Shown piece by piece: positions 1 to 64,000 of a DNA stretch of 64,000 bases (positions are counted from its first letter, which is position 1; the number at the start of each line of letters is the position of its first letter). Below the pieces are notes generated by a model, which saw only the letters and a list, made by a program, of their open reading frames with translations, was not told the DNA's origin and ran no database searches. The position numbers were made by a program, and so were the translations under genes. The DNA comes from Desulfogranum japonicum DSM 18378 (GTDB lineage Bacteria; Desulfobacterota; Desulfobulbia; Desulfobulbales; Desulfobulbaceae), in assembly GCF_000429945.1 (NCBI RefSeq), contig NZ_AUCV01000002.1, positions 186,001 to 250,000 on the forward strand, in the 5' to 3' direction.

Positions 1-64
1 CTTCTAGAGAAATATTCTCTTTATGCCCCTTATTATGACCGTTACAGCATTGAGGAGTAATAAC

Positions 65-286
65 ATGGGTGATGGCAGCGGACTCTATTCACACGGTGAA
101 AAAATGAAAAAAGTGTTATGCTGGATCAGCGAAATGCAGGAGCTACATCCTGAAATCACCAGAGTAGCCCTTTTACAGCAGGCAGAAATAAAGTTTGACC
201 TGTGTCCGGCTGATTGCGTTTTTCTGGAAAAAAATTTTAGCAAGACTCATACTACAGATTGCAGGTGTGGCGATGGTACCCCTTAA
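65..286 (+). CDS. small conserved hypothetical protein (73 aa)
   Basis: A short protein with an ATG preceded by GAGGAG at 8-nt spacing (52-57), which decides this start over the in-frame ATG at 23. The body reads as one soluble helical domain: KVLCWISEMQ near residues 15-25, then HPEITRVALLQQAEIKFDLC, then a short PxDCVFL segment. From memory, small Desulfobacterota and Geobacter proteins share the pattern WIxE...hP......L...A...FdLsP.d..FL, but no function is known to me. The tail holds extra cysteines (DCRCGDG). It converges on the histidine kinase gene, 72 nt away. Function unassigned. Confidence 0.6.
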   Translation: MGDGSGLYSHGEKMKKVLCWISEMQELHPEITRVALLQQAEIKFDLCPADCVFLEKNFSKTHTTDCRCGDGTP

Positions 287-358
287 TTTGCTGTAGTTGC
301 TCACAGTGCACCTACTCTTTCCGCCAGCTCCATCCTCTTTTTCATTATCAATATAACA

Positions 359-2221
359 CTACTGATCACCAAGCTCCCCTTTTCTTCCTGAAACGGGGAG
401 TATAAGGTTCACAAGAGTCCCCTTTCCCTGCTGACTTTCAATTGTAATATCACCATTGTGGTCAGCCATAATTTTCTGCGTAATTGCCAATCCTATTCCG
501 GTACCATGCTTCTTCGTGGTGAAATAGGGATAAAACACCTGATCCAGGGTTTCTTTGTCCATACCTTCACCTGTATCCTGGATGGAGATAACAAGTTTAG
601 GAACTGCGCGAAAAGTAAAGAAGGCTGAAACGTTCAGTTGTCCGCCATCTTCCATTGCCTGCAAACTATTTAAAAAGATATTCATAAACACCTGATTGAG
701 CCTGTCTCGGTCTCCAAGTACCGCTGGCAGATTTTCTTCAACTTCCAACTTGACGTGTACCCCCCTGCTCAAGCACTCCGTCCGTAGAAAATCAAGCGAT
801 TTTGTCAATAACGGGCCAATATACAACACTTCTCTGTGCAGGGTCATTGGCCGAGTCAGGCTGAGCATCTCAGTTATGGTGCGATTCATCCTCTCAGTTT
901 CCTGAATCAGCAGATCAGCTGTATCCTGCTCTTTACTACCAGGTGAAAATTTATTTTTGAGCAAGAGAGCCAACCCCTTTATAGAACTCAATGGATTACG
1001 GACTTCATGCGCCACCCCTCCCGCCATTTTCCCTATTGCGGCCAAACGTTCATTTTCTCGCATTTTCTGCTCAAGAAGTTTCATTTCAGAGACATCAGAA
1101 AGAAGTAATACCTCTCCCATATAACGTTGTTCGCTGTCAAGGATACTGATAGAACGGCAAAAAAGGACAAAATCATTCCCCTGAAAATGCACTGCAAGTT
1201 CCCGCTCCTTATGCTCTTTCTCACGTATTTCATCTCTATGCCTGAAAAATAAGGCTATTTCTTCGGGCAAGATATCTTTCGGATATCTGTTTATTGCTTC
1301 AGAAGGTTGCAGCCCTGTTATCTCTGCGACCACCTGATTCCAAGTAGCCACTCTGCCCTGTTGATCTGTGGCAATAATACCTACGGGTAGTTTGGCAACC
1401 AATAATGAGGTAAAAGCCTGAATCTTATCCAGGGTCCGTTGAGATATTCGATAACCATGGATAATTGAAATGGAAAGCCAGCCGGCAATGCCTACGAGCA
1501 GCATGGCAGCGGAAAGCATGATTAACTGTACACGTAGACGTCTTATGGTCTGATCAAAAGCAGCCATATCGAGACCAACGAGAATAAAATAGCGTTTATG
1601 TATATCTAGGGGATCGGGCAATGGAGTTATCAAAGGAGGTGATGCCCCCCTCTCCCCCATAAAAAAGCGATTAAAGCGAGGAAGGTTTGGTCTGTTCATT
1701 CCTTTTGGCAACATGGGAACAATGGCTGGAAAAGGCCGTATAGCACGAAACATGCGATTCCCCTGCGGAGTGTCGTCTATGGCATAGGAAAGTTCATTGA
1801 TAAGGGTAACTTCATTTTCCTTTTCGATAAATGGCCGTACCGGTATTTCAGAGCCGACTTTATCGGTATCGCTATGGGCCAGTACTTTTCCTTGTTCATC
1901 TATGATTGCCAACTCCAATACATCGTTATCCTCTATGAGATGATCTATTACACGTTGCACATGACTCGACCAGGGTTCACTTTGCCAATACCCTTTACGC
2001 AAATCCGCTATAAGGGAAGCACGGGATGCCGAATGAACAACGCGCATTAAGGTGATGGTTTTTTGCAACATGGCGTTGGTCATCAGCCTTTTTTCAAGTC
2101 TCAGATTATGAAAAGCGAAAGTAACAACGATAATAATCAGCAGACCGGCAGCTGCAGCAAGCAACCAGGGAGAAGCATAAAGAAAACGTGAACGAATAAT
2201 GGTACTGATTTTATTTTTCAT
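359..2221 (-). CDS. ZraS-like membrane sensor histidine kinase
   Basis: Predicted inner-membrane sensor kinase of 620 aa. Order of parts: TM helix about 16-37, a periplasmic sensor region of roughly 190 residues, TM helix about 233-255, a PAS-like domain about 270-380, then HisKA with phospho-acceptor His405 in GGVAHEVRNPLSSIKG, an N box (NIFLNSLQAM), and G boxes DTGEGM and GTGIGLA. An upstream GTG at 2254 is in frame but its SD is too close; ATG 2221 is preceded by GGATG. It lies divergently from a ZraP-like gene, the arrangement of ZraP/ZraSR zinc-envelope stress systems. Unlike zraSR, no response regulator follows it; the facing gene is the small protein at 65-286. The ligand (Zn or another envelope signal) is inferred from context only. 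Confidence 0.8.
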   Translation of the reverse strand: MKNKISTIIRSRFLYASPWLLAAAAGLLIIIVVTFAFHNLRLEKRLMTNAMLQKTITLMRVVHSASRASLIADLRKGYWQSEPWSSHVQRVIDHLIEDNDVLELAIIDEQGKVLAHSDTDKVGSEIPVRPFIEKENEVTLINELSYAIDDTPQGNRMFRAIRPFPAIVPMLPKGMNRPNLPRFNRFFMGERGASPPLITPLPDPLDIHKRYFILVGLDMAAFDQTIRRLRVQLIMLSAAMLLVGIAGWLSISIIHGYRISQRTLDKIQAFTSLLVAKLPVGIIATDQQGRVATWNQVVAEITGLQPSEAINRYPKDILPEEIALFFRHRDEIREKEHKERELAVHFQGNDFVLFCRSISILDSEQRYMGEVLLLSDVSEMKLLEQKMRENERLAAIGKMAGGVAHEVRNPLSSIKGLALLLKNKFSPGSKEQDTADLLIQETERMNRTITEMLSLTRPMTLHREVLYIGPLLTKSLDFLRTECLSRGVHVKLEVEENLPAVLGDRDRLNQVFMNIFLNSLQAMEDGGQLNVSAFFTFRAVPKLVISIQDTGEGMDKETLDQVFYPYFTTKKHGTGIGLAITQKIMADHNGDITIESQQGKGTLVNLILPVSGRKGELGDQ

Positions 2222-2291
2222 ACAACATCCATAGCAAAAGCTTTTCCTTTTCACCCCATAGCTAACGGATTTGCCTCCACAGTCATGTCAA

Positions 2292-2453
2292 GGGTCACGG
2301 AAAAAATACATTATCCAATCTTGCTTGTCCCTCAACTCGGTAACGTCGTAGCGTCAATGGCTCAAATACGCCCAGTATGAAGCCTTTGAAGCTACGGCGT
2401 TATCAAGGCGATATCCTACGTAATTCTTGAATATTTATTATTTTCCGCGATCC
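2292..2453 (-). repeat. dispersed inverted-repeat element, family A, copy 1
   Basis: About 160 bp lying between the kinase and the zraP-like gene. Its reverse complement aligns over its whole length with 22284-22443 and 29126-29285. The outer ends are complementary (GGGTCACGGAAAA at one end, TTTTCCGCGATCC at the other) and the centre holds a second inverted pair around AACG...CGTTA. It carries no gene. It looks like a small non-autonomous mobile element (MITE-like). Confidence 0.75.
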
Positions 2454-2504
2454 TAGAGGCCCCCATATCCTGGCTACCAGTTAAAAACTATACATTTTCT
2501 TTGA

Positions 2505-2540
2505 TAGTGCCTGTCCATAAATGAGGATTTTTGCTCAAGC
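2505..2540 (+). repeat. family B repeat, isolated end
   Basis: TAGTGCCTGTCCATAAATG at 2505 matches the end sequence of the family B elements at 18886, 23342 (inverted) and 45418 (inverted). The opposite end is not recognisable, so this is a decayed or solitary end. Confidence 0.5.
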
Positions 2541-2742
2541 TTAGGTAAGCGTAGACTTCCGAGCATGCGATAAATTCTACCACATACATACACCTAATAT
2601 TTCGATGATAAAAGACAGTCAATATATATCTTATGCATATCACTAACAAAATAAAGATAACTTAACCTAGAGAGACTGGTGTGTAGATTTTATACAGAGT
2701 ATAGTTGTTGCCTGTAGAAAAAAGAAACAGTTACAGCTTGGG

Positions 2743-2767
2743 CATTCACTCTAAAATAGAGTGAATG
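2743..2767. promoter_or_regulatory. perfect palindrome, candidate upstream activator site
   Basis: CATTCACTCT and AGAGTGAATG form perfect 10-bp arms around a 5-nt spacer (AAAAT). The centre lies about 60 bp upstream of the -24 element of the sigma-54 promoter at 2815-2830, a normal distance for an enhancer-binding protein site. By analogy with zraP, a ZraR-like regulator is the natural candidate ligand; that part is inference. Confidence 0.65.
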
Positions 2768-2814
2768 TAAAAAAAACCATGAAAATTCATAACATTGCGA
2801 ACTTTTTTCTATTT

Positions 2815-2830
2815 TGGCATACTCTTCGCA
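2815..2830 (+). promoter_or_regulatory. sigma-54 promoter of the zraP-like gene
   Basis: TGGCATACTCTTCGCA has the invariant GG (2816-2817) and GC (2828-2829) separated by exactly 10 nt, and matches the consensus TGGCAC-N5-TTGC except for T at the sixth base and C for T in the -12 box. Transcription would start near 2841, about 43 nt before the ATG at 2884. Confidence 0.7.
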
Positions 2831-2883
2831 TTACGATAAGCGCAACAGGCAACACAACACAGAGTACAACAGGAGATGTGTTT

Positions 2884-3318
2884 ATGAACAAAAAATCAAC
2901 GGCCAAAAAATTGCTGCTTACAACAATTCTCACCAGTGGCCTTGCATTTGCAATCTCTGAAGCGGCTATTGCTGCCCCAGGCTATCCTGGCAACGCACTG
3001 ATGCCGTGCCAGGCTCAGCAGATGGCGCCTGAGATGCAGGAAAAGATGGCTAAATTTCTGGAGGAGACCAAAGAGTCTCGAAAAGCTCTTGCGCAAAAAC
3101 GCGCAGCCATGAGGGCTATCATGCATGCCCAGACTCCTGACCCGGCAATGGCATCTAAAGTCGCGGGTGAGCTTTTTGAATTACGCGAAACATTAAGGCT
3201 TAAATCACAGGAATATGGTGTTCCATTCCCGATGTTTGACCATGATCCGGGTAGCATGATGCCCAAAGCAAAGGGTGGTAAACCTATGCCACCTACACCC
3301 CCTGAAAACCAGGAGTAA
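2884..3318 (+). CDS. ZraP-like periplasmic metal-resistance / stress protein
   Basis: A 144-aa secreted protein. The first 30 residues are a Sec signal peptide (KK, then LLLTTILTSGLAFA, cleavage after AIA). The mature part is Gln/Met-rich and helical: MQEKMAKFLEETKESRKALA, then a second helix around ELFELRETLRLKSQEYG, ending in a Met/Pro/Lys-rich tail. This is the layout of the ZraP / CpxP-like heavy-metal-resistance family, whose members are periplasmic zinc-binding chaperones. The start is fixed by AGGAGA 7-12 nt upstream of ATG 2884; the longer frame from GTG 2761 would run through the sigma-54 promoter. Control by a sigma-54 activator is strongly suggested by the upstream palindrome and promoter. 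Confidence 0.75.
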   Translation: MNKKSTAKKLLLTTILTSGLAFAISEAAIAAPGYPGNALMPCQAQQMAPEMQEKMAKFLEETKESRKALAQKRAAMRAIMHAQTPDPAMASKVAGELFELRETLRLKSQEYGVPFPMFDHDPGSMMPKAKGGKPMPPTPPENQE

Positions 3319-3360
3319 CGTCCTTGGTGATATAACCTTTTTTCATCTTAATGTCTTTAA

Positions 3361-3412
3361 TCCCCTGGCAGGTTTTTCCCTCCTTTTTTGCCTGCTGGGG
3401 GACCTTTTCTTG
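3361..3412 (+). terminator. probable rho-independent terminator after the zraP-like gene
   Basis: CCCCTGGCAGG (3362-3372) can pair with CCTGCTGGGG downstream, with two internal mismatches and a T-rich loop, followed by CCTTTTCTTG. It sits 43 nt beyond the zraP-like stop codon. Confidence 0.5.
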
Positions 3413-3447
3413 TATATCCTTTTTTATCAAAATCATTTTTTCCTTTA

Positions 3448-4278
3448 ATGTTACATAACAATAACTTCGAAGCCATTGCACTATACTGTTCCGCAATCGT
3501 AATGACACTTGCTTCCGGAGCAATGGCCGGCAATCACGACGAGGCAAGTAGAGGCGATATAAGCCTGCTTAAAGAGGTATCGTGTACTGAAAAAAGCGCA
3601 GTCACCGATACGGAAACTGGAAACACTACTACCCCTGCTGAACCGGATTTGTATGACCGCTATCTCCAGGGTAGACTCGAAATAGGAACTCGGGTTAAAT
3701 ACTCAAAGCTTACAGACTCGAAATCGGGAGATGATGATACCTTTTTAGGTACGATTTACGCTTTGGATGAAATACAGGACTACACTCCTGATAAGCTTTT
3801 TATCAGGTATTATTTTACCAACTACTTTGGTATCGAGCTGGCCTACGATAGCATTGAAGCTGAAACCATCGCCCCTTCAGATTTAACAGTAACCAAAACA
3901 GACGGTGATGTCAGCTTAGCTGGTCCAACGGTAGCTCTCATAGGCCGCTACCCCAATTCAAGCCAATTTACACCTTATATCTTTATGGGTGTAGGTTTCT
4001 ACTCAGGTGATTTTGAGGAGGCAGACAACTGGGCTGTAGGTGATAATGGAGTAACCAGGATCATGGAAGTCGATAATGCGGTGGGCGTATCAACGGGAGC
4101 AGGATGCGCCTACCGGTTTACCGACCACTTGGCGCTGGATCTTTCCCTGCAATATACTGCCGTAGAAGCTGATGCAACTTTTTACAGATACAAATATGGA
4201 ACCTGGACCCTTACAAGGTACGGCAGTTTTCCATTGGACAATATTTCAGTTCGTGCTGGTTTTACCTACCAGTTCTAG
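3448..4278 (+). CDS. outer-membrane beta-barrel protein (OmpW/OmpA-barrel type)
   Basis: About 276 aa with an N-terminal signal peptide (hydrophobic core AIALYCSAIVMTLASGA, cleavage near AMA). The rest is made of alternating short strands typical of an eight-stranded barrel: LEIGTRVKYSKL, KLFIRYYFTNYFGIELAYD, PYIFMGVGFYSG, GVSTGAGCAYRFTDHLALDLSLQYT, and a last strand ending in Phe (AGFTYQF), the usual outer-membrane insertion signal. The start is uncertain: no clear SD is visible; ATG 3448 gives a sensible signal peptide, while TTG 3388 lies in the terminator region and ATG 3502 would cut the signal. Substrate or role unknown. Its TAG stop is also the first bases of a family B repeat. Confidence 0.7.
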   Translation: MLHNNNFEAIALYCSAIVMTLASGAMAGNHDEASRGDISLLKEVSCTEKSAVTDTETGNTTTPAEPDLYDRYLQGRLEIGTRVKYSKLTDSKSGDDDTFLGTIYALDEIQDYTPDKLFIRYYFTNYFGIELAYDSIEAETIAPSDLTVTKTDGDVSLAGPTVALIGRYPNSSQFTPYIFMGVGFYSGDFEEADNWAVGDNGVTRIMEVDNAVGVSTGAGCAYRFTDHLALDLSLQYTAVEADATFYRYKYGTWTLTRYGSFPLDNISVRAGFTYQF

Positions 4279-4421
4279 GAGCCTGTCGGAGAATTGTTAT
4301 TTTTTCTTAAATTAAGGTATTTTCAGGGAATCAGACACAGTCATATATTGATATTGAGAGCTCTGATTTTCTGAAAACAGCTCAAATATGGGAAAAATGA
4401 GCTTACTCCGACATAGGCGCC
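4276..4421. repeat. family B inverted-repeat element at the omp stop codon
   Basis: TAGGAGCCTGTCGGAGAAT at the left end, starting with the stop codon of the barrel protein, and its degenerate inverse (TACTCCGACATAGGCGCC) at the right end. The left half and interior align with 45274-45418 (TGTTATT, AAGGNATTTTCAGG, GATATT). No gene inside. Confidence 0.6.
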
Positions 4422-4498
4422 ATCCGTACCAATACAATAAATATCGCTGTCCTTTCGCTCTTCTTTTTTCAAAAGCATGCGTTTTGCACACGCCCTTT

Positions 4499-7000
4499 CT
4501 ACATCATATTTTCGGGGTCGATGTCAATGGAGAGCTTAACATTTCCGAGCTTAAGAGAACTTTGATGTTCCTGCAAGGAGTCCACCATCGCATGCAGGAT
4601 TCTATAATCACTGCTTTTGAGCAGCAATTGCCAGCGATATTGATCTTTTACCTTGGCCAAGGGTGAAGGAGCCGGGCCAAGTTGCTCTATCTGGCCCCCG
4701 GTAAAATGTTTCATAAAAAATACATTCACCTTTCTCGCTGCCTTTTCAACCAGCTTCTCATTTTCGCCACTGAATTTTATATTAACAAGTCTGCCAAAAG
4801 GTGGAAAATTCAAGAGAGAGCGTATCGGCAATTCTTTATCAACCAACCCTGTATAATCGTGAGCCTGTGCGCAAGTCACTGCATAATGATGGGGCTGATG
4901 CGTTTGAATAATTACTGACCCCGGTTTGTCGCCACGCCCTGCCCTGCCTGTAACTTGCGACAAAAGAGAAAAAACTCGCTCAGAGGCCTTATAATCAGGC
5001 ATGGCAAGACCGGAATCTGCCCAAATGACTCCCACCAGAGTAATGCCTGGGAAATGTAAACCTTTGGCTATCATCTGCGTTCCTACTAAAATATCGATCT
5101 GCCCCTGCCTGACAGCAGAAAGCGTTTCCAGATATTTTTTCCTATGGGAAGCGATATCACTATCCAGCCGTGCTATTCGTGCATGGGGAAAAAGCTGCTC
5201 TGCTTCCTGTTCTATTCGCTCTGACCCAAGCCCTATCCCGATTACCCGCTCGGAATGACAGGATTGACAAAGTATATTCACAGGTAGGGTAAATCCACAA
5301 TAATGGCATAATAGCTTCTGCTTTGCGCGATGCCTGGTCATGGAAACCTGGCAATGACGACACTGCACTATACTTCCACAATCCTGACAAATCATAGAAG
5401 AGGAATATCCTCTCCTGTTGACAAAAAGCAGTATCTGCTCTCTTCTTTCCAGCGTTGTATTCATAGCTTCAATAAGCTGATCTGAAAAGAAAAGGTCTGG
5501 CCTGTTTCTCTTTCCTTTGCTTAAATCGACTATCTGCACCTCTGGCAAGGCTCGACTGCTCACCCTTTTCTCCATGGAGAGCAACGTATATTTTCCACTG
5601 GTAGTGTTGGCATAACTGTTAATCGATGGCGTTGCAGATCCCAGAATAACAGGGCATCCCGCCATTTTTGCCCGCATCACCGCGACATCCCTGCCGTGGT
5701 ATCGTAATCCATCATCCTGTTTGTAGGCCGATTCATGTTCCTCATCCACCACAATGATGCCTACATCGCTAAGAGGTGCAAAAACAGCAGAGCGCGCTCC
5801 AAGTGCGACACGGGCACTTCCCTGGCGAAGATGATGCCACTGATCCAACCGTTCCCCAGCAGTCAAACCGCTGTGCAAGAGTGAAAGTTGATCCCCAAAT
5901 GTCGTATAAAACTGCTCCTCCATCTGAGTAGCCAAAGCTATTTCCGGCACTAGTACCAAAGCGCTTTTACCTGCTTTGAGAGCTTCCTGAACGGCCTGAA
6001 GATAAATCTCCGTCTTGCCACTGCCCGTAACACCATGCAAAAGAAAAGGTGCGAATTCACCTTGAGCTATCGCAGGAAGTATCTTCTCAAGAACCCGCCG
6101 TTGTTCTTCAGTATGCTGTTGAGTACACGTATTTTTTCTATCAACAGGTTCTCCAAATGGGTTTCGATAGACACGGGATTCTTCCTGGACAAGCAAGTTA
6201 TTTTCCACCAGGCTTTTTAAATAACGACCACTTTGTTTATATTGTTTTTGTACAGCGCTTTTGGGCACCCATGTACCCAATGAACGGTATAATTCACTGA
6301 CAATACCAAGCGTTTTCAGCTCTGATGGTTTCAGGGAAAGGCCTGTCTGTTCAACCCATTTCTGCAGTGCTCCATGTTCATTGGAGCTGTCAGTGCTTAA
6401 GAGTCCTGCAATGGAATCACTTGGCCCATAAACAACTTGATACTTTTCCTGGGTCCTGGATGTAATTATTTCCGTCTCGAATTGGATAATCTGCTCTTTT
6501 TCGAGTTGAGAGAGCAATTTACGACCATTGGAGGATTTCCGTAATCGGGTGATCATCCCATGGGAAAGGTGCCGTGTCTGTTGCAACTGCAAAACCACTT
6601 CAGGAAAAGTTTCTTCAACACCTGCAAACGTTGAAAGCTTTTCCTCACAGCCTGGTATTAATTTCGCATAAATACCGCTTTTTGCGGAAGGCGCAGCAGG
6701 GAGTGCCGTAAAAAGAACCTCCCCGATCGGGTAATGGTAGTAAGAGGAAAGCCAGCGGTACAACGGAATCAGTTCACGGGGAAACACAGGATCGCCAGAA
6801 AGCACCCTTTCAACAGCTTTTACAACAAACCCTTTGTCTTGTTGCTCATCTTCTTCAATACGATCAAGGACATAGCCTGTCACCTTTCGCCGACCAAGGG
6901 GAACGAGCACGGCATGCCCTATATCAATGGCAGGCCCGGAATATTTGTATGTTAAGGTATTGGCAATGGGAGCGTTTACTGCAACTTCATAAAATATCAT
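4499..7000 (-). CDS. priA: primosomal replication restart helicase PriA
   Basis: 833 aa, slightly longer than the usual 730-800. The N-terminal 3'-DNA-end-binding domain starts FYEVAVNAPIANTLTYKY. The helicase core shows Walker A (HGVTGSGKTEIY), DEEH box (VVDEEHESAYKQDDG), motif III (GSATPS) and the conserved VTGRAGRGD. Between them lie the paired zinc-binding cysteine clusters (CQDCGSIVQCRHC and CHYCGF...CQSC) that mark PriA. It binds stalled forks after repair and loads the DnaB replicase helicase, which is also encoded in this window (41348). It forms a minus-strand run with galU upstream, 220 nt apart. Two downstream small frames on the other strand are shadows. Confidence 0.95.
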   Translation of the reverse strand: MIFYEVAVNAPIANTLTYKYSGPAIDIGHAVLVPLGRRKVTGYVLDRIEEDEQQDKGFVVKAVERVLSGDPVFPRELIPLYRWLSSYYHYPIGEVLFTALPAAPSAKSGIYAKLIPGCEEKLSTFAGVEETFPEVVLQLQQTRHLSHGMITRLRKSSNGRKLLSQLEKEQIIQFETEIITSRTQEKYQVVYGPSDSIAGLLSTDSSNEHGALQKWVEQTGLSLKPSELKTLGIVSELYRSLGTWVPKSAVQKQYKQSGRYLKSLVENNLLVQEESRVYRNPFGEPVDRKNTCTQQHTEEQRRVLEKILPAIAQGEFAPFLLHGVTGSGKTEIYLQAVQEALKAGKSALVLVPEIALATQMEEQFYTTFGDQLSLLHSGLTAGERLDQWHHLRQGSARVALGARSAVFAPLSDVGIIVVDEEHESAYKQDDGLRYHGRDVAVMRAKMAGCPVILGSATPSINSYANTTSGKYTLLSMEKRVSSRALPEVQIVDLSKGKRNRPDLFFSDQLIEAMNTTLERREQILLFVNRRGYSSSMICQDCGSIVQCRHCQVSMTRHRAKQKLLCHYCGFTLPVNILCQSCHSERVIGIGLGSERIEQEAEQLFPHARIARLDSDIASHRKKYLETLSAVRQGQIDILVGTQMIAKGLHFPGITLVGVIWADSGLAMPDYKASERVFSLLSQVTGRAGRGDKPGSVIIQTHQPHHYAVTCAQAHDYTGLVDKELPIRSLLNFPPFGRLVNIKFSGENEKLVEKAARKVNVFFMKHFTGGQIEQLGPAPSPLAKVKDQYRWQLLLKSSDYRILHAMVDSLQEHQSSLKLGNVKLSIDIDPENMM

Positions 7001-7147
7001 AACCTGAAAACGTACCGGATAGCAGAAGATAAAAAATAGCGTAAAAATTCGAAGTTTCAGGAGAAATCATATTCTCGCATAAAAAATCAGGCTACAACTA
7101 CAACGGGGTATGGGCGTCTTTTCGGTACACACTTGCTGGCATGACGA

Positions 7148-7179
7148 TCAGGCTTACCGATGCGAAAAGGTAAGCCTGA
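7148..7179. terminator. strong hairpin between galU and priA
   Basis: TCAGGCTTACC and GGTAAGCCTGA form a perfect 11-bp stem around a 10-nt loop. It lies 41 nt after the galU stop (minus strand). No U-run follows on either strand, so it may be a processing or stabilising hairpin rather than a classical terminator. Confidence 0.45.
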
Positions 7180-7219
7180 ATGAAATACACGTAACTAACG
7201 TTATAACTTTACGTTGCCG

Positions 7220-8086
7220 TTAACACACGGATCGTAAATGGTCCCGGAATGGTTTGCCCAGCGTGCGATGTTGGAGAGCAAAATCCACAACCGCTTTCAG
7301 GTATCCGAGTTTATCACCAGCATCATATCGAACACCATCAAATTCGTAAGCATACATTTCACGTTTATTAGCAAGTGCTTGAAGTGCATCGGTCAATTGA
7401 ATTTCACCGCCATGCCCTGGTGTGGTTCTGCCAAGGACATCGAATATTTCGGGCATAAGAAGATAGCGGCCTATGATAGCCATATCAGAGGTCGAAGTTC
7501 CTGGAGCGGGTTTTTCAACCATTCTGGATACCTTGTGTGCCCGCTCAATATCGATAGCTTCTCCTTCAACAATACCGTATTGATACGTCTGGTCAAGGGG
7601 GACTCTCTGTACCGCAACAATGGATTCTCCGACCTGATTATACAAATCGATCATCTGCTTGCAGCAAGGAACATCACTCATCACCAGATCATCGCCAAGG
7701 AGCACGAGAAAAGGCTCATCTCCAACCACATTACGTGCCATCCAGATAGCATGTCCGAGCCCAAGAGGTTCTTTTTGACGAACAGAGACAATATCAATAA
7801 GATTACTGATATTGGTCAATTCTTCCCTTAGCTGAAATTTATTTTTTTCTTTAAGTACGGTATCCAGTTGAAAATCATAATCAAAATGATTTTCAATGGC
7901 GGATTTTCCCTCGCTGGTAATAAGAACGACTTCCTCAATACCTGAAGCTACTACTTCTTCAACGATATATTGGATGGTAGGACGGTCCACAATGGTCATC
8001 ATTTCTTTTGGAATCGCTTTGGATGCCGGAAGAAAACGGGTACCTAACCCTGCAACAGGAATAACCGCTTTTTTTATTGTCTGCAT
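7220..8086 (-). CDS. galU: UTP-glucose-1-phosphate uridylyltransferase
   Basis: 288 aa, the family length. Makes UDP-glucose from UTP and glucose-1-phosphate for LPS, capsule and osmoprotectant synthesis. The nucleotidyltransferase signature is at the N-terminus (IPVAGLGTRFLPASKAIPKE), followed by VLLGDDLV (metal-binding Asp) and VEKPAPGTS, the GalU/RfbA sugar-nucleotide loop, and GEIQLTDALQ. ATG 8086 is preceded by GAGG at 5-nt spacing on the minus strand. Transcribed toward priA. Confidence 0.95.
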   Translation of the reverse strand: MQTIKKAVIPVAGLGTRFLPASKAIPKEMMTIVDRPTIQYIVEEVVASGIEEVVLITSEGKSAIENHFDYDFQLDTVLKEKNKFQLREELTNISNLIDIVSVRQKEPLGLGHAIWMARNVVGDEPFLVLLGDDLVMSDVPCCKQMIDLYNQVGESIVAVQRVPLDQTYQYGIVEGEAIDIERAHKVSRMVEKPAPGTSTSDMAIIGRYLLMPEIFDVLGRTTPGHGGEIQLTDALQALANKREMYAYEFDGVRYDAGDKLGYLKAVVDFALQHRTLGKPFRDHLRSVC

Positions 8087-8437
8087 TTATGCCTCAATGT
8101 TTATAGTGTAATTGAAAATCAGAGAGCCTGGACACTCAGTAGCCCAGGCAGCGTCGATGTAACTTTTTTTGACAGCAAACGTAAATTATAACTATAGTTG
8201 CTGTTGAGACAGCGACCTTGAACGCTGTCAGTATGAAATACCAATGAACCACATTTCGAAATCACGTCATTTCTTCAAAGTGGCTCATCACTCTGAAAAG
8301 ATACAGAAATATCTTCAGAGATACAATGTTTATCCGATAACTGACCAATGATTACTTAACCCGTCCAAAAAAAGACTCATGTATCTGAATTGCGACTAAT
8401 ATGCGTAACAGGCATGATCTATTTGAACGTCATCCAT

Positions 8438-8577
8438 GAGCCTGCCAGGAAGAAAAATTTCCGTTCAGACCAGCGCAAAACTATAAAAACTCAGTAAACA
8501 TACATCTAATACTGCAAAGATATTTTGCCAGGTTAAACAAGAGCATGGACGGAAATAACATTCTCAGACAACCTCAC
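8438..8577. repeat. degenerate family B element upstream of hrpA
   Basis: The right end, read on the minus strand, is GAGGTTGTCTGAGAATGTTATTT and matches the family B end at 4276 (AGCCTGTCGGAGAATTGTTATTT). The left end (GAGCCTGCCAGGAAGAAAAATT) is a weaker match in the opposite orientation. The remaining sequence between galU and hrpA (8087-8688) shows only an imperfect hairpin near 8291-8320 and no gene. Confidence 0.4.
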
Positions 8578-8688
8578 GGGGTGACTGACTATACTCCGCA
8601 TGAAATCGCTATAGTATAAAACACTGGTTTATTTTGTCACTCGAGAGTATACATTTCACATCATTTTACCCTAAACTCACATTTTTTT

Positions 8689-11600
8689 ATGCGTTTTTCT
8701 TATCCCGAAGACCTTCCTATTTGTTCTCACAAAGAAGAAATAATCAAAGCGTTACACACAAACCAGGTTCTAGTCGTTGCCGGCGATACAGGATCCGGCA
8801 AGACGACACAACTCCCAAAAATGTGCCTGGAGGCCCTTGGAGAAGGAGAAAATCTTGTCGGATGCACCCAGCCTAGACGCATTGCCACCATATCCGTGGC
8901 AGATAGGGTTGCCGAAGAAATGGCTGCACCCGATAAGGTGGGTTACAAAATTCGCTTTCAGGATCGTGTGCCGAATAAAGCCCTTATCAAATTCATGACT
9001 GATGGGGTTTTACTCGCAGAAACAAAAAGCGATCCACTCTTAAAAAAATACCAGGTACTCATAATTGATGAAGCCCATGAGCGAAGCCTTAACATCGATT
9101 TTCTCCTTGGATACATCAAGAGTCTTCTCAGTAAGAGACCGGATTTAAAACTGGTTATCTCTTCAGCAACCATTGATACTGAAAAATTCAGTGAGCACTT
9201 TCATAATGCACCTATCATTAATGTTTCTGGAACATTATTCCCCATACAGACAGTATATGAGGATAATCTAGTTCTTTCAGACGAAGACGACCCTAAGTAT
9301 GTAGATGCCGCTGTACAGGTAGTGGAACAGCTGTGCAACCAGCCACACGGTGGAGATATTCTTGTCTTCATGCCCACAGAAAGAGATATTTTGGATACCA
9401 TAGATCAGCTGACTGGTAATCCATCTCTGAAGCACTGTCTGTTTCTTCCTCTTTTTGGACGATTGCAAACTGCAGACCAAAAAAAAGTATTTTATCCATC
9501 GAATAAAAGAAAAGTTATAGTTGCCACCAATGTTGCTGAAACCTCTATTACTGTCCCAGGTATCAGCTTTGTTGTTGACACCGGCCTTGCCAGAATAGCT
9601 CGCTATAATCCTCGAAGCGGGACAACCAATCTGCAAATATCAAGAGTTTCCAAGGCGAGTTGTGACCAACGAAAGGGGCGGTGCGGTCGAACTGGTCCTG
9701 GAACCTGCATACGTCTGTACGCAGAAGAAGATTACAACCAAAGGGATGAATTTACATTACCGGAAATTCAACGATCTAATCTTGCAGAAGTCATCCTGCA
9801 GATGGTCAGCCTCCAGCTTGGAGAACCAGAACATTTTCCTTTTGTAGATCCTCCGTCTCCTCGTAGTGTTCATGAGGGATATCGGACCTTGAAAGAACTC
9901 GGTGCCATCAATGCTGATGGTAACCTGACCCAGAATGGTCGCTTGATGGCAACACTCCCTTTAGATCCATGTATCAGCCGCATTATCCTTGAAAGTGCCA
10001 ACCGAAACGCTTTAAGAGAAATAACCGTCATTGCCGCGGCCCTTTCCATACAGGATCCACGGGTAAGGCCGCTTGACCTGGAATTCAAAGCAGATGAAGC
10101 ACACCGTCAATTTGCGGATAAGCAGTCAGACTTCCTCAGCTTATTGAACATCTGGGATACCCTGTACCAACAAGGTGATAAAATTAGCTGGTCGCGTCTG
10201 TCAAAATTCTGCAAACAACATTTTCTTTCCTGGCAAAGAATGCGCGAATGGTTTGATGTTCACGATCAACTGAAAACCATATTGAAATATAGGGGCAATT
10301 TTGAATTCAACAAGCAACCTGCAGACTATGCAGGCATACATATTTCTCTGACCAGTGGTTTTCTTCGGAATATCTGCCATAAAAAGGAAAAAAACACATA
10401 CCTTTCTGCCGGTCAAAAAGAAGTTGTTCTCTTCCCAGGATCAAACCTCTACAACAAAGGCAGTCAATGGGTGGTTGCATCATCTTTTGTTGAAACAACC
10501 CAACTGTTTGCCCGCACTGTTGCCCGTATAGATCCAGCATGGTTGGAATCACTCGGTGGAGATCTGTGCAAATATTCCTGGACCGGACCTCACTGGGAAA
10601 AAAAGAAAGGCCAAGTTATTGCCACTGAACGGGTTACTCTCTTTGGCTTACCAATTGTTGCTGGAAGAAATGTTAATTACGGACGTATCAACAAACAGAG
10701 AGCACAGGAAGCCAAACATATATTTATTCAGGAAGCTTTAATAGGTGACAACCTTGGGGGGAATTATGGTTTTATGGAGCATAACCGTAACCTCCTTGAT
10801 CATTTTCAGAAAATGGAAGAGCGTGTTCGCAGGCGCGATATACTGGTGGACGAACAATTACTCCATGCTTTTTATGAAAAACGTTTAGGCCTGGTGTACG
10901 ACCGTTTCACCTTGAACCGTCTCCTGCGACGCAAAAAGAACGATTCTTTTCTGCATCTGCAACAAAAGGATATCTGTCTTAACGCACCGGGAGAGGATGA
11001 ATTATATCGTTTCCCTGAAAAACTCAGCGTGGGGAGTTTGGCAGTGCCTTTGTACTACCATTTTGAGCCAGGACAGGAACAGGATGGTGTAACAGTCTTG
11101 TTACCTGCGCAGAGTGTAGCTCAGATCGATCCTCAGATTTTTGAGTGGCTGGTTCCCGGTCTTTTGCCGGAAAAACTCTTGTTTTTATTAAAGCGTCTTC
11201 CCAAACAACAACGTAAAAAACTTGTTCCTCTACCCGACGCTGTGGATCGTCTGTTGGATGGTCTGGATCTCTACAAAGGCTCCCTTTACAGTGAAATAGA
11301 AAAAATATTGCTTCGATTTTACCAGATCCAGGTTCATCGGACAGACTGGCAGCCGGAAGCTTTACCGCCACATCTTAAAATGCGTTTTGCCGTTGTGGAT
11401 GAACAGGGGGAGACGATTCATACCAGCCGTTCATTTGAAGATGTTCAGCAGAAAGCCCATACATCTTCACGTCCAATGGGGTTACCCTCCAAAGCAGATA
11501 AACTGCCAGACAAACATGATATCAGCTTGGCCGAACTCCAGGACTTTGCATCTGTTCTTGTACAAAAAAGCAAACGCTCGGGTATGGAGGAGTTATTCTA

Positions 11601-12438
11601 TGCCACCCTGCAATTTGATTCAGTGAAACAGACAATACGGTTTCACTATCTCAACAACCTCGAGGCAAGTCGTCAACAAACCGCCGAAGCTCTCTTGTTC
11701 CTCATTGAACAGCACCTTGCAAAGGAGACAAAACAGCTTAAAAAGGAAAGTAAACATCTGGTTGCCACGAATTCAGCCAGTTGGCTTGCCTTGGGTAACA
11801 GGCTCTCTGCCTCCCATCTGCAGCAACAAGTCTACCGATATGTACTCAGGCAGGTCGTACCTGTGGAACTTCATGAGATACCATCAGCAGAACAGTTCAC
11901 AGCTACTCTGGAAAACATTCGTGCAAAAGGGATTGGACGTCTTGCTCAGTCGCATTTTTCAGACATTATCCAAGCCCTTCAGAAACGTAAAAGCGTTATC
12001 AAAAGCATCAATGAGTGGAAAGAGCGTGCGCGAAAAAACAAATCGTTTGAGCAGAAACGATTGGAGGAATATCAGCAAACCCTAGAACTAATTCTTCCTG
12101 AAGGTTTTCTGGAACGAAGTGATATCCTACCGCTTAAAGAGGTACCTAGATATCTGCAAGGATTGATCACCCGTATTGAACGCGCTGAATTTTCTCCTGC
12201 TAAAGACCAAAAAAAGGCAGAACGCTTGGCAAAAGATGAAAATCGCTTACGGCAACTGGAGACGTTTTCAGTACCATCAACTGTTTGTAAACATCATATT
12301 CTGCAATACCGCCAAATGGTAGAAGAGTTCCGTATTTCTGTCTTTGCCCCTGAACTCGGCACCCGGATATCTGTCTCAGAAAAAAAACTGACAGCCTACT
12401 GGAAGGACCTTGAGGACAGTTGCCGCAGGGTGGAATGA
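8689..12438 (+). CDS. hrpA: DEAH-box ATP-dependent RNA helicase HrpA
   Basis: 1249 aa, close to the roughly 1300 of E. coli HrpA. Motif I GDTGSGKTTQLPK near residue 32, motif II DEAHERSLNIDFLLG, motif III SSATID, motif V NVAETSITVPGI and motif VI QRKGRCGRTGPG give a complete DEAH core; the HA2/OB-fold region follows (PLDPCISRIILESA...AALSIQDPR), and a long C-terminal region typical of bacterial HrpA fills the last 600 residues. HrpA acts in mRNA processing and in resolving stalled or collided ribosomes. ATG 8689 lacks an obvious SD. It is monocistronic, ending 160 nt before the convergent AroE-like gene. Confidence 0.95.
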   Translation: MRFSYPEDLPICSHKEEIIKALHTNQVLVVAGDTGSGKTTQLPKMCLEALGEGENLVGCTQPRRIATISVADRVAEEMAAPDKVGYKIRFQDRVPNKALIKFMTDGVLLAETKSDPLLKKYQVLIIDEAHERSLNIDFLLGYIKSLLSKRPDLKLVISSATIDTEKFSEHFHNAPIINVSGTLFPIQTVYEDNLVLSDEDDPKYVDAAVQVVEQLCNQPHGGDILVFMPTERDILDTIDQLTGNPSLKHCLFLPLFGRLQTADQKKVFYPSNKRKVIVATNVAETSITVPGISFVVDTGLARIARYNPRSGTTNLQISRVSKASCDQRKGRCGRTGPGTCIRLYAEEDYNQRDEFTLPEIQRSNLAEVILQMVSLQLGEPEHFPFVDPPSPRSVHEGYRTLKELGAINADGNLTQNGRLMATLPLDPCISRIILESANRNALREITVIAAALSIQDPRVRPLDLEFKADEAHRQFADKQSDFLSLLNIWDTLYQQGDKISWSRLSKFCKQHFLSWQRMREWFDVHDQLKTILKYRGNFEFNKQPADYAGIHISLTSGFLRNICHKKEKNTYLSAGQKEVVLFPGSNLYNKGSQWVVASSFVETTQLFARTVARIDPAWLESLGGDLCKYSWTGPHWEKKKGQVIATERVTLFGLPIVAGRNVNYGRINKQRAQEAKHIFIQEALIGDNLGGNYGFMEHNRNLLDHFQKMEERVRRRDILVDEQLLHAFYEKRLGLVYDRFTLNRLLRRKKNDSFLHLQQKDICLNAPGEDELYRFPEKLSVGSLAVPLYYHFEPGQEQDGVTVLLPAQSVAQIDPQIFEWLVPGLLPEKLLFLLKRLPKQQRKKLVPLPDAVDRLLDGLDLYKGSLYSEIEKILLRFYQIQVHRTDWQPEALPPHLKMRFAVVDEQGETIHTSRSFEDVQQKAHTSSRPMGLPSKADKLPDKHDISLAELQDFASVLVQKSKRSGMEELFYATLQFDSVKQTIRFHYLNNLEASRQQTAEALLFLIEQHLAKETKQLKKESKHLVATNSASWLALGNRLSASHLQQQVYRYVLRQVVPVELHEIPSAEQFTATLENIRAKGIGRLAQSHFSDIIQALQKRKSVIKSINEWKERARKNKSFEQKRLEEYQQTLELILPEGFLERSDILPLKEVPRYLQGLITRIERAEFSPAKDQKKAERLAKDENRLRQLETFSVPSTVCKHHILQYRQMVEEFRISVFAPELGTRISVSEKKLTAYWKDLEDSCRRVE

Positions 12439-12597
12439 ATGCAGCCGACCGCTTGCAAGCGCTCACCGGCAACCCGCAGATTCTCCTCTTCGGTCACTTA
12501 CCTCTGTACACATATGAAGTACAAGAAACCGTTTGCAATTATGGAAAAATGACAACATTTTTACAGCTGGCAAGCGGTTACATGACTGGAGCAAAGG

Positions 12598-13452
12598 TTA
12601 CTCCAAAGGAAAGCATTTCAAAAAGAGAGACTCTATTTCCGCATCACCTGGTGTTATTCCTGTAAAATGTTTAAAAGCATCCAAACCCTGGTACCAGAAA
12701 AGATAAAAGCCTGACAGCGTTGGTATTTTTTTCATCCGACAACTATGGAGAAACTCTGTGTTTTCTGGAGTATAGACGGCGTCAAACGCCCATCTTTGTG
12801 AATGAATCCCAGATTCATAAAAAGGGTTACCTGGATATTGAAACATGCCGATGGGAGTAGCATTTATCAGCCCATCGGCAGCTTCCATCTCAGAAAGCAA
12901 GTCTTGTCCAGCGGAACGAACTTGCATGGAACCGGAAGAAAACTGGGCGAGTAATCCCTTTGTCATTTCAGCGTTGATATCGTGTACAATCAACTCATCT
13001 GCTCCCAGGGCATTCATGGCGTGAGCAATGGCTACCCCTACTCCACCAGCACCAAGCATCAGCACTCTGCCAGGTTTGAAATCAGAGCCTAATTTTGTAA
13101 TAAAAGCACGATAGCAACCTGAATAGTCAGTATTATTGGCTACCATCCCCTCTTTTTCAAAGAGCACTGTATTTACAGCATTGAGCGCAGAAGGGAAATC
13201 TGCCATGGGCTGAACGAGTTGGAATGCCTGCTGCTTATAAGGGTGTGTTACATTTACGCCACGAAACCCCTCCTGCCGACATTGTTCCAATGCTGCGGCA
13301 ATGGAGCCAGATGGATTTTCATTAAGCAGGTCGATGGGCCTGTAATGGACATTGAGTCCATATATTTCCCCCAACAATTCATGAAGATTCTTTGCTCTGC
13401 TTCGCCCAAGGTTATTACCGAGTAAACCTAACTGCACTTTCTGCATACTCAT
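12598..13452 (-). CDS. AroE-like shikimate/quinate dehydrogenase in a TRAP operon
   Basis: 284 aa NAD(P)-dependent shikimate dehydrogenase family. Catalytic Lys lies in NVTHPYKQ, catalytic Asp in NNTDYSG, the Rossmann loop is GAGGVGVAIAHAM, and NATPIGM and SGFYLFWYQG are conserved blocks near the C-terminus. The N-terminal substrate motif is unusual: canonical AroE has SxSPxxHN, here the matching stretch is GRSRAKNLHE, so only the first Ser is kept. The start codon lies 3 nt after the dctM stop, making it the last gene of a dctP-dctQ-dctM operon. This suggests oxidation of an imported hydroaromatic acid (quinate, shikimate or a relative) rather than aromatic biosynthesis, though a biosynthetic role cannot be excluded without knowing whether another aroE exists. 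Confidence 0.8.
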   Translation of the reverse strand: MSMQKVQLGLLGNNLGRSRAKNLHELLGEIYGLNVHYRPIDLLNENPSGSIAAALEQCRQEGFRGVNVTHPYKQQAFQLVQPMADFPSALNAVNTVLFEKEGMVANNTDYSGCYRAFITKLGSDFKPGRVLMLGAGGVGVAIAHAMNALGADELIVHDINAEMTKGLLAQFSSGSMQVRSAGQDLLSEMEAADGLINATPIGMFQYPGNPFYESGIHSQRWAFDAVYTPENTEFLHSCRMKKIPTLSGFYLFWYQGLDAFKHFTGITPGDAEIESLFLKCFPLE

Positions 13453-13455
13453 CTC

Positions 13456-14727
13456 TTACATATTAAACAAACTGGGGAGCCCGGTGACTGTCATTGGGAA
13501 AAAAGCCAGTATTATCAGCACAGCGAGCTCAACAAGAAAAAAAGGAAGAATCTGTTTGGTTAATCTACCAAGACTGACATCACCAATAGATCCGGCAACG
13601 AACAAGCATAACCCCATGGGTGGAGTAATTAATCCTATCATCAGATTAAAAATAACAAGAATAGCAAAATGGGTCGGGTCCAGCCCCATGTTTACAGCAA
13701 TTGGGTGAAGGATGGGTACGAGAACCAGCATGGCAGCAATTCCTTCCAGAAACAAACCAACAACCAGAAACAAAACCATGGTTGAAAGAAGAAACATCCA
13801 TTTAGCACTCATATATTGAAGGGCTATATCAGTTATCATATTGGGAACCCGATTGTAAGTCAGCAGCCAGTTTGCAGCTGCCACAGTCGCCATAACAATC
13901 ATGATTACAGCACTGTCCCGCATGGCGTTGCCAAAAATTCGCGGGAGATCACGCCAGCGTAATTCCCGAAACACAAACAACCCGACGATCAGAGCATATG
14001 CCACTGCAAAACTGGCAGCCTCTGTGGGCGTAACTACACCAATAAGAATGGAACCAACAACGAATACAGGCATAAGCAAAGGAATTATCCCTTGAAGCAG
14101 AGTACTGCCTTTTGAAGTACATTCGGTTGAAGATGGAAAATTTTCGAATTGGCTTGCAACACACCATACATAAACGGAAAGAAATACGGCAAGCAGAATC
14201 CCCGGTACGACGCCACCAAGAAAAAGCGCAGGAACAGATACTCCTGTAACAATCAAAGCATAGATGATTACTGGAATGCTCGGGGGAATAATCGGCCCGA
14301 TAACTGAAGATGCTGCGGTCAATGCGGCCGAAAAATCACGAGGATACCCACGTTTTTCCATTTCCGGGATAAATACCCTGCCCAGCGCAGAAGTGTCAGC
14401 AACCGCTGACCCGGATAATCCTGCGAAAATCACAGATGCCCATATGTTTACCAAAGCAAGTCCTGCACTGAATCTGCCAACTAATACGGTGGTAAAAGCT
14501 ATAATTCGCCTGGTAATCCCTGATTCGTTCATCAACTCTCCAGCGAGAATAAATAAAGGAATCGCAAGTAACGGAAATGAACTGAGCCCGCCAAACATTT
14601 GGGTGGCCACAATTCGAATATGATAGGGAAAATCACCTACAGCCATAAAATACAGCAAAGCTGCTACAATGGAAAAGGCGACGGGGACACCAAGAATGAG
14701 ACAACAGACCAGGATGATGTATACCAT
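13456..14727 (-). CDS. dctM: TRAP transporter large permease DctM
   Basis: 423 aa, the family length, with about 12 hydrophobic segments. Conserved blocks: LFILAGELMNESGI, SVIFAGLSGSAVADTSALG, GPIIPPSIPVIIYA, LVVGLFLEGIAAMLVLVPIL, and NLMIGLITPPMGLCLFVAGSI. DctM carries the Na+-driven translocation path of tripartite ATP-independent periplasmic transporters. The gene follows dctQ by 11 nt and is followed by the AroE-like gene after 3 nt, so the three are surely co-transcribed. Confidence 0.93.
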   Translation of the reverse strand: MVYIILVCCLILGVPVAFSIVAALLYFMAVGDFPYHIRIVATQMFGGLSSFPLLAIPLFILAGELMNESGITRRIIAFTTVLVGRFSAGLALVNIWASVIFAGLSGSAVADTSALGRVFIPEMEKRGYPRDFSAALTAASSVIGPIIPPSIPVIIYALIVTGVSVPALFLGGVVPGILLAVFLSVYVWCVASQFENFPSSTECTSKGSTLLQGIIPLLMPVFVVGSILIGVVTPTEAASFAVAYALIVGLFVFRELRWRDLPRIFGNAMRDSAVIMIVMATVAAANWLLTYNRVPNMITDIALQYMSAKWMFLLSTMVLFLVVGLFLEGIAAMLVLVPILHPIAVNMGLDPTHFAILVIFNLMIGLITPPMGLCLFVAGSIGDVSLGRLTKQILPFFLVELAVLIILAFFPMTVTGLPSLFNM

Positions 14728-14738
14728 ACCGTTTTTCC

Positions 14739-15302
14739 TTATAAATCTTCGTGTTTACCCCAGGACCGTTTACCGATCTCCGTTACGCGTAAACACAACT
14801 TCAGGCATGCTGCAATTGCCAGTAAAATGCCACCAAAACATATTGCTGCCTGATACGGAAAATAGTGACCAAACACTATCATGTTTTCCCATCCAGTAAG
14901 TGATCGTAATGTTTTTGCCAATGTAATGAGCCCACTTACCTCCATGCCGCCCCGCTTGAGAGTGAACATCCAGCCGGAATAAGCCAGTAGTCCCCCAATG
15001 GCAACCATCATGAGATCAACAAAGCAATACAGCATGTGTAGCCATTTACGGGAAAGAAAACCTACCAACATGGTAAAACGGATATGGCGATCTTGGATGT
15101 AGGCTACTGCACTTGCAAACATGACCCCATAGATAGCTATAAAAATTGACAGTTCATCGCCCCAGGTAAAAGATTTTCCGATAGTGTAACGACGGATGGC
15201 ATTGGTGAACACAATGGAAAAAAGCAAAAACATGCAGAGAGAGGCTGCTCCTGCACATAACCTGGTAAAAATACCTGTCGAACGTTGAATTATAGACGAC
15301 AT
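14739..15302 (-). CDS. dctQ: TRAP transporter small permease DctQ
   Basis: 187 aa with four predicted membrane helices: near residues 12-32 (LCAGAASLCMFLLFSIVFTN), 48-68 (SIFIAIYGVMFASAVAY), 88-110 and 140-165. The motif WGDELSIFIAIYGVMFASAV is typical of DctQ, the membrane partner of DctM. It lies 11 nt before dctM. Its distance to dctP is 347 nt, far more than usual in such operons, because a family B repeat occupies the gap. Confidence 0.88.
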   Translation of the reverse strand: MSSIIQRSTGIFTRLCAGAASLCMFLLFSIVFTNAIRRYTIGKSFTWGDELSIFIAIYGVMFASAVAYIQDRHIRFTMLVGFLSRKWLHMLYCFVDLMMVAIGGLLAYSGWMFTLKRGGMEVSGLITLAKTLRSLTGWENMIVFGHYFPYQAAICFGGILLAIAACLKLCLRVTEIGKRSWGKHEDL

Positions 15303-15479
15303 AATTATAATGGACTGGCGTAATAAACATCTGAATACGACATCGTGGCATCCCGTGACTCACTCTCAGTACTTGCCACACGGGAAGTTTGAACGCTCTC
15401 TTGTGGGGGGCGAAAAAAATTCAGATCAGTGGAGTTCACGACTAATGCATAAAAGTATCAGCCGAGATGACAATGTTAT

Positions 15480-15645
15480 TAATGCCTTTCCATAAATAGT
15501 CTTTTGGTCAAGTTTTGGGGTTATACTCAAAATGTAATCCTTATAATGGAAAGTATATTCCTGTGGTAAAATCCATCACAGGCCTCGAAGGTTGCGCGTA
15601 CCTAAACTTGAACAAAAATAATCTGTTATGGACAGACACGAACTA
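15480..15645. repeat. family B element between dctP and dctQ
   Basis: Left end TAATGCCTTTCCATAAATAG and right end, read on the minus strand, TCTGTCCATAACAGATTATT, both resembling the TAGTGCCTGTCCATAAATGG end; the inner parts (CTTTTGGTCAAG and, on the minus strand, TTTTTGTTCAAG) also match as an inverted pair. The right end lies 5 nt beyond the dctP stop codon. The rest of the 15303-15649 gap has no gene. Confidence 0.6.
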
Positions 15646-15649
15646 CGTT

Positions 15650-16657
15650 TTATTTTGTTACCGATGTAATCGCAGCATCAAGTTTGTCTATCCAGACAGC
15701 ATCATCTCCAAGCTCACCGGCCAACCATTTTTTCACAGCAGGTTGCGCCAATGCTCTGAACTGATCGAGTTCTTCATTCGTTGGCGAATATACATTCATG
15801 CCCTCAGCTGCGACCTTGGTTACCCCTTCAGCTGTGTTAAATTGCTGAATGGCTCTTCCCATAACACCTGCAACCCTCGCCGCACGCTTGATGATATTTT
15901 GTTCTTTGTCAGCCAGAGACTGAAAAAATTCATCATTGATGAGAATAAAATCCGCTCCATAGACATGCCCATCAAGTATCAGATATTTTTGCAGTTTATG
16001 CAGTTGATTGTTGTATATAACACCAACAGGATTTTCCTGTCCATCAACTACACCTGTGGCTAGAGCATTGGGCAACTCTGACCAGGCTATTGGCGTAGGC
16101 TCTCCCCCCAGAGCTTTGACCATCTCAATATACAAGGGAACCGGCATAACCCGGAACTTGAGTCCTTTCATATCTGCAGGGCTCTTAATTTCTCTGGCAT
16201 TATTTGTGAAATTTCGAAATCCGGTTTCACCATAGGCAAGTGTCCGCAGCCCTGTTTTCTGAAGGCAGTATTCTGCCAGTTCTTCACCAAAAGGACCATC
16301 AAGAACGTCCCACGCAACCGTTGCTGAGGAAAAAGTATAAGGAATATTCAACACATCAGAGGCTTTGCAGACAGTGGACATGGCTGCAGAGACAATTGCC
16401 ATGTGGGTGATCCCTTCCTGAACCTGTTGAACAAGACTGTTCTCATCTCCAAGCGCCTTAGCCGGGAAGAGTTCGACCTGTATATCAGTCTCTCCCTCAA
16501 CAATATTTTTAAAAATGACTGCAGCAGCACCTTTCTTTGATGTTTGCCATTCTGCAGGATCCACGTGCCCTAATTTAATTGTGGTGGCAGCCAGAGCATT
16601 ACATGTAAAAAATGCAACCGCGCAGGCAATTCCACATAACCTTCCTAAACGAAACAT
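15650..16657 (-). CDS. dctP: TRAP transporter solute-binding protein DctP
   Basis: 335 aa periplasmic receptor. The start ATG 16657 is chosen because GAGGAGG lies just upstream and it gives a signal peptide (CGIACAVAFFTCNALAA, cleavage after ALA); the frame open back to 16744 is not used. The ligand region is canonical: MKGLKFRVMPVPLYIEMVKALGG includes the Arg that binds a substrate carboxylate in DctP proteins, followed by WSELPNALATGVVDGQENP. Delivers an organic acid to DctQM; the AroE-like enzyme in the operon suggests a hydroaromatic acid. A possible sigma-54 promoter lies 90-115 nt upstream. Confidence 0.9.
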   Translation of the reverse strand: MFRLGRLCGIACAVAFFTCNALAATTIKLGHVDPAEWQTSKKGAAAVIFKNIVEGETDIQVELFPAKALGDENSLVQQVQEGITHMAIVSAAMSTVCKASDVLNIPYTFSSATVAWDVLDGPFGEELAEYCLQKTGLRTLAYGETGFRNFTNNAREIKSPADMKGLKFRVMPVPLYIEMVKALGGEPTPIAWSELPNALATGVVDGQENPVGVIYNNQLHKLQKYLILDGHVYGADFILINDEFFQSLADKEQNIIKRAARVAGVMGRAIQQFNTAEGVTKVAAEGMNVYSPTNEELDQFRALAQPAVKKWLAGELGDDAVWIDKLDAAITSVTK

Positions 16658-16759
16658 GTTTTCCTCCTCTTGTAACTCACAAAATATTGGTCTCACAATG
16701 TAGCGTATTATCAGACTGATAACAATCGAAATTACTTCCGGCACCTATTATTCACTATG

Positions 16760-16773
16760 GCAAAAAAATCACC
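16760..16773 (-). promoter_or_regulatory. possible sigma-54 promoter of the TRAP operon
   Basis: On the minus strand AGGTGATTTTTTTGCC has GG-N10-GC spacing and a perfect TTGC -12 box, but the -24 box agrees only in the GG. Transcription would begin about 90 nt upstream of dctP. Many dct systems use sigma-54; here this is suggestive only. Confidence 0.35.
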
Positions 16774-17000
16774 TCAACCTTGCAGGACTCTCAGCTCATC
16801 ACCTGGATATCTTGAATAAATCACTCAGCCTGTATGGGACCATGAAAATATTTACAAAAATCAGCCCATACTCTGCATGCTATTTGAATTTCAGTATCCT
16901 TAAGTCACTTTTCAGCAACATAATTCTCAATGCATTTCTCCATAAACCGCAAAATCAAAAAAACCACAAAACTGATCTGGTATCAAAAAACCACCTCATA

Positions 17001-17006
17001 TATAAT
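17001..17006 (+). promoter_or_regulatory. candidate -10 element of the rhodanese gene
   Basis: A perfect TATAAT 46 nt upstream of the rhodanese ATG. No good -35 hexamer stands 16-18 nt before it. The rest of 16658-17051 is AT-rich with no supported gene. Confidence 0.4.
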
Positions 17007-17051
17007 GGTTAAAGAGAATCAATCTCAAAACAATGTGACAAGGAGGAGCAC

Positions 17052-18374
17052 ATGCCCAGAAGAGCAATGCTGAACACACTTTTCGCCTGTGTACTCGTGT
17101 CTATGATCAGTTATGGTTGTGCTGGTCATCACGATAAAAAACAGGTAGCTGAACCCAAAGTTAGCCAGGTAGAAAACAAGCAGGAGGCCACATATAAAGG
17201 AAAAGTTGTTGGTAAATCCAACAAGGCTAAAACCATATCCATTGAGGTTGGAAAAGGCGACGCTGCAAAAACTGTTATGCTCAAATTCGACGAGCAGACC
17301 CAGGGTATTGACCAAGCGATAAAAGATCATGCAGTTATCATTACCTATGTTAAAAAGGATATCGGCCTTTATGCAGTGAGTGTAAAACCCAAACTGGCAA
17401 AGCTTCCTGATGGAGTCACTGAAATTAAGACAGAGGAATTGGCAGAATATATCGAGGCTGGAGAAGATATATATCTTGTTGATTCGAGGCCTACAAGCAG
17501 ATATGGTCAATCTCATCTTCCGGATGCGGTTTCCATTCCAGTACCAATGCTCAAAGATAAAAAAGAGGCGTTGCTGCCAGAGGATAAAAACAAACTTCTC
17601 ATTTTTTATTGCGGAGGGCCCACATGAGGCATGTCAACTGCTTCCGCCGGTCTGGCGAAAAAGATGGGATATCAAAATGTTCGTGTCTATCTTGATGGTG
17701 AACCAGCATGGGCTCAGGCATATCTGCCCACTTATGCAACAAATAATTTTGTGAAAAATGGCAATGTCGTCGTTATCGATATTCGTCCCAGCCACGAAGC
17801 AGTGGAAGGCCGGATAAAAGGTGCATACTCCATTCCTTATGAACAGCTTGAAAACCGGGTAGATGAAATCCCACGCAATGCTCCTGTGATTCTCTACGGT
17901 AACGAAGAGGTTATGGACGCAGTTGAAGACCTTAGAGATGACGGATTTAAATTTGTCTCTCTTGTAAAAGGCGGCCTTAAAGGATGGATAAAAAGTGGCG
18001 AGGCTATAGAAACAGGCCCTATTTATAATACTGAGATAAAATGGGTTCGAAAACTCGGCAAAGGTGAAGTCTCACTTGATGATTTTCGCAAAGCAGCTTC
18101 CGGTGAAGACAAGACTGCCATAATTGTTGACGCAAGAACCAAAGATGAAGTAGCCGAACTCGGAATTTTCAAAAATACCATTAACATTCCGCTGGATGAA
18201 ATACCGGCGCGCATGGATGAATTACCCAAAGATAAAAAAATATATATTCACTGTTCCACGGGTGCACGGGCAGACATGGCCTACAAGGAGCTTGTAAAGC
18301 ATGGTTTCAATGTTAAATTTTTGCTCCTCAATATTGCCGATGCCACTTGTGATTGTGAGATAATTCGCCCTTGA
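17052..18374 (+). CDS. selenocysteine-containing triple-rhodanese lipoprotein (UGA recoded)
   Basis: One frame of 440 residues with an in-frame TGA at codon 192 (17625-17627). AGGAGGAG fixes the start. Residues 1-23 are a lipoprotein-like signal ending ISYGC. A small beta-rich segment (about 40-110) precedes three rhodanese domains: about 120-225 with loop CGGPT-U-GMS, about 235-330 with YGNEE and no catalytic Cys, and about 335-440 with CSTGAR (Cys401). After the TGA the frame continues the same domain without shift (GMSTASAGLAKKMGY...VYLDGEPAW), the usual continuation of rhodaneses that I recall with Cys at this spot. The downstream half has no SD of its own. A hairpin with loop GGUCU begins 17 nt after the UGA. 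Probable role: periplasmic sulfur or selenium transfer or redox. The alternative is a nonsense mutation, which I consider less likely. Confidence 0.85.
17642..17659 (+). promoter_or_regulatory. candidate bacterial SECIS hairpin
   Basis: Reading UU-C-CGCC-GGUCU-GGCG-AA: a 4-bp GC stem (17645-17648 with 17654-17657), a bulged C at 17644, two more A-U pairs, and the five-base loop GGUCU (17649-17653). The loop begins 21 nt after the UGA. The E. coli fdhF SECIS has a GGUC loop, a one-base bulge on the 5' side and a loop 18 nt after its UGA. It lies inside the coding region, as bacterial SECIS elements do. Confidence 0.75.
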
Positions 18375-18407
18375 AGGACCTGATAGTATAAACGATAAAT
18401 ACCAAAT

Positions 18408-18445
18408 CTGGGCATGAACAGTGTTTACTGACTGGTCATGCCCAG
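18408..18445. terminator. hairpin after the rhodanese gene
   Basis: CTGGGCATGA and TCATGCCCAG form a perfect 10-bp stem with an 18-nt loop, 34 nt after the rhodanese stop and before the convergent Hpt gene. No U-run follows on either strand, so its role as a terminator is uncertain. Confidence 0.45.
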
Positions 18446-18527
18446 TAAGCCAATGGCTTTCATTTACTCTGCTTAAATGAAATTGCTCACTCTTTTCCTT
18501 TGCATGGCATTGGGTCAAAAAGACCTG

Positions 18528-18851
18528 TTAAATATCCTGTACTTGTTTTACCAGGTCCTCCATTAAAGGAATCAATTCCGGTACCCCCTCCAGTGACTGG
18601 TTTCGAGCAGCAGTTTCAATCTGAAAAGCAATTTCTCTGATGCCCTCAATGCCAAGGCTGGAAGAAGCGCCCTTCAGACTATGTGCTGAAGCGACAATAG
18701 CTTCAGCATTACATTCGGCAACAGCCTCAACCAACTGCGCTAAATCTCCTGCAGCAGAATCTTTGAATAGGGTCAACAATTCATCGAGTAACTCTTCGTC
18801 TCCTGCGGTCTGTTCAAGGGCGAATTCTCTGTTCCACTGTAAATCGGCCAT
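18528..18851 (-). CDS. histidine phosphotransfer (Hpt) domain protein
   Basis: 107 aa, a single Hpt four-helix bundle. The phospho-acceptor His lies in SAHSLKGASSSLGIEGI near residue 57, with the helix EELLDELLTLFKDSAAGDLAQL before it and FQIETAARNQ after it. Hpt proteins shuttle phosphate between a hybrid kinase receiver and a final regulator. No kinase or regulator gene is adjacent, so its partners are unknown. Downstream on its strand is the convergent rhodanese gene; upstream is a family B repeat and then tsaC. Confidence 0.85.
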   Translation of the reverse strand: MADLQWNREFALEQTAGDEELLDELLTLFKDSAAGDLAQLVEAVAECNAEAIVASAHSLKGASSSLGIEGIREIAFQIETAARNQSLEGVPELIPLMEDLVKQVQDI

Positions 18852-18885
18852 TGCTGTTGCTCCGTCATCGGTTAATAATTATGGG

Positions 18886-18953
18886 TAGTGCCTGTCAATA
18901 AATGGTCTTTTTGTTAAAACTGGACTGGAAAAAGGGTATTCTCAGACAGCCTA
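18886..18953. repeat. short family B element abutting the tsaC stop codon
   Basis: A 68-bp copy: left end TAGTGCCTGTCAATAAATGG, right end, on the minus strand, TAGGCTGTCTGAGAATACCC. TA stands at both outer ends. The right end begins at the base directly after the tsaC TGA. Confidence 0.6.
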
Positions 18954-19568
18954 TCAAGGGGCTAGCGCGTCAAATATAGACTGGCACCCCAAAACTCCTT
19001 CTCGTAAACATTCTACAGTATTATGATTGCATTTGACCAGTGTAGAAGCATTTTTTCCCGGTGTTTTCCCACCATCAAGCACACAATCAATAGCCCCGGA
19101 AAATATTTCATCAACCTGAGCCGCCGTTATCGCTGCAGCTTGCCCTGAAAAATTAGCACTGGTGGCTGTAATGGGTTTGCCAAATGCATTCACCAGGTCC
19201 CGGGCAACGGGATGTGGTGAATGACGCACACCCACCGTACCGGTATTTCCTGTCAGCTCGACAGGAACTGTTTCGAGAGCCTGACATATCAGCGTGAGCG
19301 GACCTGGCCAAAATATCTCTGCAAGCTTGGAAAAAGTTACAGGCAATGGTTGTTCCATCAGTGTACTGCACTGCTCAATATCACGCACAAGAACTAAAAC
19401 AGGTTTATTTTCAGCTCTTCCCTTTACTGAAAAAAGTCGATTCAGTGCTAGTGGATTAAAAGGATCAACAGCAAGTCCATAAAATGTCTCTGTAGGGAAA
19501 GCAACGATGCCCCCCCTACGCAGTACATTGACGGCAAAAGGTATCTGGTGTTGTTGTGACGGAATCAC
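18954..19568 (-). CDS. tsaC: L-threonylcarbamoyladenylate synthase (Sua5/YrdC family)
   Basis: 204 aa single-domain YrdC fold. Key pieces: GGIVAFPTETFYGLAVDPFN, LFSVKGRAENKPVLVLV, FWPGPLTLIC, VGVRHSPHPVARDLVNAFGKPITATSANFSG. Uses Thr, bicarbonate and ATP to make threonylcarbamoyl-AMP for the t6A37 modification of ANN-decoding tRNAs. Starts with GTG; its start overlaps the purD-purE stop by GTGA, so it is translationally coupled to the purine gene. Length is nearer TsaC than the longer Sua5/YwlC with its extra C-terminal domain. Confidence 0.9.
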   Translation of the reverse strand: MIPSQQHQIPFAVNVLRRGGIVAFPTETFYGLAVDPFNPLALNRLFSVKGRAENKPVLVLVRDIEQCSTLMEQPLPVTFSKLAEIFWPGPLTLICQALETVPVELTGNTGTVGVRHSPHPVARDLVNAFGKPITATSANFSGQAAAITAAQVDEIFSGAIDCVLDGGKTPGKNASTLVKCNHNTVECLREGVLGCQSIFDALAP

Positions 19569-21343
19569 TTGTTTGCTTGCAACGCATTATTCTTTGCAAT
19601 CACCTGCTCTTCCATTTCTTTCACATAGTCATCAAGTGTATTCTTCAAAGCAGGATTGGAAAGACTAAGAATACGGGCGGCTAAAATAGCAGCATTTTTG
19701 GCACCTGCCTTACCGATTCCCATTGTGGCAACCGGAATCCCGGGAGGCATCTGAACAGTAGAGAGCAGCGCATCCAGTCCGTTAAGTGAAGAAGCATCAA
19801 TGGGCACTCCTATGACTGGCACCGTCGTGTGAGCGGCGATAACTCCAGCAAGATGTGCAGACATCCCTGCCCCTGCGATTATAATCTGGATACCATTTTC
19901 TCTGGCATTGGCGGCATAATCAGCAACCTGATGTGGTGTTCGATGGGCAGATGCTATACGGAGCTCGTTGGTAATACCAAATTGATCCAATATATCGGAA
20001 GCAGCCTGCATAATAGGCAAATCAGAATCACTTCCCATAATAATAGACACTTGGATTTCACCTGTGGCGGTTAGGCGCTTCAATGCTTTATGACCGATGT
20101 CTCTTCTGAAGAAGTGGCCTGTCCAGGAAATCTCATCAACAGCCTGATAAGCTCTGTCTATGGCCTCTGCTATGTCCTCCCCTATGGCTGTTACACCGAG
20201 AACCCGCCCACCGTTTGTAACGATTTTGCCACTGTCCATTTTGGTTCCGGCGTGAAATACCTCAACATCATTAATCTTTTGCGCCTTGGCCAATCCGTTA
20301 ATTACATGGCCCTTGTCATAGCTGCCAGGATACCCCTCAGATGCCATAACTACACATACAGTCGGTCTGGGATCTATGGCCAGCTCAATCTGGTCAAGGG
20401 TGCCATCAATACAGTGTTCAATAACTTCGATAAGATCTGTTTGCATGCGCATAAGCAAGGGCTGACACTCGGGATCTCCAAAACGGCAATTGAACTCCAG
20501 TACATTGATTTCATCACCATCGATCATCAACCCTGCGTACAGCATGCCTTTATAGGGTCTGCCTTCTTTCGCCATCCCTTCTACTGTGGGCAACATGACC
20601 TCTTCCATAACTCTTTTTGTCATGGCTTCATCAACGATAGGAGCAGGACTATATGCCCCCATCCCACCGGTATTTGGTCCTTTATCACCTTCATTTGCAG
20701 CTTTGTGGTCCTGGGAAGAAGGTAGCGGCAACACAGTAGTACCATCAGTAAAAGCAATGAAAGATGCCTCTTCACCTTGCAGGAAAGCCTCTACTACGAG
20801 CTGCTGACCAGCTTCACCAAAAGCCTTATCTTTCATGATCAGGTCAACAGCACTCTTCGCTTCTTTTTTCGTTTGCGCAACAATTACGCCCTTGCCGGCA
20901 GCCAGACCGTCGGCCTTCACGACACATGGGGCACCGATTGTATCAATGAATTTTTTAGCAGGGGCAGCCTTTGAGAACACTTTATACGCAGCAGATGGTA
21001 TATGATACTTATGCAGAAAATCTTTTGTAAACGCTTTACTTCCTTCAAGTATAGCACCTGCTTGAGAAGGGCCGAATATTCGCATGCCTTTGGCTTCAAA
21101 CAGGTCAACAATGCCACGGGTAAGCGGATCTTCAGGTCCGACTATAGTAAGATCAATAGATTGTTTTTCTGCATATTCAACCAGCGCCTCTACATCACCG
21201 GCAGCGATGTCAACACATGTGGCAAGTCCAGCAATACCGGCATTGCCCGGTGCGCAATAAACGTGTTGAACTTTTTTCGACTGGTTGAGTTTCCACACAA
21301 TTGCATGTTCTCTGCCACCACTACCAATGACTAAAACTTTCAT
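19565..21343 (-). CDS. PurD-PurE fusion: GAR synthetase and N5-CAIR mutase
   Basis: 592 aa. Residues 1-431 are a complete phosphoribosylamine-glycine ligase: MKVLVIGSGGREHAIVWKL, IVGPEDPLTRGIVD, VVKADGLAAGKGVIVA, DHKAANEGDKGPNTGGMGAYSP, EFNCRFGDPE. Residues 432-592 are a complete PurE: VSIIMGSDSDLPIM, SAHRTPHQV, GAGMSAHLAGVIAAHT, PVIGVP, MPPGIPVATMGIG. So steps 2 and 6 of purine synthesis sit on one chain. The start at 21343 has GAGG at 6-nt spacing on the minus strand; an in-frame ATG lies at 21355 without an SD. The frame is open across the junction with no stop or shift. The downstream tsaC overlaps it. Confidence 0.92.
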   Translation of the reverse strand: MKVLVIGSGGREHAIVWKLNQSKKVQHVYCAPGNAGIAGLATCVDIAAGDVEALVEYAEKQSIDLTIVGPEDPLTRGIVDLFEAKGMRIFGPSQAGAILEGSKAFTKDFLHKYHIPSAAYKVFSKAAPAKKFIDTIGAPCVVKADGLAAGKGVIVAQTKKEAKSAVDLIMKDKAFGEAGQQLVVEAFLQGEEASFIAFTDGTTVLPLPSSQDHKAANEGDKGPNTGGMGAYSPAPIVDEAMTKRVMEEVMLPTVEGMAKEGRPYKGMLYAGLMIDGDEINVLEFNCRFGDPECQPLLMRMQTDLIEVIEHCIDGTLDQIELAIDPRPTVCVVMASEGYPGSYDKGHVINGLAKAQKINDVEVFHAGTKMDSGKIVTNGGRVLGVTAIGEDIAEAIDRAYQAVDEISWTGHFFRRDIGHKALKRLTATGEIQVSIIMGSDSDLPIMQAASDILDQFGITNELRIASAHRTPHQVADYAANARENGIQIIIAGAGMSAHLAGVIAAHTTVPVIGVPIDASSLNGLDALLSTVQMPPGIPVATMGIGKAGAKNAAILAARILSLSNPALKNTLDDYVKEMEEQVIAKNNALQANK

Positions 21344-21512
21344 TATATTCCTCATGTAAAAAAAATAATATCTCAGGCAATATTTTACTTGTGTGCATTA
21401 GTAATAGATCAAAGGGGTTACCGTCTAGTAAAAATAGTATAAAAAAAAGCCATCAGCCTATTTTTCCCTTGAAAGATAGGCCTTATTTATCAATTGTTTT
21501 GATCCATTTTGC

Positions 21513-21541
21513 TTGACACAAAAGGCTGATTACTGTAAACC
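21513..21541 (+). promoter_or_regulatory. weak candidate promoter of the TetR gene
   Basis: A perfect TTGACA at 21513-21518, with a poor -10 (TAAACC) 17 nt further on. 57 nt upstream of the regulator start. Confidence 0.3.
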
Positions 21542-21597
21542 ATCAGAATGAGGGCTCATTCATTTCACCATGTAACTTACTGAAACTGCACATTTAA

Positions 21598-22179
21598 ATG
21601 AAATCTGCTGACAAGCATAGAAAAATAATTCGTGCTGCGACAAAGGTCTTTGCAAAAAAAGGCTTTTTTAACGCCCGAATTTCAGATATAGCCAAAGAGG
21701 CCAAAGTAGCAGATGGTACTATATATCTCTATTTTAAGAATAAGTTTGATATTCTTATATCCGTTTTTGAACAGGAGATAGGTAAACTTATTGAAAACAT
21801 CTTACTGCTGCTTGAAAATGAGACTGACCCATCAGCCCAATTGGAAATTTTCATTCAACGCCATTTGGAAGAAATGAAAAAAAACCGCAACCTGGCTGAA
21901 GTCATTCACATTGAGTTACGACAAACCAATAAGCTTATTCGTGATTACAGGAAGAATAAATTCAGCGAATATCTGGATATCATAGCGAAAATTATTCTCC
22001 AGGGGCAAAACGAAGGTAAGTTCCGGCAGGATATTAATCCTGATATTGCCAAGCTGATGCTTTTTGGTACTCTGGACGAAATATCAAGGTTATGGGGTCC
22101 AGGGAGCGAAGAAAAAGTCACTGTAGAAGACATCAGCAGGCAAATAACTGCTATTTTTAAACATGGCATGTTACACTAG
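21598..22179 (+). CDS. TetR/AcrR family transcriptional regulator
   Basis: 193 aa. The N-terminal helix-turn-helix is typical: KIIRAATKVFAKKGFFNARISDIAKEAKVADGTIYLYFKNK, residues 8-48, closely like the FadR/FabR-type TetR regulators of fatty-acid genes. The ligand domain (50-193) ends with a stretch, MLFGTLDEISRLWG, also usual in that subgroup. Ligand and targets cannot be told from the sequence: its neighbours are the purine fusion (divergent) and greA (convergent), neither of which is an obvious target. A lipid-related ligand is an inference from similarity. Confidence 0.85.
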   Translation: MKSADKHRKIIRAATKVFAKKGFFNARISDIAKEAKVADGTIYLYFKNKFDILISVFEQEIGKLIENILLLLENETDPSAQLEIFIQRHLEEMKKNRNLAEVIHIELRQTNKLIRDYRKNKFSEYLDIIAKIILQGQNEGKFRQDINPDIAKLMLFGTLDEISRLWGPGSEEKVTVEDISRQITAIFKHGMLH

Positions 22180-22283
22180 GCATAGTTTACAGCATACAAA
22201 AATACATCGTTTATACACGCACAAGAAAACCGGAATTGAATCCCCTTTGATCTCAAGGCCGATTACTTGATTTGTCATGGATT

Positions 22284-22443
22284 GGTTGCGGAAAATAATA
22301 AATATCCAAAAATTGCGTAGGATATCGGTTTGGTAACGTTTTCGCCTCAAAGGTTCCATACTGGTCTATTGAGCCATTGACGCGACGACGTTACCGAGTT
22401 GAGAGACAAGCAAAATTGGATAATTTAGTTTTTTCCGTGATCC
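22284..22443 (+). repeat. dispersed inverted-repeat element, family A, copy 2
   Basis: 160 bp, nearly collinear with 29126-29285 and with the reverse complement of 2292-2453. Outer ends GGTTGCGGAAAATAAT and TTTTTTCCGTGATCC are an inverted pair; inner pair GGTAACG and CGTTACC. Lies between the convergent TetR and greA genes; no gene inside. Confidence 0.75.
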
Positions 22444-22496
22444 GATAGTCTTTTGCTGTAGAGCTTAGCTCGCTATTCCGGCGTATTGGAAACGCA

Positions 22497-22527
22497 GAGC
22501 CAGACAATTCTAGAAATTATCTGGCTC
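22497..22527. terminator. bidirectional hairpin terminator between tetR and greA
   Basis: GAGCCAGA-C-AATT pairs with AATT-A-TCTGGCTC around a CTAGA loop (12 bp, one mismatch), followed by TTCC. It serves two convergent genes. Confidence 0.55.
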
Positions 22528-22627
22528 TTCCCCGCATATAAAGGCTTTCAATCTGTTGATGAAAACATATGTTTAAGCATGTGATTTCATGCTGTGTTGC
22601 CATTGCGCCTGCCCATGAATCAGGGTA

Positions 22628-23113
22628 CTACTCGGCTTCACCAGCAGTGATATCAACAACTTCGAATTCGCGTAATCCACCAGGCGTTTTGGTTTTAACC
22701 TCATCCCCTATTTCCTTACCAAGAATGGATCTTCCCAATGGAGAAAGTACGGATATCGAACCTTGTTTGACATCTGCTTCTTCAGGACCGAGCAACTGGT
22801 AGGTAACTTCCTCCTCAGTATCCATATCCATGAGAGTGACGACCGTACCAAAGACCGCTTTACCAGTGGATACCTGGGAGCAGTCAATCACCTCTGCCCT
22901 GCCAAGTTTATCTTTGAGTTCCATGATTCGGCCTTCAATCATACCCTGCCGTTCTTTAGCCGCATGGTACTCTGCATTTTCACTCAGATCACCATGAGCT
23001 CGTGCAACCTCGATAGCCTTGACAACATCTGGCCGCTGTACACGTTCAAGATTTTTAAGTTCATCACGAAGTTTTTGATGTCCATTTGTGGACATGGGAA
23101 TACGTTCAACCAT
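22628..23113 (-). CDS. greA: transcription elongation factor GreA
   Basis: 161 aa, the GreA length. The N-terminal coiled coil (HQKLRDELKNLERVQRPDVVKAIEVARAHGDLSENAEYHAAKERQ) carries the tip acidic pair DLSEN/AEY that reaches into the RNA polymerase channel; the C-terminal FKBP-like domain includes GPEEAD, ISVLSPLGRSILGKEIGD and a final GLREFEVVDI. It stimulates cleavage of backtracked RNA. The next gene upstream (TPR lipoprotein) is on the same strand beyond a family B repeat. Confidence 0.95.
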   Translation of the reverse strand: MVERIPMSTNGHQKLRDELKNLERVQRPDVVKAIEVARAHGDLSENAEYHAAKERQGMIEGRIMELKDKLGRAEVIDCSQVSTGKAVFGTVVTLMDMDTEEEVTYQLLGPEEADVKQGSISVLSPLGRSILGKEIGDEVKTKTPGGLREFEVVDITAGEAE

Positions 23114-23164
23114 TTTTTTACCTTTTACCGCTTATTCATTCAGGGTTACCGTTTTACAATAAGT

Positions 23165-23342
23165 TAACTGCCTGTTAATCCTGTGTTTGTCTAAAAATGA
23201 GAAATATCGACCAAAAACAGGGTATCTTTAAAAATTTAACCATAAGCAATAGCTGATACCGGTATCTACAATTACCTCTGAGGATAAAATTTTGAAGATA
23301 GCACAGTAAGCAGACAAAAAGTCCATTTATGGACAGGCACGA
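23165..23342. repeat. family B element between the TPR gene and greA
   Basis: Right end on the minus strand reads GTGCCTGTCCATAAATGG, an exact family B end; interior stretches (AGCTGATA, TTTTGAAGA, ACAG) line up with the copy at 45274-45418. The left end (TGCCTGTTAATCCTG) is weaker. The right end lies 8 nt beyond the stop codon of the TPR gene. Confidence 0.55.
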
Positions 23343-23350
23343 ACAAGAGT

Positions 23351-24667
23351 TCAATTTACGCGTTGTTCTCTACCATTATCAGACAGCGCTGCCAGTTCCT
23401 GTATACGTCCCTGGCTTTTTAACAGTGTCTCCAATTCATTCCTAATCTGTTGATCATTAGGCATTTCTCCTGCCATAATCATCAGTACATCTGCAAGTTC
23501 TGGAAATTTTTCCTTTTCCCGTAATAAACCAGCCATTACAGCAAAAACATCCAACCGCGAGTCAGTAACTTTACTTAAATCTTCCCATAACTGGTTTGCA
23601 TTATCATGCTCTACCAGAACAAGAAAATCATTGGCAAGGGTAAGCAGAGCCTGTTTTCTAAGTTGAGAAAAATGTACATTGTCCTGATCGTGGACCAGAT
23701 AAGAAGTACATTTTTTCAAAGCAAGATCACTGCGTCCGGTTGCCAGCAGAATTTGTGTCAAGCGTAACGTTTCGTGTACTGTCAAAACTTCCTGCGTATC
23801 AAGAACCTGGAGATGACGCAACTGCATAGCCAGATTCTTATGAAGGCCATAGTACTGAACCAATGCCCGATTAGCACGGATGTTTGCAGTATCAATCGCG
23901 ACAACCTCTTGCCAATATCGTCCAGCCTGATCTCCTCTCCCCAATTGATCAAGAGTATGTGCCAGTGCCTCCAGAAAAAACACATCCTGTTGATAGACAG
24001 GGTATGCCTCCATCAACAATTGATACGCTCGATCAAAAATATCAACACCAAGAAAAAGCATGCCTGCTTCGCGCCTGATAGAAGCATCCCCAGGTCGACG
24101 AACAAGCAATTGTTCCATCAAGGGAATGGCAAGATCAGATTTACCCTGTAATTTCAAACTTTGAACCAAACCTGCCAAAGCTTCATCACCTTTATGCCCA
24201 ATGGGGTTGTGAACATATAACTCGCTGAACAGATTCACTGCTAAACCAAGCTGACCTGTATGAAGCGCTATTTTCGCCTGAAAGAATTGATGCTCACCTC
24301 TTTCAGGTTCATGGGTAAGGAGAATGTTGTTACTTCTCTCCGCCTCTTTCCACTGCCTCATTTCCATCAACAGGGATGTATACTCTGTCCTGGCCTCATA
24401 AAGGTTAGGTTTAAGCTGAAACAACTCTTCAAAAGCACAAACAGCCTGCTCGTACTGTTTAGCACGTAAATACCTCCTGGCACTATCCCATTTAAGCTTC
24501 CAAATTGGAGTCTCCGGCGTAGAGGTACGAATTTCTCGTTCGGGCACTATGGTAGTGTTTTCAAATTTGCCAGCGATGGCATTGCTTCCACATCCCAATT
24601 CAAAGCTGCTTGCCACCAAAATAGTCAACGAAAAAATGAAACCTGCAAGACGGGTAAGGGGTATCAT
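23351..24667 (-). CDS. TPR-repeat lipoprotein
   Basis: 438 aa. The first 26 residues are a signal peptide with a lipobox-like end (SSFELGC, Cys near 26), so the protein is probably anchored in the cell envelope. After residue 50 it is built from tetratricopeptide repeats: ARRYLRAKQYEQAVCAFEEL, MRQWKEAERSNNILL, GQLGLAVNLFSELY, KSDLAIPLMEQLLVRRP, GVDIFDRAYQLLMEAYPVY, GRGDQAGRYWQEVVAI, and more. Such proteins act as scaffolds, often in polysaccharide or outer-membrane assembly. The DegT aminotransferase lies 20 nt upstream on the same strand, so they probably form an operon linked to surface glycans; the role is inferred. Confidence 0.75.
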   Translation of the reverse strand: MIPLTRLAGFIFSLTILVASSFELGCGSNAIAGKFENTTIVPEREIRTSTPETPIWKLKWDSARRYLRAKQYEQAVCAFEELFQLKPNLYEARTEYTSLLMEMRQWKEAERSNNILLTHEPERGEHQFFQAKIALHTGQLGLAVNLFSELYVHNPIGHKGDEALAGLVQSLKLQGKSDLAIPLMEQLLVRRPGDASIRREAGMLFLGVDIFDRAYQLLMEAYPVYQQDVFFLEALAHTLDQLGRGDQAGRYWQEVVAIDTANIRANRALVQYYGLHKNLAMQLRHLQVLDTQEVLTVHETLRLTQILLATGRSDLALKKCTSYLVHDQDNVHFSQLRKQALLTLANDFLVLVEHDNANQLWEDLSKVTDSRLDVFAVMAGLLREKEKFPELADVLMIMAGEMPNDQQIRNELETLLKSQGRIQELAALSDNGREQRVN

Positions 24668-24686
24668 GATTATGAAAAAAATCCAA

Positions 24687-25874
24687 TTAATGGGTATAAA
24701 AATCTCGGATTTTCTGCACTACATACTCCAACTGTTCCGGTGTAAGTTCCGGAAAAACAGGAAGGGCCAGTGTTGTTCTGGCAGCCTCTTCAGCTACAGG
24801 AAAACTTTGGTTAAAAATTGCAAGTTGTTCGACACACTCCTGCTGGTGCAGGCAAAGCGGGTAGTAAACTTCGCAACCTATAGATTGTTTATTGAGATAT
24901 TCACGTAATTTGTCCCGTTCAGGCACATGAATGACAAACTGGTTATAAATATGATGATTATGCTCCTCTGCATCTTGCATATCTGCATATACTGTTGCTG
25001 GCAGACGAACAGGATTATCAATCAGACCTGCGGCTTGAAACAACTCACGATAGATGCCTGCATTTTTTACACGTCCTTTATGCCATGTATCAAGATATCG
25101 TAATTTCACAGAAAGAACAGCTGCCTGGATTGCTGCAAGACGGAAGTTCCCACCTATCCTGCTGTGAAAATATTTTGGTTCAGCACCGTGATTCCGATTG
25201 GAACGTAAAATGGCAGCAAAAGGCTCATCGGAAGTGGTCACCAACCCGCCATCACCAATGCAACCAAGATTTTTACTTGGGAAAAAAGAAAAGCACCCGG
25301 CAATTCCCATGCTGCCTGCTTTGCACCACGTTACTTTCCCGTCTTCATTACGGAAGGGATATTCTGCTCCTATCGCCTGAGCAGCATCTTCAATAACAGG
25401 GATAGAGTACTTGTCGCTTAATGCCATAATTTTACCCATGTCTGCACACTGTCCGTAAAGATGCACAGGTATTATAGCCTTAATTTTTCGTTCTCCCTTA
25501 CAATCTTTATCGATAATTTCAGCTAACTGCTCCGCATCGATGTTAAGACTGTCAGGTTCAACATCAACAAAAACAGGTTCAGCACCGACACGAAGGATAA
25601 CACCCATGGTCGCGAAAAATGTGTAAGGGGTGGTAACGACTTTGTCTCCAGGCCCAATGTTAAGTGACATCAAAGAGACAAGCAATGCGTCGGTTCCACT
25701 GGAAACACCAACACCAAAGGACGTACTGCAATACGCAGCCACCTCTTTTTCAAACTTTTCTACGGTTGGTCCAAGAATATACCCTGTAGAATCAAGAGTT
25801 GAAGTAATGGCATCCACCAACTCCTCACGCATAGGGGCAAGCTGAGGTTTTAAATCAAGTAATGGTACATTCAT
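24687..25874 (-). CDS. DegT/DnrJ/EryC1/StrS family sugar aminotransferase
   Basis: 395 aa PLP enzyme. Family marks: MNVPLLDLKPQLAPMREEL start, substrate-binding VSSGTDALLVSLMSL, EDAAQAIGAEY (Asp to PLP), FSFFPSKNLGCIGDGG (Lys forming the Schiff base), and NFRLAAIQAAVL. Members aminate 3- or 4-keto nucleotide sugars; the sequence resembles the WbpE/WlbC group acting on UDP-2-acetamido-3-keto-hexuronates, but assignment at that level is uncertain. It probably feeds an LPS or surface-glycan amino sugar. Shares a likely operon with the downstream TPR lipoprotein; no other sugar-nucleotide gene is adjacent, although an oxidoreductase of the partner family begins at 63879. Confidence 0.85.
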   Translation of the reverse strand: MNVPLLDLKPQLAPMREELVDAITSTLDSTGYILGPTVEKFEKEVAAYCSTSFGVGVSSGTDALLVSLMSLNIGPGDKVVTTPYTFFATMGVILRVGAEPVFVDVEPDSLNIDAEQLAEIIDKDCKGERKIKAIIPVHLYGQCADMGKIMALSDKYSIPVIEDAAQAIGAEYPFRNEDGKVTWCKAGSMGIAGCFSFFPSKNLGCIGDGGLVTTSDEPFAAILRSNRNHGAEPKYFHSRIGGNFRLAAIQAAVLSVKLRYLDTWHKGRVKNAGIYRELFQAAGLIDNPVRLPATVYADMQDAEEHNHHIYNQFVIHVPERDKLREYLNKQSIGCEVYYPLCLHQQECVEQLAIFNQSFPVAEEAARTTLALPVFPELTPEQLEYVVQKIRDFYTH

Positions 25875-25934
25875 AAAAAAATAGTGTAACTCTTTGGGAA
25901 ATTAATCGAAAGGAAAGCAGTCTGGTTAAGGAAA

Positions 25935-26921
25935 TCAGGAGATCTCTTCGGTGGGTTTTGACGCAAAAATCATACTGTCTCCACTTAGAAAATCCTGAAT
26001 GTCTGGCATTTCTTTCTCTAGCAACTTTCTAAGTTTTTTCAGTAAATTCGCCTCAATTTGCCGGACTCTTTCCCGTGAAATATGGAACTCGTCTGCAATG
26101 GTCTGCAGCGTTTTAGGTTCATCGCTGAGCAGTCTGGTACTTAAAATCATCTGCTCTTTTTCATTCAATTTATCATGCATGCCAGCAAGGAGTTCCATCA
26201 GCTTATCGCGCATCTGCTGACTGGCGACCATCTCTTCAACACCTGGTCCCTCATGGGGCAGAAAATTCTTTTGTTCGTCCTCGGAATCACTTCGGACAGG
26301 AGCTTCAAGTGAAACATCCCAGTTGTCCATGCGCTGTCCCATCTCAATGACTTCACTTTCCTTGACGTTCAAGCGCTCTGCAAGAAGTTTCACTTCAGGT
26401 TTAAAGCCTTGGGCTTCCAATAATTTTTTTTCTTTATTGAGACTGAAAAAAAGTTTTCGCTGGGCCTGGGTGGTTCCTATTTTAACAAGTCGCCAGTTAT
26501 CCATAATAAACTTAAGGATATAGGCACGGATCCAGTAGGCCGCATAGTAAGAGAATTTAACCCCCCTGTAGGGGTCAAACTTCTTGGTTGCCTGGACTAA
26601 GCCGACGTTGCCCTCCTGTATGAGGTCCATGAAGTTCTGCATCCAATACTTTTGGAAATCCATAGCAACCTTGACGACAAGACGGAGATTGGAAGAAACC
26701 AGCCTGTATGCAGCGTCGGGATCACCTGTTTCCTGAAATCGGATTGCCAGTTCTTCAGTCTCTTCCCTGCTTAATAATTCGTATTGGCTGATCTCCTGTA
26801 AATACCTGTGAAGCGCAGGATTGCTCAGCGCAGGTAGATTATCATCGCTTGAAGTGACAACCAGAGGGTGATGTTGAACCTCATTTGGGTCCAAGGTGTC
26901 TATTTCACTTGTCTGTGTCAT
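25935..26921 (-). CDS. rpoH: RNA polymerase sigma factor RpoH (sigma-32 type)
   Basis: 328 aa sigma-70 family factor lacking the long region 1.1 of RpoD. Region 2: LRLVVKVAMDFQKYWMQNFMDLIQEGNVGLVQATKKFDPYRGVKFSYYAAYWIRAYI. The RpoH box follows directly (TTQAQRKLFFSLNKEKK), the feature that sets RpoH apart and is the site of FtsH/DnaK control. Region 4 helix-turn-helix: KTLQTIADEFHISRERVRQIEANLLKKLR. Directs heat-shock genes. Slightly longer than E. coli RpoH (284), with extra residues at both ends. Confidence 0.92.
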   Translation of the reverse strand: MTQTSEIDTLDPNEVQHHPLVVTSSDDNLPALSNPALHRYLQEISQYELLSREETEELAIRFQETGDPDAAYRLVSSNLRLVVKVAMDFQKYWMQNFMDLIQEGNVGLVQATKKFDPYRGVKFSYYAAYWIRAYILKFIMDNWRLVKIGTTQAQRKLFFSLNKEKKLLEAQGFKPEVKLLAERLNVKESEVIEMGQRMDNWDVSLEAPVRSDSEDEQKNFLPHEGPGVEEMVASQQMRDKLMELLAGMHDKLNEKEQMILSTRLLSDEPKTLQTIADEFHISRERVRQIEANLLKKLRKLLEKEMPDIQDFLSGDSMIFASKPTEEIS

Positions 26922-27274
26922 AAAAAACCCATAATAAAAGAATCCTCACTGGTTTCAGCGAGAAAAAACTTTCCATCTCAACCAGAAGGATTTCATATGT
27001 CATTGAATACGTTGGCCGCTTCCAGCCTGAAAACAGATGCAGCACGATATACTTTCAGTGTAAAAAACTGCTTGCAATGTACAATTAGCTGCACAGAAAA
27101 ATGGCTCTGCCCGTGCAAGCATCGTACAATACTCATAGATAGCATACTATACTCAGCATTTTTTTCCACTTTATATGGAACATATTGTGAGAAGAGTTTT
27201 AATTTCTTTAGATGTATGCTAATTATACCAGCTTGCCTGAAAAAGTTTTTTTTACGACAAACACTACGTGAAGC

Positions 27275-29068
27275 ATGAATAATATTCGAAATTTCAGTAT
27301 AATCGCACATATCGATCACGGCAAATCCACCCTTGCAGATCGCATCATCCAACTCTGCGAGATGGTGACAGAGAGGGAATTTAAAGATCAACTGCTTGAC
27401 AGTATGGATATCGAACGGGAAAGAGGGATCACTATAAAGTCTCAGACTATCTGCCTGCCTTACAAGGCTAAAGATGGAGAGACATATACTCTCAATCTCG
27501 TTGACACCCCTGGTCACGTTGACTTCAGTTATGAGGTATCACGTGCGCTCTCTTCCTGCGAAGGCGCTCTTCTACTCATAGATGCTGCCCAGGGAATTGA
27601 GGCACAAACCCTTGCCAATCTCTATCTCGCCATGGAGAATGACCTCGAAATCATTCCGGTCATCAACAAGATTGACCTGCCGGCAGCCGAGCCGGCAAAG
27701 GTCGCCTCTCAAATAGAAGAGGATCTTGGCCTTGACGGTGAGTCCATCTGCTTCTGTTCAGCGAAAACAGGTGAAGGTGTCAGAGACATACTAGAAGCTG
27801 TTGTTTCGTTTTTACCACCCCCAGTTGGTGAACCCGACGATCCACTCCAGGCGCTGGTATTTGACGCCAACTACGACCCCTATCGTGGGACGATCATATC
27901 CGTTCGTATTGTCAACGGTACAATAAAAGCAGGTGACACCATACTGTTCATGTCCAACCAGGCTGAGTACCGTGTTGAAGAAATCGGTATCTATCGATTG
28001 AAAAGATTGCCGCAAAAAGAACTGACTGCCGGTCAGGTCGGCTACATCATAGCAGGTGTCAAAACCGTATCAGATACCCAGCCAGGCGACACCATTACTC
28101 TTAAAGACACCCCAGCCCCAGCCCCGTTACCTGGTTTTAAAGAGATCCAACAGGTCGTATTTTCATCTATTTATCCTATCTCTACAGATGAGTATGAAGA
28201 CCTTGCCACCGCACTGGAAAAGCTCAAGCTCAATGATGCAGCTCTGACTTTTCAAAAAGACTCTTCTGCGGCATTGGGTTTTGGTTTCCGTTGCGGCTTT
28301 CTAGGTCTTTTACATCTTGAGGTTGTTCAGGAAAGGCTGGAGCGTGAATTTGACATTTCTCTCATCCTTACCGTGCCCACTGTAAAATATAAATTTTATA
28401 TGCAGGACAACACAATGACAGAGGTGGACAACCCTGCTTATTTCCCTGATCCGGGATCCATTAGCCGGATTGAGGAACCATTTATTAAAGCTACTATTCA
28501 TATTCCTGAAAAATATATGGGAGTTGTCATGACCCTGTGCATGGATCGGCGTGGTGAAAACACAAACTATCACTACCCGATGCCAGGGCGAATAGAATTT
28601 ACCTGCGAATTACCGCTGGCAGAGGTTATATACGATTTTTACGACCGTTTAAAATCAGTAACCCAGGGATATGGCTCATTTGATTACGAACTCCTGGATT
28701 ATAGAACTAGCGACCTGGTAAAATTAGATATTCTCGTCAATGGAGAGCAGGTGGATGCACTGTCACAACTTACTCATCGCTCTCGCGCCAGGGAAAGAGG
28801 CCTCAACGCCTGCGAGCGTTTGAAAGAAGAGATCCCAAGACAGATGTTCAAGATTGCCATACAAGCTGCAATTGGAGGTAATGTTGTTGCACGAACCAAT
28901 ATTTCCGCTCTAAGGAAAGATGTAACGGCAAAATGTTACGGTGGCGATATCTCCCGCAAAAGGAAATTGCTGGAAAAACAGAAAGCTGGAAAAAAAAGGA
29001 TGAAAACTGTTGGCAATGTGGAGATTCCACAGCGGGCATTTCTCGCAGTACTCAAGTCCGATCAATAA
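27275..29068 (+). CDS. lepA: elongation factor 4 (LepA), translation GTPase
   Basis: 597 aa, exactly the family length. G1 AHIDHGKSTLADR, G2 region RERGITIKSQ, G3 DTPGHVDF, G4 NKIDLPAAEP, followed by EF-G-like domains II, III and V and the LepA-specific C-terminal domain (CYGGDISRKRKLLEKQKAGKKRMK). It back-translocates or remodels stalled ribosomes. The ATG overlaps TGA of a short upstream frame that I do not accept as a gene. The region from the rpoH start (26922) to here contains nothing else supported. Confidence 0.97.
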   Translation: MNNIRNFSIIAHIDHGKSTLADRIIQLCEMVTEREFKDQLLDSMDIERERGITIKSQTICLPYKAKDGETYTLNLVDTPGHVDFSYEVSRALSSCEGALLLIDAAQGIEAQTLANLYLAMENDLEIIPVINKIDLPAAEPAKVASQIEEDLGLDGESICFCSAKTGEGVRDILEAVVSFLPPPVGEPDDPLQALVFDANYDPYRGTIISVRIVNGTIKAGDTILFMSNQAEYRVEEIGIYRLKRLPQKELTAGQVGYIIAGVKTVSDTQPGDTITLKDTPAPAPLPGFKEIQQVVFSSIYPISTDEYEDLATALEKLKLNDAALTFQKDSSAALGFGFRCGFLGLLHLEVVQERLEREFDISLILTVPTVKYKFYMQDNTMTEVDNPAYFPDPGSISRIEEPFIKATIHIPEKYMGVVMTLCMDRRGENTNYHYPMPGRIEFTCELPLAEVIYDFYDRLKSVTQGYGSFDYELLDYRTSDLVKLDILVNGEQVDALSQLTHRSRARERGLNACERLKEEIPRQMFKIAIQAAIGGNVVARTNISALRKDVTAKCYGGDISRKRKLLEKQKAGKKRMKTVGNVEIPQRAFLAVLKSDQ

Positions 29069-29125
29069 GAAAACAGACCGAGCCGCTATTCTGCGCTCCT
29101 GCGAATACATGCCCAAAAGATCTTA

Positions 29126-29285
29126 GGGTCGCGGAAAATAATAAATATCCTAAATTGTATAGGATATCGGTTCGGTAACGTCGTCGCATCAATGGTTCCA
29201 TATAGGCTGTATTGAGCCATTGACGAGACAACGTTACCGAGTTGAGAGACAAGTGAGATTGGATACTTTATTTTTTCCGTGACCC
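29126..29285 (+). repeat. dispersed inverted-repeat element, family A, copy 3
   Basis: 160 bp, ends GGGTCGCGGAAAATAAT and TTTTTTCCGTGACCC are a clear inverted pair; TTA precedes the left end and follows the right end, a possible 3-bp target duplication. Inner inverted pair CGGTAACG and CGTTACCG. Lies 57 nt after the lepA stop, between convergent lepA and engB. Confidence 0.8.
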
Positions 29286-29355
29286 TTAAGATAGTACAGA
29301 GTTACTTCGTACCCTGATACAGCGAACAACCTGAAGGGATTGCCCCACCTGCACA

Positions 29356-29970
29356 TTATTCCTGGTGTTTACTGGAAAAACCTTCCACTACCCTGGTTAG
29401 TATTTCTTTGAGTTCCGTGCACCCTTGCCCCGACTTTGAAGAAAACAGAATTCGCTCAGTAGCATGGATATTAAAGCCCGCATCAAGACTGGCAGCATTT
29501 TTTATCTGCTTGTTTCTTGGCAGCTTGTCAGCTTTAGTGTAGACCAACAGATGCGGAACACCTAAATACTTAAGCCAGTCAACGAGATCTCGGTCCAGTT
29601 TTTTAACCTCATGGCGAAGATCGACAATCACCACCACCAGCGCCAGTGACTCCCTGGTTTCCACATAGTTGCTGATAAGCCTCTGCCAGGTATTTTGCAT
29701 ATCCCTGGATACTTTTGCGTATCCATAACCCGGCAAATCTACCAAATACAGTGAATTATCCACTGAAAAAAAATTCAGACTCCTGGTTTTACCCGGCTTT
29801 GCACTGGTCTTGACCAGGTTGCTTCTATTTACAAGCCGATTAATCAGGCTGGATTTGCCAACATTCGACCTGCCGGCAAAGGCTATGTCGGGAATGATAT
29901 CCGGTGGTAATTGTTTGAGACTGTGCACAGCATCAAGAAATGCCACCGAATTAAAATGAATGGTCGCCAT
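29356..29970 (-). CDS. engB: ribosome biogenesis GTPase EngB (YsxC/YihA)
   Basis: 204 aa, the EngB length. G1 GRSNVGKSSLINRLV near residue 34, G2 KPGKTRSLNFF, G3 DLPGYGYA, G4 TKADKLPRN, G5 SSKSG near the C-terminus. Small TRAFAC GTPase needed for assembly of the large ribosomal subunit. It lies 150 nt after hisG on the same strand, separated by a perfect 13-bp hairpin, so it may be independent of the his genes. Confidence 0.95.
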   Translation of the reverse strand: MATIHFNSVAFLDAVHSLKQLPPDIIPDIAFAGRSNVGKSSLINRLVNRSNLVKTSAKPGKTRSLNFFSVDNSLYLVDLPGYGYAKVSRDMQNTWQRLISNYVETRESLALVVVIVDLRHEVKKLDRDLVDWLKYLGVPHLLVYTKADKLPRNKQIKNAASLDAGFNIHATERILFSSKSGQGCTELKEILTRVVEGFSSKHQE

Positions 29971-30054
29971 GGGTGCAACTCTAACAGATTATATGCATCA
30001 AAAATCAATGGATGGGGTCTGCCTGCATCATACTCGTTGCTTCTCGCTGAGTAC

Positions 30055-30084
30055 ATGTCTGCAATACCTTTGTATTGCAGACAT
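30055..30084. terminator. perfect 13-bp hairpin between hisG and engB
   Basis: ATGTCTGCAATAC and GTATTGCAGACAT pair without mismatch around a 4-nt CTTT loop. No U-run on either strand; could be an RNA end-protecting or processing structure at the end of the hisI-hisG transcript. Confidence 0.45.
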
Positions 30085-30121
30085 TATTGATGAGTCCATA
30101 GCCCCTGTTTCAGAACAGACC

Positions 30122-30994
30122 CTAGATTACTTTATTCAAAGAATACTCAATTATTCCCTCGGCACCGGCATCTTTAAGCTTGGGAACAAGATCCCGAACT
30201 TGATGTTGTGATATAACGGTTTCAAGAGAGAACCAATCCTGTTTATACAGTTTAGCTACAGTTGGCGCATTCAAACTGGGTAACAATGTGATAATCTCTT
30301 CAAGGCTGGTCTCCGGTACATTCATTTTAACCCCGACAATTCGATCTGCACGCAAAGCACCTTCAAGCAACATGACAATATTATCTATTTTTTTGCGTTT
30401 CCATGGATCAGCAAGGGCAGATTTGTTGGCAATGAGTTGCACGTTAGACTGCATAAGTTCATGGATAACCCTGAGACCGTGAGCACGAATAGTAGTCTCT
30501 GTTTCTGTTACCTCAACAATTGCATCGGCTAGTCCAGATACCGCTTTGGCTTCTGTTGCCCCCCAGGAAAAGGCAATATCAACATTGATATTTTTCTCCT
30601 GGAAAAATCGTTTGGTAACATTAACAAGCTCTGTGGAGATTCTCTTCCCTTCTAGTTGTTCTATACTGGTGATCTCAGAATCGCCGGGAACAGCAATAAC
30701 CCATCTGGTAGGCTTTTTACTCACTTTAGAATATACCAGGTCGGTAATTACTTCGATATCTGATTCGTTTTCTAAAGTCCAATCCTTACCTGTGATGCCC
30801 GCATCAAGCATTCCAGACTCAACATATCGTGACATTTCCTGAGGTCTGCAGATTGAGCAGGACAATTCCGTATCGTCGACCTCTGGAAAATAGTTGCGGG
30901 ATTTCATTTTAATCTGCCATCCCGACTTATCAAAAAGTTCAATGGTCGCCTCTTCAAGGCTTCCTTTGGGGATACCCAACTTCAACACACTCAT
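30122..30994 (-). CDS. hisG: ATP phosphoribosyltransferase HisG (long form)
   Basis: 290 aa. The long form, with the C-terminal regulatory ACT-like domain (MNVPETSLEEIITLLPSLNAPTVAKLYKQDWFSLETV) after residue 210, so it does not need HisZ. Catalytic domain: LGIPKGSLEE, DAGITGKDW, DAIVEVTETETT (the PRPP/ATP loop). First step of histidine synthesis, normally inhibited by histidine through the ACT-like domain. ATG 30994 has GAAGG at 8-nt spacing; an in-frame GTG at 31003 lies inside the SD. Downstream of hisI with a 42-nt gap. Confidence 0.95.
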   Translation of the reverse strand: MSVLKLGIPKGSLEEATIELFDKSGWQIKMKSRNYFPEVDDTELSCSICRPQEMSRYVESGMLDAGITGKDWTLENESDIEVITDLVYSKVSKKPTRWVIAVPGDSEITSIEQLEGKRISTELVNVTKRFFQEKNINVDIAFSWGATEAKAVSGLADAIVEVTETETTIRAHGLRVIHELMQSNVQLIANKSALADPWKRKKIDNIVMLLEGALRADRIVGVKMNVPETSLEEIITLLPSLNAPTVAKLYKQDWFSLETVISQHQVRDLVPKLKDAGAEGIIEYSLNKVI

Positions 30995-31036
30995 TGTATT
31001 CACCTTCTTCTCAGCTAAACGTACCCAAGTACTCTT

Positions 31037-31417
31037 TTATTTTCCGTAAACTTTTTCAGGATCAAAAACAATTTCCTGTACAATTTCAAGTTTTTCGCCA
31101 TCAACCCTGCGAAAAAAACAACTGGGGTACCCCTTATGACAGGCCGCACCGCCAAGCTGTTCAACTTTATAGATCACGGTATCATTATCGCAATCCACAT
31201 ATATATCTTTAATAATCTGCACATGACCGGAAGATTCACCTTTCAGCCACAGTTTATTCCTGCTTCGGCTCCAATAATGAGCTTTACCGGTCTCTAGGGT
31301 CTTCTCCCAGGCGAGCTTATTGATATAAGCAAGCATGAGAACATCTCCAGTAGCATGATCCTGAACAATGGCAGGAAGCAGGCCAAGCTCATCCTTGGAA
31401 AAATCTAACTCTATCAT
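31037..31417 (-). CDS. hisI: phosphoribosyl-AMP cyclohydrolase HisI
   Basis: 126 aa, the mono-functional form without the HisE domain. Marks: [70 protein letters not shown], in which the Cys and His residues and DCDNDT hold zinc and Mg. Third step of histidine synthesis. First gene of a two-gene hisI-hisG unit; the other his genes lie elsewhere. Confidence 0.95.
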
Positions 31418-31889
31418 AACATGTAGTTCTCTTTTGCTGATAAAAGCATCATTTCAACAAGTATCTAAATAAAAGACATAGACAAACAGCACCCGCGATA
31501 CGTCGCAGTGTCTCAGTCACGTGGTTTGCCTTAATAGTGTACAAACGAAATTGCCCTGGGGAAAAAAGGGTTCCCGTTTCTGTGCTGGTTTGAACGTTGC
31601 CGCTTAACAAGCAATATGCCATAAAGGTTATAGATACAGCATGTCCTTTGTTTACGCACAAATGTGAAACTATATTGCGAAGTCCTGAAGTGTATAATCA
31701 GAGCGCCAATAGTTGAGCGAGCTGATTTCTGAGAGAGTGACGTCACGGTGCCTGGAACGAGACTTGTATGCTGAACAGGCAACTTTGTCAACCCTTGTCT
31801 TACTGTGGACTATTGTAAAACACAGTAAACTTGTATACAATTGTCAGATGTAACACTTTTTCAACACTTTTACGTCAGGAACTTAAATT
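31418..31889. other. intergenic region between hisI and the FKBP gene
   Basis: 472 nt between divergent genes. Visible structure: palindrome GTGACGTCAC (31737-31746), and TTACTGTG / CACAGTAA (31800-31807 and 31821-31828) as perfect 8-bp arms about 60-90 nt before the FKBP start. Either could be a regulator site. No gene or RNA recognised. Confidence 0.35.
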
Positions 31890-32330
31890 ATGTGTCCCGT
31901 TCAATTAACAGATATAGTTTCAGTAAGTTACGTCGCACAACTTGATTCAGGTGAACTCGTGGAGCAAGCACCTGAAGACAAACCTGTACAATTACAAATC
32001 GGTTCTGGCCGCATCCTTCAGGCTGTCGAGGCATCTCTTATGGGAATGGAGCCTGGGGAAATAAGAAGAGTGCGGATTCTTGAAGAAGACGCATACGGTC
32101 CCCATCACGATTCGCTTGTACAAGAAGTGCCCCGGAGCACGTTTGGTGAAAACATGGAACCTAAACCTGGAATGATCCTCTCCCTGACCTATGAAAAAGA
32201 CGGGGAAAAACATCAAATACCCGCCACTGTAATTGAAAGTGATTCGCAGAAGGTAAAGGTTGATTACAATCATCCTCTCGCAGGCAAGGCCATCACCTAT
32301 ACCGTAAAACTTCACGCCATCGGAAACTGA
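31890..32330 (+). CDS. SlyD-like FKBP-type peptidyl-prolyl isomerase
   Basis: 146 aa. Split FKBP fold with an inserted chaperone flap: VSVSYVAQLDSGELVEQAPEDKPVQLQIGSGRILQAVEASLMGMEPGE is the first part, the insert runs about residues 65-120, and VDYNHPLAGKAITYTVKLHAIG is the final FKBP strand. NHPLAGK is the SlyD family mark. The His/Cys-rich metal-binding tail of E. coli SlyD is absent. Cytoplasmic folding helper. AGGAAC precedes the ATG. Monocistronic, upstream of the chemosensory operon. Confidence 0.88.
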   Translation: MCPVQLTDIVSVSYVAQLDSGELVEQAPEDKPVQLQIGSGRILQAVEASLMGMEPGEIRRVRILEEDAYGPHHDSLVQEVPRSTFGENMEPKPGMILSLTYEKDGEKHQIPATVIESDSQKVKVDYNHPLAGKAITYTVKLHAIGN

Positions 32331-32391
32331 TTTGACCAATAGGGCTGCACTCCACACCAGCCCATCATTATCAGTTACGCTCAGTTCACGC

Positions 32392-32439
32392 CCTTGCAAT
32401 GGGTACTTGCAGTAGTGTCGGCGCTTACCCATTGCAAGG
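32392..32439. repeat. inverted repeat upstream of cheA
   Basis: CCTTGCAATGGGTA and TACCCATTGCAAGG are perfect 14-bp arms around a 20-nt spacer. It lies in the 368-nt gap between the FKBP gene and cheA. Otherwise that gap contains nothing supported. Confidence 0.6.
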
Positions 32440-32698
32440 AGTTGTACCAACAGCCATAAGCCGCTTTTCATCACCCGATATCCTGTAACCTGCCTGAACC
32501 GATGATAGGCAGGCCCGATGTTCCAGCCTTCTCCTGATGTAGAAAAAATTACTGTACAATCATCATCCGTTACGTACAATACTTATAAAGTCAGCAAACT
32601 GGAGAAGATCTAAGGATATGATATCCGGAAAGATCACCTCTTAGCTTTTTCCCTCGCTCTTATGCGTATGCACAATTTGGCACTTTAGGAGATAGTGT

Positions 32699-35602
32699 AT
32701 GTCTTTCGAAGATGATGAAATCTTGCAAGGGTTTATTGAAGAATCATTGGAACATCTGGCGGACATTGAAAATGACCTACTCGCCATAGAAGAGGGGGGA
32801 GCCAATATCGATGTCGAGCTCGTAAACAAGGTGTTCAGAGCTGCCCATTCCATAAAGGGTGGCGCTGGTTTTATGGGGTTAAGCGTAATCCAGGATCTTG
32901 CGCATGCCGCAGAAAATGTTCTGGGCCTGATTCGCAGCGAGAAGCTTATTCCCACACCTGATATCGTTAACGCGTTGTTGCTGGCCTCTGATCAACTGCA
33001 GCAGCTCATAGAAGATGTAGCCAACAGTAATTCCGCAGACATCTCTGCAAATGTAACTGTGCTTAATCAGATATATGAAAGTGGAGAATCTCCCAAATCA
33101 GCGGAAAAGAAGCCTAGACAGGCCAAAGAATCCCCTCCCGCGCCTGAGGTCACCAGTGAACCAGCTGCAACCGCAGAAGAAGAACCTGCAGATAAGGGGC
33201 AGCACGTTCCAGAAGAGTCGTCAACACCAGTTATAGAAGAAAGTGCACCTTCTCCTGAACCGGAACCTGTTTTTGAACCAGAACCGGACCCAGAACCAGA
33301 ACCGGAAATAGATACCCTGAATGTGGTTCAGGATAAATCACCGGCAAAGAGATCAACGCCAAAAGCTGAAACCTCGATCAGGGTTACCGTCAGCCTGTTG
33401 GATCAGTTAATGAATCTCGCTGGAGAACTGGTCCTTTCTCGTAACCAACTACTCCAAACCATTACATCCGGCGATGTACGTAACGCTGAAGCAGTTGGGC
33501 AACGGATCGACCTTGTGACTTCTGAACTTCAGGAAGCTATCATGCTGACCCGAATGCAGCCCATAGGAAATGTTTTCAATAAATTTCCAAGAGTAGTCAG
33601 GGACCTCTCCAAAAAGCTCGGAAAACAGATTGACCTGACCATTGTAGGGAAAGATGTTGAACTCGATAAAACCATTATTGAAGCAATCAATGACCCCCTG
33701 ACCCACCTGGTTCGCAACTCTGTGGATCATGGAGTTGAAACACCCGATATCCGTAAATCCAAAGGCAAGGATGCAAAGGGCCTCATTGTTTTAAAAGCTT
33801 TTCATGCAGCTGGACAGGTTGTTATAGAAATTAGTGATGACGGTAGAGGAATAGATGGCGACAGGATAGCAGACACTGCGGTAAAAAAAGGCCTGATCAC
33901 ACAGGAGCAGGCTAAAGTAATGTCTGAAAAAGAGCGCATCAACCTGATATTGCTGCCTGGATTTTCAACCGCTGAAAAAATCACCGACGTCTCGGGAAGA
34001 GGTGTTGGGATGGATGTTGTGAAAACCAATCTCGATCAGCTTGGTGGGTCGATTGAGATTGAATCTGAAGTGGGCAGAGGCTCCACCATCAGCATTAAAC
34101 TTCCACTCACACTGGCTATTATCCCGTGCCAGATTATTATGACAGGTGGCGAACGGTACGCAATACCACAAGTCAACCTTGAAGAGTTGCTTCGTATACC
34201 TGCCTCACGGATCAAAGATCGCGTAGAACGGGTTGGTGATGCCGAAGTAGTACGCCTGCGAGGGAATTTACTTCCATTGATACGCATGTCTGATGTTTTT
34301 GACATCGAACGTACCTACTATGATTATCAAGAAGAATCTTTCAAACCGGACAGACGTGAAAATGTAGCAGACCGAAGATCCAAATCCACTCCACTTTTCA
34401 GAGAGAAAGATACACAACCTGAACCTGAGCAGGAAAAAACAGGAGAAGAGCAACGCTCGCAAAACAGAAGACGCAGCCCGTCAAGTGCTCTGAATATAGT
34501 CGTAGTTTCCACAGGAGCCATGAAATATGGTCTTATAGTGGACAGACTCCACGATTCGGAAGAAATTGTTATCAAGCCGCTCGGCCGTCACCTGCAACAG
34601 TGCCAGGGATACGCAGGTGCAACCATAATGGGCGATGGCCGTATTGCACTGATCCTCGATGTAAGCAGTATTGCGCGCATGGCCGGACTCACTTCCCTCG
34701 AAGGCTCTGAAAGGGCAAATGAGCTTGCCGAAGCTGCGAAGGACGCCATAACCAAAACCCGTGATAAACAAGCCCTTCTAACGTTTTCGAGCTCCCCTCA
34801 AGAGCATTTTGGAGTGCCCCTCAACCAGGTCGAGCGTGTTGAGAAAATCAAATACAATGATGTTGAAGAGGTCGGGGGCAGACGAGTCATGCAGTATCGC
34901 GGGGGTAGTTTACCGCTTGTCAGCATAGACGAAGTTGCAATGGTTCAGCCACTGCCAGACCAGGAAGATCTCCTGGTTATAGTCTTTCACCTGGCAGGAA
35001 AAGATATAGGACTGCTTGCAACCGGCCCCATAGATGCCATTGAAATATCGGCTGATATAGATGAAATCACACTACAGCAAACCGGTATCATGGGTTCTGC
35101 CATTATTGGTGGAAAAACCACCATGCTGGTAGATATTTTTGAAATCGTACAAACAGTCAACCCCCAGTGGTTTGAAGATCAGGCTGTTGGCACCTCTTAT
35201 GACGAGGATGCACCGGTTCCGACGATTCTTATCGTCGAAGATTCCAACTTTTTCCGCAATCAGGTCAAAGGATATATGGAAGAGGCAGGATTCAACGTCA
35301 TAGAAGCCGAGGATGGCGTTGACGCTTGGCAAATGCTAGAGGAATTCTTTGCGGAAATAGCCATGGTCGTAACAGACATTGAAATGCCTAACATGGATGG
35401 TTTTGAATTAACAGAAAAAATCAAAACCCACCCAACATATTCCGCCCTGCCCGTCATAGCCCTGACAACTTTGGCAGCTGACGAGGATATTGCCCGAGGC
35501 AAACGAGTTGGGGTTAATGAATATCACATAAAACTTGATAAAGAGCGCCTTATGGAATCCGTTCACCGGTATGCAAAGGAAAGCATGCCCTCAGGTAGAT
35601 AA
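32699..35602 (+). CDS. cheA: hybrid chemosensory kinase CheA with receiver domain
   Basis: 967 aa. Order: Hpt domain with phospho-His50 (FRAAHSIKGGAGFMG); a Pro/Glu-rich linker around 140-225; dimerisation and ATP-binding core (LVRNSVDHGVETPD, DDGRGIDGD, GRGVGMDVV); a CheW-like domain from about 475 that contains an Arg/Ser-rich low-complexity insert (about 545-600); a second CheW-like domain about 690-820 (LLTFSSSPQEHFGVPLNQVERV...RGGSLPLVSIDEV); and a C-terminal receiver (ILIVEDSNFF, Asp in VVTDIEMPNMDG). AGGAGA gives the start. The extra CheW domain and attached receiver differ from flagellar E. coli CheA and are known in some Delta-group chemosensory arrays. First gene of cheA-cheW-cheB-cheR-receiver. 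Confidence 0.95.
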   Translation: MSFEDDEILQGFIEESLEHLADIENDLLAIEEGGANIDVELVNKVFRAAHSIKGGAGFMGLSVIQDLAHAAENVLGLIRSEKLIPTPDIVNALLLASDQLQQLIEDVANSNSADISANVTVLNQIYESGESPKSAEKKPRQAKESPPAPEVTSEPAATAEEEPADKGQHVPEESSTPVIEESAPSPEPEPVFEPEPDPEPEPEIDTLNVVQDKSPAKRSTPKAETSIRVTVSLLDQLMNLAGELVLSRNQLLQTITSGDVRNAEAVGQRIDLVTSELQEAIMLTRMQPIGNVFNKFPRVVRDLSKKLGKQIDLTIVGKDVELDKTIIEAINDPLTHLVRNSVDHGVETPDIRKSKGKDAKGLIVLKAFHAAGQVVIEISDDGRGIDGDRIADTAVKKGLITQEQAKVMSEKERINLILLPGFSTAEKITDVSGRGVGMDVVKTNLDQLGGSIEIESEVGRGSTISIKLPLTLAIIPCQIIMTGGERYAIPQVNLEELLRIPASRIKDRVERVGDAEVVRLRGNLLPLIRMSDVFDIERTYYDYQEESFKPDRRENVADRRSKSTPLFREKDTQPEPEQEKTGEEQRSQNRRRSPSSALNIVVVSTGAMKYGLIVDRLHDSEEIVIKPLGRHLQQCQGYAGATIMGDGRIALILDVSSIARMAGLTSLEGSERANELAEAAKDAITKTRDKQALLTFSSSPQEHFGVPLNQVERVEKIKYNDVEEVGGRRVMQYRGGSLPLVSIDEVAMVQPLPDQEDLLVIVFHLAGKDIGLLATGPIDAIEISADIDEITLQQTGIMGSAIIGGKTTMLVDIFEIVQTVNPQWFEDQAVGTSYDEDAPVPTILIVEDSNFFRNQVKGYMEEAGFNVIEAEDGVDAWQMLEEFFAEIAMVVTDIEMPNMDGFELTEKIKTHPTYSALPVIALTTLAADEDIARGKRVGVNEYHIKLDKERLMESVHRYAKESMPSGR

Positions 35603-35612
35603 CTGCCTGCCG

Positions 35613-35654
35613 AACCAGTCTTTTCGACTCGTAGCCGTTTCGATGAGACTGGTT
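35613..35654 (+). terminator. hairpin between cheA and cheW
   Basis: AACCAGTCT and AGACTGGTT pair perfectly (9 bp) around a 24-nt loop, 11 nt after the cheA stop; followed by AAACTTTC, no true U-run. A possible attenuator between cheA and cheW, which are 268 nt apart. Confidence 0.4.
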
Positions 35655-35870
35655 AAACTTTCAGCTAATCGCTTAGAAATACCGGTACAAATACAGACTA
35701 TGGTTCACCAGGTATTGAACCCTAACGAATAACCAAGCGGAAGTCGCAACTGCTTTTGAAGCTGGCATTGAAAGATAAACTTATCAGTATGAGCAACATT
35801 ACGTATCTCTATTCCTGTTTATCTCTTAAAATATAATAGGGTAGATATATAATTGTGTGGAGATAAAAGT

Positions 35871-36338
35871 ATGAATGAAACCAAGGTGAACAAGACGGTT
35901 ATCGAGTTGGCGACCTTTTATGTAGGCGATGCCTTGTGCGGCATGGATATCCTGAAGGTACAGGAAATAAACAAGCTCATGGAAATGACCAAGGTCCCTC
36001 AGGCACCAGAATATGTTCTGGGTATCCTGAATCTTCGGGGTCAGATCGTGACTATCATTGATCTTCGTAGAAAATTAGGATTGGGTACCACCAATCTAGG
36101 CAACGATCCTAGAAATATCATTGTCAATGCACCAGGAGAGCACATTGGTCTGCTGGTAAAAAGCATCAGTGATGTTGTCATGGCAGATCCTGATAAAATT
36201 GAACCTGCACCGGCAAATATGAGTGGAATACAGGGAACCTTCTTTACGGGCGTATATAAAACAGAAAATAAACTTATCGGTATTCTGGATACAAAAGAAG
36301 TACTTCGTCTGGAAACCGAAAATATAAACAGAGTGTAA
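35871..36338 (+). CDS. cheW: chemotaxis coupling protein CheW
   Basis: 155 aa, single CheW domain: LATFYVGDALCGMDILKVQEINKL, the LNLRGQIVTIIDLRRKLGL block, VDSISDVV-like VKSISDVVMADPDKIEPAP, and a final VYKTENKLIGILDTKEVL. Bridges receptors to CheA. GGAG lies 9-12 nt before ATG 35871; the frame from TTG 35853 is not used. 20 nt before cheB. Confidence 0.95.
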   Translation: MNETKVNKTVIELATFYVGDALCGMDILKVQEINKLMEMTKVPQAPEYVLGILNLRGQIVTIIDLRRKLGLGTTNLGNDPRNIIVNAPGEHIGLLVKSISDVVMADPDKIEPAPANMSGIQGTFFTGVYKTENKLIGILDTKEVLRLETENINRV

Positions 36339-36358
36339 ACTTGCTATAGAATTTCTCC

Positions 36359-37486
36359 ATGCTCAAAAAGAATATCAAAGTTCTGGTCGTTGACGATACA
36401 ATCGTATATCGCAAAGCTGTCAGTGACATTCTCCAGGAGATTCCTGGGGTTGAAGTTGTCGGCGTTGCCCATAACGGTCAAATCGCAGTTTCCAAAATAA
36501 AAGCCCTCAAACCTGATTTGCTTACCCTGGATATTGAAATGCCGCAAATGAATGGGATTGAGGTTTTGCAGTATCTGCAGAAAAACGCTCCTGAAATTTC
36601 TGCTATCATGGTCTCTACGCTTACCTCAGAAGGTGGAGATATGACTATGAAAGCCTTGGAGCTAGGAGCGTATGACTTTATACTTAAACCAACCTCGACA
36701 AATATTACTGAAAGCAAAAAGTATTTACGTGAAAACCTTTCACCTCTGATAAAAGCATTCCAGACAGGCAGAACCGCCATAGGTTCAATCCAAGCTACAA
36801 GAACACCGATCGGCAGAAGCATAACCAATGGATTCACAGGTTCACCTTACAGCCAAAACGGCAAATTCGTAAAAGAATCGCAACCGGCTTCTCCTGTCAA
36901 ACGAAAAGGGAAATCGGAAATCATAACCATTGGCATATCGACTGGTGGCCCCAATGCCCTCGCAAAGATGATGCCCATGCTCCCGAAAGATATAGGTGTA
37001 CCCATTCTCATAGTTCAACATATGCCACCTGTATTCACAAAATCCCTGGCAAACAGTTTGAACCAAAAATGTGCCATACAGGTTAAAGAGGCAGAGGACA
37101 GGGAACCTATCAGAGCTAATACCGCTTATATAGCGCCCGGAGGTAAGCAGATGAAACTGGTAGCGGCTCATGATGGCACGAACCGACTGATAAAACTAAC
37201 AAACGATCCACCGGAAAATTCTTGCAAGCCTTCAGCTGACTACCTTTTTCGATCAATAGGTGACTACTATGTAGGAAGAACCACTGCAGTTATCATGACC
37301 GGTATGGGATCTGATGGCACCAAAGGATTACAAGTTCTGAAACAAAAAGGAGCATTTATCATTGGCCAGGATGAAGCCTCCTGTGTTGTTTACGGTATGC
37401 CTAAGGCACCTGCTGAACTTGGACTCCTGGACCGTGTCGTTCCTCTGGAAAAAATAGCTGATGCAATTATTCAGTCAGTTCGATAG
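36359..37486 (+). CDS. cheB: receptor methylesterase CheB
   Basis: 375 aa. N-terminal receiver with phospho-Asp58 (TLDIEMPQMNG) and Lys in FILKPTST; linker about 120-185; methylesterase domain with the catalytic triad Ser194 (GISTGG), His221 (VQHMPP) and Asp319 (MGSDGTKG), plus IAPGGKQ and DEASCVVYGMPKAP. Removes methyl groups from MCPs, or deamidates Gln. Reversed by the CheR encoded 89 nt downstream. Its presence implies that methyl-accepting receptors exist elsewhere in the genome. Confidence 0.95.
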   Translation: MLKKNIKVLVVDDTIVYRKAVSDILQEIPGVEVVGVAHNGQIAVSKIKALKPDLLTLDIEMPQMNGIEVLQYLQKNAPEISAIMVSTLTSEGGDMTMKALELGAYDFILKPTSTNITESKKYLRENLSPLIKAFQTGRTAIGSIQATRTPIGRSITNGFTGSPYSQNGKFVKESQPASPVKRKGKSEIITIGISTGGPNALAKMMPMLPKDIGVPILIVQHMPPVFTKSLANSLNQKCAIQVKEAEDREPIRANTAYIAPGGKQMKLVAAHDGTNRLIKLTNDPPENSCKPSADYLFRSIGDYYVGRTTAVIMTGMGSDGTKGLQVLKQKGAFIIGQDEASCVVYGMPKAPAELGLLDRVVPLEKIADAIIQSVR

Positions 37487-37575
37487 GCACCAACAATACC
37501 TATCACACATGGCCTTGCATAGAAGCATATGGTATGTACACATCAAGCAGATAAACCCATTACCACCCAGACCTG

Positions 37576-38412
37576 ATGCTTAAGATCAAACCGGAAGAAA
37601 TAAAGACAATTACCCAATATATCTACGATATATCCGGTATTCATCTTGACGCAAGCAAAAAATATCTTCTTGAAACGCGTCTTAACAGCATTGCAGAACA
37701 GCAAAACTGCGCCAGCTATCAGGACCTATATAGAAAGGCGAAGGCTGATAGAAGCCAGAAACTTGAACGTCAAATCATAGATGCAATTTCAACTAACGAA
37801 ACGCTCTTCTTTCGTGATACAGGACCTTTTGAATTGCTTAGACATAAAATTTTCCCTGAGTTGATAGACAATCGCACCCCAAAGGTTCCAACGTTAAAAA
37901 CCAACCTCCGTATATGGAGTGCAGCTTGTTCAACTGGTCAGGAAATCTATTCGGTGGCTATTGTTTTAAAAGAACTTCTTGGGGATCTCTCTAAATATTC
38001 TATCAAACTCATGGGTACTGATATTTCAGATGCCGCCATTTCACAGGCTAGCAATGCCAGATATAATAAATTTGAAATAGAGAGAGGACTAAGTAAGGAT
38101 AAACTCACAAAATATTTCACTACATCAGGAAGTCATTGGAAAGTCAAAGATGACATTCGAGCCATGGCTACATTTCGTAAAATCAATTTGATGCAGCCGT
38201 TCACCGGTATCGGTAAATTTGATATTATTCTGTGTAGAAACGTAGCTATCTACTTCACCCTTGAAGACCGAAAAAAACTGTTCAATAAATTAGCAAACGC
38301 TCTTGAGCCTGATGGCTATCTTATTATTGGATCAACAGAATCATTAACCGGGGTATGTCCGAGATTTGTCCCCAAAAGACATTTACGGTTTCTCTTTTAT
38401 CAATTGAAATAA
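37576..38412 (+). CDS. cheR: chemoreceptor methyltransferase CheR
   Basis: 278 aa. N-terminal helical domain, then ISTNETLFFRDTGPFELL (the CheR hallmark TxFFRx), SAM-binding IWSAACSTGQEIYSVAI, LMGTDISDAAISQA, and FDIILCRNVAIYF followed by PDGYLIIGSTESL. No C-terminal TPR or pentapeptide-tether domain. Methylates glutamates on receptors. Confidence 0.95.
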   Translation: MLKIKPEEIKTITQYIYDISGIHLDASKKYLLETRLNSIAEQQNCASYQDLYRKAKADRSQKLERQIIDAISTNETLFFRDTGPFELLRHKIFPELIDNRTPKVPTLKTNLRIWSAACSTGQEIYSVAIVLKELLGDLSKYSIKLMGTDISDAAISQASNARYNKFEIERGLSKDKLTKYFTTSGSHWKVKDDIRAMATFRKINLMQPFTGIGKFDIILCRNVAIYFTLEDRKKLFNKLANALEPDGYLIIGSTESLTGVCPRFVPKRHLRFLFYQLK

Positions 38413-38474
38413 ACTTAACCATTGATTTAAAACTACCTCAATTTATTCAACAGGTATGAGGTTGAGGACTTACA

Positions 38475-39041
38475 ATGCAAAACATGAAAATACTGATTGC
38501 TGACGATGACCCTGTAATCAGAAGATTATTTGAAAGTAGACTGACAAAACAAGGCTATGATGTCACTGTCGTTGAAGACGGTGTTTCAGCTGCCCGTCTT
38601 TTGGATAAAACTGCATTTGACGTTATCATTACAGATCTTGTTATGCCTGGTGATGTCGGAGGATTGGAACTCCTGCAAATAGCAAAGGAAAGCAGTGTCG
38701 GCACAGAGGTGATAGTTATCACAGCCCATTCTTCCATTGACACCGCCGTCGACGCCATGAAGAAAGGCGCCGTGGATTACCTGGAAAAACCAATTAATTT
38801 TGATGAGCTGTTTCTTCGTCTGGGTAAAATTCAGGAAGTCAGAACTCTCGTGAAAAATGCAGGAGACCTGAGAGAAGCAATGGATGTAACGGAGCACGCA
38901 GCTTCATCTACCATTCAAAACCTTGAGATTACCTGCGGTGATTTGCAAATAAAGATGGAACGCGTTAAAGATGCCCTTGAAGATATAAACCTTGATGATA
39001 AAGAGCGAGTTGATAAGGCTCTACAGATCATTTACAAGTAA
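38475..39041 (+). CDS. receiver-domain protein with C-terminal coil
   Basis: 188 aa. A receiver domain (ILIADDDPVIRR; phospho-Asp54 in ITDLVMPGDVGG; Thr in VITAHSS; Lys in YLEKPINF) followed by about 65 residues that read as an alpha-helical coil (LREAMDVTEHAASSTIQNLEITCGDL...) without a DNA-binding domain. TGAGGA gives the ATG 38475 start. As the last gene of the che operon it may act in place of CheY, as a phosphate sink or as an output scaffold; the operon has no stand-alone CheY. Function beyond this is not visible. Confidence 0.8.
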   Translation: MQNMKILIADDDPVIRRLFESRLTKQGYDVTVVEDGVSAARLLDKTAFDVIITDLVMPGDVGGLELLQIAKESSVGTEVIVITAHSSIDTAVDAMKKGAVDYLEKPINFDELFLRLGKIQEVRTLVKNAGDLREAMDVTEHAASSTIQNLEITCGDLQIKMERVKDALEDINLDDKERVDKALQIIYK

Positions 39042-39065
39042 CAAGAGTATTGGAGTTCCTCCTCA

Positions 39066-39443
39066 ATGAATTCAGACGTACCGTTATCCGATTTACTTGC
39101 CACTATTGCAACCTTGCGTGGGGAGCAAGGTTGTCCATGGGATAAAAAACAGACTCCTCAGTCCCTGAAGAAATACCTTTTGGAAGAATGCCGTGAGCTT
39201 GCTGAAGCCATTGATAATGATGACCAGGGCAATATCTGCGAAGAAATAGGCGACATGTATTTTATACTTGGAATGTTGTCGACCATGTATGCTGAAGCAG
39301 GAATTTTCCCACTGGATATGCCGCTCAAAAAGATTAACGAAAAAATGATTCGCCGTCACCCCCACGTATTTGCCGGAACCTCCTACAACAGCGAAGAAGA
39401 CCTGTGTAGGCAATGGGAAACCATTAAAAGTGGCGAAAAATAG
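39066..39443 (+). CDS. MazG-type nucleoside triphosphate pyrophosphohydrolase (single domain)
   Basis: 125 aa, one MazG domain only, versus the two domains (about 260 aa) of E. coli MazG. Marks: LRGEQGCPWDKKQTPQSLKKYLLEECREL with the EExxE-type metal site, and EEIGDMYFILGML. Hydrolyses (d)NTPs to monophosphates, a house-cleaning role. It is 24 nt behind the receiver gene and 126 nt before rpsF. Confidence 0.88.
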   Translation: MNSDVPLSDLLATIATLRGEQGCPWDKKQTPQSLKKYLLEECRELAEAIDNDDQGNICEEIGDMYFILGMLSTMYAEAGIFPLDMPLKKINEKMIRRHPHVFAGTSYNSEEDLCRQWETIKSGEK

Positions 39444-39461
39444 GTCAACTTCAATTAGCTC

Positions 39462-39492
39462 TTGACTTCATGCCAGTCCTTTTGTAAATAAT
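39462..39492 (+). promoter_or_regulatory. probable sigma-70 promoter of the rpsF operon
   Basis: TTGACT (39462-39467) and AATAAT (39487-39492), 19 nt apart. A downstream stem (CTCGCT...AGCGAG, about 39510-39537) lies in the leader and could be the S6:S18 mRNA-binding hairpin, which I cannot confirm. Confidence 0.4.
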
Positions 39493-39569
39493 TTACCCTT
39501 CAACATAACCTTCTCGCTCTCATCATAGGGATTAGAAGCGAGGGCCATTATTGACCAAGAGGAGGAATC

Positions 39570-40004
39570 ATGCGTCATTACGAGACCACCTATATACTGC
39601 GCCCAAATCTCGGCGAAGACCAATTCAACGAAATTATTGAGCGTACAAATGCGCTTATCACCAACGATGGAGGAGAAATTATATCCCTGGATCGTTGGGG
39701 TATGAAAAGACTCGCATATGAAATCAAAAAAGAAATTCAAGGGTACTATGTTTATGTAAACTATGCTGCACCCGGCACCACAATCGAAGAGCTTGAACGT
39801 ATCTTTAGAATTGATGATCGTCTGCTTCGCTTTCTCACTGTAAAACTCAATGATGCCATGGATGAAGCTGCAATTGCTGAGGAGAGGGAAAGACTCGCTC
39901 AGAAAGCTGCTGCCAAACAGGCCGCTGAAGATGAAGAAGCATCTGATGAAGATGCCGACGACGATTCAGATGATATGGATGATGACTCATCTGAAGAAGA
40001 ATAA
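39570..40004 (+). CDS. rpsF: 30S ribosomal protein S6
   Basis: 144 aa. MRHYETTYILRPNLGEDQFNEIIERTNALI, DRWGMKRLAYEIKKEIQGYYVYVNYAAPG, and FRIDDRLLRFLTVKL are canonical. The body ends near residue 100; the last 45 residues form an Ala/Glu then Asp/Ser/Glu-rich acidic tail (DEDADDDSDDMDDDSSEEE) longer than the short poly-Glu tail of E. coli S6. AGGAGG precedes the ATG. First gene of rpsF-rpsR-rplI. Confidence 0.97.
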   Translation: MRHYETTYILRPNLGEDQFNEIIERTNALITNDGGEIISLDRWGMKRLAYEIKKEIQGYYVYVNYAAPGTTIEELERIFRIDDRLLRFLTVKLNDAMDEAAIAEERERLAQKAAAKQAAEDEEASDEDADDDSDDMDDDSSEEE

Positions 40005-40047
40005 GCTACAGGAACCCGAACAGCTATCGAATTGAAGGAGTTTACTT

Positions 40048-40287
40048 ATGGCACACCCTAAAAGAGTTTTTTCCAGACGTCGTGTTTGCAGATTCTGCAC
40101 AGACAAAGAAATCACCATTGACTATAAAGATCCAAAGACTTTAAAAGGTTTTCTTACAGAACGTGGTAAAATTATTCCTCGACGAATCTATGGAACCTGT
40201 GCAAGCCATCAGCGTCAACTGACTGAAGCTGTTAAGAGAGCTCGTCAGCTCGCGTTGCTGCCTTATTCAGGAAATACCCAGTTCTAA
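40048..40287 (+). CDS. rpsR: 30S ribosomal protein S18
   Basis: 79 aa. [34 protein letters not shown], then [25 protein letters not shown], the S18 signature. Carries CRFC plus a further Cys in GTCA, so it may be a zinc-binding (C+) paralog form. Binds S6 in the 30S platform. AAGGAG precedes the ATG. Confidence 0.97.
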
Positions 40288-40472
40288 GCGAGATTTTACA
40301 TACCTTTTTCACCTTACGAAGCAGGTATTGAATAACCGTTCATAACGGCGGGGATGTCTTTTGATCTCCGCCATATATAACAGAACACAATAGAATAATT
40401 ACAGTCTGAACGTAGCAATTTCATATTCGTTCTACGAACAGGCTGTACCGTATAGCAGAGAGGAAGCCATCC

Positions 40473-40937
40473 ATGGAGATCATACTCAAAGAAACTATTG
40501 ATACTCTCGGCCAAGAAGGAGAGATCGTCAAAGTTAAGCCTGGATATGCCCGTAACTACCTTATTCCACAAAAAAAGGCAGTCCTGGTTACTGACGAGAA
40601 TCTTGCATCGCTTGAAGCTGAGAAACAAGCGATCGCGGATCGTCTTGAAGCAGAGCGAAAAGAAACCGAAAAAATGTCTGCAAAACTTGCAGGTAAGGTT
40701 TTAGTTATTCAAAAACGTGTTGGTGACGAAAACCGTTTGTTTGGTTCTGTCACCACCGCTGAGATTGCAGAAGCCCTGGAAAAAGAAGGGGTGCAGATTG
40801 ATAAAAAAGTTATTCTGCTTAAAACTGCGATTAAAGCCATTGGCGAATACACAATATCTGTGAAGGTCGGCTATCAGACTACTGCAGACATTAAAGTTCA
40901 GGTTGTCCCCGAACAGCTTGAAAAAGCGGCATCCTAA
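40473..40937 (+). CDS. rplI: 50S ribosomal protein L9
   Basis: 154 aa. The start MEIILKETIDTLGQEGEIVKVKPGYARNYLIP is the L9 N-domain signature; a long helix (LEAEKQAIADRLEAERKETEKMSAKL) links to the C-domain, FGSVTTAEIAEALEKEGVQIDKKVILLKTAIKAIGEY. AGAGGAA precedes the ATG. 185 nt separate it from rpsR. Confidence 0.96.
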   Translation: MEIILKETIDTLGQEGEIVKVKPGYARNYLIPQKKAVLVTDENLASLEAEKQAIADRLEAERKETEKMSAKLAGKVLVIQKRVGDENRLFGSVTTAEIAEALEKEGVQIDKKVILLKTAIKAIGEYTISVKVGYQTTADIKVQVVPEQLEKAAS

Positions 40938-41020
40938 CAGGAAATATGCCTGTATACAGTAGCATGGTAGCTAAAGCGTATAACGCTTTGATAGCGTTAA
41001 AGCAGATATTTTCATGTGCC

Positions 41021-41048
41021 TTTACAAAATATAAGCACAGAGGATAAT
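41021..41048 (+). promoter_or_regulatory. sigma-70-like promoter downstream of rplI
   Basis: TTTACA (41021-41026) and GATAAT (41043-41048) separated by 16 nt; each box differs from consensus at one base. A transcript would begin near 41055 and meet the terminator at 41171-41207. Confidence 0.55.
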
Positions 41049-41054
41049 TGCGCT

Positions 41055-41200
41055 TGGTCGCGTTTTCTTAAGGGGGTAAAAGTTAAGCAAAGCCTTTTTT
41101 ACTCCAAGCTTTTGAACCAGCAAACGTGACTTCCATGTTGCAGTTAATCCTTGTTCAGGGTTACTTACAGATGCCTTTTCTCATTGAGAAAAGGCATTTG
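41055..41200 (+). ncRNA. candidate small RNA or dnaB leader
   Basis: About 145 nt bounded by a good promoter at 41021-41048 and a strong intrinsic terminator at 41171-41207, with no open frame of note inside. It could be a stand-alone small RNA or an attenuated leader of dnaB (ATG 41348). I do not recognise the family (not tmRNA or SRP RNA; a 6S fold is not evident). Confidence 0.4.
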
Positions 41201-41207
41201 TATTTTC
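41171..41207 (+). terminator. strong rho-independent terminator before dnaB
   Basis: ATGCCTTTTCTC and GAGAAAAGGCAT pair perfectly over 12 bp around an ATT loop, followed by TTGTATTTTC. It lies 234 nt beyond rplI and 141 nt before dnaB. Confidence 0.75.
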
Positions 41208-41347
41208 AACGTGCATAAAAAGAGGAACTCAGTATATATTGAATGCCTGTCCATTTTTTACCTGATTATAATGAGTTCTGATTTAAGTTAGTCCATTTCG
41301 CATCTTGCGAAAAGGTTTTATAAAAATTCGGTTTTTCCTAATATATC

Positions 41348-42751
41348 ATGAGAGATCCGGGCTCACCTATACAAGCCGTCACAGCACAACCGCCTGCACC
41401 TTCCTCCCGGATGCTGCCACCACAAAATCTCGAAGCTGAGCAAGCTGTACTCGGGACGGTCCTGTTGCAGGATAAAGCACTTTTGAAAATTGTAGAAATT
41501 CTTGAACCAAGGGATTTCTATCGCCAGGCACATCAAACCATTTTTTCTGCAATGGTTCTGCTTTTTGAAAAAGGCGAACCCCATGATCTTATCACAGTAA
41601 CAAGTCTGCTCAACGATCAGAACAAGCTCGAAGAAATAGGTGGTGCAGGGTATCTTGCCTCATTAACGGACATTATCCCCTTTTCCGGCACCCTTGTCCA
41701 TCATGCTCAAATAATAAGAAAAAAATCCGTTCTGCGCAGGCTCATCAAAACCACATCTGAGGTTGCTGCCCGTTGTTATGACACCCAGGATGATATTGAT
41801 TCGCTTGTCGATGAGGCTGAACGAACCATCTTTGAAATTGCTCAATCCAAAAGCGGCCAAGGCTTTCAGCCTATGTCCTCAATCGTTCCAAAGGCCTTTG
41901 ACCGTATAACAAAATTATTTGATCGCCAGGAGCATATTACAGGTGTCGCCACAGGCTATGAAGAACTTGATCGAATGACAGCAGGCATGCAGCCCGCTGA
42001 TATGATCGTTCTTGCAGCCCGTCCATCAATGGGAAAAACAGCCCTGGCCTTGAACATTGTGCAACATGCGGCACTGGTAGAAAAAACTCCTGTTGCAGTG
42101 TTTTCCCTGGAGATGTCTATGGAATCTCTAGCGCTACGTATGCTTTGTTCCATAGGCCGCGTAGACTCGCAGCGCATGCGTACAGGGAGGCTTCTTGACT
42201 CAGATTGGCCCAAACTTACCAGAGCCACAGGCATGCTTGCTGAATCCAAAATCTTCATTGATGATACCGCAGGTATTACCATACTTGAAATGCGGGCCAA
42301 GGCAAGACGCCTTAAATCAGAACATGATATCGGTATGGTCGTGATTGACTACCTTCAACTCATGCAGGGGAAGAGCGGTGTAGAGAACAGAGCACAGGAA
42401 ATTTCAGATATTTCACGCTCGCTGAAAGCCATGGCCAAGGAGCTTGATGTACCGGTAATAGCATTATCTCAGCTGAATCGAAGCCTGGAAAACAGAACAG
42501 ATAAACGGCCACAACTCGCGGATCTCCGTGAATCTGGGGCAATCGAACAGGATGCTGACGTAATCATGTTCATTTATAGAGATGAAGTGTATAACAAAGC
42601 AGAAGACAATCCCAATAAGGGAATAGCCGAGCTCATTGTCGGCAAACAGCGAAATGGCCCAACCGGGACGGTAAAACTTACTTTCCTCGGTCAGTATACG
42701 ACCTTTGAAACATACACGAATCTCACACCACCGCCGCATGACTTTCATTAA
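41348..42751 (+). CDS. dnaB: replicative DNA helicase DnaB
   Basis: 467 aa, normal length. N-terminal domain: PPQNLEAEQAVLGTVLL; RecA-like helicase: AARPSMGKTALALNIVQHAA (Walker A), VFSLEMSMESLALRML, VVIDYLQLM (Walker B), LSQLNRSLENRTDKRPQLADLRESGAIEQDADVI, and VGKQRNGPTGTVKL (arginine finger region). No intein interrupts it. The order rpsF-rpsR-rplI-dnaB is common in bacteria. No SD is evident at the ATG. Confidence 0.97.
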   Translation: MRDPGSPIQAVTAQPPAPSSRMLPPQNLEAEQAVLGTVLLQDKALLKIVEILEPRDFYRQAHQTIFSAMVLLFEKGEPHDLITVTSLLNDQNKLEEIGGAGYLASLTDIIPFSGTLVHHAQIIRKKSVLRRLIKTTSEVAARCYDTQDDIDSLVDEAERTIFEIAQSKSGQGFQPMSSIVPKAFDRITKLFDRQEHITGVATGYEELDRMTAGMQPADMIVLAARPSMGKTALALNIVQHAALVEKTPVAVFSLEMSMESLALRMLCSIGRVDSQRMRTGRLLDSDWPKLTRATGMLAESKIFIDDTAGITILEMRAKARRLKSEHDIGMVVIDYLQLMQGKSGVENRAQEISDISRSLKAMAKELDVPVIALSQLNRSLENRTDKRPQLADLRESGAIEQDADVIMFIYRDEVYNKAEDNPNKGIAELIVGKQRNGPTGTVKLTFLGQYTTFETYTNLTPPPHDFH

Positions 42752-42798
42752 TAAAACTGTTATTTAGGTTAATCAACACATTCATCACACACACCCCC

Positions 42799-45276
42799 AT
42801 GGATATACAAGAAAAATACGATTTTCAGCGCATTGAAAACAAATGGCAACAACGTTGGGAAGAAACGAAACCGTACAAAACACATCACAATGATACCCGT
42901 GATAAATACTATGTTCTCGAAATGTTTCCTTACCCTTCGGGACGTATCCATATGGGGCACGTGCGGAACTATAGTATTGGTGATGTCATTGCCCGTTACA
43001 AAAGGCTTCAGGGGATGAATGTCCTACATCCCATGGGATGGGACGCATTTGGCCTGCCCGCCGAAAACGCTGCCATGAAGCATGGAGTTCACCCTGCATC
43101 CTGGACCTATGACAACATTGATTACATGCGCAATCAACTCAAAGCCATGGGACTCAGTTACGACTGGGATCGGGAACTCGCCACCTGCAACCCCAAATAT
43201 TATAAATGGGAGCAATTGGTTTTCCTGAAAATGCTTGAAAAAGGTCTGATATACAGAAAGGAAACCACTGTCAACTGGTGTGATGACTGTCAGACCGTGC
43301 TTGCCAGGGAACAGGTTATTGATGGAGCTTGCTGGCGCTGTGATCAGCCCGTTTTTCCAAAAACCATGCATGGCTGGTTTTTTAAAATTACCGATTATGC
43401 CGATGAACTGCTCGATGATTTAGACAAGCTCACAGGATGGCCTGAAAAAGTCGTTACCATGCAACGTAACTGGATAGGCAAATCCACCGGTCTCGCCTGT
43501 GACTTTCAAATAGACGGCATGGATGATTCCATTACCATCTTTACCACCAGACCTGACACCATTCATGGTGTTACCTTTATGTCCCTTGCAGTTGAGCATC
43601 CACTTGTCTCAAAACTCATTGCAGGTGGAAAACATGAGCAAGAGGTCAATGCATTCATTGAAACCACCATTCTGGAAAAACAGCGCTCAAGCGTTGATCA
43701 TGAACCAGAAAAAAAGGGCGTTTTCACAGGACAGTATTGCATTAACCCCTTCACCGGTGACAAAGTACCTATATATGTGGCCAATTTTGTTTTGATGGAA
43801 TATGGGACAGGCGCAGTTATGGCCGTTCCCGCCCATGATCAACGGGATTTCGAATTTGCACGCAATTATTCATTGCCCATTCGAGTGGTGGTACAACCTG
43901 ATAACAAAGAGCTTGATCCTGATACCATGGAAGAAGCCAGTACAGAACCTGGGGTACTGGTAAGTTCCGGCAAATTTGACGGAATTGACTCTGAACGGGC
44001 TAAACAGCAAATAATAGCCCATGCCCAGGAACACGGTTTTGGTAAGCCACATATTACTTATCGCCTTCGGGACTGGGGTATTTCAAGGCAACGCTACTGG
44101 GGTGCTCCAATTCCCATTATTCACTGCGAAGATTGCGGCATTGTACCTGTCCCGGAAAATGAACTTCCTGTCGTGCTTCCGGGCACCGGCGACACAAATG
44201 GTAATCATGCGCCCTTGCATCAACAGGAAGATTTTTACACGACGACCTGCCCCAAATGTGGTAAACCGGCAAAAAGAGAAACAGATACCATGGACACCTT
44301 TGTTGAATCATCCTGGTATTTTATACGATACACAGACCCTCGATTTACCGAGGGACCTGTTGAACCACAGGCTGCCAAATACTGGTTGTCCGTTGACCAG
44401 TACATTGGTGGTGTCGAACATGCAATTCTTCACCTGCTCTATTCCCGCTTCTTTACCAAGGTTTTACGGGATTTAGGCTATGTATCCGTTGATGAGCCAT
44501 TTACCAACCTGCTTACCCAGGGAATGGTGATCAAAGATGGATCCAAGATGTCAAAATCCAAGGGTAATGTAGTTGATCCCAATGAACTGATCGACCAATT
44601 CGGGGCAGATACGGTACGTCTTTTTTCTTTGTTTGCTGCTCCTCCCGAGCGTGACCTTGACTGGAATCCACAAGGTGTGGAAGGTGCTTCACGATTTCTG
44701 AATCGCGTGTATCGCCTGGTGGTCCAGCAACAACAATGTTTCAACGAAGAAAATAGTGTCAAGGTTGATGAGTTGGATGAAACCTCCAAACAGCTGTTTC
44801 GAAAAACACATCAGACCATAGCCCGAGTTACTGACAGCATTGAAGCAAACTTTCACTTTAACACCGCTATCTCCGGTATTATGGAGTTGGTAAATCTCTT
44901 GAATGCTTCGCTCAACGACGCCAAAAAACTCCATAATGGAGTTATCCGGGAGACCTTGGAGACGGTACTCATCCTTCTTTTTCCTATGGTCCCTCATTTC
45001 TGCGAAGAGCTTTGGGAACAGACCGGACATCCACATACCTTAGATCATGCAAGGTGGCCCGTTTATAATAAGGAAGTCGCCAAAGAGGAAGAACTGACTA
45101 TAGTAGTCCAGATAAATGGGAAAGTAAGAGCCAAACTCCAGGTACCAGCCGAAATCAGCGATGCAGAGCTTGAACAGCAGGCCCTCGCCAATGAACGTAC
45201 TCGCTCCTTTCTTGGTGAAAGAATACCAAAAAAAGTTATTGTGGTTAAAAAGAAACTTGTTAATATTGTCGGCTAG
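42799..45276 (+). CDS. leuS: leucyl-tRNA synthetase
   Basis: 825 aa bacterial-type LeuRS. HIGH motif is HMGH in PYPSGRIHMGHVRNYSIGDV; class I core GWDAFGLPAENAA; CP1 editing domain with FTTRPDTIHGVTFMSLA and YGTGAVMAVPAHDQRDFEFA; KMSKS as GSKMSKSKGNVVDP; C-terminal domain VVQINGKVRAKLQVP. The zinc-like cysteines CEDC and CPKC near residue 440-490 are present. Starts 47 nt after dnaB. Its TAG stop is shared with the end of a family B repeat. Confidence 0.97.
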   Translation: MDIQEKYDFQRIENKWQQRWEETKPYKTHHNDTRDKYYVLEMFPYPSGRIHMGHVRNYSIGDVIARYKRLQGMNVLHPMGWDAFGLPAENAAMKHGVHPASWTYDNIDYMRNQLKAMGLSYDWDRELATCNPKYYKWEQLVFLKMLEKGLIYRKETTVNWCDDCQTVLAREQVIDGACWRCDQPVFPKTMHGWFFKITDYADELLDDLDKLTGWPEKVVTMQRNWIGKSTGLACDFQIDGMDDSITIFTTRPDTIHGVTFMSLAVEHPLVSKLIAGGKHEQEVNAFIETTILEKQRSSVDHEPEKKGVFTGQYCINPFTGDKVPIYVANFVLMEYGTGAVMAVPAHDQRDFEFARNYSLPIRVVVQPDNKELDPDTMEEASTEPGVLVSSGKFDGIDSERAKQQIIAHAQEHGFGKPHITYRLRDWGISRQRYWGAPIPIIHCEDCGIVPVPENELPVVLPGTGDTNGNHAPLHQQEDFYTTTCPKCGKPAKRETDTMDTFVESSWYFIRYTDPRFTEGPVEPQAAKYWLSVDQYIGGVEHAILHLLYSRFFTKVLRDLGYVSVDEPFTNLLTQGMVIKDGSKMSKSKGNVVDPNELIDQFGADTVRLFSLFAAPPERDLDWNPQGVEGASRFLNRVYRLVVQQQQCFNEENSVKVDELDETSKQLFRKTHQTIARVTDSIEANFHFNTAISGIMELVNLLNASLNDAKKLHNGVIRETLETVLILLFPMVPHFCEELWEQTGHPHTLDHARWPVYNKEVAKEEELTIVVQINGKVRAKLQVPAEISDAELEQQALANERTRSFLGERIPKKVIVVKKKLVNIVG

Positions 45277-45418
45277 GAGTCCGTCGGAAAACTGTTATTG
45301 TTTCTCAGGTCAAGGCATTTTCAGGAAATCAAGCCCATCCATATAGCTGATATTCTGAAGATTAACTTTTGAAGAGAAGACAGATCTCTGCCCAAAAGGC
45401 TATTTATTGACAGGCACC
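45274..45418. repeat. family B element at the leuS stop codon
   Basis: Left end TAGGAGTCCGTCGGAAAACTG starts with the leuS stop codon; right end, on the minus strand, GGTGCCTGTCAATAAATAG. Interior aligns with 4276-4421 and 23165-23342. The remaining 45419-45709 shows GTGTTCC / GGAACAC (about 45570-45613) and no gene. Confidence 0.65.
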
Positions 45419-45709
45419 GGCTAACTGGTGTCTCTCAGAGAGCAGTTTTTCCGGTTCCATGTTTTCCTCCGCACCAGGCGGAATCCAAAATTTTGACATG
45501 GAAATATAAAACTCTCTTTGCCTGGCAAGTATAATACCTTGGTATAGGCAGTTCAAGTGCATCACAGTGTTCCGTTCAGACAGTCCTGACTATTCAGTTT
45601 ACTGTTTGGGAACACCGCTAAACAATACCGGGAAAGCCATTGAGTAATGTTGGCCTACCTCCGGTTTTAAATGTTATTTCACCCCAGGACCTTAATAAGG
45701 AGAATACGC

Positions 45710-46270
45710 GTGACCATCCATCGATTGCAGATATGTCTGTTTGCGTTGATTACACTTTGTCTAACCAGCTGCAGTGCGTACTACTTTCCTCACGTCTACC
45801 ATGGTCCGGAACGTACCATTTATATGCCAACCTGGCAAAACCGCACGAACAAACTCGGCCTTGATGCAAAAATCTACCAGGAGCTCTCTCGCTGGTTCAG
45901 GAAGGCAGACTCCGTCAACTTGACTAAAGATCGTGAAAGTGCTGACCTCATTCTTGCAGGCGAAATTAATTACATAGAATTACCAAGTGTTTCATGGGAT
46001 GGAAGTGGCTCTGCTACAGATGTCAAAGTGAGACTGGGTGTCCGTTATGTCCTTAAGGATATACAATCAGGTGAAATCCTCTGGGAAAAACCAAAAGAAA
46101 TCTGGACTGAAGATTACACTTCGTCAACCATCAATGCTGCAGTTGAAGACGAAGCACTTGATGAAATTGTTAGCGATCTGTCTGAGTCGATTTATCTGGG
46201 TATCCTGAAAAGACTACGCGATCAGGATAAAAAGCAAGTTCAGGAATCGGCTGTTACGCCAGCAGAATAA
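45710..46270 (+). CDS. lptE: LPS-assembly lipoprotein LptE-like
   Basis: 186 aa lipoprotein. GTG 45710 is preceded by AAGGAG at 7-nt spacing; the frame back to 45671 is not needed. Signal peptide with lipobox LTSC (Cys21). The mature part reads VYHGPERTIYMPTWQNRTNKLGLDAKIYQELSRWFRKAD, then ADLILAGEINYIELP and WDGSGSATDVKVRLGVRYVLKD, the short alpha-beta LptE fold of Desulfobacterota and other Delta-group bacteria. It would plug the LptD barrel in the outer membrane. Position right after leuS is the common place of lptE. Its own terminator follows. Confidence 0.82.
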   Translation: MTIHRLQICLFALITLCLTSCSAYYFPHVYHGPERTIYMPTWQNRTNKLGLDAKIYQELSRWFRKADSVNLTKDRESADLILAGEINYIELPSVSWDGSGSATDVKVRLGVRYVLKDIQSGEILWEKPKEIWTEDYTSSTINAAVEDEALDEIVSDLSESIYLGILKRLRDQDKKQVQESAVTPAE

Positions 46271-46295
46271 TCATCTATCCAAGCAATATACGTGC

Positions 46296-46335
46296 GGGCA
46301 CTGCAGCAAACGTACTGTAGTGCCCTTTTCTTTTG
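46296..46335 (+). terminator. rho-independent terminator after lptE
   Basis: GGGCACTGCAG pairs with CTGTAGTGCCC (one G-T pair) around an 8-nt loop, followed by TTTTCTTTTG. It shows that dusB cannot start at the GTG of 46320, which lies inside the stem. Confidence 0.75.
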
Positions 46336-46343
46336 TTGACCTC

Positions 46344-47309
46344 ATGACTACCACTCCCCTTTCGATTGGCTCATTACGCCTTGATTCATTTTATATCCTT
46401 GCTCCCCTTGCCGGGTATACGGATCTTGCATTTCGTTTACTGTGCCGTGAATACGGCGCCGGACTCGTTTTTTCCGAAATGATAAGCTGTCACGGACTTG
46501 TCTATGGACAAAAAAATACCCTTGTCCTCTTGGAAAGTCATCCAGCGGAACGACCGTTCGGTATCCAACTCTTTGGGGCTGATCCTGAAGTCATGGGAAA
46601 AGCGGCAGCTATAGCTTCACAGCACCCAGCGGATCTGCTGGATATCAATATGGGGTGCCCTGTACGTAAGGTCACGAAGCGAGGTTCAGGTTCTGCACTC
46701 ATGAAAACACCGGATCTGGCGCGACAAATTATCCAATCTGTGTGTGCCAATACCCACCTGCCTGTTACGGTTAAAATCAGAACAGGATGGACCCACGAAA
46801 CAATTAATGCTGTTGCATTCGCGCAGATGGCTCAAGAAGCAGGAGCTTCAGCTATTACAGTTCATGGAAGAACATGGTCCATGGGATTTTCCGGTGAGGC
46901 AGATTGGGATATTATTGCTCAGGTCAAGCAGGCAGTTACCATCCCTGTCATTGGTAACGGTGATGTGCTCAGTTATCAAGAGGGATTAGAGAAAAAAGAA
47001 AAAACCGGTTGTGATGGTATAATGATTGGTAGAGGGGCTTTAGGAAACCCATGGGTCTTTTCTCCTTCCGGAAGGCCAGATTCCCTTGAATTGCGCTTGC
47101 AGGCACTGTTTCGCTACATGGAACTGGCTACAGAATTTATGCCAACTCAAAAAATGCTGTTTCGCATTAAAAACCACGCGTCCCGATATTTTTCAGAACT
47201 CCATGGAGCTGGAGCAATACGGAAGGAAATTAATCAATGTGCCACCTGTGAGGATTTATGTAGGTTCTTTAAGCGTATAGCTCAGACAGGCAACACAGAA
47301 CTCATGTAA
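46344..47309 (+). CDS. dusB: tRNA-dihydrouridine synthase (DusB type)
   Basis: 321 aa TIM-barrel flavoenzyme. LAPLAGYTDLAFRLLCREYGAGLVFSEMIS at the start, FGIQLFGADPEVM, DINMGCPVRKVTKRGSGSALMK with the catalytic Cys, VTVKIRTGW, ITVHGRTWSMGFSGEADWDII, and PVIGNGDVLS...GCDGIMIGRGALGNPWVF. Reduces uridine to dihydrouridine in tRNA. ATG 46344 is chosen because the terminator occupies the region upstream. The Fis-dusB pairing of Enterobacteria is not seen. Confidence 0.93.
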   Translation: MTTTPLSIGSLRLDSFYILAPLAGYTDLAFRLLCREYGAGLVFSEMISCHGLVYGQKNTLVLLESHPAERPFGIQLFGADPEVMGKAAAIASQHPADLLDINMGCPVRKVTKRGSGSALMKTPDLARQIIQSVCANTHLPVTVKIRTGWTHETINAVAFAQMAQEAGASAITVHGRTWSMGFSGEADWDIIAQVKQAVTIPVIGNGDVLSYQEGLEKKEKTGCDGIMIGRGALGNPWVFSPSGRPDSLELRLQALFRYMELATEFMPTQKMLFRIKNHASRYFSELHGAGAIRKEINQCATCEDLCRFFKRIAQTGNTELM

Positions 47310-47334
47310 AGGATGCTGTGCTTTGTTGTATTTC

Positions 47335-48132
47335 TCAAGGCATGGCGGGCTCAAAGGTTGCAGACGCCTCCTGCTCTATTTTTTCAATTTTGTTATAAAT
47401 TTCCACAGATAAAGCCTGGGCTTTATTTAACTCCTCCCAACTCATTTCTGCCATCAAACCATTGCGGGCCAACTGGGCACCTGTATTGCCACGACTGGCT
47501 GCCAGAGAGTACCATGCATAGCCTGTAGCCCTGTCCACTGAAGTTCCTGCCCCTGTGGCGTACATAAGGCCAACATTGTACATGGCCATATTATCTCCTT
47601 TCAGCGCAGCAGCGGTGTACAAGGAAAGTGCTTTTTTTAAATCCTGCGTCCCGGCCAGACCGTGATAATATATATAGGCCAGATCATTCAACGCATTCAG
47701 ACGCCCGGCATCTGATGCTGAAGTAAGCCATTTTTTGGCTTCCTGATAATTTTGGGGCACGCCATCTCCGCGCAAGTACATTCGCCCAAGAATGTCCATA
47801 GATTCTGGAGTTACCTTGCCTTGCCTGGCAGCTTTCAATAACCACTTAAAAGCCTCGCGTGCGTTAGGATCCGTACCTAATCCTTTATAGAGCATACCAC
47901 CGGAAATATATTGAGCTTCTGCGTCTCCCAGGTTTGCGGCCTGAAGATATAATCGCAAGGCTTTTGCATAATTTACCGGCCTGCCTTTGCCGACATAATG
48001 CTTGTACGCTTCAACCTTGAACCTGGTAGCCTGCTCAATCGTACTTTGCGCATCTGAACTTACCACATTGCCCAAGCTGATCATCAGCAGCACAGGCAAT
48101 ATCTTTGGTAACATTTTCAGCAGTAGCCTCAT
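47335..48132 (-). CDS. secreted Sel1-repeat (TPR-like) protein
   Basis: 265 aa. Signal peptide: RLLLKMLPKILPVLLMISLGNVVSS, cleavage near DAQ. Then at least five Sel1-like repeats of about 36 residues: YAKALRLYLQAANLGDAEAQYISGGMLYKGLG, AREAFKWLLKAARQGKVTPESMDILGRMYLRGDG, YQEAKKWLTSASDAGRLNALNDLAYIYYHG, LKKALSLYTAAALKGDNMAMYNVGLMYATGAG, ATGYAWYSLAASRGNTGAQ. ATG 48132 has GGGGGAA upstream. Such proteins act as periplasmic adaptors. No operon partner; convergent with dusB. Confidence 0.8.
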   Translation of the reverse strand: MRLLLKMLPKILPVLLMISLGNVVSSDAQSTIEQATRFKVEAYKHYVGKGRPVNYAKALRLYLQAANLGDAEAQYISGGMLYKGLGTDPNAREAFKWLLKAARQGKVTPESMDILGRMYLRGDGVPQNYQEAKKWLTSASDAGRLNALNDLAYIYYHGLAGTQDLKKALSLYTAAALKGDNMAMYNVGLMYATGAGTSVDRATGYAWYSLAASRGNTGAQLARNGLMAEMSWEELNKAQALSVEIYNKIEKIEQEASATFEPAMP

Positions 48133-48296
48133 AGATTCCCCCAAATACTTACAGCAAAATATTACAATCATCTTCTTCAGTATATTTCATGGCCGGTACC
48201 TGTGCATAAACACCTTATTCAGGTTCAAGGACTGGGAAGCGACCTCCCTGGTTGATCCCATACATTGGGCCGACTCATATCCCTGCAAAAGGTTCA

Positions 48297-50573
48297 TTAT
48301 GAAGTAAGACCACGGTAAATCTCAGGCATCAATGCGGGTAACCGTTGAATATTATCTACAAATATATAATTAGCCGGCCCATACATATATGCCATATAAT
48401 CTTGCGCATGCTTGTCTATGGTGATACCAAAAGGATGAATGCCTGCTGCCTTTGCTTCAAACAGTGCATGACGAGTATCTTCAATGGCATAATCTCCTTT
48501 ATAGTCATCATAATCTTCAGGTTTACCATCAGTAAGCAAAATCATGAGTTTCAGGCGGGCCTCTACACCAGCCAACAGAGATGTGGTATGACGAATGGCA
48601 GGTGCCATGCGGGTATATTCTTTAGGACCAATTGCAGCAATACGTTCCCTGACTTTAACAGAATATGGTTCCTGAATGCCCTTTACAGGATACATTTCAC
48701 AACGCAAACGCCTCATACCTGAAAATCCATAGATTGCATATCGATCATCCAGCATTTCCATAGCTTCACAAATCAGAACCAATGCTTCTTTGATTGAACG
48801 TCCCACCCATCCTTCGGTGGAGTTGGACATATCAACGAGAAAATACACAGCAATATCTCTTTCATCACGTTGTAAACGGATAAAGACTCTGTCTGACGGG
48901 GGATATCCTGCCTGTCTATCGGCAATGGCTTCAATCAGTGCGTCCACATCAATGTCATCACCATCGCGCTGACGTCTGACAAATCTTTCAACTGTCTGTA
49001 ATTGTTCAAACTGATAACGTAAGCGATAAATATGTCCCTGGTATTTTTCAAGTGTATCAGAGATAAAGGTTGAACTCACAGGCGCAAGCTCTTTTTCTGT
49101 GAGCACACACCAGTTTTTTCTGTACCCTTTTCTCCGGAAATCCCACTCATCATACATCATGGGTTCCTGTTTACTCTCATCACCGTCATGCGCATCCGGT
49201 CCAACGGAAGGAGCTTTTGCCATCGCTCCAGCCTTGCCTGCAGCGCTGGAGACATATTCTGTTGGCAAATGTCCGTAATCTTCCAGAATTTCTCTGGTCA
49301 ATGCAGCCAACTCTTCGCTCAAAGCAACCTCTTCGTTATCAATAACAATGTGGGTAACCTCTCCTTGCTCCTGGGCTTCGTCACTCTTATGCTCCTGATT
49401 GCATAATACCATGGCTTGATCAGCCTGGCTCTGATCGCAATCCATTGCGGCTGTTTCGCCTATCGCATCATTATCGGTTTCCGGTACTACCTCCTCTTTA
49501 AGAAGAAGGGTCGCAAGAGCCTCTATAAACCGTTGTTTACGAGCTGCTTTCCGTTGAGAAATAACCTTAACGATCTTGTCAAGATCCGGTTGCCCCTGAA
49601 ATAGCGGAGGAGTGTAGAGATATTGCTCGTAACTATCCTCAGGTATCAGCTCATATGCCCTGGCAGCAAGGCTGATACTTAAATCCTGACAGCCCTCTTT
49701 TGATTGACATCTGTCGACCATGGCAGCAAATCCGGGTATAGCCTCTGACAGAAGTACATCAGGCAGTTGCCCCTGATTGGTAAATAATTCCTTATGTAAT
49801 GTTTCAAGGAGCGTACGGTTATGGGAATCAATAGCATAACAATCTGAAATCAGGGGTGTAATCCGCTGCATCAAGCCAGGCAATTCACTGCGCAAATAGC
49901 TTTCAACCCGTACACTCTCCCAAAAAAGAAACAGGTGCCTGATAAGGTCCGGTTGTTCAAACTTATGAAAAAATATTTCCAGAGGATGTGTGTCGTGATC
50001 ACGAACAGCGCCGCGAATATGCAGAGACTTAAGAGCTACAGTGGCCCATTGATAGGATACAATGAACTTATACAGGAGAAAAGCCTGCTCTCGATTATGG
50101 AAGACCTTGATTTCAGGGGGAAGGTAAATAGACGCAGTGTCCGTATGGACGATGGAACTTGGTATAAGCAACATCTCCCGGCCGTGCAATCCATTAACAT
50201 AAGGCTGCAATCTCTTAGCTGCCTCCTCCAGTGTCAGGCCGCCATAACCGTTCAGCAGCGGGGTAAAACTCTTAATTTCATCGATAAATATTCTCGCAGC
50301 ACGTAAACCGCCTGTTTCATATTGATCCAGCAGTGAACGAATCCAAATGGCAATTCTTCCTGGTGCTATGTGAGTGATAATATCCTTTGAATGAGACAGG
50401 TAAGCAAAACATAATGAATGGGAAACAGACCATACGACCGGTACCTGATCCATCACCCTGTCGATATCTTCCTGTTTTTCGTCAACCAGAGCTGTTAAAG
50501 ACTCCTCGACATCCCATTCATTTGGCAAGCTCGGGTAAACAAGTTCATAAAAACGTTTCGTAAGTGTTTGCAT
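48297..50573 (-). CDS. VWA-domain protein of the CbbO/NorD family
   Basis: 758 aa. The C-terminal 200 residues are a von Willebrand factor A domain with MIDAS motif VDMSNSTEGW, then MAPAIRHTTSLL and LLTDGKPEDYDDY. The upstream 550 residues are helical and not otherwise recognised. This is the architecture of CbbO/NorD proteins, which pair with CbbQ/NorQ AAA+ ATPases to remodel a metalloenzyme (Rubisco or NO reductase). ATG 50573 is chosen over TTG 50585, the base after the ATPase stop. It is the second gene of the pair and follows the ATPase immediately. Its substrate enzyme is not in this window. Confidence 0.82.
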   Translation of the reverse strand: MQTLTKRFYELVYPSLPNEWDVEESLTALVDEKQEDIDRVMDQVPVVWSVSHSLCFAYLSHSKDIITHIAPGRIAIWIRSLLDQYETGGLRAARIFIDEIKSFTPLLNGYGGLTLEEAAKRLQPYVNGLHGREMLLIPSSIVHTDTASIYLPPEIKVFHNREQAFLLYKFIVSYQWATVALKSLHIRGAVRDHDTHPLEIFFHKFEQPDLIRHLFLFWESVRVESYLRSELPGLMQRITPLISDCYAIDSHNRTLLETLHKELFTNQGQLPDVLLSEAIPGFAAMVDRCQSKEGCQDLSISLAARAYELIPEDSYEQYLYTPPLFQGQPDLDKIVKVISQRKAARKQRFIEALATLLLKEEVVPETDNDAIGETAAMDCDQSQADQAMVLCNQEHKSDEAQEQGEVTHIVIDNEEVALSEELAALTREILEDYGHLPTEYVSSAAGKAGAMAKAPSVGPDAHDGDESKQEPMMYDEWDFRRKGYRKNWCVLTEKELAPVSSTFISDTLEKYQGHIYRLRYQFEQLQTVERFVRRQRDGDDIDVDALIEAIADRQAGYPPSDRVFIRLQRDERDIAVYFLVDMSNSTEGWVGRSIKEALVLICEAMEMLDDRYAIYGFSGMRRLRCEMYPVKGIQEPYSVKVRERIAAIGPKEYTRMAPAIRHTTSLLAGVEARLKLMILLTDGKPEDYDDYKGDYAIEDTRHALFEAKAAGIHPFGITIDKHAQDYMAYMYGPANYIFVDNIQRLPALMPEIYRGLTS

Positions 50574-50585
50574 GTACCTATCCAA

Positions 50586-51398
50586 TCAGAACAAGGAAGT
50601 GACCATCTCCTCAAGAGCCCCCTGCAATTCAGGATCATCTGTTAACGCTTCTGTAACCGCCACCCGGCAGGCATCCTGAATATTAATACCACTGCACATC
50701 AGTTTTCCTGCCTGAATAAGCAACCGGGTACTTGCCCCTTCAGGGAGCCCTGAATCCTTTAATCCCCGTGTCATATGAGCCAGCTTAACCAGGGACAGGG
50801 CCATTTTTTTGTCAACACAGCTCTCGGTCTCAACAATTCTGGCTTCAAGTTCTATGTCCGGATAATTAAATGAAAGTGCCACAAATCGTTGCCTGGTTGA
50901 TGGTTTAAGATCTTTGAGTACGCTCTGATAGCCTGGATTATAGGAAACTGTGAGCATAAACTCATCAGGCGCAGTTACTAATTCCCCTTTCTTTTCAACC
51001 GGAAGCTCCCTGCGATCATCTGCAAGAGGATGAATAACTACAGTCGTGTCTTTTCGGGCTTCCACCACCTCATCCAGATAACAGATAGCGCCTTTCCGTA
51101 CTGCGAGTGTCAGCGGCCCGTCATTCCAGACAGCCTCACCGGATCGTATCAGAAAACGGCCTACCAGGTCACTGGTTGATAAATCATCATGGCAAGATAC
51201 AGTAATAAGTGGACGCCGCAATTTCCATGCAAGATACTGCATAAAACGCGTTTTGCCACAACCCGTCGGTCCTTTGAGCAAAAGAGGGAGACGGTTCAAA
51301 TAGGCGGCTTCAGCTATTTCAATTTCATTCCCTGTTGGTAGATAATAGGGTTTTTCGAGTATCAGGTGTTCGTCAATACGATGTTCTCTATCAGGCAT
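50586..51398 (-). CDS. MoxR-type AAA+ ATPase of the CbbQ/NirQ/NorQ family
   Basis: 270 aa. Walker A LLKGPTGCGKTRFMQYLAWKL, sensor-type CHDDLSTSDLVGRFLI, Walker B CYLDEVVEARKDTT, and ADDRRELPVEKKGE, ending with a C-terminal CbbQ domain. The family powers conformational activation of partners through the VWA protein encoded next to it (12 nt away). Known partners include Rubisco (CbbQO) and NO reductase (NorQD). GGAGAT lies 8 nt before ATG 51398. Which enzyme this pair serves here cannot be told. Confidence 0.87.
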   Translation of the reverse strand: MPDREHRIDEHLILEKPYYLPTGNEIEIAEAAYLNRLPLLLKGPTGCGKTRFMQYLAWKLRRPLITVSCHDDLSTSDLVGRFLIRSGEAVWNDGPLTLAVRKGAICYLDEVVEARKDTTVVIHPLADDRRELPVEKKGELVTAPDEFMLTVSYNPGYQSVLKDLKPSTRQRFVALSFNYPDIELEARIVETESCVDKKMALSLVKLAHMTRGLKDSGLPEGASTRLLIQAGKLMCSGINIQDACRVAVTEALTDDPELQGALEEMVTSLF

Positions 51399-51562
51399 GA
51401 ACAGTAATCTCCAGAATATATATTTTTAGAAATACTCTAAGTAAATAATTCCAAAAGACAACTCATGTTTTCCAACATGATATTTGATGGTTGCACAAAG
51501 CACTAGCCATGGGTACTGTGAATTATACTCTCAATACACATTAACCTCTTTCTCTTCAAACC

Positions 51563-52423
51563 ATGTGCATAGACCTTCATACCCATTCCATTTTCTCCGA
51601 TGGCAGCCTGCAGCCTGAAGAATTGGTAGACCTCGCCCTGCATAGGGGGGTTCGTGTCCTTTCTCTGACAGATCACGATACCGTCGAAGGGCAGGCCGAT
51701 ATGATACGATATGGCTCGGAAAAAGGGCTGGAAATCATACCGGGTATCGAGGTAAGCGCATGCTATGGTAAAAATAGCGTTCATATCCTGGGATATGGAA
51801 TAGATTTTCGCAGCACCGAGCTATTAACCTGGCTGGAAAGGTTGCAGGATGGCCGTGAGGAACGCAACATAAAAATTGTGAAATCTTTGCAGGACGCCGG
51901 CATAGATATAAACCTGCAGGAAGTGAAAGAAGGTTCCGTCCAGGGCTTGACTGGCCGGCCTCATATTGCGCAATTGTTGATCGAGAAGCGTGTTGTCCGT
52001 AATTTCGATGAAGCTTTCAGGCGCTATCTTGGCAGAGGTCAACCTGCCTGGCATAAACGTTTCTGCTATTCAGCCATAGATACCATAGCCATGATCCATA
52101 ATCTTGGAGGCATTGCTGTAATCGCCCATCCGGGACAACTTGATCCCCAGGGAAAAACTCTGCCGGCAATACTGCGTGAACTTCAACTCCGCGGACTGGA
52201 TGGCGTTGAAGTCTATTATCCGTCCCACTCGAGAAAGCTAAAGAAGAAGTTATTACAGCTCTGTCAGGATATAAACCTGGTCGTTACAGGAGGAAGTGAC
52301 TATCATGGCGAGACGCGTCCCCTGCATATGATGGCCGGAGAACAACATAACTTTTGTCCACCTGATGAACTCTATGCTCCTATCCTGAAGAAAATAACTG
52401 AGCAAAGAAATAAACTCTCATAA
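51563..52423 (+). CDS. PHP-domain phosphoesterase (RNase AM / YciV family)
   Basis: 286 aa PHP metallo-phosphoesterase. Metal ligands: DLHTHSIFSDGS, LSLTDHDTVEG, IPGIEVSA, then GLTGRPHIAQLLIEKRVV, IAHPGQLD and GGSDYHGETRP. This set matches YciV/TrpH, which hydrolyses 3',5'-nucleoside bisphosphates and trims 5' ends of short RNAs. 22 nt upstream of the NtrC-type regulator, so the two may be co-transcribed. Divergent from the CbbQ-type ATPase. Confidence 0.88.
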   Translation: MCIDLHTHSIFSDGSLQPEELVDLALHRGVRVLSLTDHDTVEGQADMIRYGSEKGLEIIPGIEVSACYGKNSVHILGYGIDFRSTELLTWLERLQDGREERNIKIVKSLQDAGIDINLQEVKEGSVQGLTGRPHIAQLLIEKRVVRNFDEAFRRYLGRGQPAWHKRFCYSAIDTIAMIHNLGGIAVIAHPGQLDPQGKTLPAILRELQLRGLDGVEVYYPSHSRKLKKKLLQLCQDINLVVTGGSDYHGETRPLHMMAGEQHNFCPPDELYAPILKKITEQRNKLS

Positions 52424-52444
52424 CTACATACCCTAATAAAGCTT

Positions 52445-53833
52445 ATGTACAGCATACTCGTTGTTGATGACGAACCTAATTATCAGATTATCCTCTCTGA
52501 AATTCTTCGTGATGAAGGATATGAGGTTTTTACTGCCGACAGTGGAGTTGCAGGCTTACCCATAGTGCGAGACACTGACATTGATCTGGTCATCTCAGAC
52601 ATGAAGATGCCGGGCATGGACGGCATTGAACTGCTGGCACAGATAAAAGAATTTAATCGCCATCTTCCTGTGATTCTTATAACAGCTTTTGCAGAAGTGG
52701 AAAAAGCCGTGGAGGCGATGAAATTAGGGGCATTTACCTATCTGGCAAAACCATTTTCCAATGAGCAGCTCCTTGCCAGTGTAAGCAAAGCCATTGAACA
52801 TTATAATCTTGTTCGCGAAATCAGGCGATTGCGGGATGAAGTCACCCCAAGATCCGGCTTTGGCGGCATGATCGGTAAAAACCCGGCCATGCGTTCTGTT
52901 TACCAGCTCATCGAAAAGGTTGCTCCTACAACTTCGTCCGTATTGGTAACAGGGGAATCTGGCACAGGAAAAGAACTGGTTGCACGGGCTATTCACAACC
53001 TAAGCCCTCGAAAAGATGCCCCATTTATATCGGTTAACTGTGCAGCGCTCTCAGAGCACCTATTGGAAAGTGAACTTTTTGGCCACGAAAGAGGTGCTTT
53101 CACAGACGCAGTGGCTATGAGAAAAGGTCGTTTTGAACTTGCTGACAAAGGTACCCTTTTCCTGGATGAGATAGGGGAAATGCCGGTGTCCCTTCAGGCA
53201 AAACTCCTACGAGTCCTCCAGGAAAGGGCTTTTGAACGGGTGGGAGGGACAGTTACTCAAGAGGTAGATGTCCGCATACTGGCAGCGACAAATAAAGATT
53301 TGAAAGATGAAGTGGACAAAGGTAATTTCCGTGAAGATCTGTATTACCGCCTCAACGTTATCCATATTCATCTTGTTCCACTACGTGAACGAGTTGATGA
53401 TATACCAGCCCTGGTCGCCCACTTTATACGCAAAAACGGTCAAAGCCTTGGCAAAGAACTTGATATCTCTCCAGACGCCCTGAGGTTGCTGGTGACCCTG
53501 CCCTGGGAAGGAAATGTCAGAGAGCTGGAAAACACCATAGAGCGTGCAGCAATTCTCTGTAATGGCAACCATATTGAAGCAGGTGATGTCCAACCAGACT
53601 CAGGGGTTTTCCATTCGGGACAGGAATGGAGCAGTGGCCTGGATTTGAATCAATTCATACCTGCAAACCTTAGCCTGGCTGAAATACTCAATGGTATAGA
53701 AGAAAAACTGGTGAGGCAGGCTTTGGAAGATGCGGGGCAAGTCCAGGCCCGTGCCGCCGAACAGTTGGGTATTACGAAAAGTCTTTTGCAGTACAAAATG
53801 AAGAAATACAAAATCCAGAAAAAGAAAAAATGA
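52445..53833 (+). CDS. NtrC-family sigma-54 response regulator
   Basis: 462 aa. Receiver about 1-120 with phospho-Asp52 (VISDMKMPGMDG); AAA+ domain about 142-370 with Walker A GESGTGKE (170-177), the sigma-54 contact loop at 217-222 reading GAFTDA instead of the usual GAFTGA, Walker B GTLFLDEIG (236-244) and RLNVIHIHLVPLRER; Fis-like C-terminal helix-turn-helix (VRQALEDAGQVQARAAEQLGITKSLLQYKMKKYKI). No kinase gene is adjacent. It might pair with the orphan kinase at 359-2221; that is speculation. Convergent with nadK, 7 nt apart. Confidence 0.92.
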   Translation: MYSILVVDDEPNYQIILSEILRDEGYEVFTADSGVAGLPIVRDTDIDLVISDMKMPGMDGIELLAQIKEFNRHLPVILITAFAEVEKAVEAMKLGAFTYLAKPFSNEQLLASVSKAIEHYNLVREIRRLRDEVTPRSGFGGMIGKNPAMRSVYQLIEKVAPTTSSVLVTGESGTGKELVARAIHNLSPRKDAPFISVNCAALSEHLLESELFGHERGAFTDAVAMRKGRFELADKGTLFLDEIGEMPVSLQAKLLRVLQERAFERVGGTVTQEVDVRILAATNKDLKDEVDKGNFREDLYYRLNVIHIHLVPLRERVDDIPALVAHFIRKNGQSLGKELDISPDALRLLVTLPWEGNVRELENTIERAAILCNGNHIEAGDVQPDSGVFHSGQEWSSGLDLNQFIPANLSLAEILNGIEEKLVRQALEDAGQVQARAAEQLGITKSLLQYKMKKYKIQKKKK

Positions 53834-53840
53834 GGATCCT

Positions 53841-54701
53841 TCAACAGTGACGACAAACGAGTTGAGGAAGAGGAATATCAACCGTAGTACCACCCCAGTT
53901 GAGTTTATTACGTAAAATTGTAAAGTAGCTCTTTAAGGGAGAAGAGATGAGGCAAAGCGGCTTACTGGCCTTTTGCACCAGCAGATAGTCATTTTCTGAT
54001 ATTTTCCACTGTTGCTCACCGTCGACTATAACTTTCACCTCTCCTGCCGGAGCCAACAACTGAGTTGTAATTTTGCTTTCCGGGCCAAGCAGCACTGGAC
54101 GTGATTCCAGCATAAACGGACAGATAGGGGTTACCACAATGGTATCCAGTTCACCATGTATTATGGGGCCTCCGGCAGAGAGATTGTATGCAGTGGACCC
54201 TGTCGGGGTGGCCATGATAAGGCCATCTGAACGATAGGTGGCAATATATTCCCTGTCTGCCCAGCAGCGGAGGCGAATCATCTGGTCTGTGCTATCCTTG
54301 ACGATGACGACCTCGTTGAGCGCATAGACAGGCTCACATTTTTCACCGTCATCACCGTGGACTACCGCTGCTGCCAGCATAATGCGTTTTTCTATTCGAA
54401 AATCCCCTGCCAGAACAGTTTCCAGAGAATAATACATTTCATCGGCTGCAACTTCAGTCAGAAACCCAAGATTACCCAGGTTTACACCTAATACTGGAAT
54501 ATCGTTCGTGCTCGCCTGTCTGGCAACATGAAGCAATGTTCCGTCACCACCAAGTACAATAAGAATGTCCATATCCTCAGAGATGGTATTCAAGCTGGCC
54601 TGGATACCACGATCATCAAACCACCGCACCAACTCATGCCCAACCTGCTCAACATCAGGACTATCCGGACGAGTTACTATGCCCGCCAATCGTATATTCA
54701 C
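53841..54701 (-). CDS. nadK: NAD kinase
   Basis: 286 aa. Motifs: IVLGGDGTLLHVARQ (GGDGT), NLGNLGFLTEV, DGLIMATPTGSTAYNLSAGGPI, and TPICPF, all diagnostic of ATP-NAD kinase. Starts with GTG that overlaps the proC stop by GTGA, so it is coupled to proC. Makes NADP from NAD. Confidence 0.95.
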   Translation of the reverse strand: MNIRLAGIVTRPDSPDVEQVGHELVRWFDDRGIQASLNTISEDMDILIVLGGDGTLLHVARQASTNDIPVLGVNLGNLGFLTEVAADEMYYSLETVLAGDFRIEKRIMLAAAVVHGDDGEKCEPVYALNEVVIVKDSTDQMIRLRCWADREYIATYRSDGLIMATPTGSTAYNLSAGGPIIHGELDTIVVTPICPFMLESRPVLLGPESKITTQLLAPAGEVKVIVDGEQQWKISENDYLLVQKASKPLCLISSPLKSYFTILRNKLNWGGTTVDIPLPQLVCRHC

Positions 54702-55513
54702 GCACCAAGCTCCTTTGATCTATCTGCTGCGGCCTTGACACTGTCCATGCAGGCGGCACGCATACTGTACTGTTCCAACACCTGAATGCCACGAATCGTT
54801 GTGCCTCCCGGTGAAGTTACCTGCTCTTTTAAAACTGCTGGAGGCTTTCCACTTTCAATGGCAAGCTTAGCTGCACCATAAAAGGTATGCAGAATAAGCT
54901 GCTGGGCAACTGGCCGAGGTAACCCGGCAAGGACTCCTCCATCTATAAAACCGTCAATCAAGGAAAAAACATATCCGGGACCACTTCCACTGAGCCCGGT
55001 CACAGCATCAAGCTGGTACTCCGGAAGCTCAAGGCAACAACCCACTGCAGAAAAAATATCCTGGCAAAATTGTTTTTCATCACTACTTACTTGAGAATTT
55101 GCACTAAACGCACTGGCTCCAGCCTGAACAAGACATGGAGTATTTGGCATAACCCGGATGATTTTACTTGATTCAGGAAGACAGTTTTCCAATGCTTCAA
55201 GGGAAATACCTGCCATTATGGAAATAAGCATGTGATCTGATGTGAAACAGGGCCCGTATGCCGTAAGGACCTGTCCATATACCTGTGGTTTGACGGCAAG
55301 AATAAGGACTTGGCATGTGCGGCACAGTTCTTCTGCTGTTTCAGCAGCGCCAACACCATACGTATTACAGAGGTATTGAACACGATCACTGTCAGGATCT
55401 ATCACTTTCACCTGACCCTTTTGAAGAAGCTCGGCCTGCAACATACCCAATATCAGGGCTTCGGCCATCTGCCCTCCACCTATCAAACCTACAGTTATCA
55501 TTGTTGTATTCAC
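54698..55513 (-). CDS. proC: pyrroline-5-carboxylate reductase
   Basis: 271 aa. Rossmann GLIGGGQMAEALILGML, LAVKPQVYGQVL, MPNTPCLVQAGASAF, TGLSGSGPGYVFSLIDGFIDGGV, SPGGTTIRGIQVLEQYSMRAACMDSV. Last step of proline synthesis. Two starts are possible: GTG 55513 (AGGTGA is very close) or ATG 55501 without a good SD. Its stop overlaps the nadK start. Separated from lpxC by a strong terminator. Confidence 0.95.
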   Translation of the reverse strand: MNTTMITVGLIGGGQMAEALILGMLQAELLQKGQVKVIDPDSDRVQYLCNTYGVGAAETAEELCRTCQVLILAVKPQVYGQVLTAYGPCFTSDHMLISIMAGISLEALENCLPESSKIIRVMPNTPCLVQAGASAFSANSQVSSDEKQFCQDIFSAVGCCLELPEYQLDAVTGLSGSGPGYVFSLIDGFIDGGVLAGLPRPVAQQLILHTFYGAAKLAIESGKPPAVLKEQVTSPGGTTIRGIQVLEQYSMRAACMDSVKAAADRSKELGA

Positions 55514-55545
55514 TGGTCACCTGTATAGCTTCAATTATTCTGCGC

Positions 55546-55578
55546 AAAAAAAAACCGCCGGTTATAACCCGGCGGTTC
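55546..55578 (-). terminator. strong rho-independent terminator after lpxC
   Basis: On the minus strand AACCGCCGG pairs perfectly with CCGGCGGTT (55569-55577 and 55553-55561), followed by a run of nine T. It ends the lpxK-lpxC transcription unit. Confidence 0.9.
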
Positions 55579-55661
55579 CAGTATACTCACTCCTCAACAC
55601 CTTGTCCATGCTATGCTGTGCTTAACATGTGCTTCGTTCTACTGCAAAAAAGAGAAAGAAA

Positions 55662-56663
55662 TCACGCAGCACACGCAGGCTGCCGACCACCAACTGTTCG
55701 GTTTTTGGGGATAAGAAAGGGTTGCAGGCAGGATCCGGCGCTTCTGGTAGTGTTAACCACCTGACGAAATACTCCATCTCCCCTTTTCTGGAATTTAACA
55801 TATTCCCAGCTGTCAGGATTTTGAGCTATTGTTTCCATGAGGCCCAGATGCAGTCCATGTCCAGATCTATCTGCTTTTATATGTCCTAACACAGGTGCAC
55901 CCAACAACGCCATATCACCAATGACATCAAGGACTTTATGACGGATGAATTCATCGTCAAAGCGCAGTCCGTCTTCATTGAGAACAGAGTGTCTGTCCCA
56001 GTGAATTGCAATGGTATTTGCAAGAGTTCCACCGAGCGCCAGACCGTTCTTCCAGAGATATTCCACCTGTTCAACAAATCCAAAAGTTCTGGCAGAAGCT
56101 ATTTCCCTGGCAAAACGCTCATGATTCACATCAATGGTATAGGTCTGTTCGTTGATAAGTGCATCTTCAAAGTGAATCCGCCCACTGATCCTAAAACCAT
56201 CATAAGGTTCTATACTTATCGATTTACCGTCCTTTTCATAACTTAACGGTTTTGTGATTCGCAAAATTCGCCGCAAAGCGCGTTGTTTCACTTTTCCGCC
56301 TCTCCGCAAGAGATGCAGAAAAGGAAGAGCGCTACCATCCATAATGGGCACTTCATGGGAATCCAGATCAATTTCAGCATTATCTATACCCACAGCGCGT
56401 AAAGCAGCCATGAGATGCTCTGTTGTTGAAATTTTTGTAGCACCGTCCCCCAGAGTAGTCGCCAGGGTAGTATCAACAACATTTTCTGCCCGTGCAGGGA
56501 TGGCTGGCTTACCGGCAAGATCTGAACGAACAAAACAAATCCCGGTATTGGCTGAAGCCGGTTTAATGCTCAAATTAACGGTACGTCCTGTATGTAACCC
56601 GACGCCACAACAGCTTACGGTTTTTTTCAAGGTATACTGATGAGGCTCTATGTGAGATACCAT
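55662..56663 (-). CDS. lpxC: UDP-3-O-acyl-N-acetylglucosamine deacetylase
   Basis: 333 aa. ATG 56663 has CAGGAA at 6-nt spacing and gives the standard start MVSHIEPHQYTLKKTVSCCG (frame open further upstream is not coding). Zinc-site blocks: ISTTEHLMAAL (first His), HKVLDVIGDMALLGAPVLGH (second His and Asp) and DRSGHGLHLGLM. Also VPIMDGSALPF and ASARTFGFVEQVEYLW. Commits to lipid A synthesis. C-terminal extension of about 30 residues is Arg/Pro-rich. Last gene of a unit with lpxK. Confidence 0.95.
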   Translation of the reverse strand: MVSHIEPHQYTLKKTVSCCGVGLHTGRTVNLSIKPASANTGICFVRSDLAGKPAIPARAENVVDTTLATTLGDGATKISTTEHLMAALRAVGIDNAEIDLDSHEVPIMDGSALPFLHLLRRGGKVKQRALRRILRITKPLSYEKDGKSISIEPYDGFRISGRIHFEDALINEQTYTIDVNHERFAREIASARTFGFVEQVEYLWKNGLALGGTLANTIAIHWDRHSVLNEDGLRFDDEFIRHKVLDVIGDMALLGAPVLGHIKADRSGHGLHLGLMETIAQNPDSWEYVKFQKRGDGVFRQVVNTTRSAGSCLQPFLIPKNRTVGGRQPACAA

Positions 56664-56848
56664 ATTATATTCCTGTGGTATTTTATCTTCTATTACTAAA
56701 ATATGTTTGTTTGGAAGAAGTATTTGCAAAAAATGGTCCACAAAACAAAAAGAACCATTTTTTGTACAGGAGTACAAATTTTTATACAGAAATTCGGGAG
56801 AATAAGCAACCTCTTACTTTCTTCAAAACCACTCATTGGTCACATGGA

Positions 56849-56913
56849 CAGGTGTGTCAAAAAACACACATTTCAATAACATGCTAATAAATGTTGAAAA
56901 ATCGACACACCTG
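56849..56913. other. large inverted-repeat structure between lpxK and lpxC
   Basis: CAGGTGTGTC (56849-56858) and GACACACCTG (56904-56913) are perfect 10-bp arms, with an inner pair (TTTCAATAACAT near 56871 and ATGTTGAAA near 56891). It lies in the 276-nt gap and could be a leader or end structure. Confidence 0.5.
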
Positions 56914-56939
56914 AAATGTAGCAGTTGGACACTGTTCCG

Positions 56940-58004
56940 TCAGCCTTCCTTCTGATCCATGCGTCGTTTAATGGAGTCGAGAATCAATGTATCAAAGCCC
57001 TCATCAGGCTGTGCAGACATACGCAGGGAATATACCGGTACCGACAGTTCTGCATCGCGTAATTTTACTGCATCTTTTTCTGTCGTAATCACAAGTTGTG
57101 CCTGATTATGTTGCAGGGCCTTTTCAATCTGATTGATTTTGCCCGTATTATATGCGACGTGGTCTGGAAAGGATAATAACCCGGATATAGTAATACCCGC
57201 ACTTGCCAGGGAAGATGCAAAGGCAGATGGCCTTGCAATGCCAGCAATCCCCAGGCTACGAACATCTGTCAAGCTTTTGAAATCTATGGGTTCCCCATTT
57301 TGCGCATTCACCATACCCACTGCGCTATAGCGTGAAAAACAGGTGGGTTTACCTGGAAACCTGCGAGATAATAGATCGGCAAACATTTTAGCTCTCTCTC
57401 TGTTATCTTCCCGAACATCAGTCAACACGAACGTATCTGCTCTTTTCAGGCTACTGACTGGCTCTCTGAGATGCCCTCCGGGAAAGACCCGTGAATTTCC
57501 TGCCAAAAAATCACTGTTAAACAAGACGATATTCAAGTCACGCTGAACTGCGAGGTGCTGAAAACCGTCGTCCAACACAATTACCCCGGCCCCCATCTCC
57601 ACCGCTCTTTGTATGGGAAGCTTGCGAACTGCGCCGGTAAGTACAAACACTCCTGGAAGTTTTTCAGCAAGCAACCGAGGTTCATCTCCTGCTGTTAATG
57701 CATCAAGCTCAATATTCTTTCCATCGGATACCAGGTTCACAGCTTCCTTTGACCGGCCTCCATACCCTCTACTGACAATGGCAGGTTGCAAACCACTCTT
57801 TTGCAGTAGCTGGGCTACATGTTCGACCATTGGTGTCTTTCCTGTACCACCCAATGTAAGATTTCCTATGCTGATCACTGGCACAGATGGACGATATGTA
57901 GAAAAAATGCCCTTCCGATAACAACGTTCCCTGAGAAGCATCATGGAACTGTAAATTGGAGAAAAAGGCCTGCCAAAACTAAAATATAGAGAATTTGTAT
58001 CCAT
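56940..58004 (-). CDS. lpxK: tetraacyldisaccharide 4'-kinase
   Basis: 354 aa. P-loop GNLTLGGTGKTPMVEHVAQLL near residue 50, SRGYGGRSK, GDEPRLLAEKLPGVFVLTG, DDGFQHLAVQRDLNIVLFN, and a C-terminal DHVAYN with VITTEKDAVKL. Phosphorylates the 4' position of the lipid A disaccharide. The start is placed at the ATG of MDTNSLYFS; a hydrophobic stretch upstream in the open frame (from 58055) is not supported by an SD. Precedes lpxC by 276 nt. The remaining gap to livK (58005-58457) holds only hairpin CCATAATA / TATTATGG at 58291-58310. Confidence 0.92.
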   Translation of the reverse strand: MDTNSLYFSFGRPFSPIYSSMMLLRERCYRKGIFSTYRPSVPVISIGNLTLGGTGKTPMVEHVAQLLQKSGLQPAIVSRGYGGRSKEAVNLVSDGKNIELDALTAGDEPRLLAEKLPGVFVLTGAVRKLPIQRAVEMGAGVIVLDDGFQHLAVQRDLNIVLFNSDFLAGNSRVFPGGHLREPVSSLKRADTFVLTDVREDNRERAKMFADLLSRRFPGKPTCFSRYSAVGMVNAQNGEPIDFKSLTDVRSLGIAGIARPSAFASSLASAGITISGLLSFPDHVAYNTGKINQIEKALQHNQAQLVITTEKDAVKLRDAELSVPVYSLRMSAQPDEGFDTLILDSIKRRMDQKEG

Positions 58005-58457
58005 GGGATGAATAATGTGAGCAGAAGAAAGAAAAGCAGAACAAAAAAACACCACAATGTGTTACTAGTCAATAGTGTTCATAAAAACAACACGCTTTGC
58101 CATAACAAAAAAAACCATTTAAATTCGAACATATAACGAGAAAACCTGTTTTCCAGATTGTTTTTCCTACGAAAAACACAACTATTTTCAGCTTATAAAA
58201 GTTACAACTGGGTCCCTTTCGAAATTGACAACTGTTATTTTTAGTACAAAATTTCCACTGAATGCGTTATGAAGAGCCATCAATCGATATCCATAATACC
58301 TCTATTATGGAGAGCCACTGACAAATACTTCCCATCACAAAGAATATCTGTCATGGGCTGATTTGCATTGCTTACGGGTAGACGAGGCAAGCATTTATAC
58401 TGCATCCTCGTTTCCAGATGGATACAAACCATGTATACAGAAAAGGAGGAACATCAC

Positions 58458-59582
58458 GTGTTGAAGCCTAAATCATTGCACTCGTTTCTTGCCGCATTTG
58501 CTTTTGCAACTGGCGTTAGTACAGGTGCCTTAGCTGCTGATACCATTACCATTGGTGTAGCCGGTGCACATAGTGGCGACCTTGCATCATACGGATTACC
58601 GACCGTAAAAGCAACTGAATTAGTTGTTAACGATATCAATGAGCAAGGCGGTATCAATGGCATGCAATTGAAAATGCTTGCTGAAGATGATGTCTGCAAA
58701 CCTGAAATAGCAACCAACACAGCAACCAAACTGGTTTCTGAAAATGTGAATGTGGTCATTGGTCACATCTGTTCAGGAGCAACCAAGGCAGCATTACCCA
58801 TTTACCGTGACGCCAATATCATTGTCATGTCACCCTCCGCCACAAACCCAGACCTTACACAGAGCGGCGATTACCCCAACTTTTATCGCACCATTGCCTC
58901 CGACGATCTCCAGGCACGGACAATGGTTGATTTTGTAACCGACAAACTCCATGCCCAGAAAGTCGCCATCATCCATGATAAAGGAGATTACGGTAAAGGC
59001 CTGGCTGAGTTTGCAAAAACATTTATCGAGCAGGCCGGCAAGATCGAAGTCGTACTGTTTGAGGGTGTGACACCTGGCGCGGTTGACTATTCTTCTGTTG
59101 TCCAGAAAATCAAGCGCAGCAAAGCTGATGCAGTTATATATGGTGGCTATCATCCCGAAGCATCAAAAATCGTGAGCCAAATGCGTAAAAAACGTCTGGA
59201 AACAGCTTTTCTCGGCCCTGACGGAGTTAAAGACGATACCTTTATCAAAGTGGCAGGAGCCAATGCTGAAGGCGTTTATGCTACAGGCCCGGCCGATGTA
59301 TCACAAAATCCCCTCACGAAAAAGTACCGCCAGAAATTCATAGACCAGGAAGGTACTGATCCTGGGGCATTCTTTAACAACGCTGTGGCTGCAGCCCTTG
59401 CATTGACTTCTGCCATTGAAAAAGCCGGTTCCACCGACTCTGAAGCCATTGCCAACGCCCTGCACAATGAAACAGCTGAAACTCCTTTTGGTGCAATCAA
59501 GTTCGACGCCAGTGGTGAGCCCATTGGCATCGGTTTTATCATGTACCAGGTTAAAAACGGAGAATACGTTCAGGTACAGTAA
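58458..59582 (+). CDS. livK: branched-chain amino-acid ABC transporter binding protein LivK
   Basis: 374 aa periplasmic-binding protein. GTG 58458 is preceded by AAGGAGG at 8-nt spacing and yields a signal peptide (LAAFAFATGVSTGALA, cut near residue 28); the frame open to 58368 is not used. Periplasmic fold: TITIGVAGAHSGDLASYGLPTVKATELVVNDIN, VIGHICSGATKAALPIYRDANIIVMSPSATNP, FYRTIASDDLQARTMVDFV, IHDKGDYGKGLAEFAKTF, VIYGGYHPEAS, TGPADVSQNPLTKKYRQKF. Ligand could be a branched-chain amino acid or a relative. First gene of livK-H-M-G-F. Confidence 0.93.
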   Translation: MLKPKSLHSFLAAFAFATGVSTGALAADTITIGVAGAHSGDLASYGLPTVKATELVVNDINEQGGINGMQLKMLAEDDVCKPEIATNTATKLVSENVNVVIGHICSGATKAALPIYRDANIIVMSPSATNPDLTQSGDYPNFYRTIASDDLQARTMVDFVTDKLHAQKVAIIHDKGDYGKGLAEFAKTFIEQAGKIEVVLFEGVTPGAVDYSSVVQKIKRSKADAVIYGGYHPEASKIVSQMRKKRLETAFLGPDGVKDDTFIKVAGANAEGVYATGPADVSQNPLTKKYRQKFIDQEGTDPGAFFNNAVAAALALTSAIEKAGSTDSEAIANALHNETAETPFGAIKFDASGEPIGIGFIMYQVKNGEYVQVQ

Positions 59583-59601
59583 CGTACTATTGCTAGACGC
59601 A

Positions 59602-59640
59602 AACAATGCCTGGAGCCACTAAGTGGTTCCAGGCATTGTT
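59602..59640 (+). terminator. hairpin between livK and livH
   Basis: AACAATGCCTGG and CCAGGCATTGTT are perfect arms (12 bp) around a loop with its own inner stem (CCACT / AGTGG); followed by GCTTTTACC. It probably lowers transcription of the membrane and ATPase genes relative to livK. Confidence 0.6.
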
Positions 59641-59700
59641 GCTTTTACCGGAAAATTTTTCCCGCACTCATTTACCCTGCTCCGGAACGTAGCTGATATT

Positions 59701-60618
59701 ATGGATTTTTTTGAACCGGATTACTTTATAGAATTACTTTTCAGTGGATTGACCAAAGGTGCCATCTACGCGCTTATTGCCTTAGGCTACACAATGGTTT
59801 ATGGAATCATTGGCCTGATCAACTTTGCACACGGTGAAATATACATGATCGGTGCATTTACAGCACTGATCGTTTCTACCGTGCTCTCCATCTACGGCTT
59901 CCCACTGCTGGCAATTTTTATTCTTGCTGCCGTTGCCGCAGTAGTCTGGGCTTCAGCCTATGGATATACCATCGAACGTTTAGCATATCGTCCTTTACGC
60001 AATGCCCCCAGGCTTTCTCCATTGATTTCCGCCATAGGCATGTCAATATTTTTACAGAATTACGTCCTGCTAGCTCAGACGTCAGACTTTCAACCTTTTC
60101 CAGCCCTTGTTCCTGATTTCGCATTCATGGAACCTGTTGCACATATAGTGGGCAGCACAGATCTGGTTATCTTAGTTGTTTCCGTCATTGTCATGATTCT
60201 GCTTACGGTGATGATCAAATTCACTCGTACAGGTAAAGCCATGCGCGCCACAGCTCAGGACAAAAAAATGGCTTTGCTGGTTGGAATCAACGTGGACAAT
60301 GTGATTTCTATTACATTTATCACCGGATCAGCGCTGGCAGCCATAGGCGGATTACTCATAGCCTCCCATGTTGGGCAAATCAATTTCTATATAGGATTCA
60401 TTGCTGGTATAAAAGCTTTCACAGCTGCTGTTCTTGGCGGAATCGGTTCCATTCCAGGTGCGGTGTTGGGAAGTTTTATTCTAGGTCTCACAGAATCGTT
60501 TGCCACAGGCTATGTATCCAGTGACTATGAAGACGTATTTGCTTTCAGCTTACTGGTACTTATCCTGATTTTCAGGCCCGCTGGCTTGCTTGGCAAATCA
60601 ACCATAGAAAAAGTTTAA
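59701..60618 (+). CDS. livH: branched-chain amino-acid ABC transporter permease LivH
   Basis: 305 aa, family length; about eight membrane helices. Marks: LFSGLTKGAIYALIALGYTMVYGIIGLINFAHGEIYMIGAF, YRPLRNAPRLSPLISAIGMSIFLQNYV, FTRTGKAMRATAQDKKMALLVGIN (EAA-like loop) and FTAAVLGGIGSIPGAVLGSFILGLTESF. ATG 59701 is chosen to match the family start; the frame opens at 59623 inside the hairpin. Confidence 0.94.
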   Translation: MDFFEPDYFIELLFSGLTKGAIYALIALGYTMVYGIIGLINFAHGEIYMIGAFTALIVSTVLSIYGFPLLAIFILAAVAAVVWASAYGYTIERLAYRPLRNAPRLSPLISAIGMSIFLQNYVLLAQTSDFQPFPALVPDFAFMEPVAHIVGSTDLVILVVSVIVMILLTVMIKFTRTGKAMRATAQDKKMALLVGINVDNVISITFITGSALAAIGGLLIASHVGQINFYIGFIAGIKAFTAAVLGGIGSIPGAVLGSFILGLTESFATGYVSSDYEDVFAFSLLVLILIFRPAGLLGKSTIEKV

Positions 60619-60637
60619 CTTTACACAAAAAGATCCA

Positions 60638-62254
60638 ATGCTTCCCCTGAAAGATATTCGTAATGGGCTGATGGTCGCAGGCTGGTTTGTATTTCTGACT
60701 TTCCCCCTCATGGTAATAAAAGTAAATCCGGTCGAAAAGACAATCGTCTGGAGATGGCCAAACATGCTTTACGTGGCAGCAGGAAGTTTCATTGCCTACC
60801 TGTATGTCAAACTGGCACAGAAGAACAAAAAAGCAGCCATTCTTGTGGCGTGCTGGACAGCTTATCTTGCCCTTCCTCTTATCAGATACTTTATGTATCA
60901 GGATATAAGCATTCTTATTTGGGATACCACGACCAGTATATATGCTGCTGTTGGTGCCTTCCACATGATACTTACGTTGTGCCTGTTTCATAAGCATCAT
61001 ATACTTAGAAAGATACTTTCTGGAATATGGTTGCTTTTCATTGGTACTCCGGTGGTGATGCTCCTGGCACAGGCTGCCGGTAAAATTCTTCTTCCAAAAA
61101 TTCCTGCCGCCCTGCATTTCCTGACTCCATTCATTATAACAATTGAACATATTCAATTCTGGAATTGGATACGTATACTTTGGGTGGCTCTTGCTTGTTA
61201 TCTCCTGTATTCCTCTCTGCAGACATACCTGGCAAGCAAACGAAACATAATGCCAGACCACCTCACGAATGAACCTAAGATTCGTTGGAGCCAATATCTA
61301 TATAAACGACCGGTTTACCTGCCACTTCTGACATTTTGCTCTACCTTCTTTCTACTATTCCCCCATCTTTTCTCAACCTATCAGGTCAACATCATGATCT
61401 CTGCATTGATGTATGTGGTATTAGGATTGGGATTGAATATTGTCGTGGGTGTTGCTGGATTGCTGGATCTTGGATATGTAGCCTTTTATGCTGTTGGAGC
61501 CTATTCATATGCACTCTTAAACATGCATTTTGACCTGGGCTTCTGGGTCGTCCTTCCCATTGGCGGCATTTTGGGTGCCTTTTTCGGAATTCTACTGGGT
61601 ATCCCGGTTCTCCGCCTACGTGGCGATTATCTGGCCATCGTAACCTTGGGATTTGGAGAAATCATTCGACTTGTACTGGAAAACTGGAATGATTTTTCAC
61701 AGGGGCCAAGCGGTATTTCCAACATCGATCGACCGCCTTTGCCGGGTGTTGACCTCTCCCTGGAAGGGTCTATAGTCTACATGTACTACCTGACCATTGT
61801 TATGGTAATTTTTACCATTTTCGTCGTCAATCGCCTTCAGGATTCCCGCATAGGACGTGCCTGGTTTGCGTTGCGTGAAGATGAAATTGCCTGTCAGGCC
61901 ATGGGTATCGATAAAATGAAAACCAAACTCACTGCCTTTGCTCTCGGTGCCACCTGGGCAGGGATGGTAGGTGTGCTTTTTGCGGCTAAAACCACTTTTG
62001 TCAATCCGGCAAGTTTTACCTTTCTCGAATCAGCCATCATACTGTGTATCGTAGTGCTTGGAGGTATGGGGTCTATTGTTGGAGTCATCATAAGTGCCCT
62101 GGTTCTGATCCTGATGCCTGAATACCTTCGGGCATTCTCTGATTACCGTATGCTTGTCTTTGGAGCTGTATTAGTCATCATGATGGTCTTTAAACCACGT
62201 GGACTTATCTCATCAGTACGTAGAACATATACCATTAATGACGAAACCCTTTAA
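60638..62254 (+). CDS. livM: branched-chain amino-acid ABC transporter permease LivM (extended)
   Basis: 538 aa, longer than the usual 300-425. The LivM core runs about 255-530: VLGLGLNIVVGVAGLLDLGYVAFYAVGAYSYALL, IPVLRLRGDYLAIVTLGFGEIIRL, NDFSQGPSGISNIDRP, GRAWFALREDEIACQAMGIDKMKTKLTAFALGATWAGMVG. The first 250 residues add about six hydrophobic segments (near 12-35, 44-60, 70-88, 98-118, 125-145, 185-205) that I do not recognise beyond the LivM N-terminal extension. 20 nt after livH. Confidence 0.92.
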   Translation: MLPLKDIRNGLMVAGWFVFLTFPLMVIKVNPVEKTIVWRWPNMLYVAAGSFIAYLYVKLAQKNKKAAILVACWTAYLALPLIRYFMYQDISILIWDTTTSIYAAVGAFHMILTLCLFHKHHILRKILSGIWLLFIGTPVVMLLAQAAGKILLPKIPAALHFLTPFIITIEHIQFWNWIRILWVALACYLLYSSLQTYLASKRNIMPDHLTNEPKIRWSQYLYKRPVYLPLLTFCSTFFLLFPHLFSTYQVNIMISALMYVVLGLGLNIVVGVAGLLDLGYVAFYAVGAYSYALLNMHFDLGFWVVLPIGGILGAFFGILLGIPVLRLRGDYLAIVTLGFGEIIRLVLENWNDFSQGPSGISNIDRPPLPGVDLSLEGSIVYMYYLTIVMVIFTIFVVNRLQDSRIGRAWFALREDEIACQAMGIDKMKTKLTAFALGATWAGMVGVLFAAKTTFVNPASFTFLESAIILCIVVLGGMGSIVGVIISALVLILMPEYLRAFSDYRMLVFGAVLVIMMVFKPRGLISSVRRTYTINDETL

Positions 62255-62260
62255 AGCGCC

Positions 62261-63049
62261 ATGGAACCTCTATTAAATGTACAAAAACTGACTATGGACT
62301 TCGGAGGAATTCGAGCCATAGACCGCCTGGATGTCCAGGTTCATGCTGGCCAGATAGTTGCCCTCATCGGACCAAATGGCGCAGGAAAAACCACCTTTTT
62401 CAACTGTATAACCGGTATTTACAAACCTACTGCAGGGCATATCCTCCTACAACCTCCCGGAAAAAAACAAAAACGCCTGAATGGACTGAAGCCAAACAAG
62501 GTAACTGAGCAGGGGTTAGCGAGAACGTTTCAGAACATCCGGCTGTTTCCCAACATGACTGTGCTGGAAAATGTTATGATCGGTATGCATTGTCGAACCA
62601 ATGCCAAAATATTCGGCGCGATTTTCCGCAATCCTCAGACCAGAAAAGAGGAGCAATATATCGTAGACCACAGTTATTCCATCTTGAAGAAGGTAAGGTT
62701 ACAGACCTTTGCCAACGAATACGCCAAAAATTTACCTTATGGTGCACAAAGAAGACTGGAAATAGCCAGAGCGTTGGCCACAGATCCTTTCATGCTCTTA
62801 CTTGATGAACCTGCTGCCGGTATGAATCCCCAGGAAACGCTGGAACTGGACAATCTCATCACCCAGATCCGTGATGAAGGCCTGGCCATCTTATTGATCG
62901 AACATGATATGAAATTGGTAATGTCCATATCTGATTATATTTTTGTGGTCGATTATGGCAAAAAAATAGCCGAGGGCACACCGGAAGAAATTGCGCAAAA
63001 TCCTGCTGTGATCAAAGCGTACCTGGGGGAGGACGTTGAACATGCTTGA
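62261..63049 (+). CDS. livG: branched-chain amino-acid ABC transporter ATPase LivG
   Basis: 262 aa. Walker A GPNGAGKTTFFNCITG, the LivG insert (QGLARTFQNIRLFPNMTVLENVMIGMH), signature LPYGAQRRLEIARALA, Walker B LLLDEPAAGMNP, and switch His EHDM. Pairs with LivF. Only 6 nt after livM. Confidence 0.95.
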   Translation: MEPLLNVQKLTMDFGGIRAIDRLDVQVHAGQIVALIGPNGAGKTTFFNCITGIYKPTAGHILLQPPGKKQKRLNGLKPNKVTEQGLARTFQNIRLFPNMTVLENVMIGMHCRTNAKIFGAIFRNPQTRKEEQYIVDHSYSILKKVRLQTFANEYAKNLPYGAQRRLEIARALATDPFMLLLDEPAAGMNPQETLELDNLITQIRDEGLAILLIEHDMKLVMSISDYIFVVDYGKKIAEGTPEEIAQNPAVIKAYLGEDVEHA

Positions 63050-63749
63050 AGTACGAAACCTGGATACCTATTACGGCAATATTCAGGCTCTGCATGACAT
63101 AAGTCTGCATGTTGAAGAAGGAGAAATTATCACTCTCATCGGTGCAAACGGTGCGGGAAAATCTACCACCCTGATGTCTATCAGTGGCATTGTTCCTCCC
63201 AGAAAAGGTGAAATTCTTTTCCAGGGAGACCCCATCCATGAATTGCCTCCCAACCATATTGTCAGCCTGGGCATTTGTCAGGTTCCTGAAGGCCGGCACA
63301 TTTTTCCCGACCTTACAGTTGCTGAAAATCTTGACATGGGCGCTTTTCTTCGCAATGATAAAAAACAGATAGCACGAGATCTTGATTACCTTTACGACCT
63401 TTTTCCCATACTGAGAAAACGTCGTCATCAACCAGGAGGTAATCTTTCCGGAGGAGAGCAACAGATGCTTGCCATTTCCAGGGCACTCATGGCTCACCCC
63501 AAACTCCTCCTCCTTGATGAACCATCCATGGGATTAGCGCCGCTGGTCACAAGACAAATTTTCGACATCATCAAAAAAATCAACCAGGAACAGAATACAA
63601 CCATATTTTTGGTTGAACAAAATGCGAATTTAGCGCTAAAAGTAGCTGACCGGGGATACGTTCTGGAAAATGGTCATATTACCCTGCATGATCGTGCCGA
63701 TGCACTACTTGCAAACAAGGATGTACAAAAAGCATATCTGGGCATGTGA
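63042..63749 (+). CDS. livF: branched-chain amino-acid ABC transporter ATPase LivF
   Basis: 235 aa. Walker A GANGAGKSTTLMSISG, Q-loop region GICQVPEGRHIFPDLTVAENLDMG, signature LSGGEQQMLAISRAL, Walker B LLLDEPSMGLAP, switch VEQNANLALKVADRGYVLENG. ATG 63042 overlaps the livG end by 8 nt and has GGAGG nine nt upstream. Confidence 0.95.
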   Translation: MLEVRNLDTYYGNIQALHDISLHVEEGEIITLIGANGAGKSTTLMSISGIVPPRKGEILFQGDPIHELPPNHIVSLGICQVPEGRHIFPDLTVAENLDMGAFLRNDKKQIARDLDYLYDLFPILRKRRHQPGGNLSGGEQQMLAISRALMAHPKLLLLDEPSMGLAPLVTRQIFDIIKKINQEQNTTIFLVEQNANLALKVADRGYVLENGHITLHDRADALLANKDVQKAYLGM

Positions 63750-63807
63750 ACCGGGGAGGAAAGAAAACTTTCCAATTTGCAATATCCTTACCAAAAGGTA
63801 AGCCAGG

Positions 63808-63848
63808 GGACAGCGCAATGAGTCATCTCATGCACTGTCCTTTCTTCA
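63808..63848 (+). terminator. terminator after livF
   Basis: GGACAG...ATGAG pairs with CTCAT...CTGTCC (63808-63813 with 63835-63840, inner ATGAG / CTCAT), followed by TTTCTTC. Ends the liv operon. Confidence 0.6.
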
Positions 63849-63878
63849 TTTGTATTACATTAAGAAGGTTTAAATAAC

Positions 63879-64000
63879 GTGAGTACCCTTAAAGTAGGAG
63901 TTATAGGTGTTGGTTATCTTGGTCGTTTCCATGCACAGAAATACCAGGCCATGGAAGATGTCGACCTTGTGGCTGTAGTGGATACAGACTATAGCACAGC
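63879..64000 (+). CDS. Gfo/Idh/MocA family oxidoreductase (partial, 5' end only)
   Basis: About 40 codons until the window edge, from GTG with AAGAAGG upstream. Reads VSTLKVGVIGVGYLGRFHA then QKYQAMEDVDLVAVVD, the N-terminal Rossmann dinucleotide-binding fold (GVGYLGRFHA) of NAD-dependent sugar oxidoreductases. Such enzymes partner DegT aminotransferases in amino-sugar synthesis, and others act on inositols. Substrate unknown. Confidence 0.75.
   Translation, partial: MSTLKVGVIGVGYLGRFHAQKYQAMEDVDLVAVVDTDYST

Follow-up and report, generated by a model that had tools for sequence, protein, structure and literature searches.

A rhodanese gene interrupted by one in-frame TGA

Does the reading frame at positions 17052-18374 of the window, the whole 64,000-nucleotide stretch of the Desulfogranum japonicum DSM 18378 genome that was analysed, encode one protein or two? 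From ATG 17052 to the terminal TGA at 18372-18374 it has a sole interruption, the TGA at 17625-17627, after which it continues in the same frame with GGC-ATG. Coordinates and sequence agree here with an initial annotation made from the DNA letters, which had proposed a selenoprotein. As that annotation had expected of automated callers, standard calling without read-through gives two ORFs, of 191 and 247 amino acids, whereas the read-through product has 440 residues with one recoded codon, at residue 192 (Table 1). The window contains 31 TGA codons that are preceded by at least 60 open codons and followed by at least 40; of these, only 17625-17627 combines a long frame, homology across the codon and a conserved hairpin; chance hairpins follow a few of the others.

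Searched with Pfam, the read-through product matched PF00581 with 139.9 bits against a cut-off of 22.2 (E 4.3e-41) in three rhodanese stretches, and the strongest of them, at residues 127-222, crosses the TGA; a single rhodanese domain is thus completed across the interruption, as had been claimed. The downstream frame measures 243-259 codons in every selenocysteine (Sec) form of the family, with substitutions chiefly at third positions. Two Sec homologues, L049 and L050, apparently have an extra in-frame TAG or TAA beside the TGA.

Table 1 Features of the read-through rhodanese gene, in coordinates of the window
Feature	Position	Strand	Basis
Shine-Dalgarno sequence AAGGAGG of the gene	17040..17046	+	Direct reading, 5 nt before ATG 17052
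Complete read-through gene, 440 aa, predicted Sec at residue 192	17052..18374	+	Frame reading, homologues
N-terminal signal sequence with probable lipobox Cys23 (S-Y-G-C) at its end	17052..17120	+	Direct reading; lipidation predicted
N-terminal beta-rich domain, about residues 46-119	17187..17408	+	AlphaFold2 strands 46-113
Rhodanese domain 1, residues 127-222, containing the predicted Sec	17430..17717	+	PF00581; model pLDDT above 90
Cys187 codon, usual rhodanese catalytic position	17610..17612	+	Invariant in alignment A1; 94/95 homologues
Shine-Dalgarno-like GGAGG, Sec forms only	17613..17617	+	43/71 Sec vs 0/24 Cys forms
Recoded TGA, predicted selenocysteine, residue 192	17625..17627	+	95 homologues: TGA 71, Cys 24, other 0
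Predicted SECIS apical hairpin CGCC-GGUCU-GGCG	17645..17657	+	Pairs in 71/71 Sec vs 3/24 Cys forms; covariation; synonymous codon conservation
Rhodanese domain 2, probably structural, with G283 in place of the catalytic Cys	17745..18002	+	Profile match, homologues
Rhodanese domain 3, active-site loop HC401STGARA	18069..18323	+	Profile match; Cys401 in 94/95 homologues
C-terminal C433-D-C435	18348..18356	+	C435 in 71/95 homologues

Selenocysteine and cysteine codons alternate at residue 192

Homologues were collected from 146 genomes of the order (E <= 1e-40), 90 of which contained one, and from a phylum sample of 297 genomes (E <= 1e-30), which yielded 26. Codon 192 was read in both samples and in ten named loci, mostly from Desulfobulbaceae and Desulfocapsaceae MAGs; removal of duplicates and exclusion of locus L123, which was unalignable at the site, left 95 non-redundant homologues. 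The codon aligned with residue 192 is TGA in 71 of these, TGC in 17 and TGT in 7. Nothing other than Sec or Cys thus occupies the position at which the initial annotation had suggested looking for either residue, and since 71 non-redundant homologues share the position of the TGA, the sequencing error that it had named as a possible refutation does not apply.

On well-supported branches of the family tree, at least 10 interchanges of Sec and Cys can be counted; parsimony gives 13. Many Cys forms are nested among Sec forms, and two of them, L062 and L066, retain the hairpin sequence described below, which together argues for recent change from Sec to Cys.

A conserved hairpin and a complete Sec machinery

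Downstream of the TGA, 20-32 nt past its T, lies a hairpin with a 4-bp stem and a 5-nt loop, whose four pairs can form in every Sec form and in few Cys forms (Table 1); when the pairing test was shifted by 3-9 nt, at most 3 sequences paired. The outer pair is C-G, G-C, U-A, A-U or U-G and the innermost is C-G or A-U, so both sides of the stem change together while pairing is kept. RNAalifold recovered exactly this hairpin from the Sec forms and nothing from the Cys forms. At the synonymous level, identity among 24 Sec relatives is 90-100% at codons +6 to +10, against a background of 40%, and codon choice in the hairpin region is strongly biased, with Ala written as GCG in 52 of 55 cases (13% background) and Gly as GGT in 54 of 55 (25%). 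The loop GGUCU resembles that of E. coli fdhF. The fold of the single sequence around the TGA was no better than shuffles (z 0.14), and an Rfam search of the region gave no match; as the hairpin is short and its single fold unremarkable, it was the comparison of homologues that was required to make the case convincing. Every Sec form accordingly has, after its TGA, a hairpin of the bacterial SECIS type, such as the initial annotation had suggested looking for.

The genome of D. japonicum itself carries selA (E 1e-183), selB (E 3e-107) and selD, each above its curated cut-off, and a tRNA-Sec with anticodon UCA was found by both Infernal and ARAGORN, which completes the set of selA, selB, selC and selD that the initial annotation had listed for verification. 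Among the 42 Sec-form genomes tested, tRNA-Sec was found in 41 and the remaining one has selB; likewise, tRNA-Sec is retained in 19 of 21 Cys-form genomes, and the other two have selB. Sec has therefore changed to Cys repeatedly in genomes that keep the machinery for it, a pattern in the sequences which indicates that Sec at residue 192 is useful but dispensable.

Other genes of this genome also contain in-frame TGA codons. The selD gene (L018, 1501-2442) has one, within KAAG-U-AAKLGPGDL, and thus itself encodes a predicted selenoprotein; the same holds across most of the order, a few families having Cys forms instead. Matches to the hairpin 11-mer within range of a TGA number seven in the genome, including that of the 17052-18374 gene and one in a formate dehydrogenase gene. 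The GCCGGTCTGGC hairpin sequence also occurs after the in-frame TGA of the formate dehydrogenase alpha subunit gene (G000:C44:5466-8447, L193), whose TGA frame was verified by hand ((8447-7889)/3 = 186). Finally, a rhodanese on contig C4 (L151, ~198,725-198,931) has an in-frame TGA with C-x4-U spacing (YCMGYR-UGA-VFS) and is apparently a second Sec-rhodanese of this genome.

Weighing the alternatives to selenocysteine insertion

Two separate proteins would result if translation stopped at the UGA and re-initiated at ATG 17631 via the GGAGG at 17613-17617. The initial annotation had described the downstream part as devoid of a Shine-Dalgarno sequence, a description that we correct here, for this GGAGG lies 13 nt upstream of ATG 17631; it is moreover limited to Sec forms, and an ATG stands among the first four codons of the downstream part in 54 of 71 Sec forms as against 9 of 24 Cys forms. 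Yet each Cys form is one continuous protein, and the UGA lies inside domain 1, so that its fold would be divided between the halves, the second of which would also lack a signal sequence. Nine of the 71 Sec forms, in addition, have no ATG, GTG or TTG among the first four codons, and the conserved hairpin would be left unexplained, all of which makes a pair of proteins very improbable. Decoding of the UGA as Trp or some other standard amino acid, through near-cognate read-through or a changed code, draws on nothing beyond the open frame; Trp occurs in no homologue and only Cys occurs besides TGA, the gene itself terminates with TGA, and both the Sec machinery and the hairpin are present, which leaves this reading scarcely credible. 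The single in-frame stop could also be the mark of a pseudogene or of a sequencing error, but the homologues, drawn from many assemblies and with TGA at the identical residue, refute it, and substitution on both sides of the TGA is of the coding type, with no frameshift; we regard its chance as negligible. From these comparisons, 17052-18374 is almost certainly one selenoprotein, in which UGA 17625-17627 is read through with Sec.

The GGAGG, formed by the codons TGC GGA GGG and placed 7 nt before the recoded TGA, could instead supplement Sec insertion. The codon of Gly188 is GGA in 43 of 58 Sec forms and in none of 19 Cys forms (Fisher p 3.7e-9, a value that the shared ancestry of the homologues makes too optimistic); at the 20 other Gly positions tested, Sec and Cys forms do not differ (lowest p 0.09). 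Loss of GGAGG accompanies several separate Sec-to-Cys changes, and the median pairing energy with the anti-Shine-Dalgarno sequence is -8.8 in Sec forms, compared with -4.3 for the Cys forms and roughly -2 for control stretches. Part of this bias could reflect avoidance of GGC, which at Gly188 lowers the predicted mean formation of the hairpin to 0.60-0.64, compared with 0.74-0.88 for GGA, so that avoiding it may protect the hairpin a little; GGT and GGG would be harmless to the hairpin and yet are rare in Sec forms (1 and 8 of 58), and their scarcity is not explained in this way. As a part of the SECIS the element was rejected, since RNAalifold over -30 to +60 leaves it unpaired, and so was a general selenoprotein rule, for within this order it is absent before the selD UGA and mostly absent for formate dehydrogenase. 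Its spacing from the UGA resembles that of the Shine-Dalgarno element at the prfB frameshift site. Literature text searches for such an upstream element found no report, which is weak evidence of novelty. It is possible, though in our judgement rather unlikely, that the GGAGG acts besides the SECIS by pairing with 16S rRNA and holding the ribosome at the UGA, thereby favouring Sec over release, or that it serves as a switch allowing some re-initiation when selenium is short; the synonymous choice would then be kept only while Sec is present and lost with Cys.

Domain architecture and cellular location

AlphaFold2 prediction from 43 aligned sequences gave a model with a mean pLDDT of 86.8, in which a beta-rich N-terminal domain precedes three rhodanese domains. 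The nearest solved structures are the multi-domain rhodaneses 1yt8, 6mxv, EanB and YnjE, with low global TM-scores, so that only individual domains are comparable. The C187-x4-U/C192 pair is invariant in alignment A1, which bears out the initial placement of Sec five residues after Cys187 in the loop of domain 1. At the catalytic position of domain 2, homologues mostly have Gly, Ser or Ala.

The product had been called a lipoprotein, and a putative signal sequence ending in S-Y-G-C23 can be read at its N-terminus, but the lipobox is weak and the column is Cys in 47 of 95 homologues; export to the cell envelope of this Desulfobulbales-type bacterium is likely, and the product is probably lipid-anchored. 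Where our protein has the probable lipobox Cys and no CxxCH, 15 relatives, mainly from beyond the near group, have a CxxCH haem motif between the signal sequence and the N-terminal domain, ahead of the triple rhodanese part (L097, L099, L100, L106-L109, L111-L113, L117, L119-L121 and L123). CxxxCH-type motifs (CVQPGCH, CGIAGCH) occupy the same place in L114-L116 and L118. The haem motif in these distant relatives argues for a redox role in the envelope, and we infer from such sequence features that the protein may exchange electrons with envelope partners. Nothing about function could be gathered from the neighbouring genes, which, read by eye, are housekeeping or unrelated; when 20 genomes were searched for a functional gene neighbourhood, only the synteny shared near close relatives emerged.

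Relation to known selenium-containing rhodaneses

Sec-containing rhodaneses have already been listed as several families (PMC13188914, PMC9312934). Among them are Sec rhodanese-like proteins of form 1 (UxxS, WP_010941598.1) and form 2 (UxxG), which PMC13188914 attributes to Zhang and Gladyshev 2005 and PMC9312934 lists as well. The UxxS motif of form 1 is shared with most members of our family, and for both, a UGA together with a bacterial SECIS is the basis of the predicted Sec; form 1, likened here by motif and not by sequence, is possibly an earlier record of the same family. No NCBIfam model reaches its cut-off with the 17052-18374 protein. The model of TsoB (NF045694, rhodanese/DsbD fusion-like, UxxxxU) aligns with residues 125-231 (E 4.5e-16; 58 bits, where the cut-off is 805), and both proteins have two chalcogen residues five apart in the rhodanese loop, but TsoB has two Sec and a DsbD part, whereas our protein has one Sec (CxxxxU) and no such part. 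NF041203, a rhodanese-related (seleno)protein, likewise combines the rhodanese fold with Sec or Cys variants, although its model describes a single domain of 126 positions with CxU instead of CxxxxU and scores 70 bits, where 115 would be required.

ExtH (NF040901), a 49 kDa rhodanese-family envelope lipoprotein that our probably lipid-anchored protein would resemble in this respect, belongs to the selenite/tellurite and electron-conduit cluster of Geobacter (PMC6148476, PMC5877670). Identity with ExtH was rejected, since NF040901 matches only one of 43 family members, weakly, and not the protein studied here; nor are any porin or cytochrome genes, as in an ext-like cluster, conserved beside the gene. 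The 17052-18374 protein is a well-supported addition to the already known selenium-containing rhodaneses.

A proposed redox sulfurtransferase mechanism

The hairpin at 17645-17657 would direct SelB and tRNA-Sec to decode UGA 17625-17627. Cys187 and Sec192, five residues apart in the active-site loop of domain 1, most likely form a thiol/selenol pair: Cys187 would accept sulfane sulfur as a persulfide, from polysulfide, thiosulfate or elemental sulfur, Sec192 would attack this persulfide with release of sulfide and formation of a selenenylsulfide, and an electron donor of the envelope would re-reduce the pair. Alternatively, the same cycle may run in reverse, in the oxidative direction. Domain 3, with Cys401, could provide a second, conventional site of sulfur transfer, and domain 2 could serve as a structural spacer. 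We tentatively propose on these grounds, with slightly more doubt than belief, that the protein is an envelope persulfide/polysulfide redox sulfurtransferase with this chemistry and these substrates.

Rhodaneses have been suspected in the disproportionation of elemental sulfur and thiosulfate by related bacteria, in data that do not bear directly on our gene (PMC3739170, PMC9751629). As a hint of the same kind of gene, the adjacent rhodanese tags UWK_03368/03369 of Desulfocapsa sulfexigens SB164P1 (PMC3739170) could be its two halves.

Implications for sulfur-metabolizing lineages

Since standard calls split the gene, an exported sulfur-handling selenoenzyme of this kind is readily overlooked, and the lineages to which it would belong are sulfate-reducing and sulfur-disproportionating ones. 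Should the Sec-only GGAGG prove functional, bacterial UGA recoding would gain an upstream element, one that is simple to test. With so many natural switches between Sec and Cys, this single family lends itself to testing what benefit selenium brings to sulfane-sulfur chemistry.
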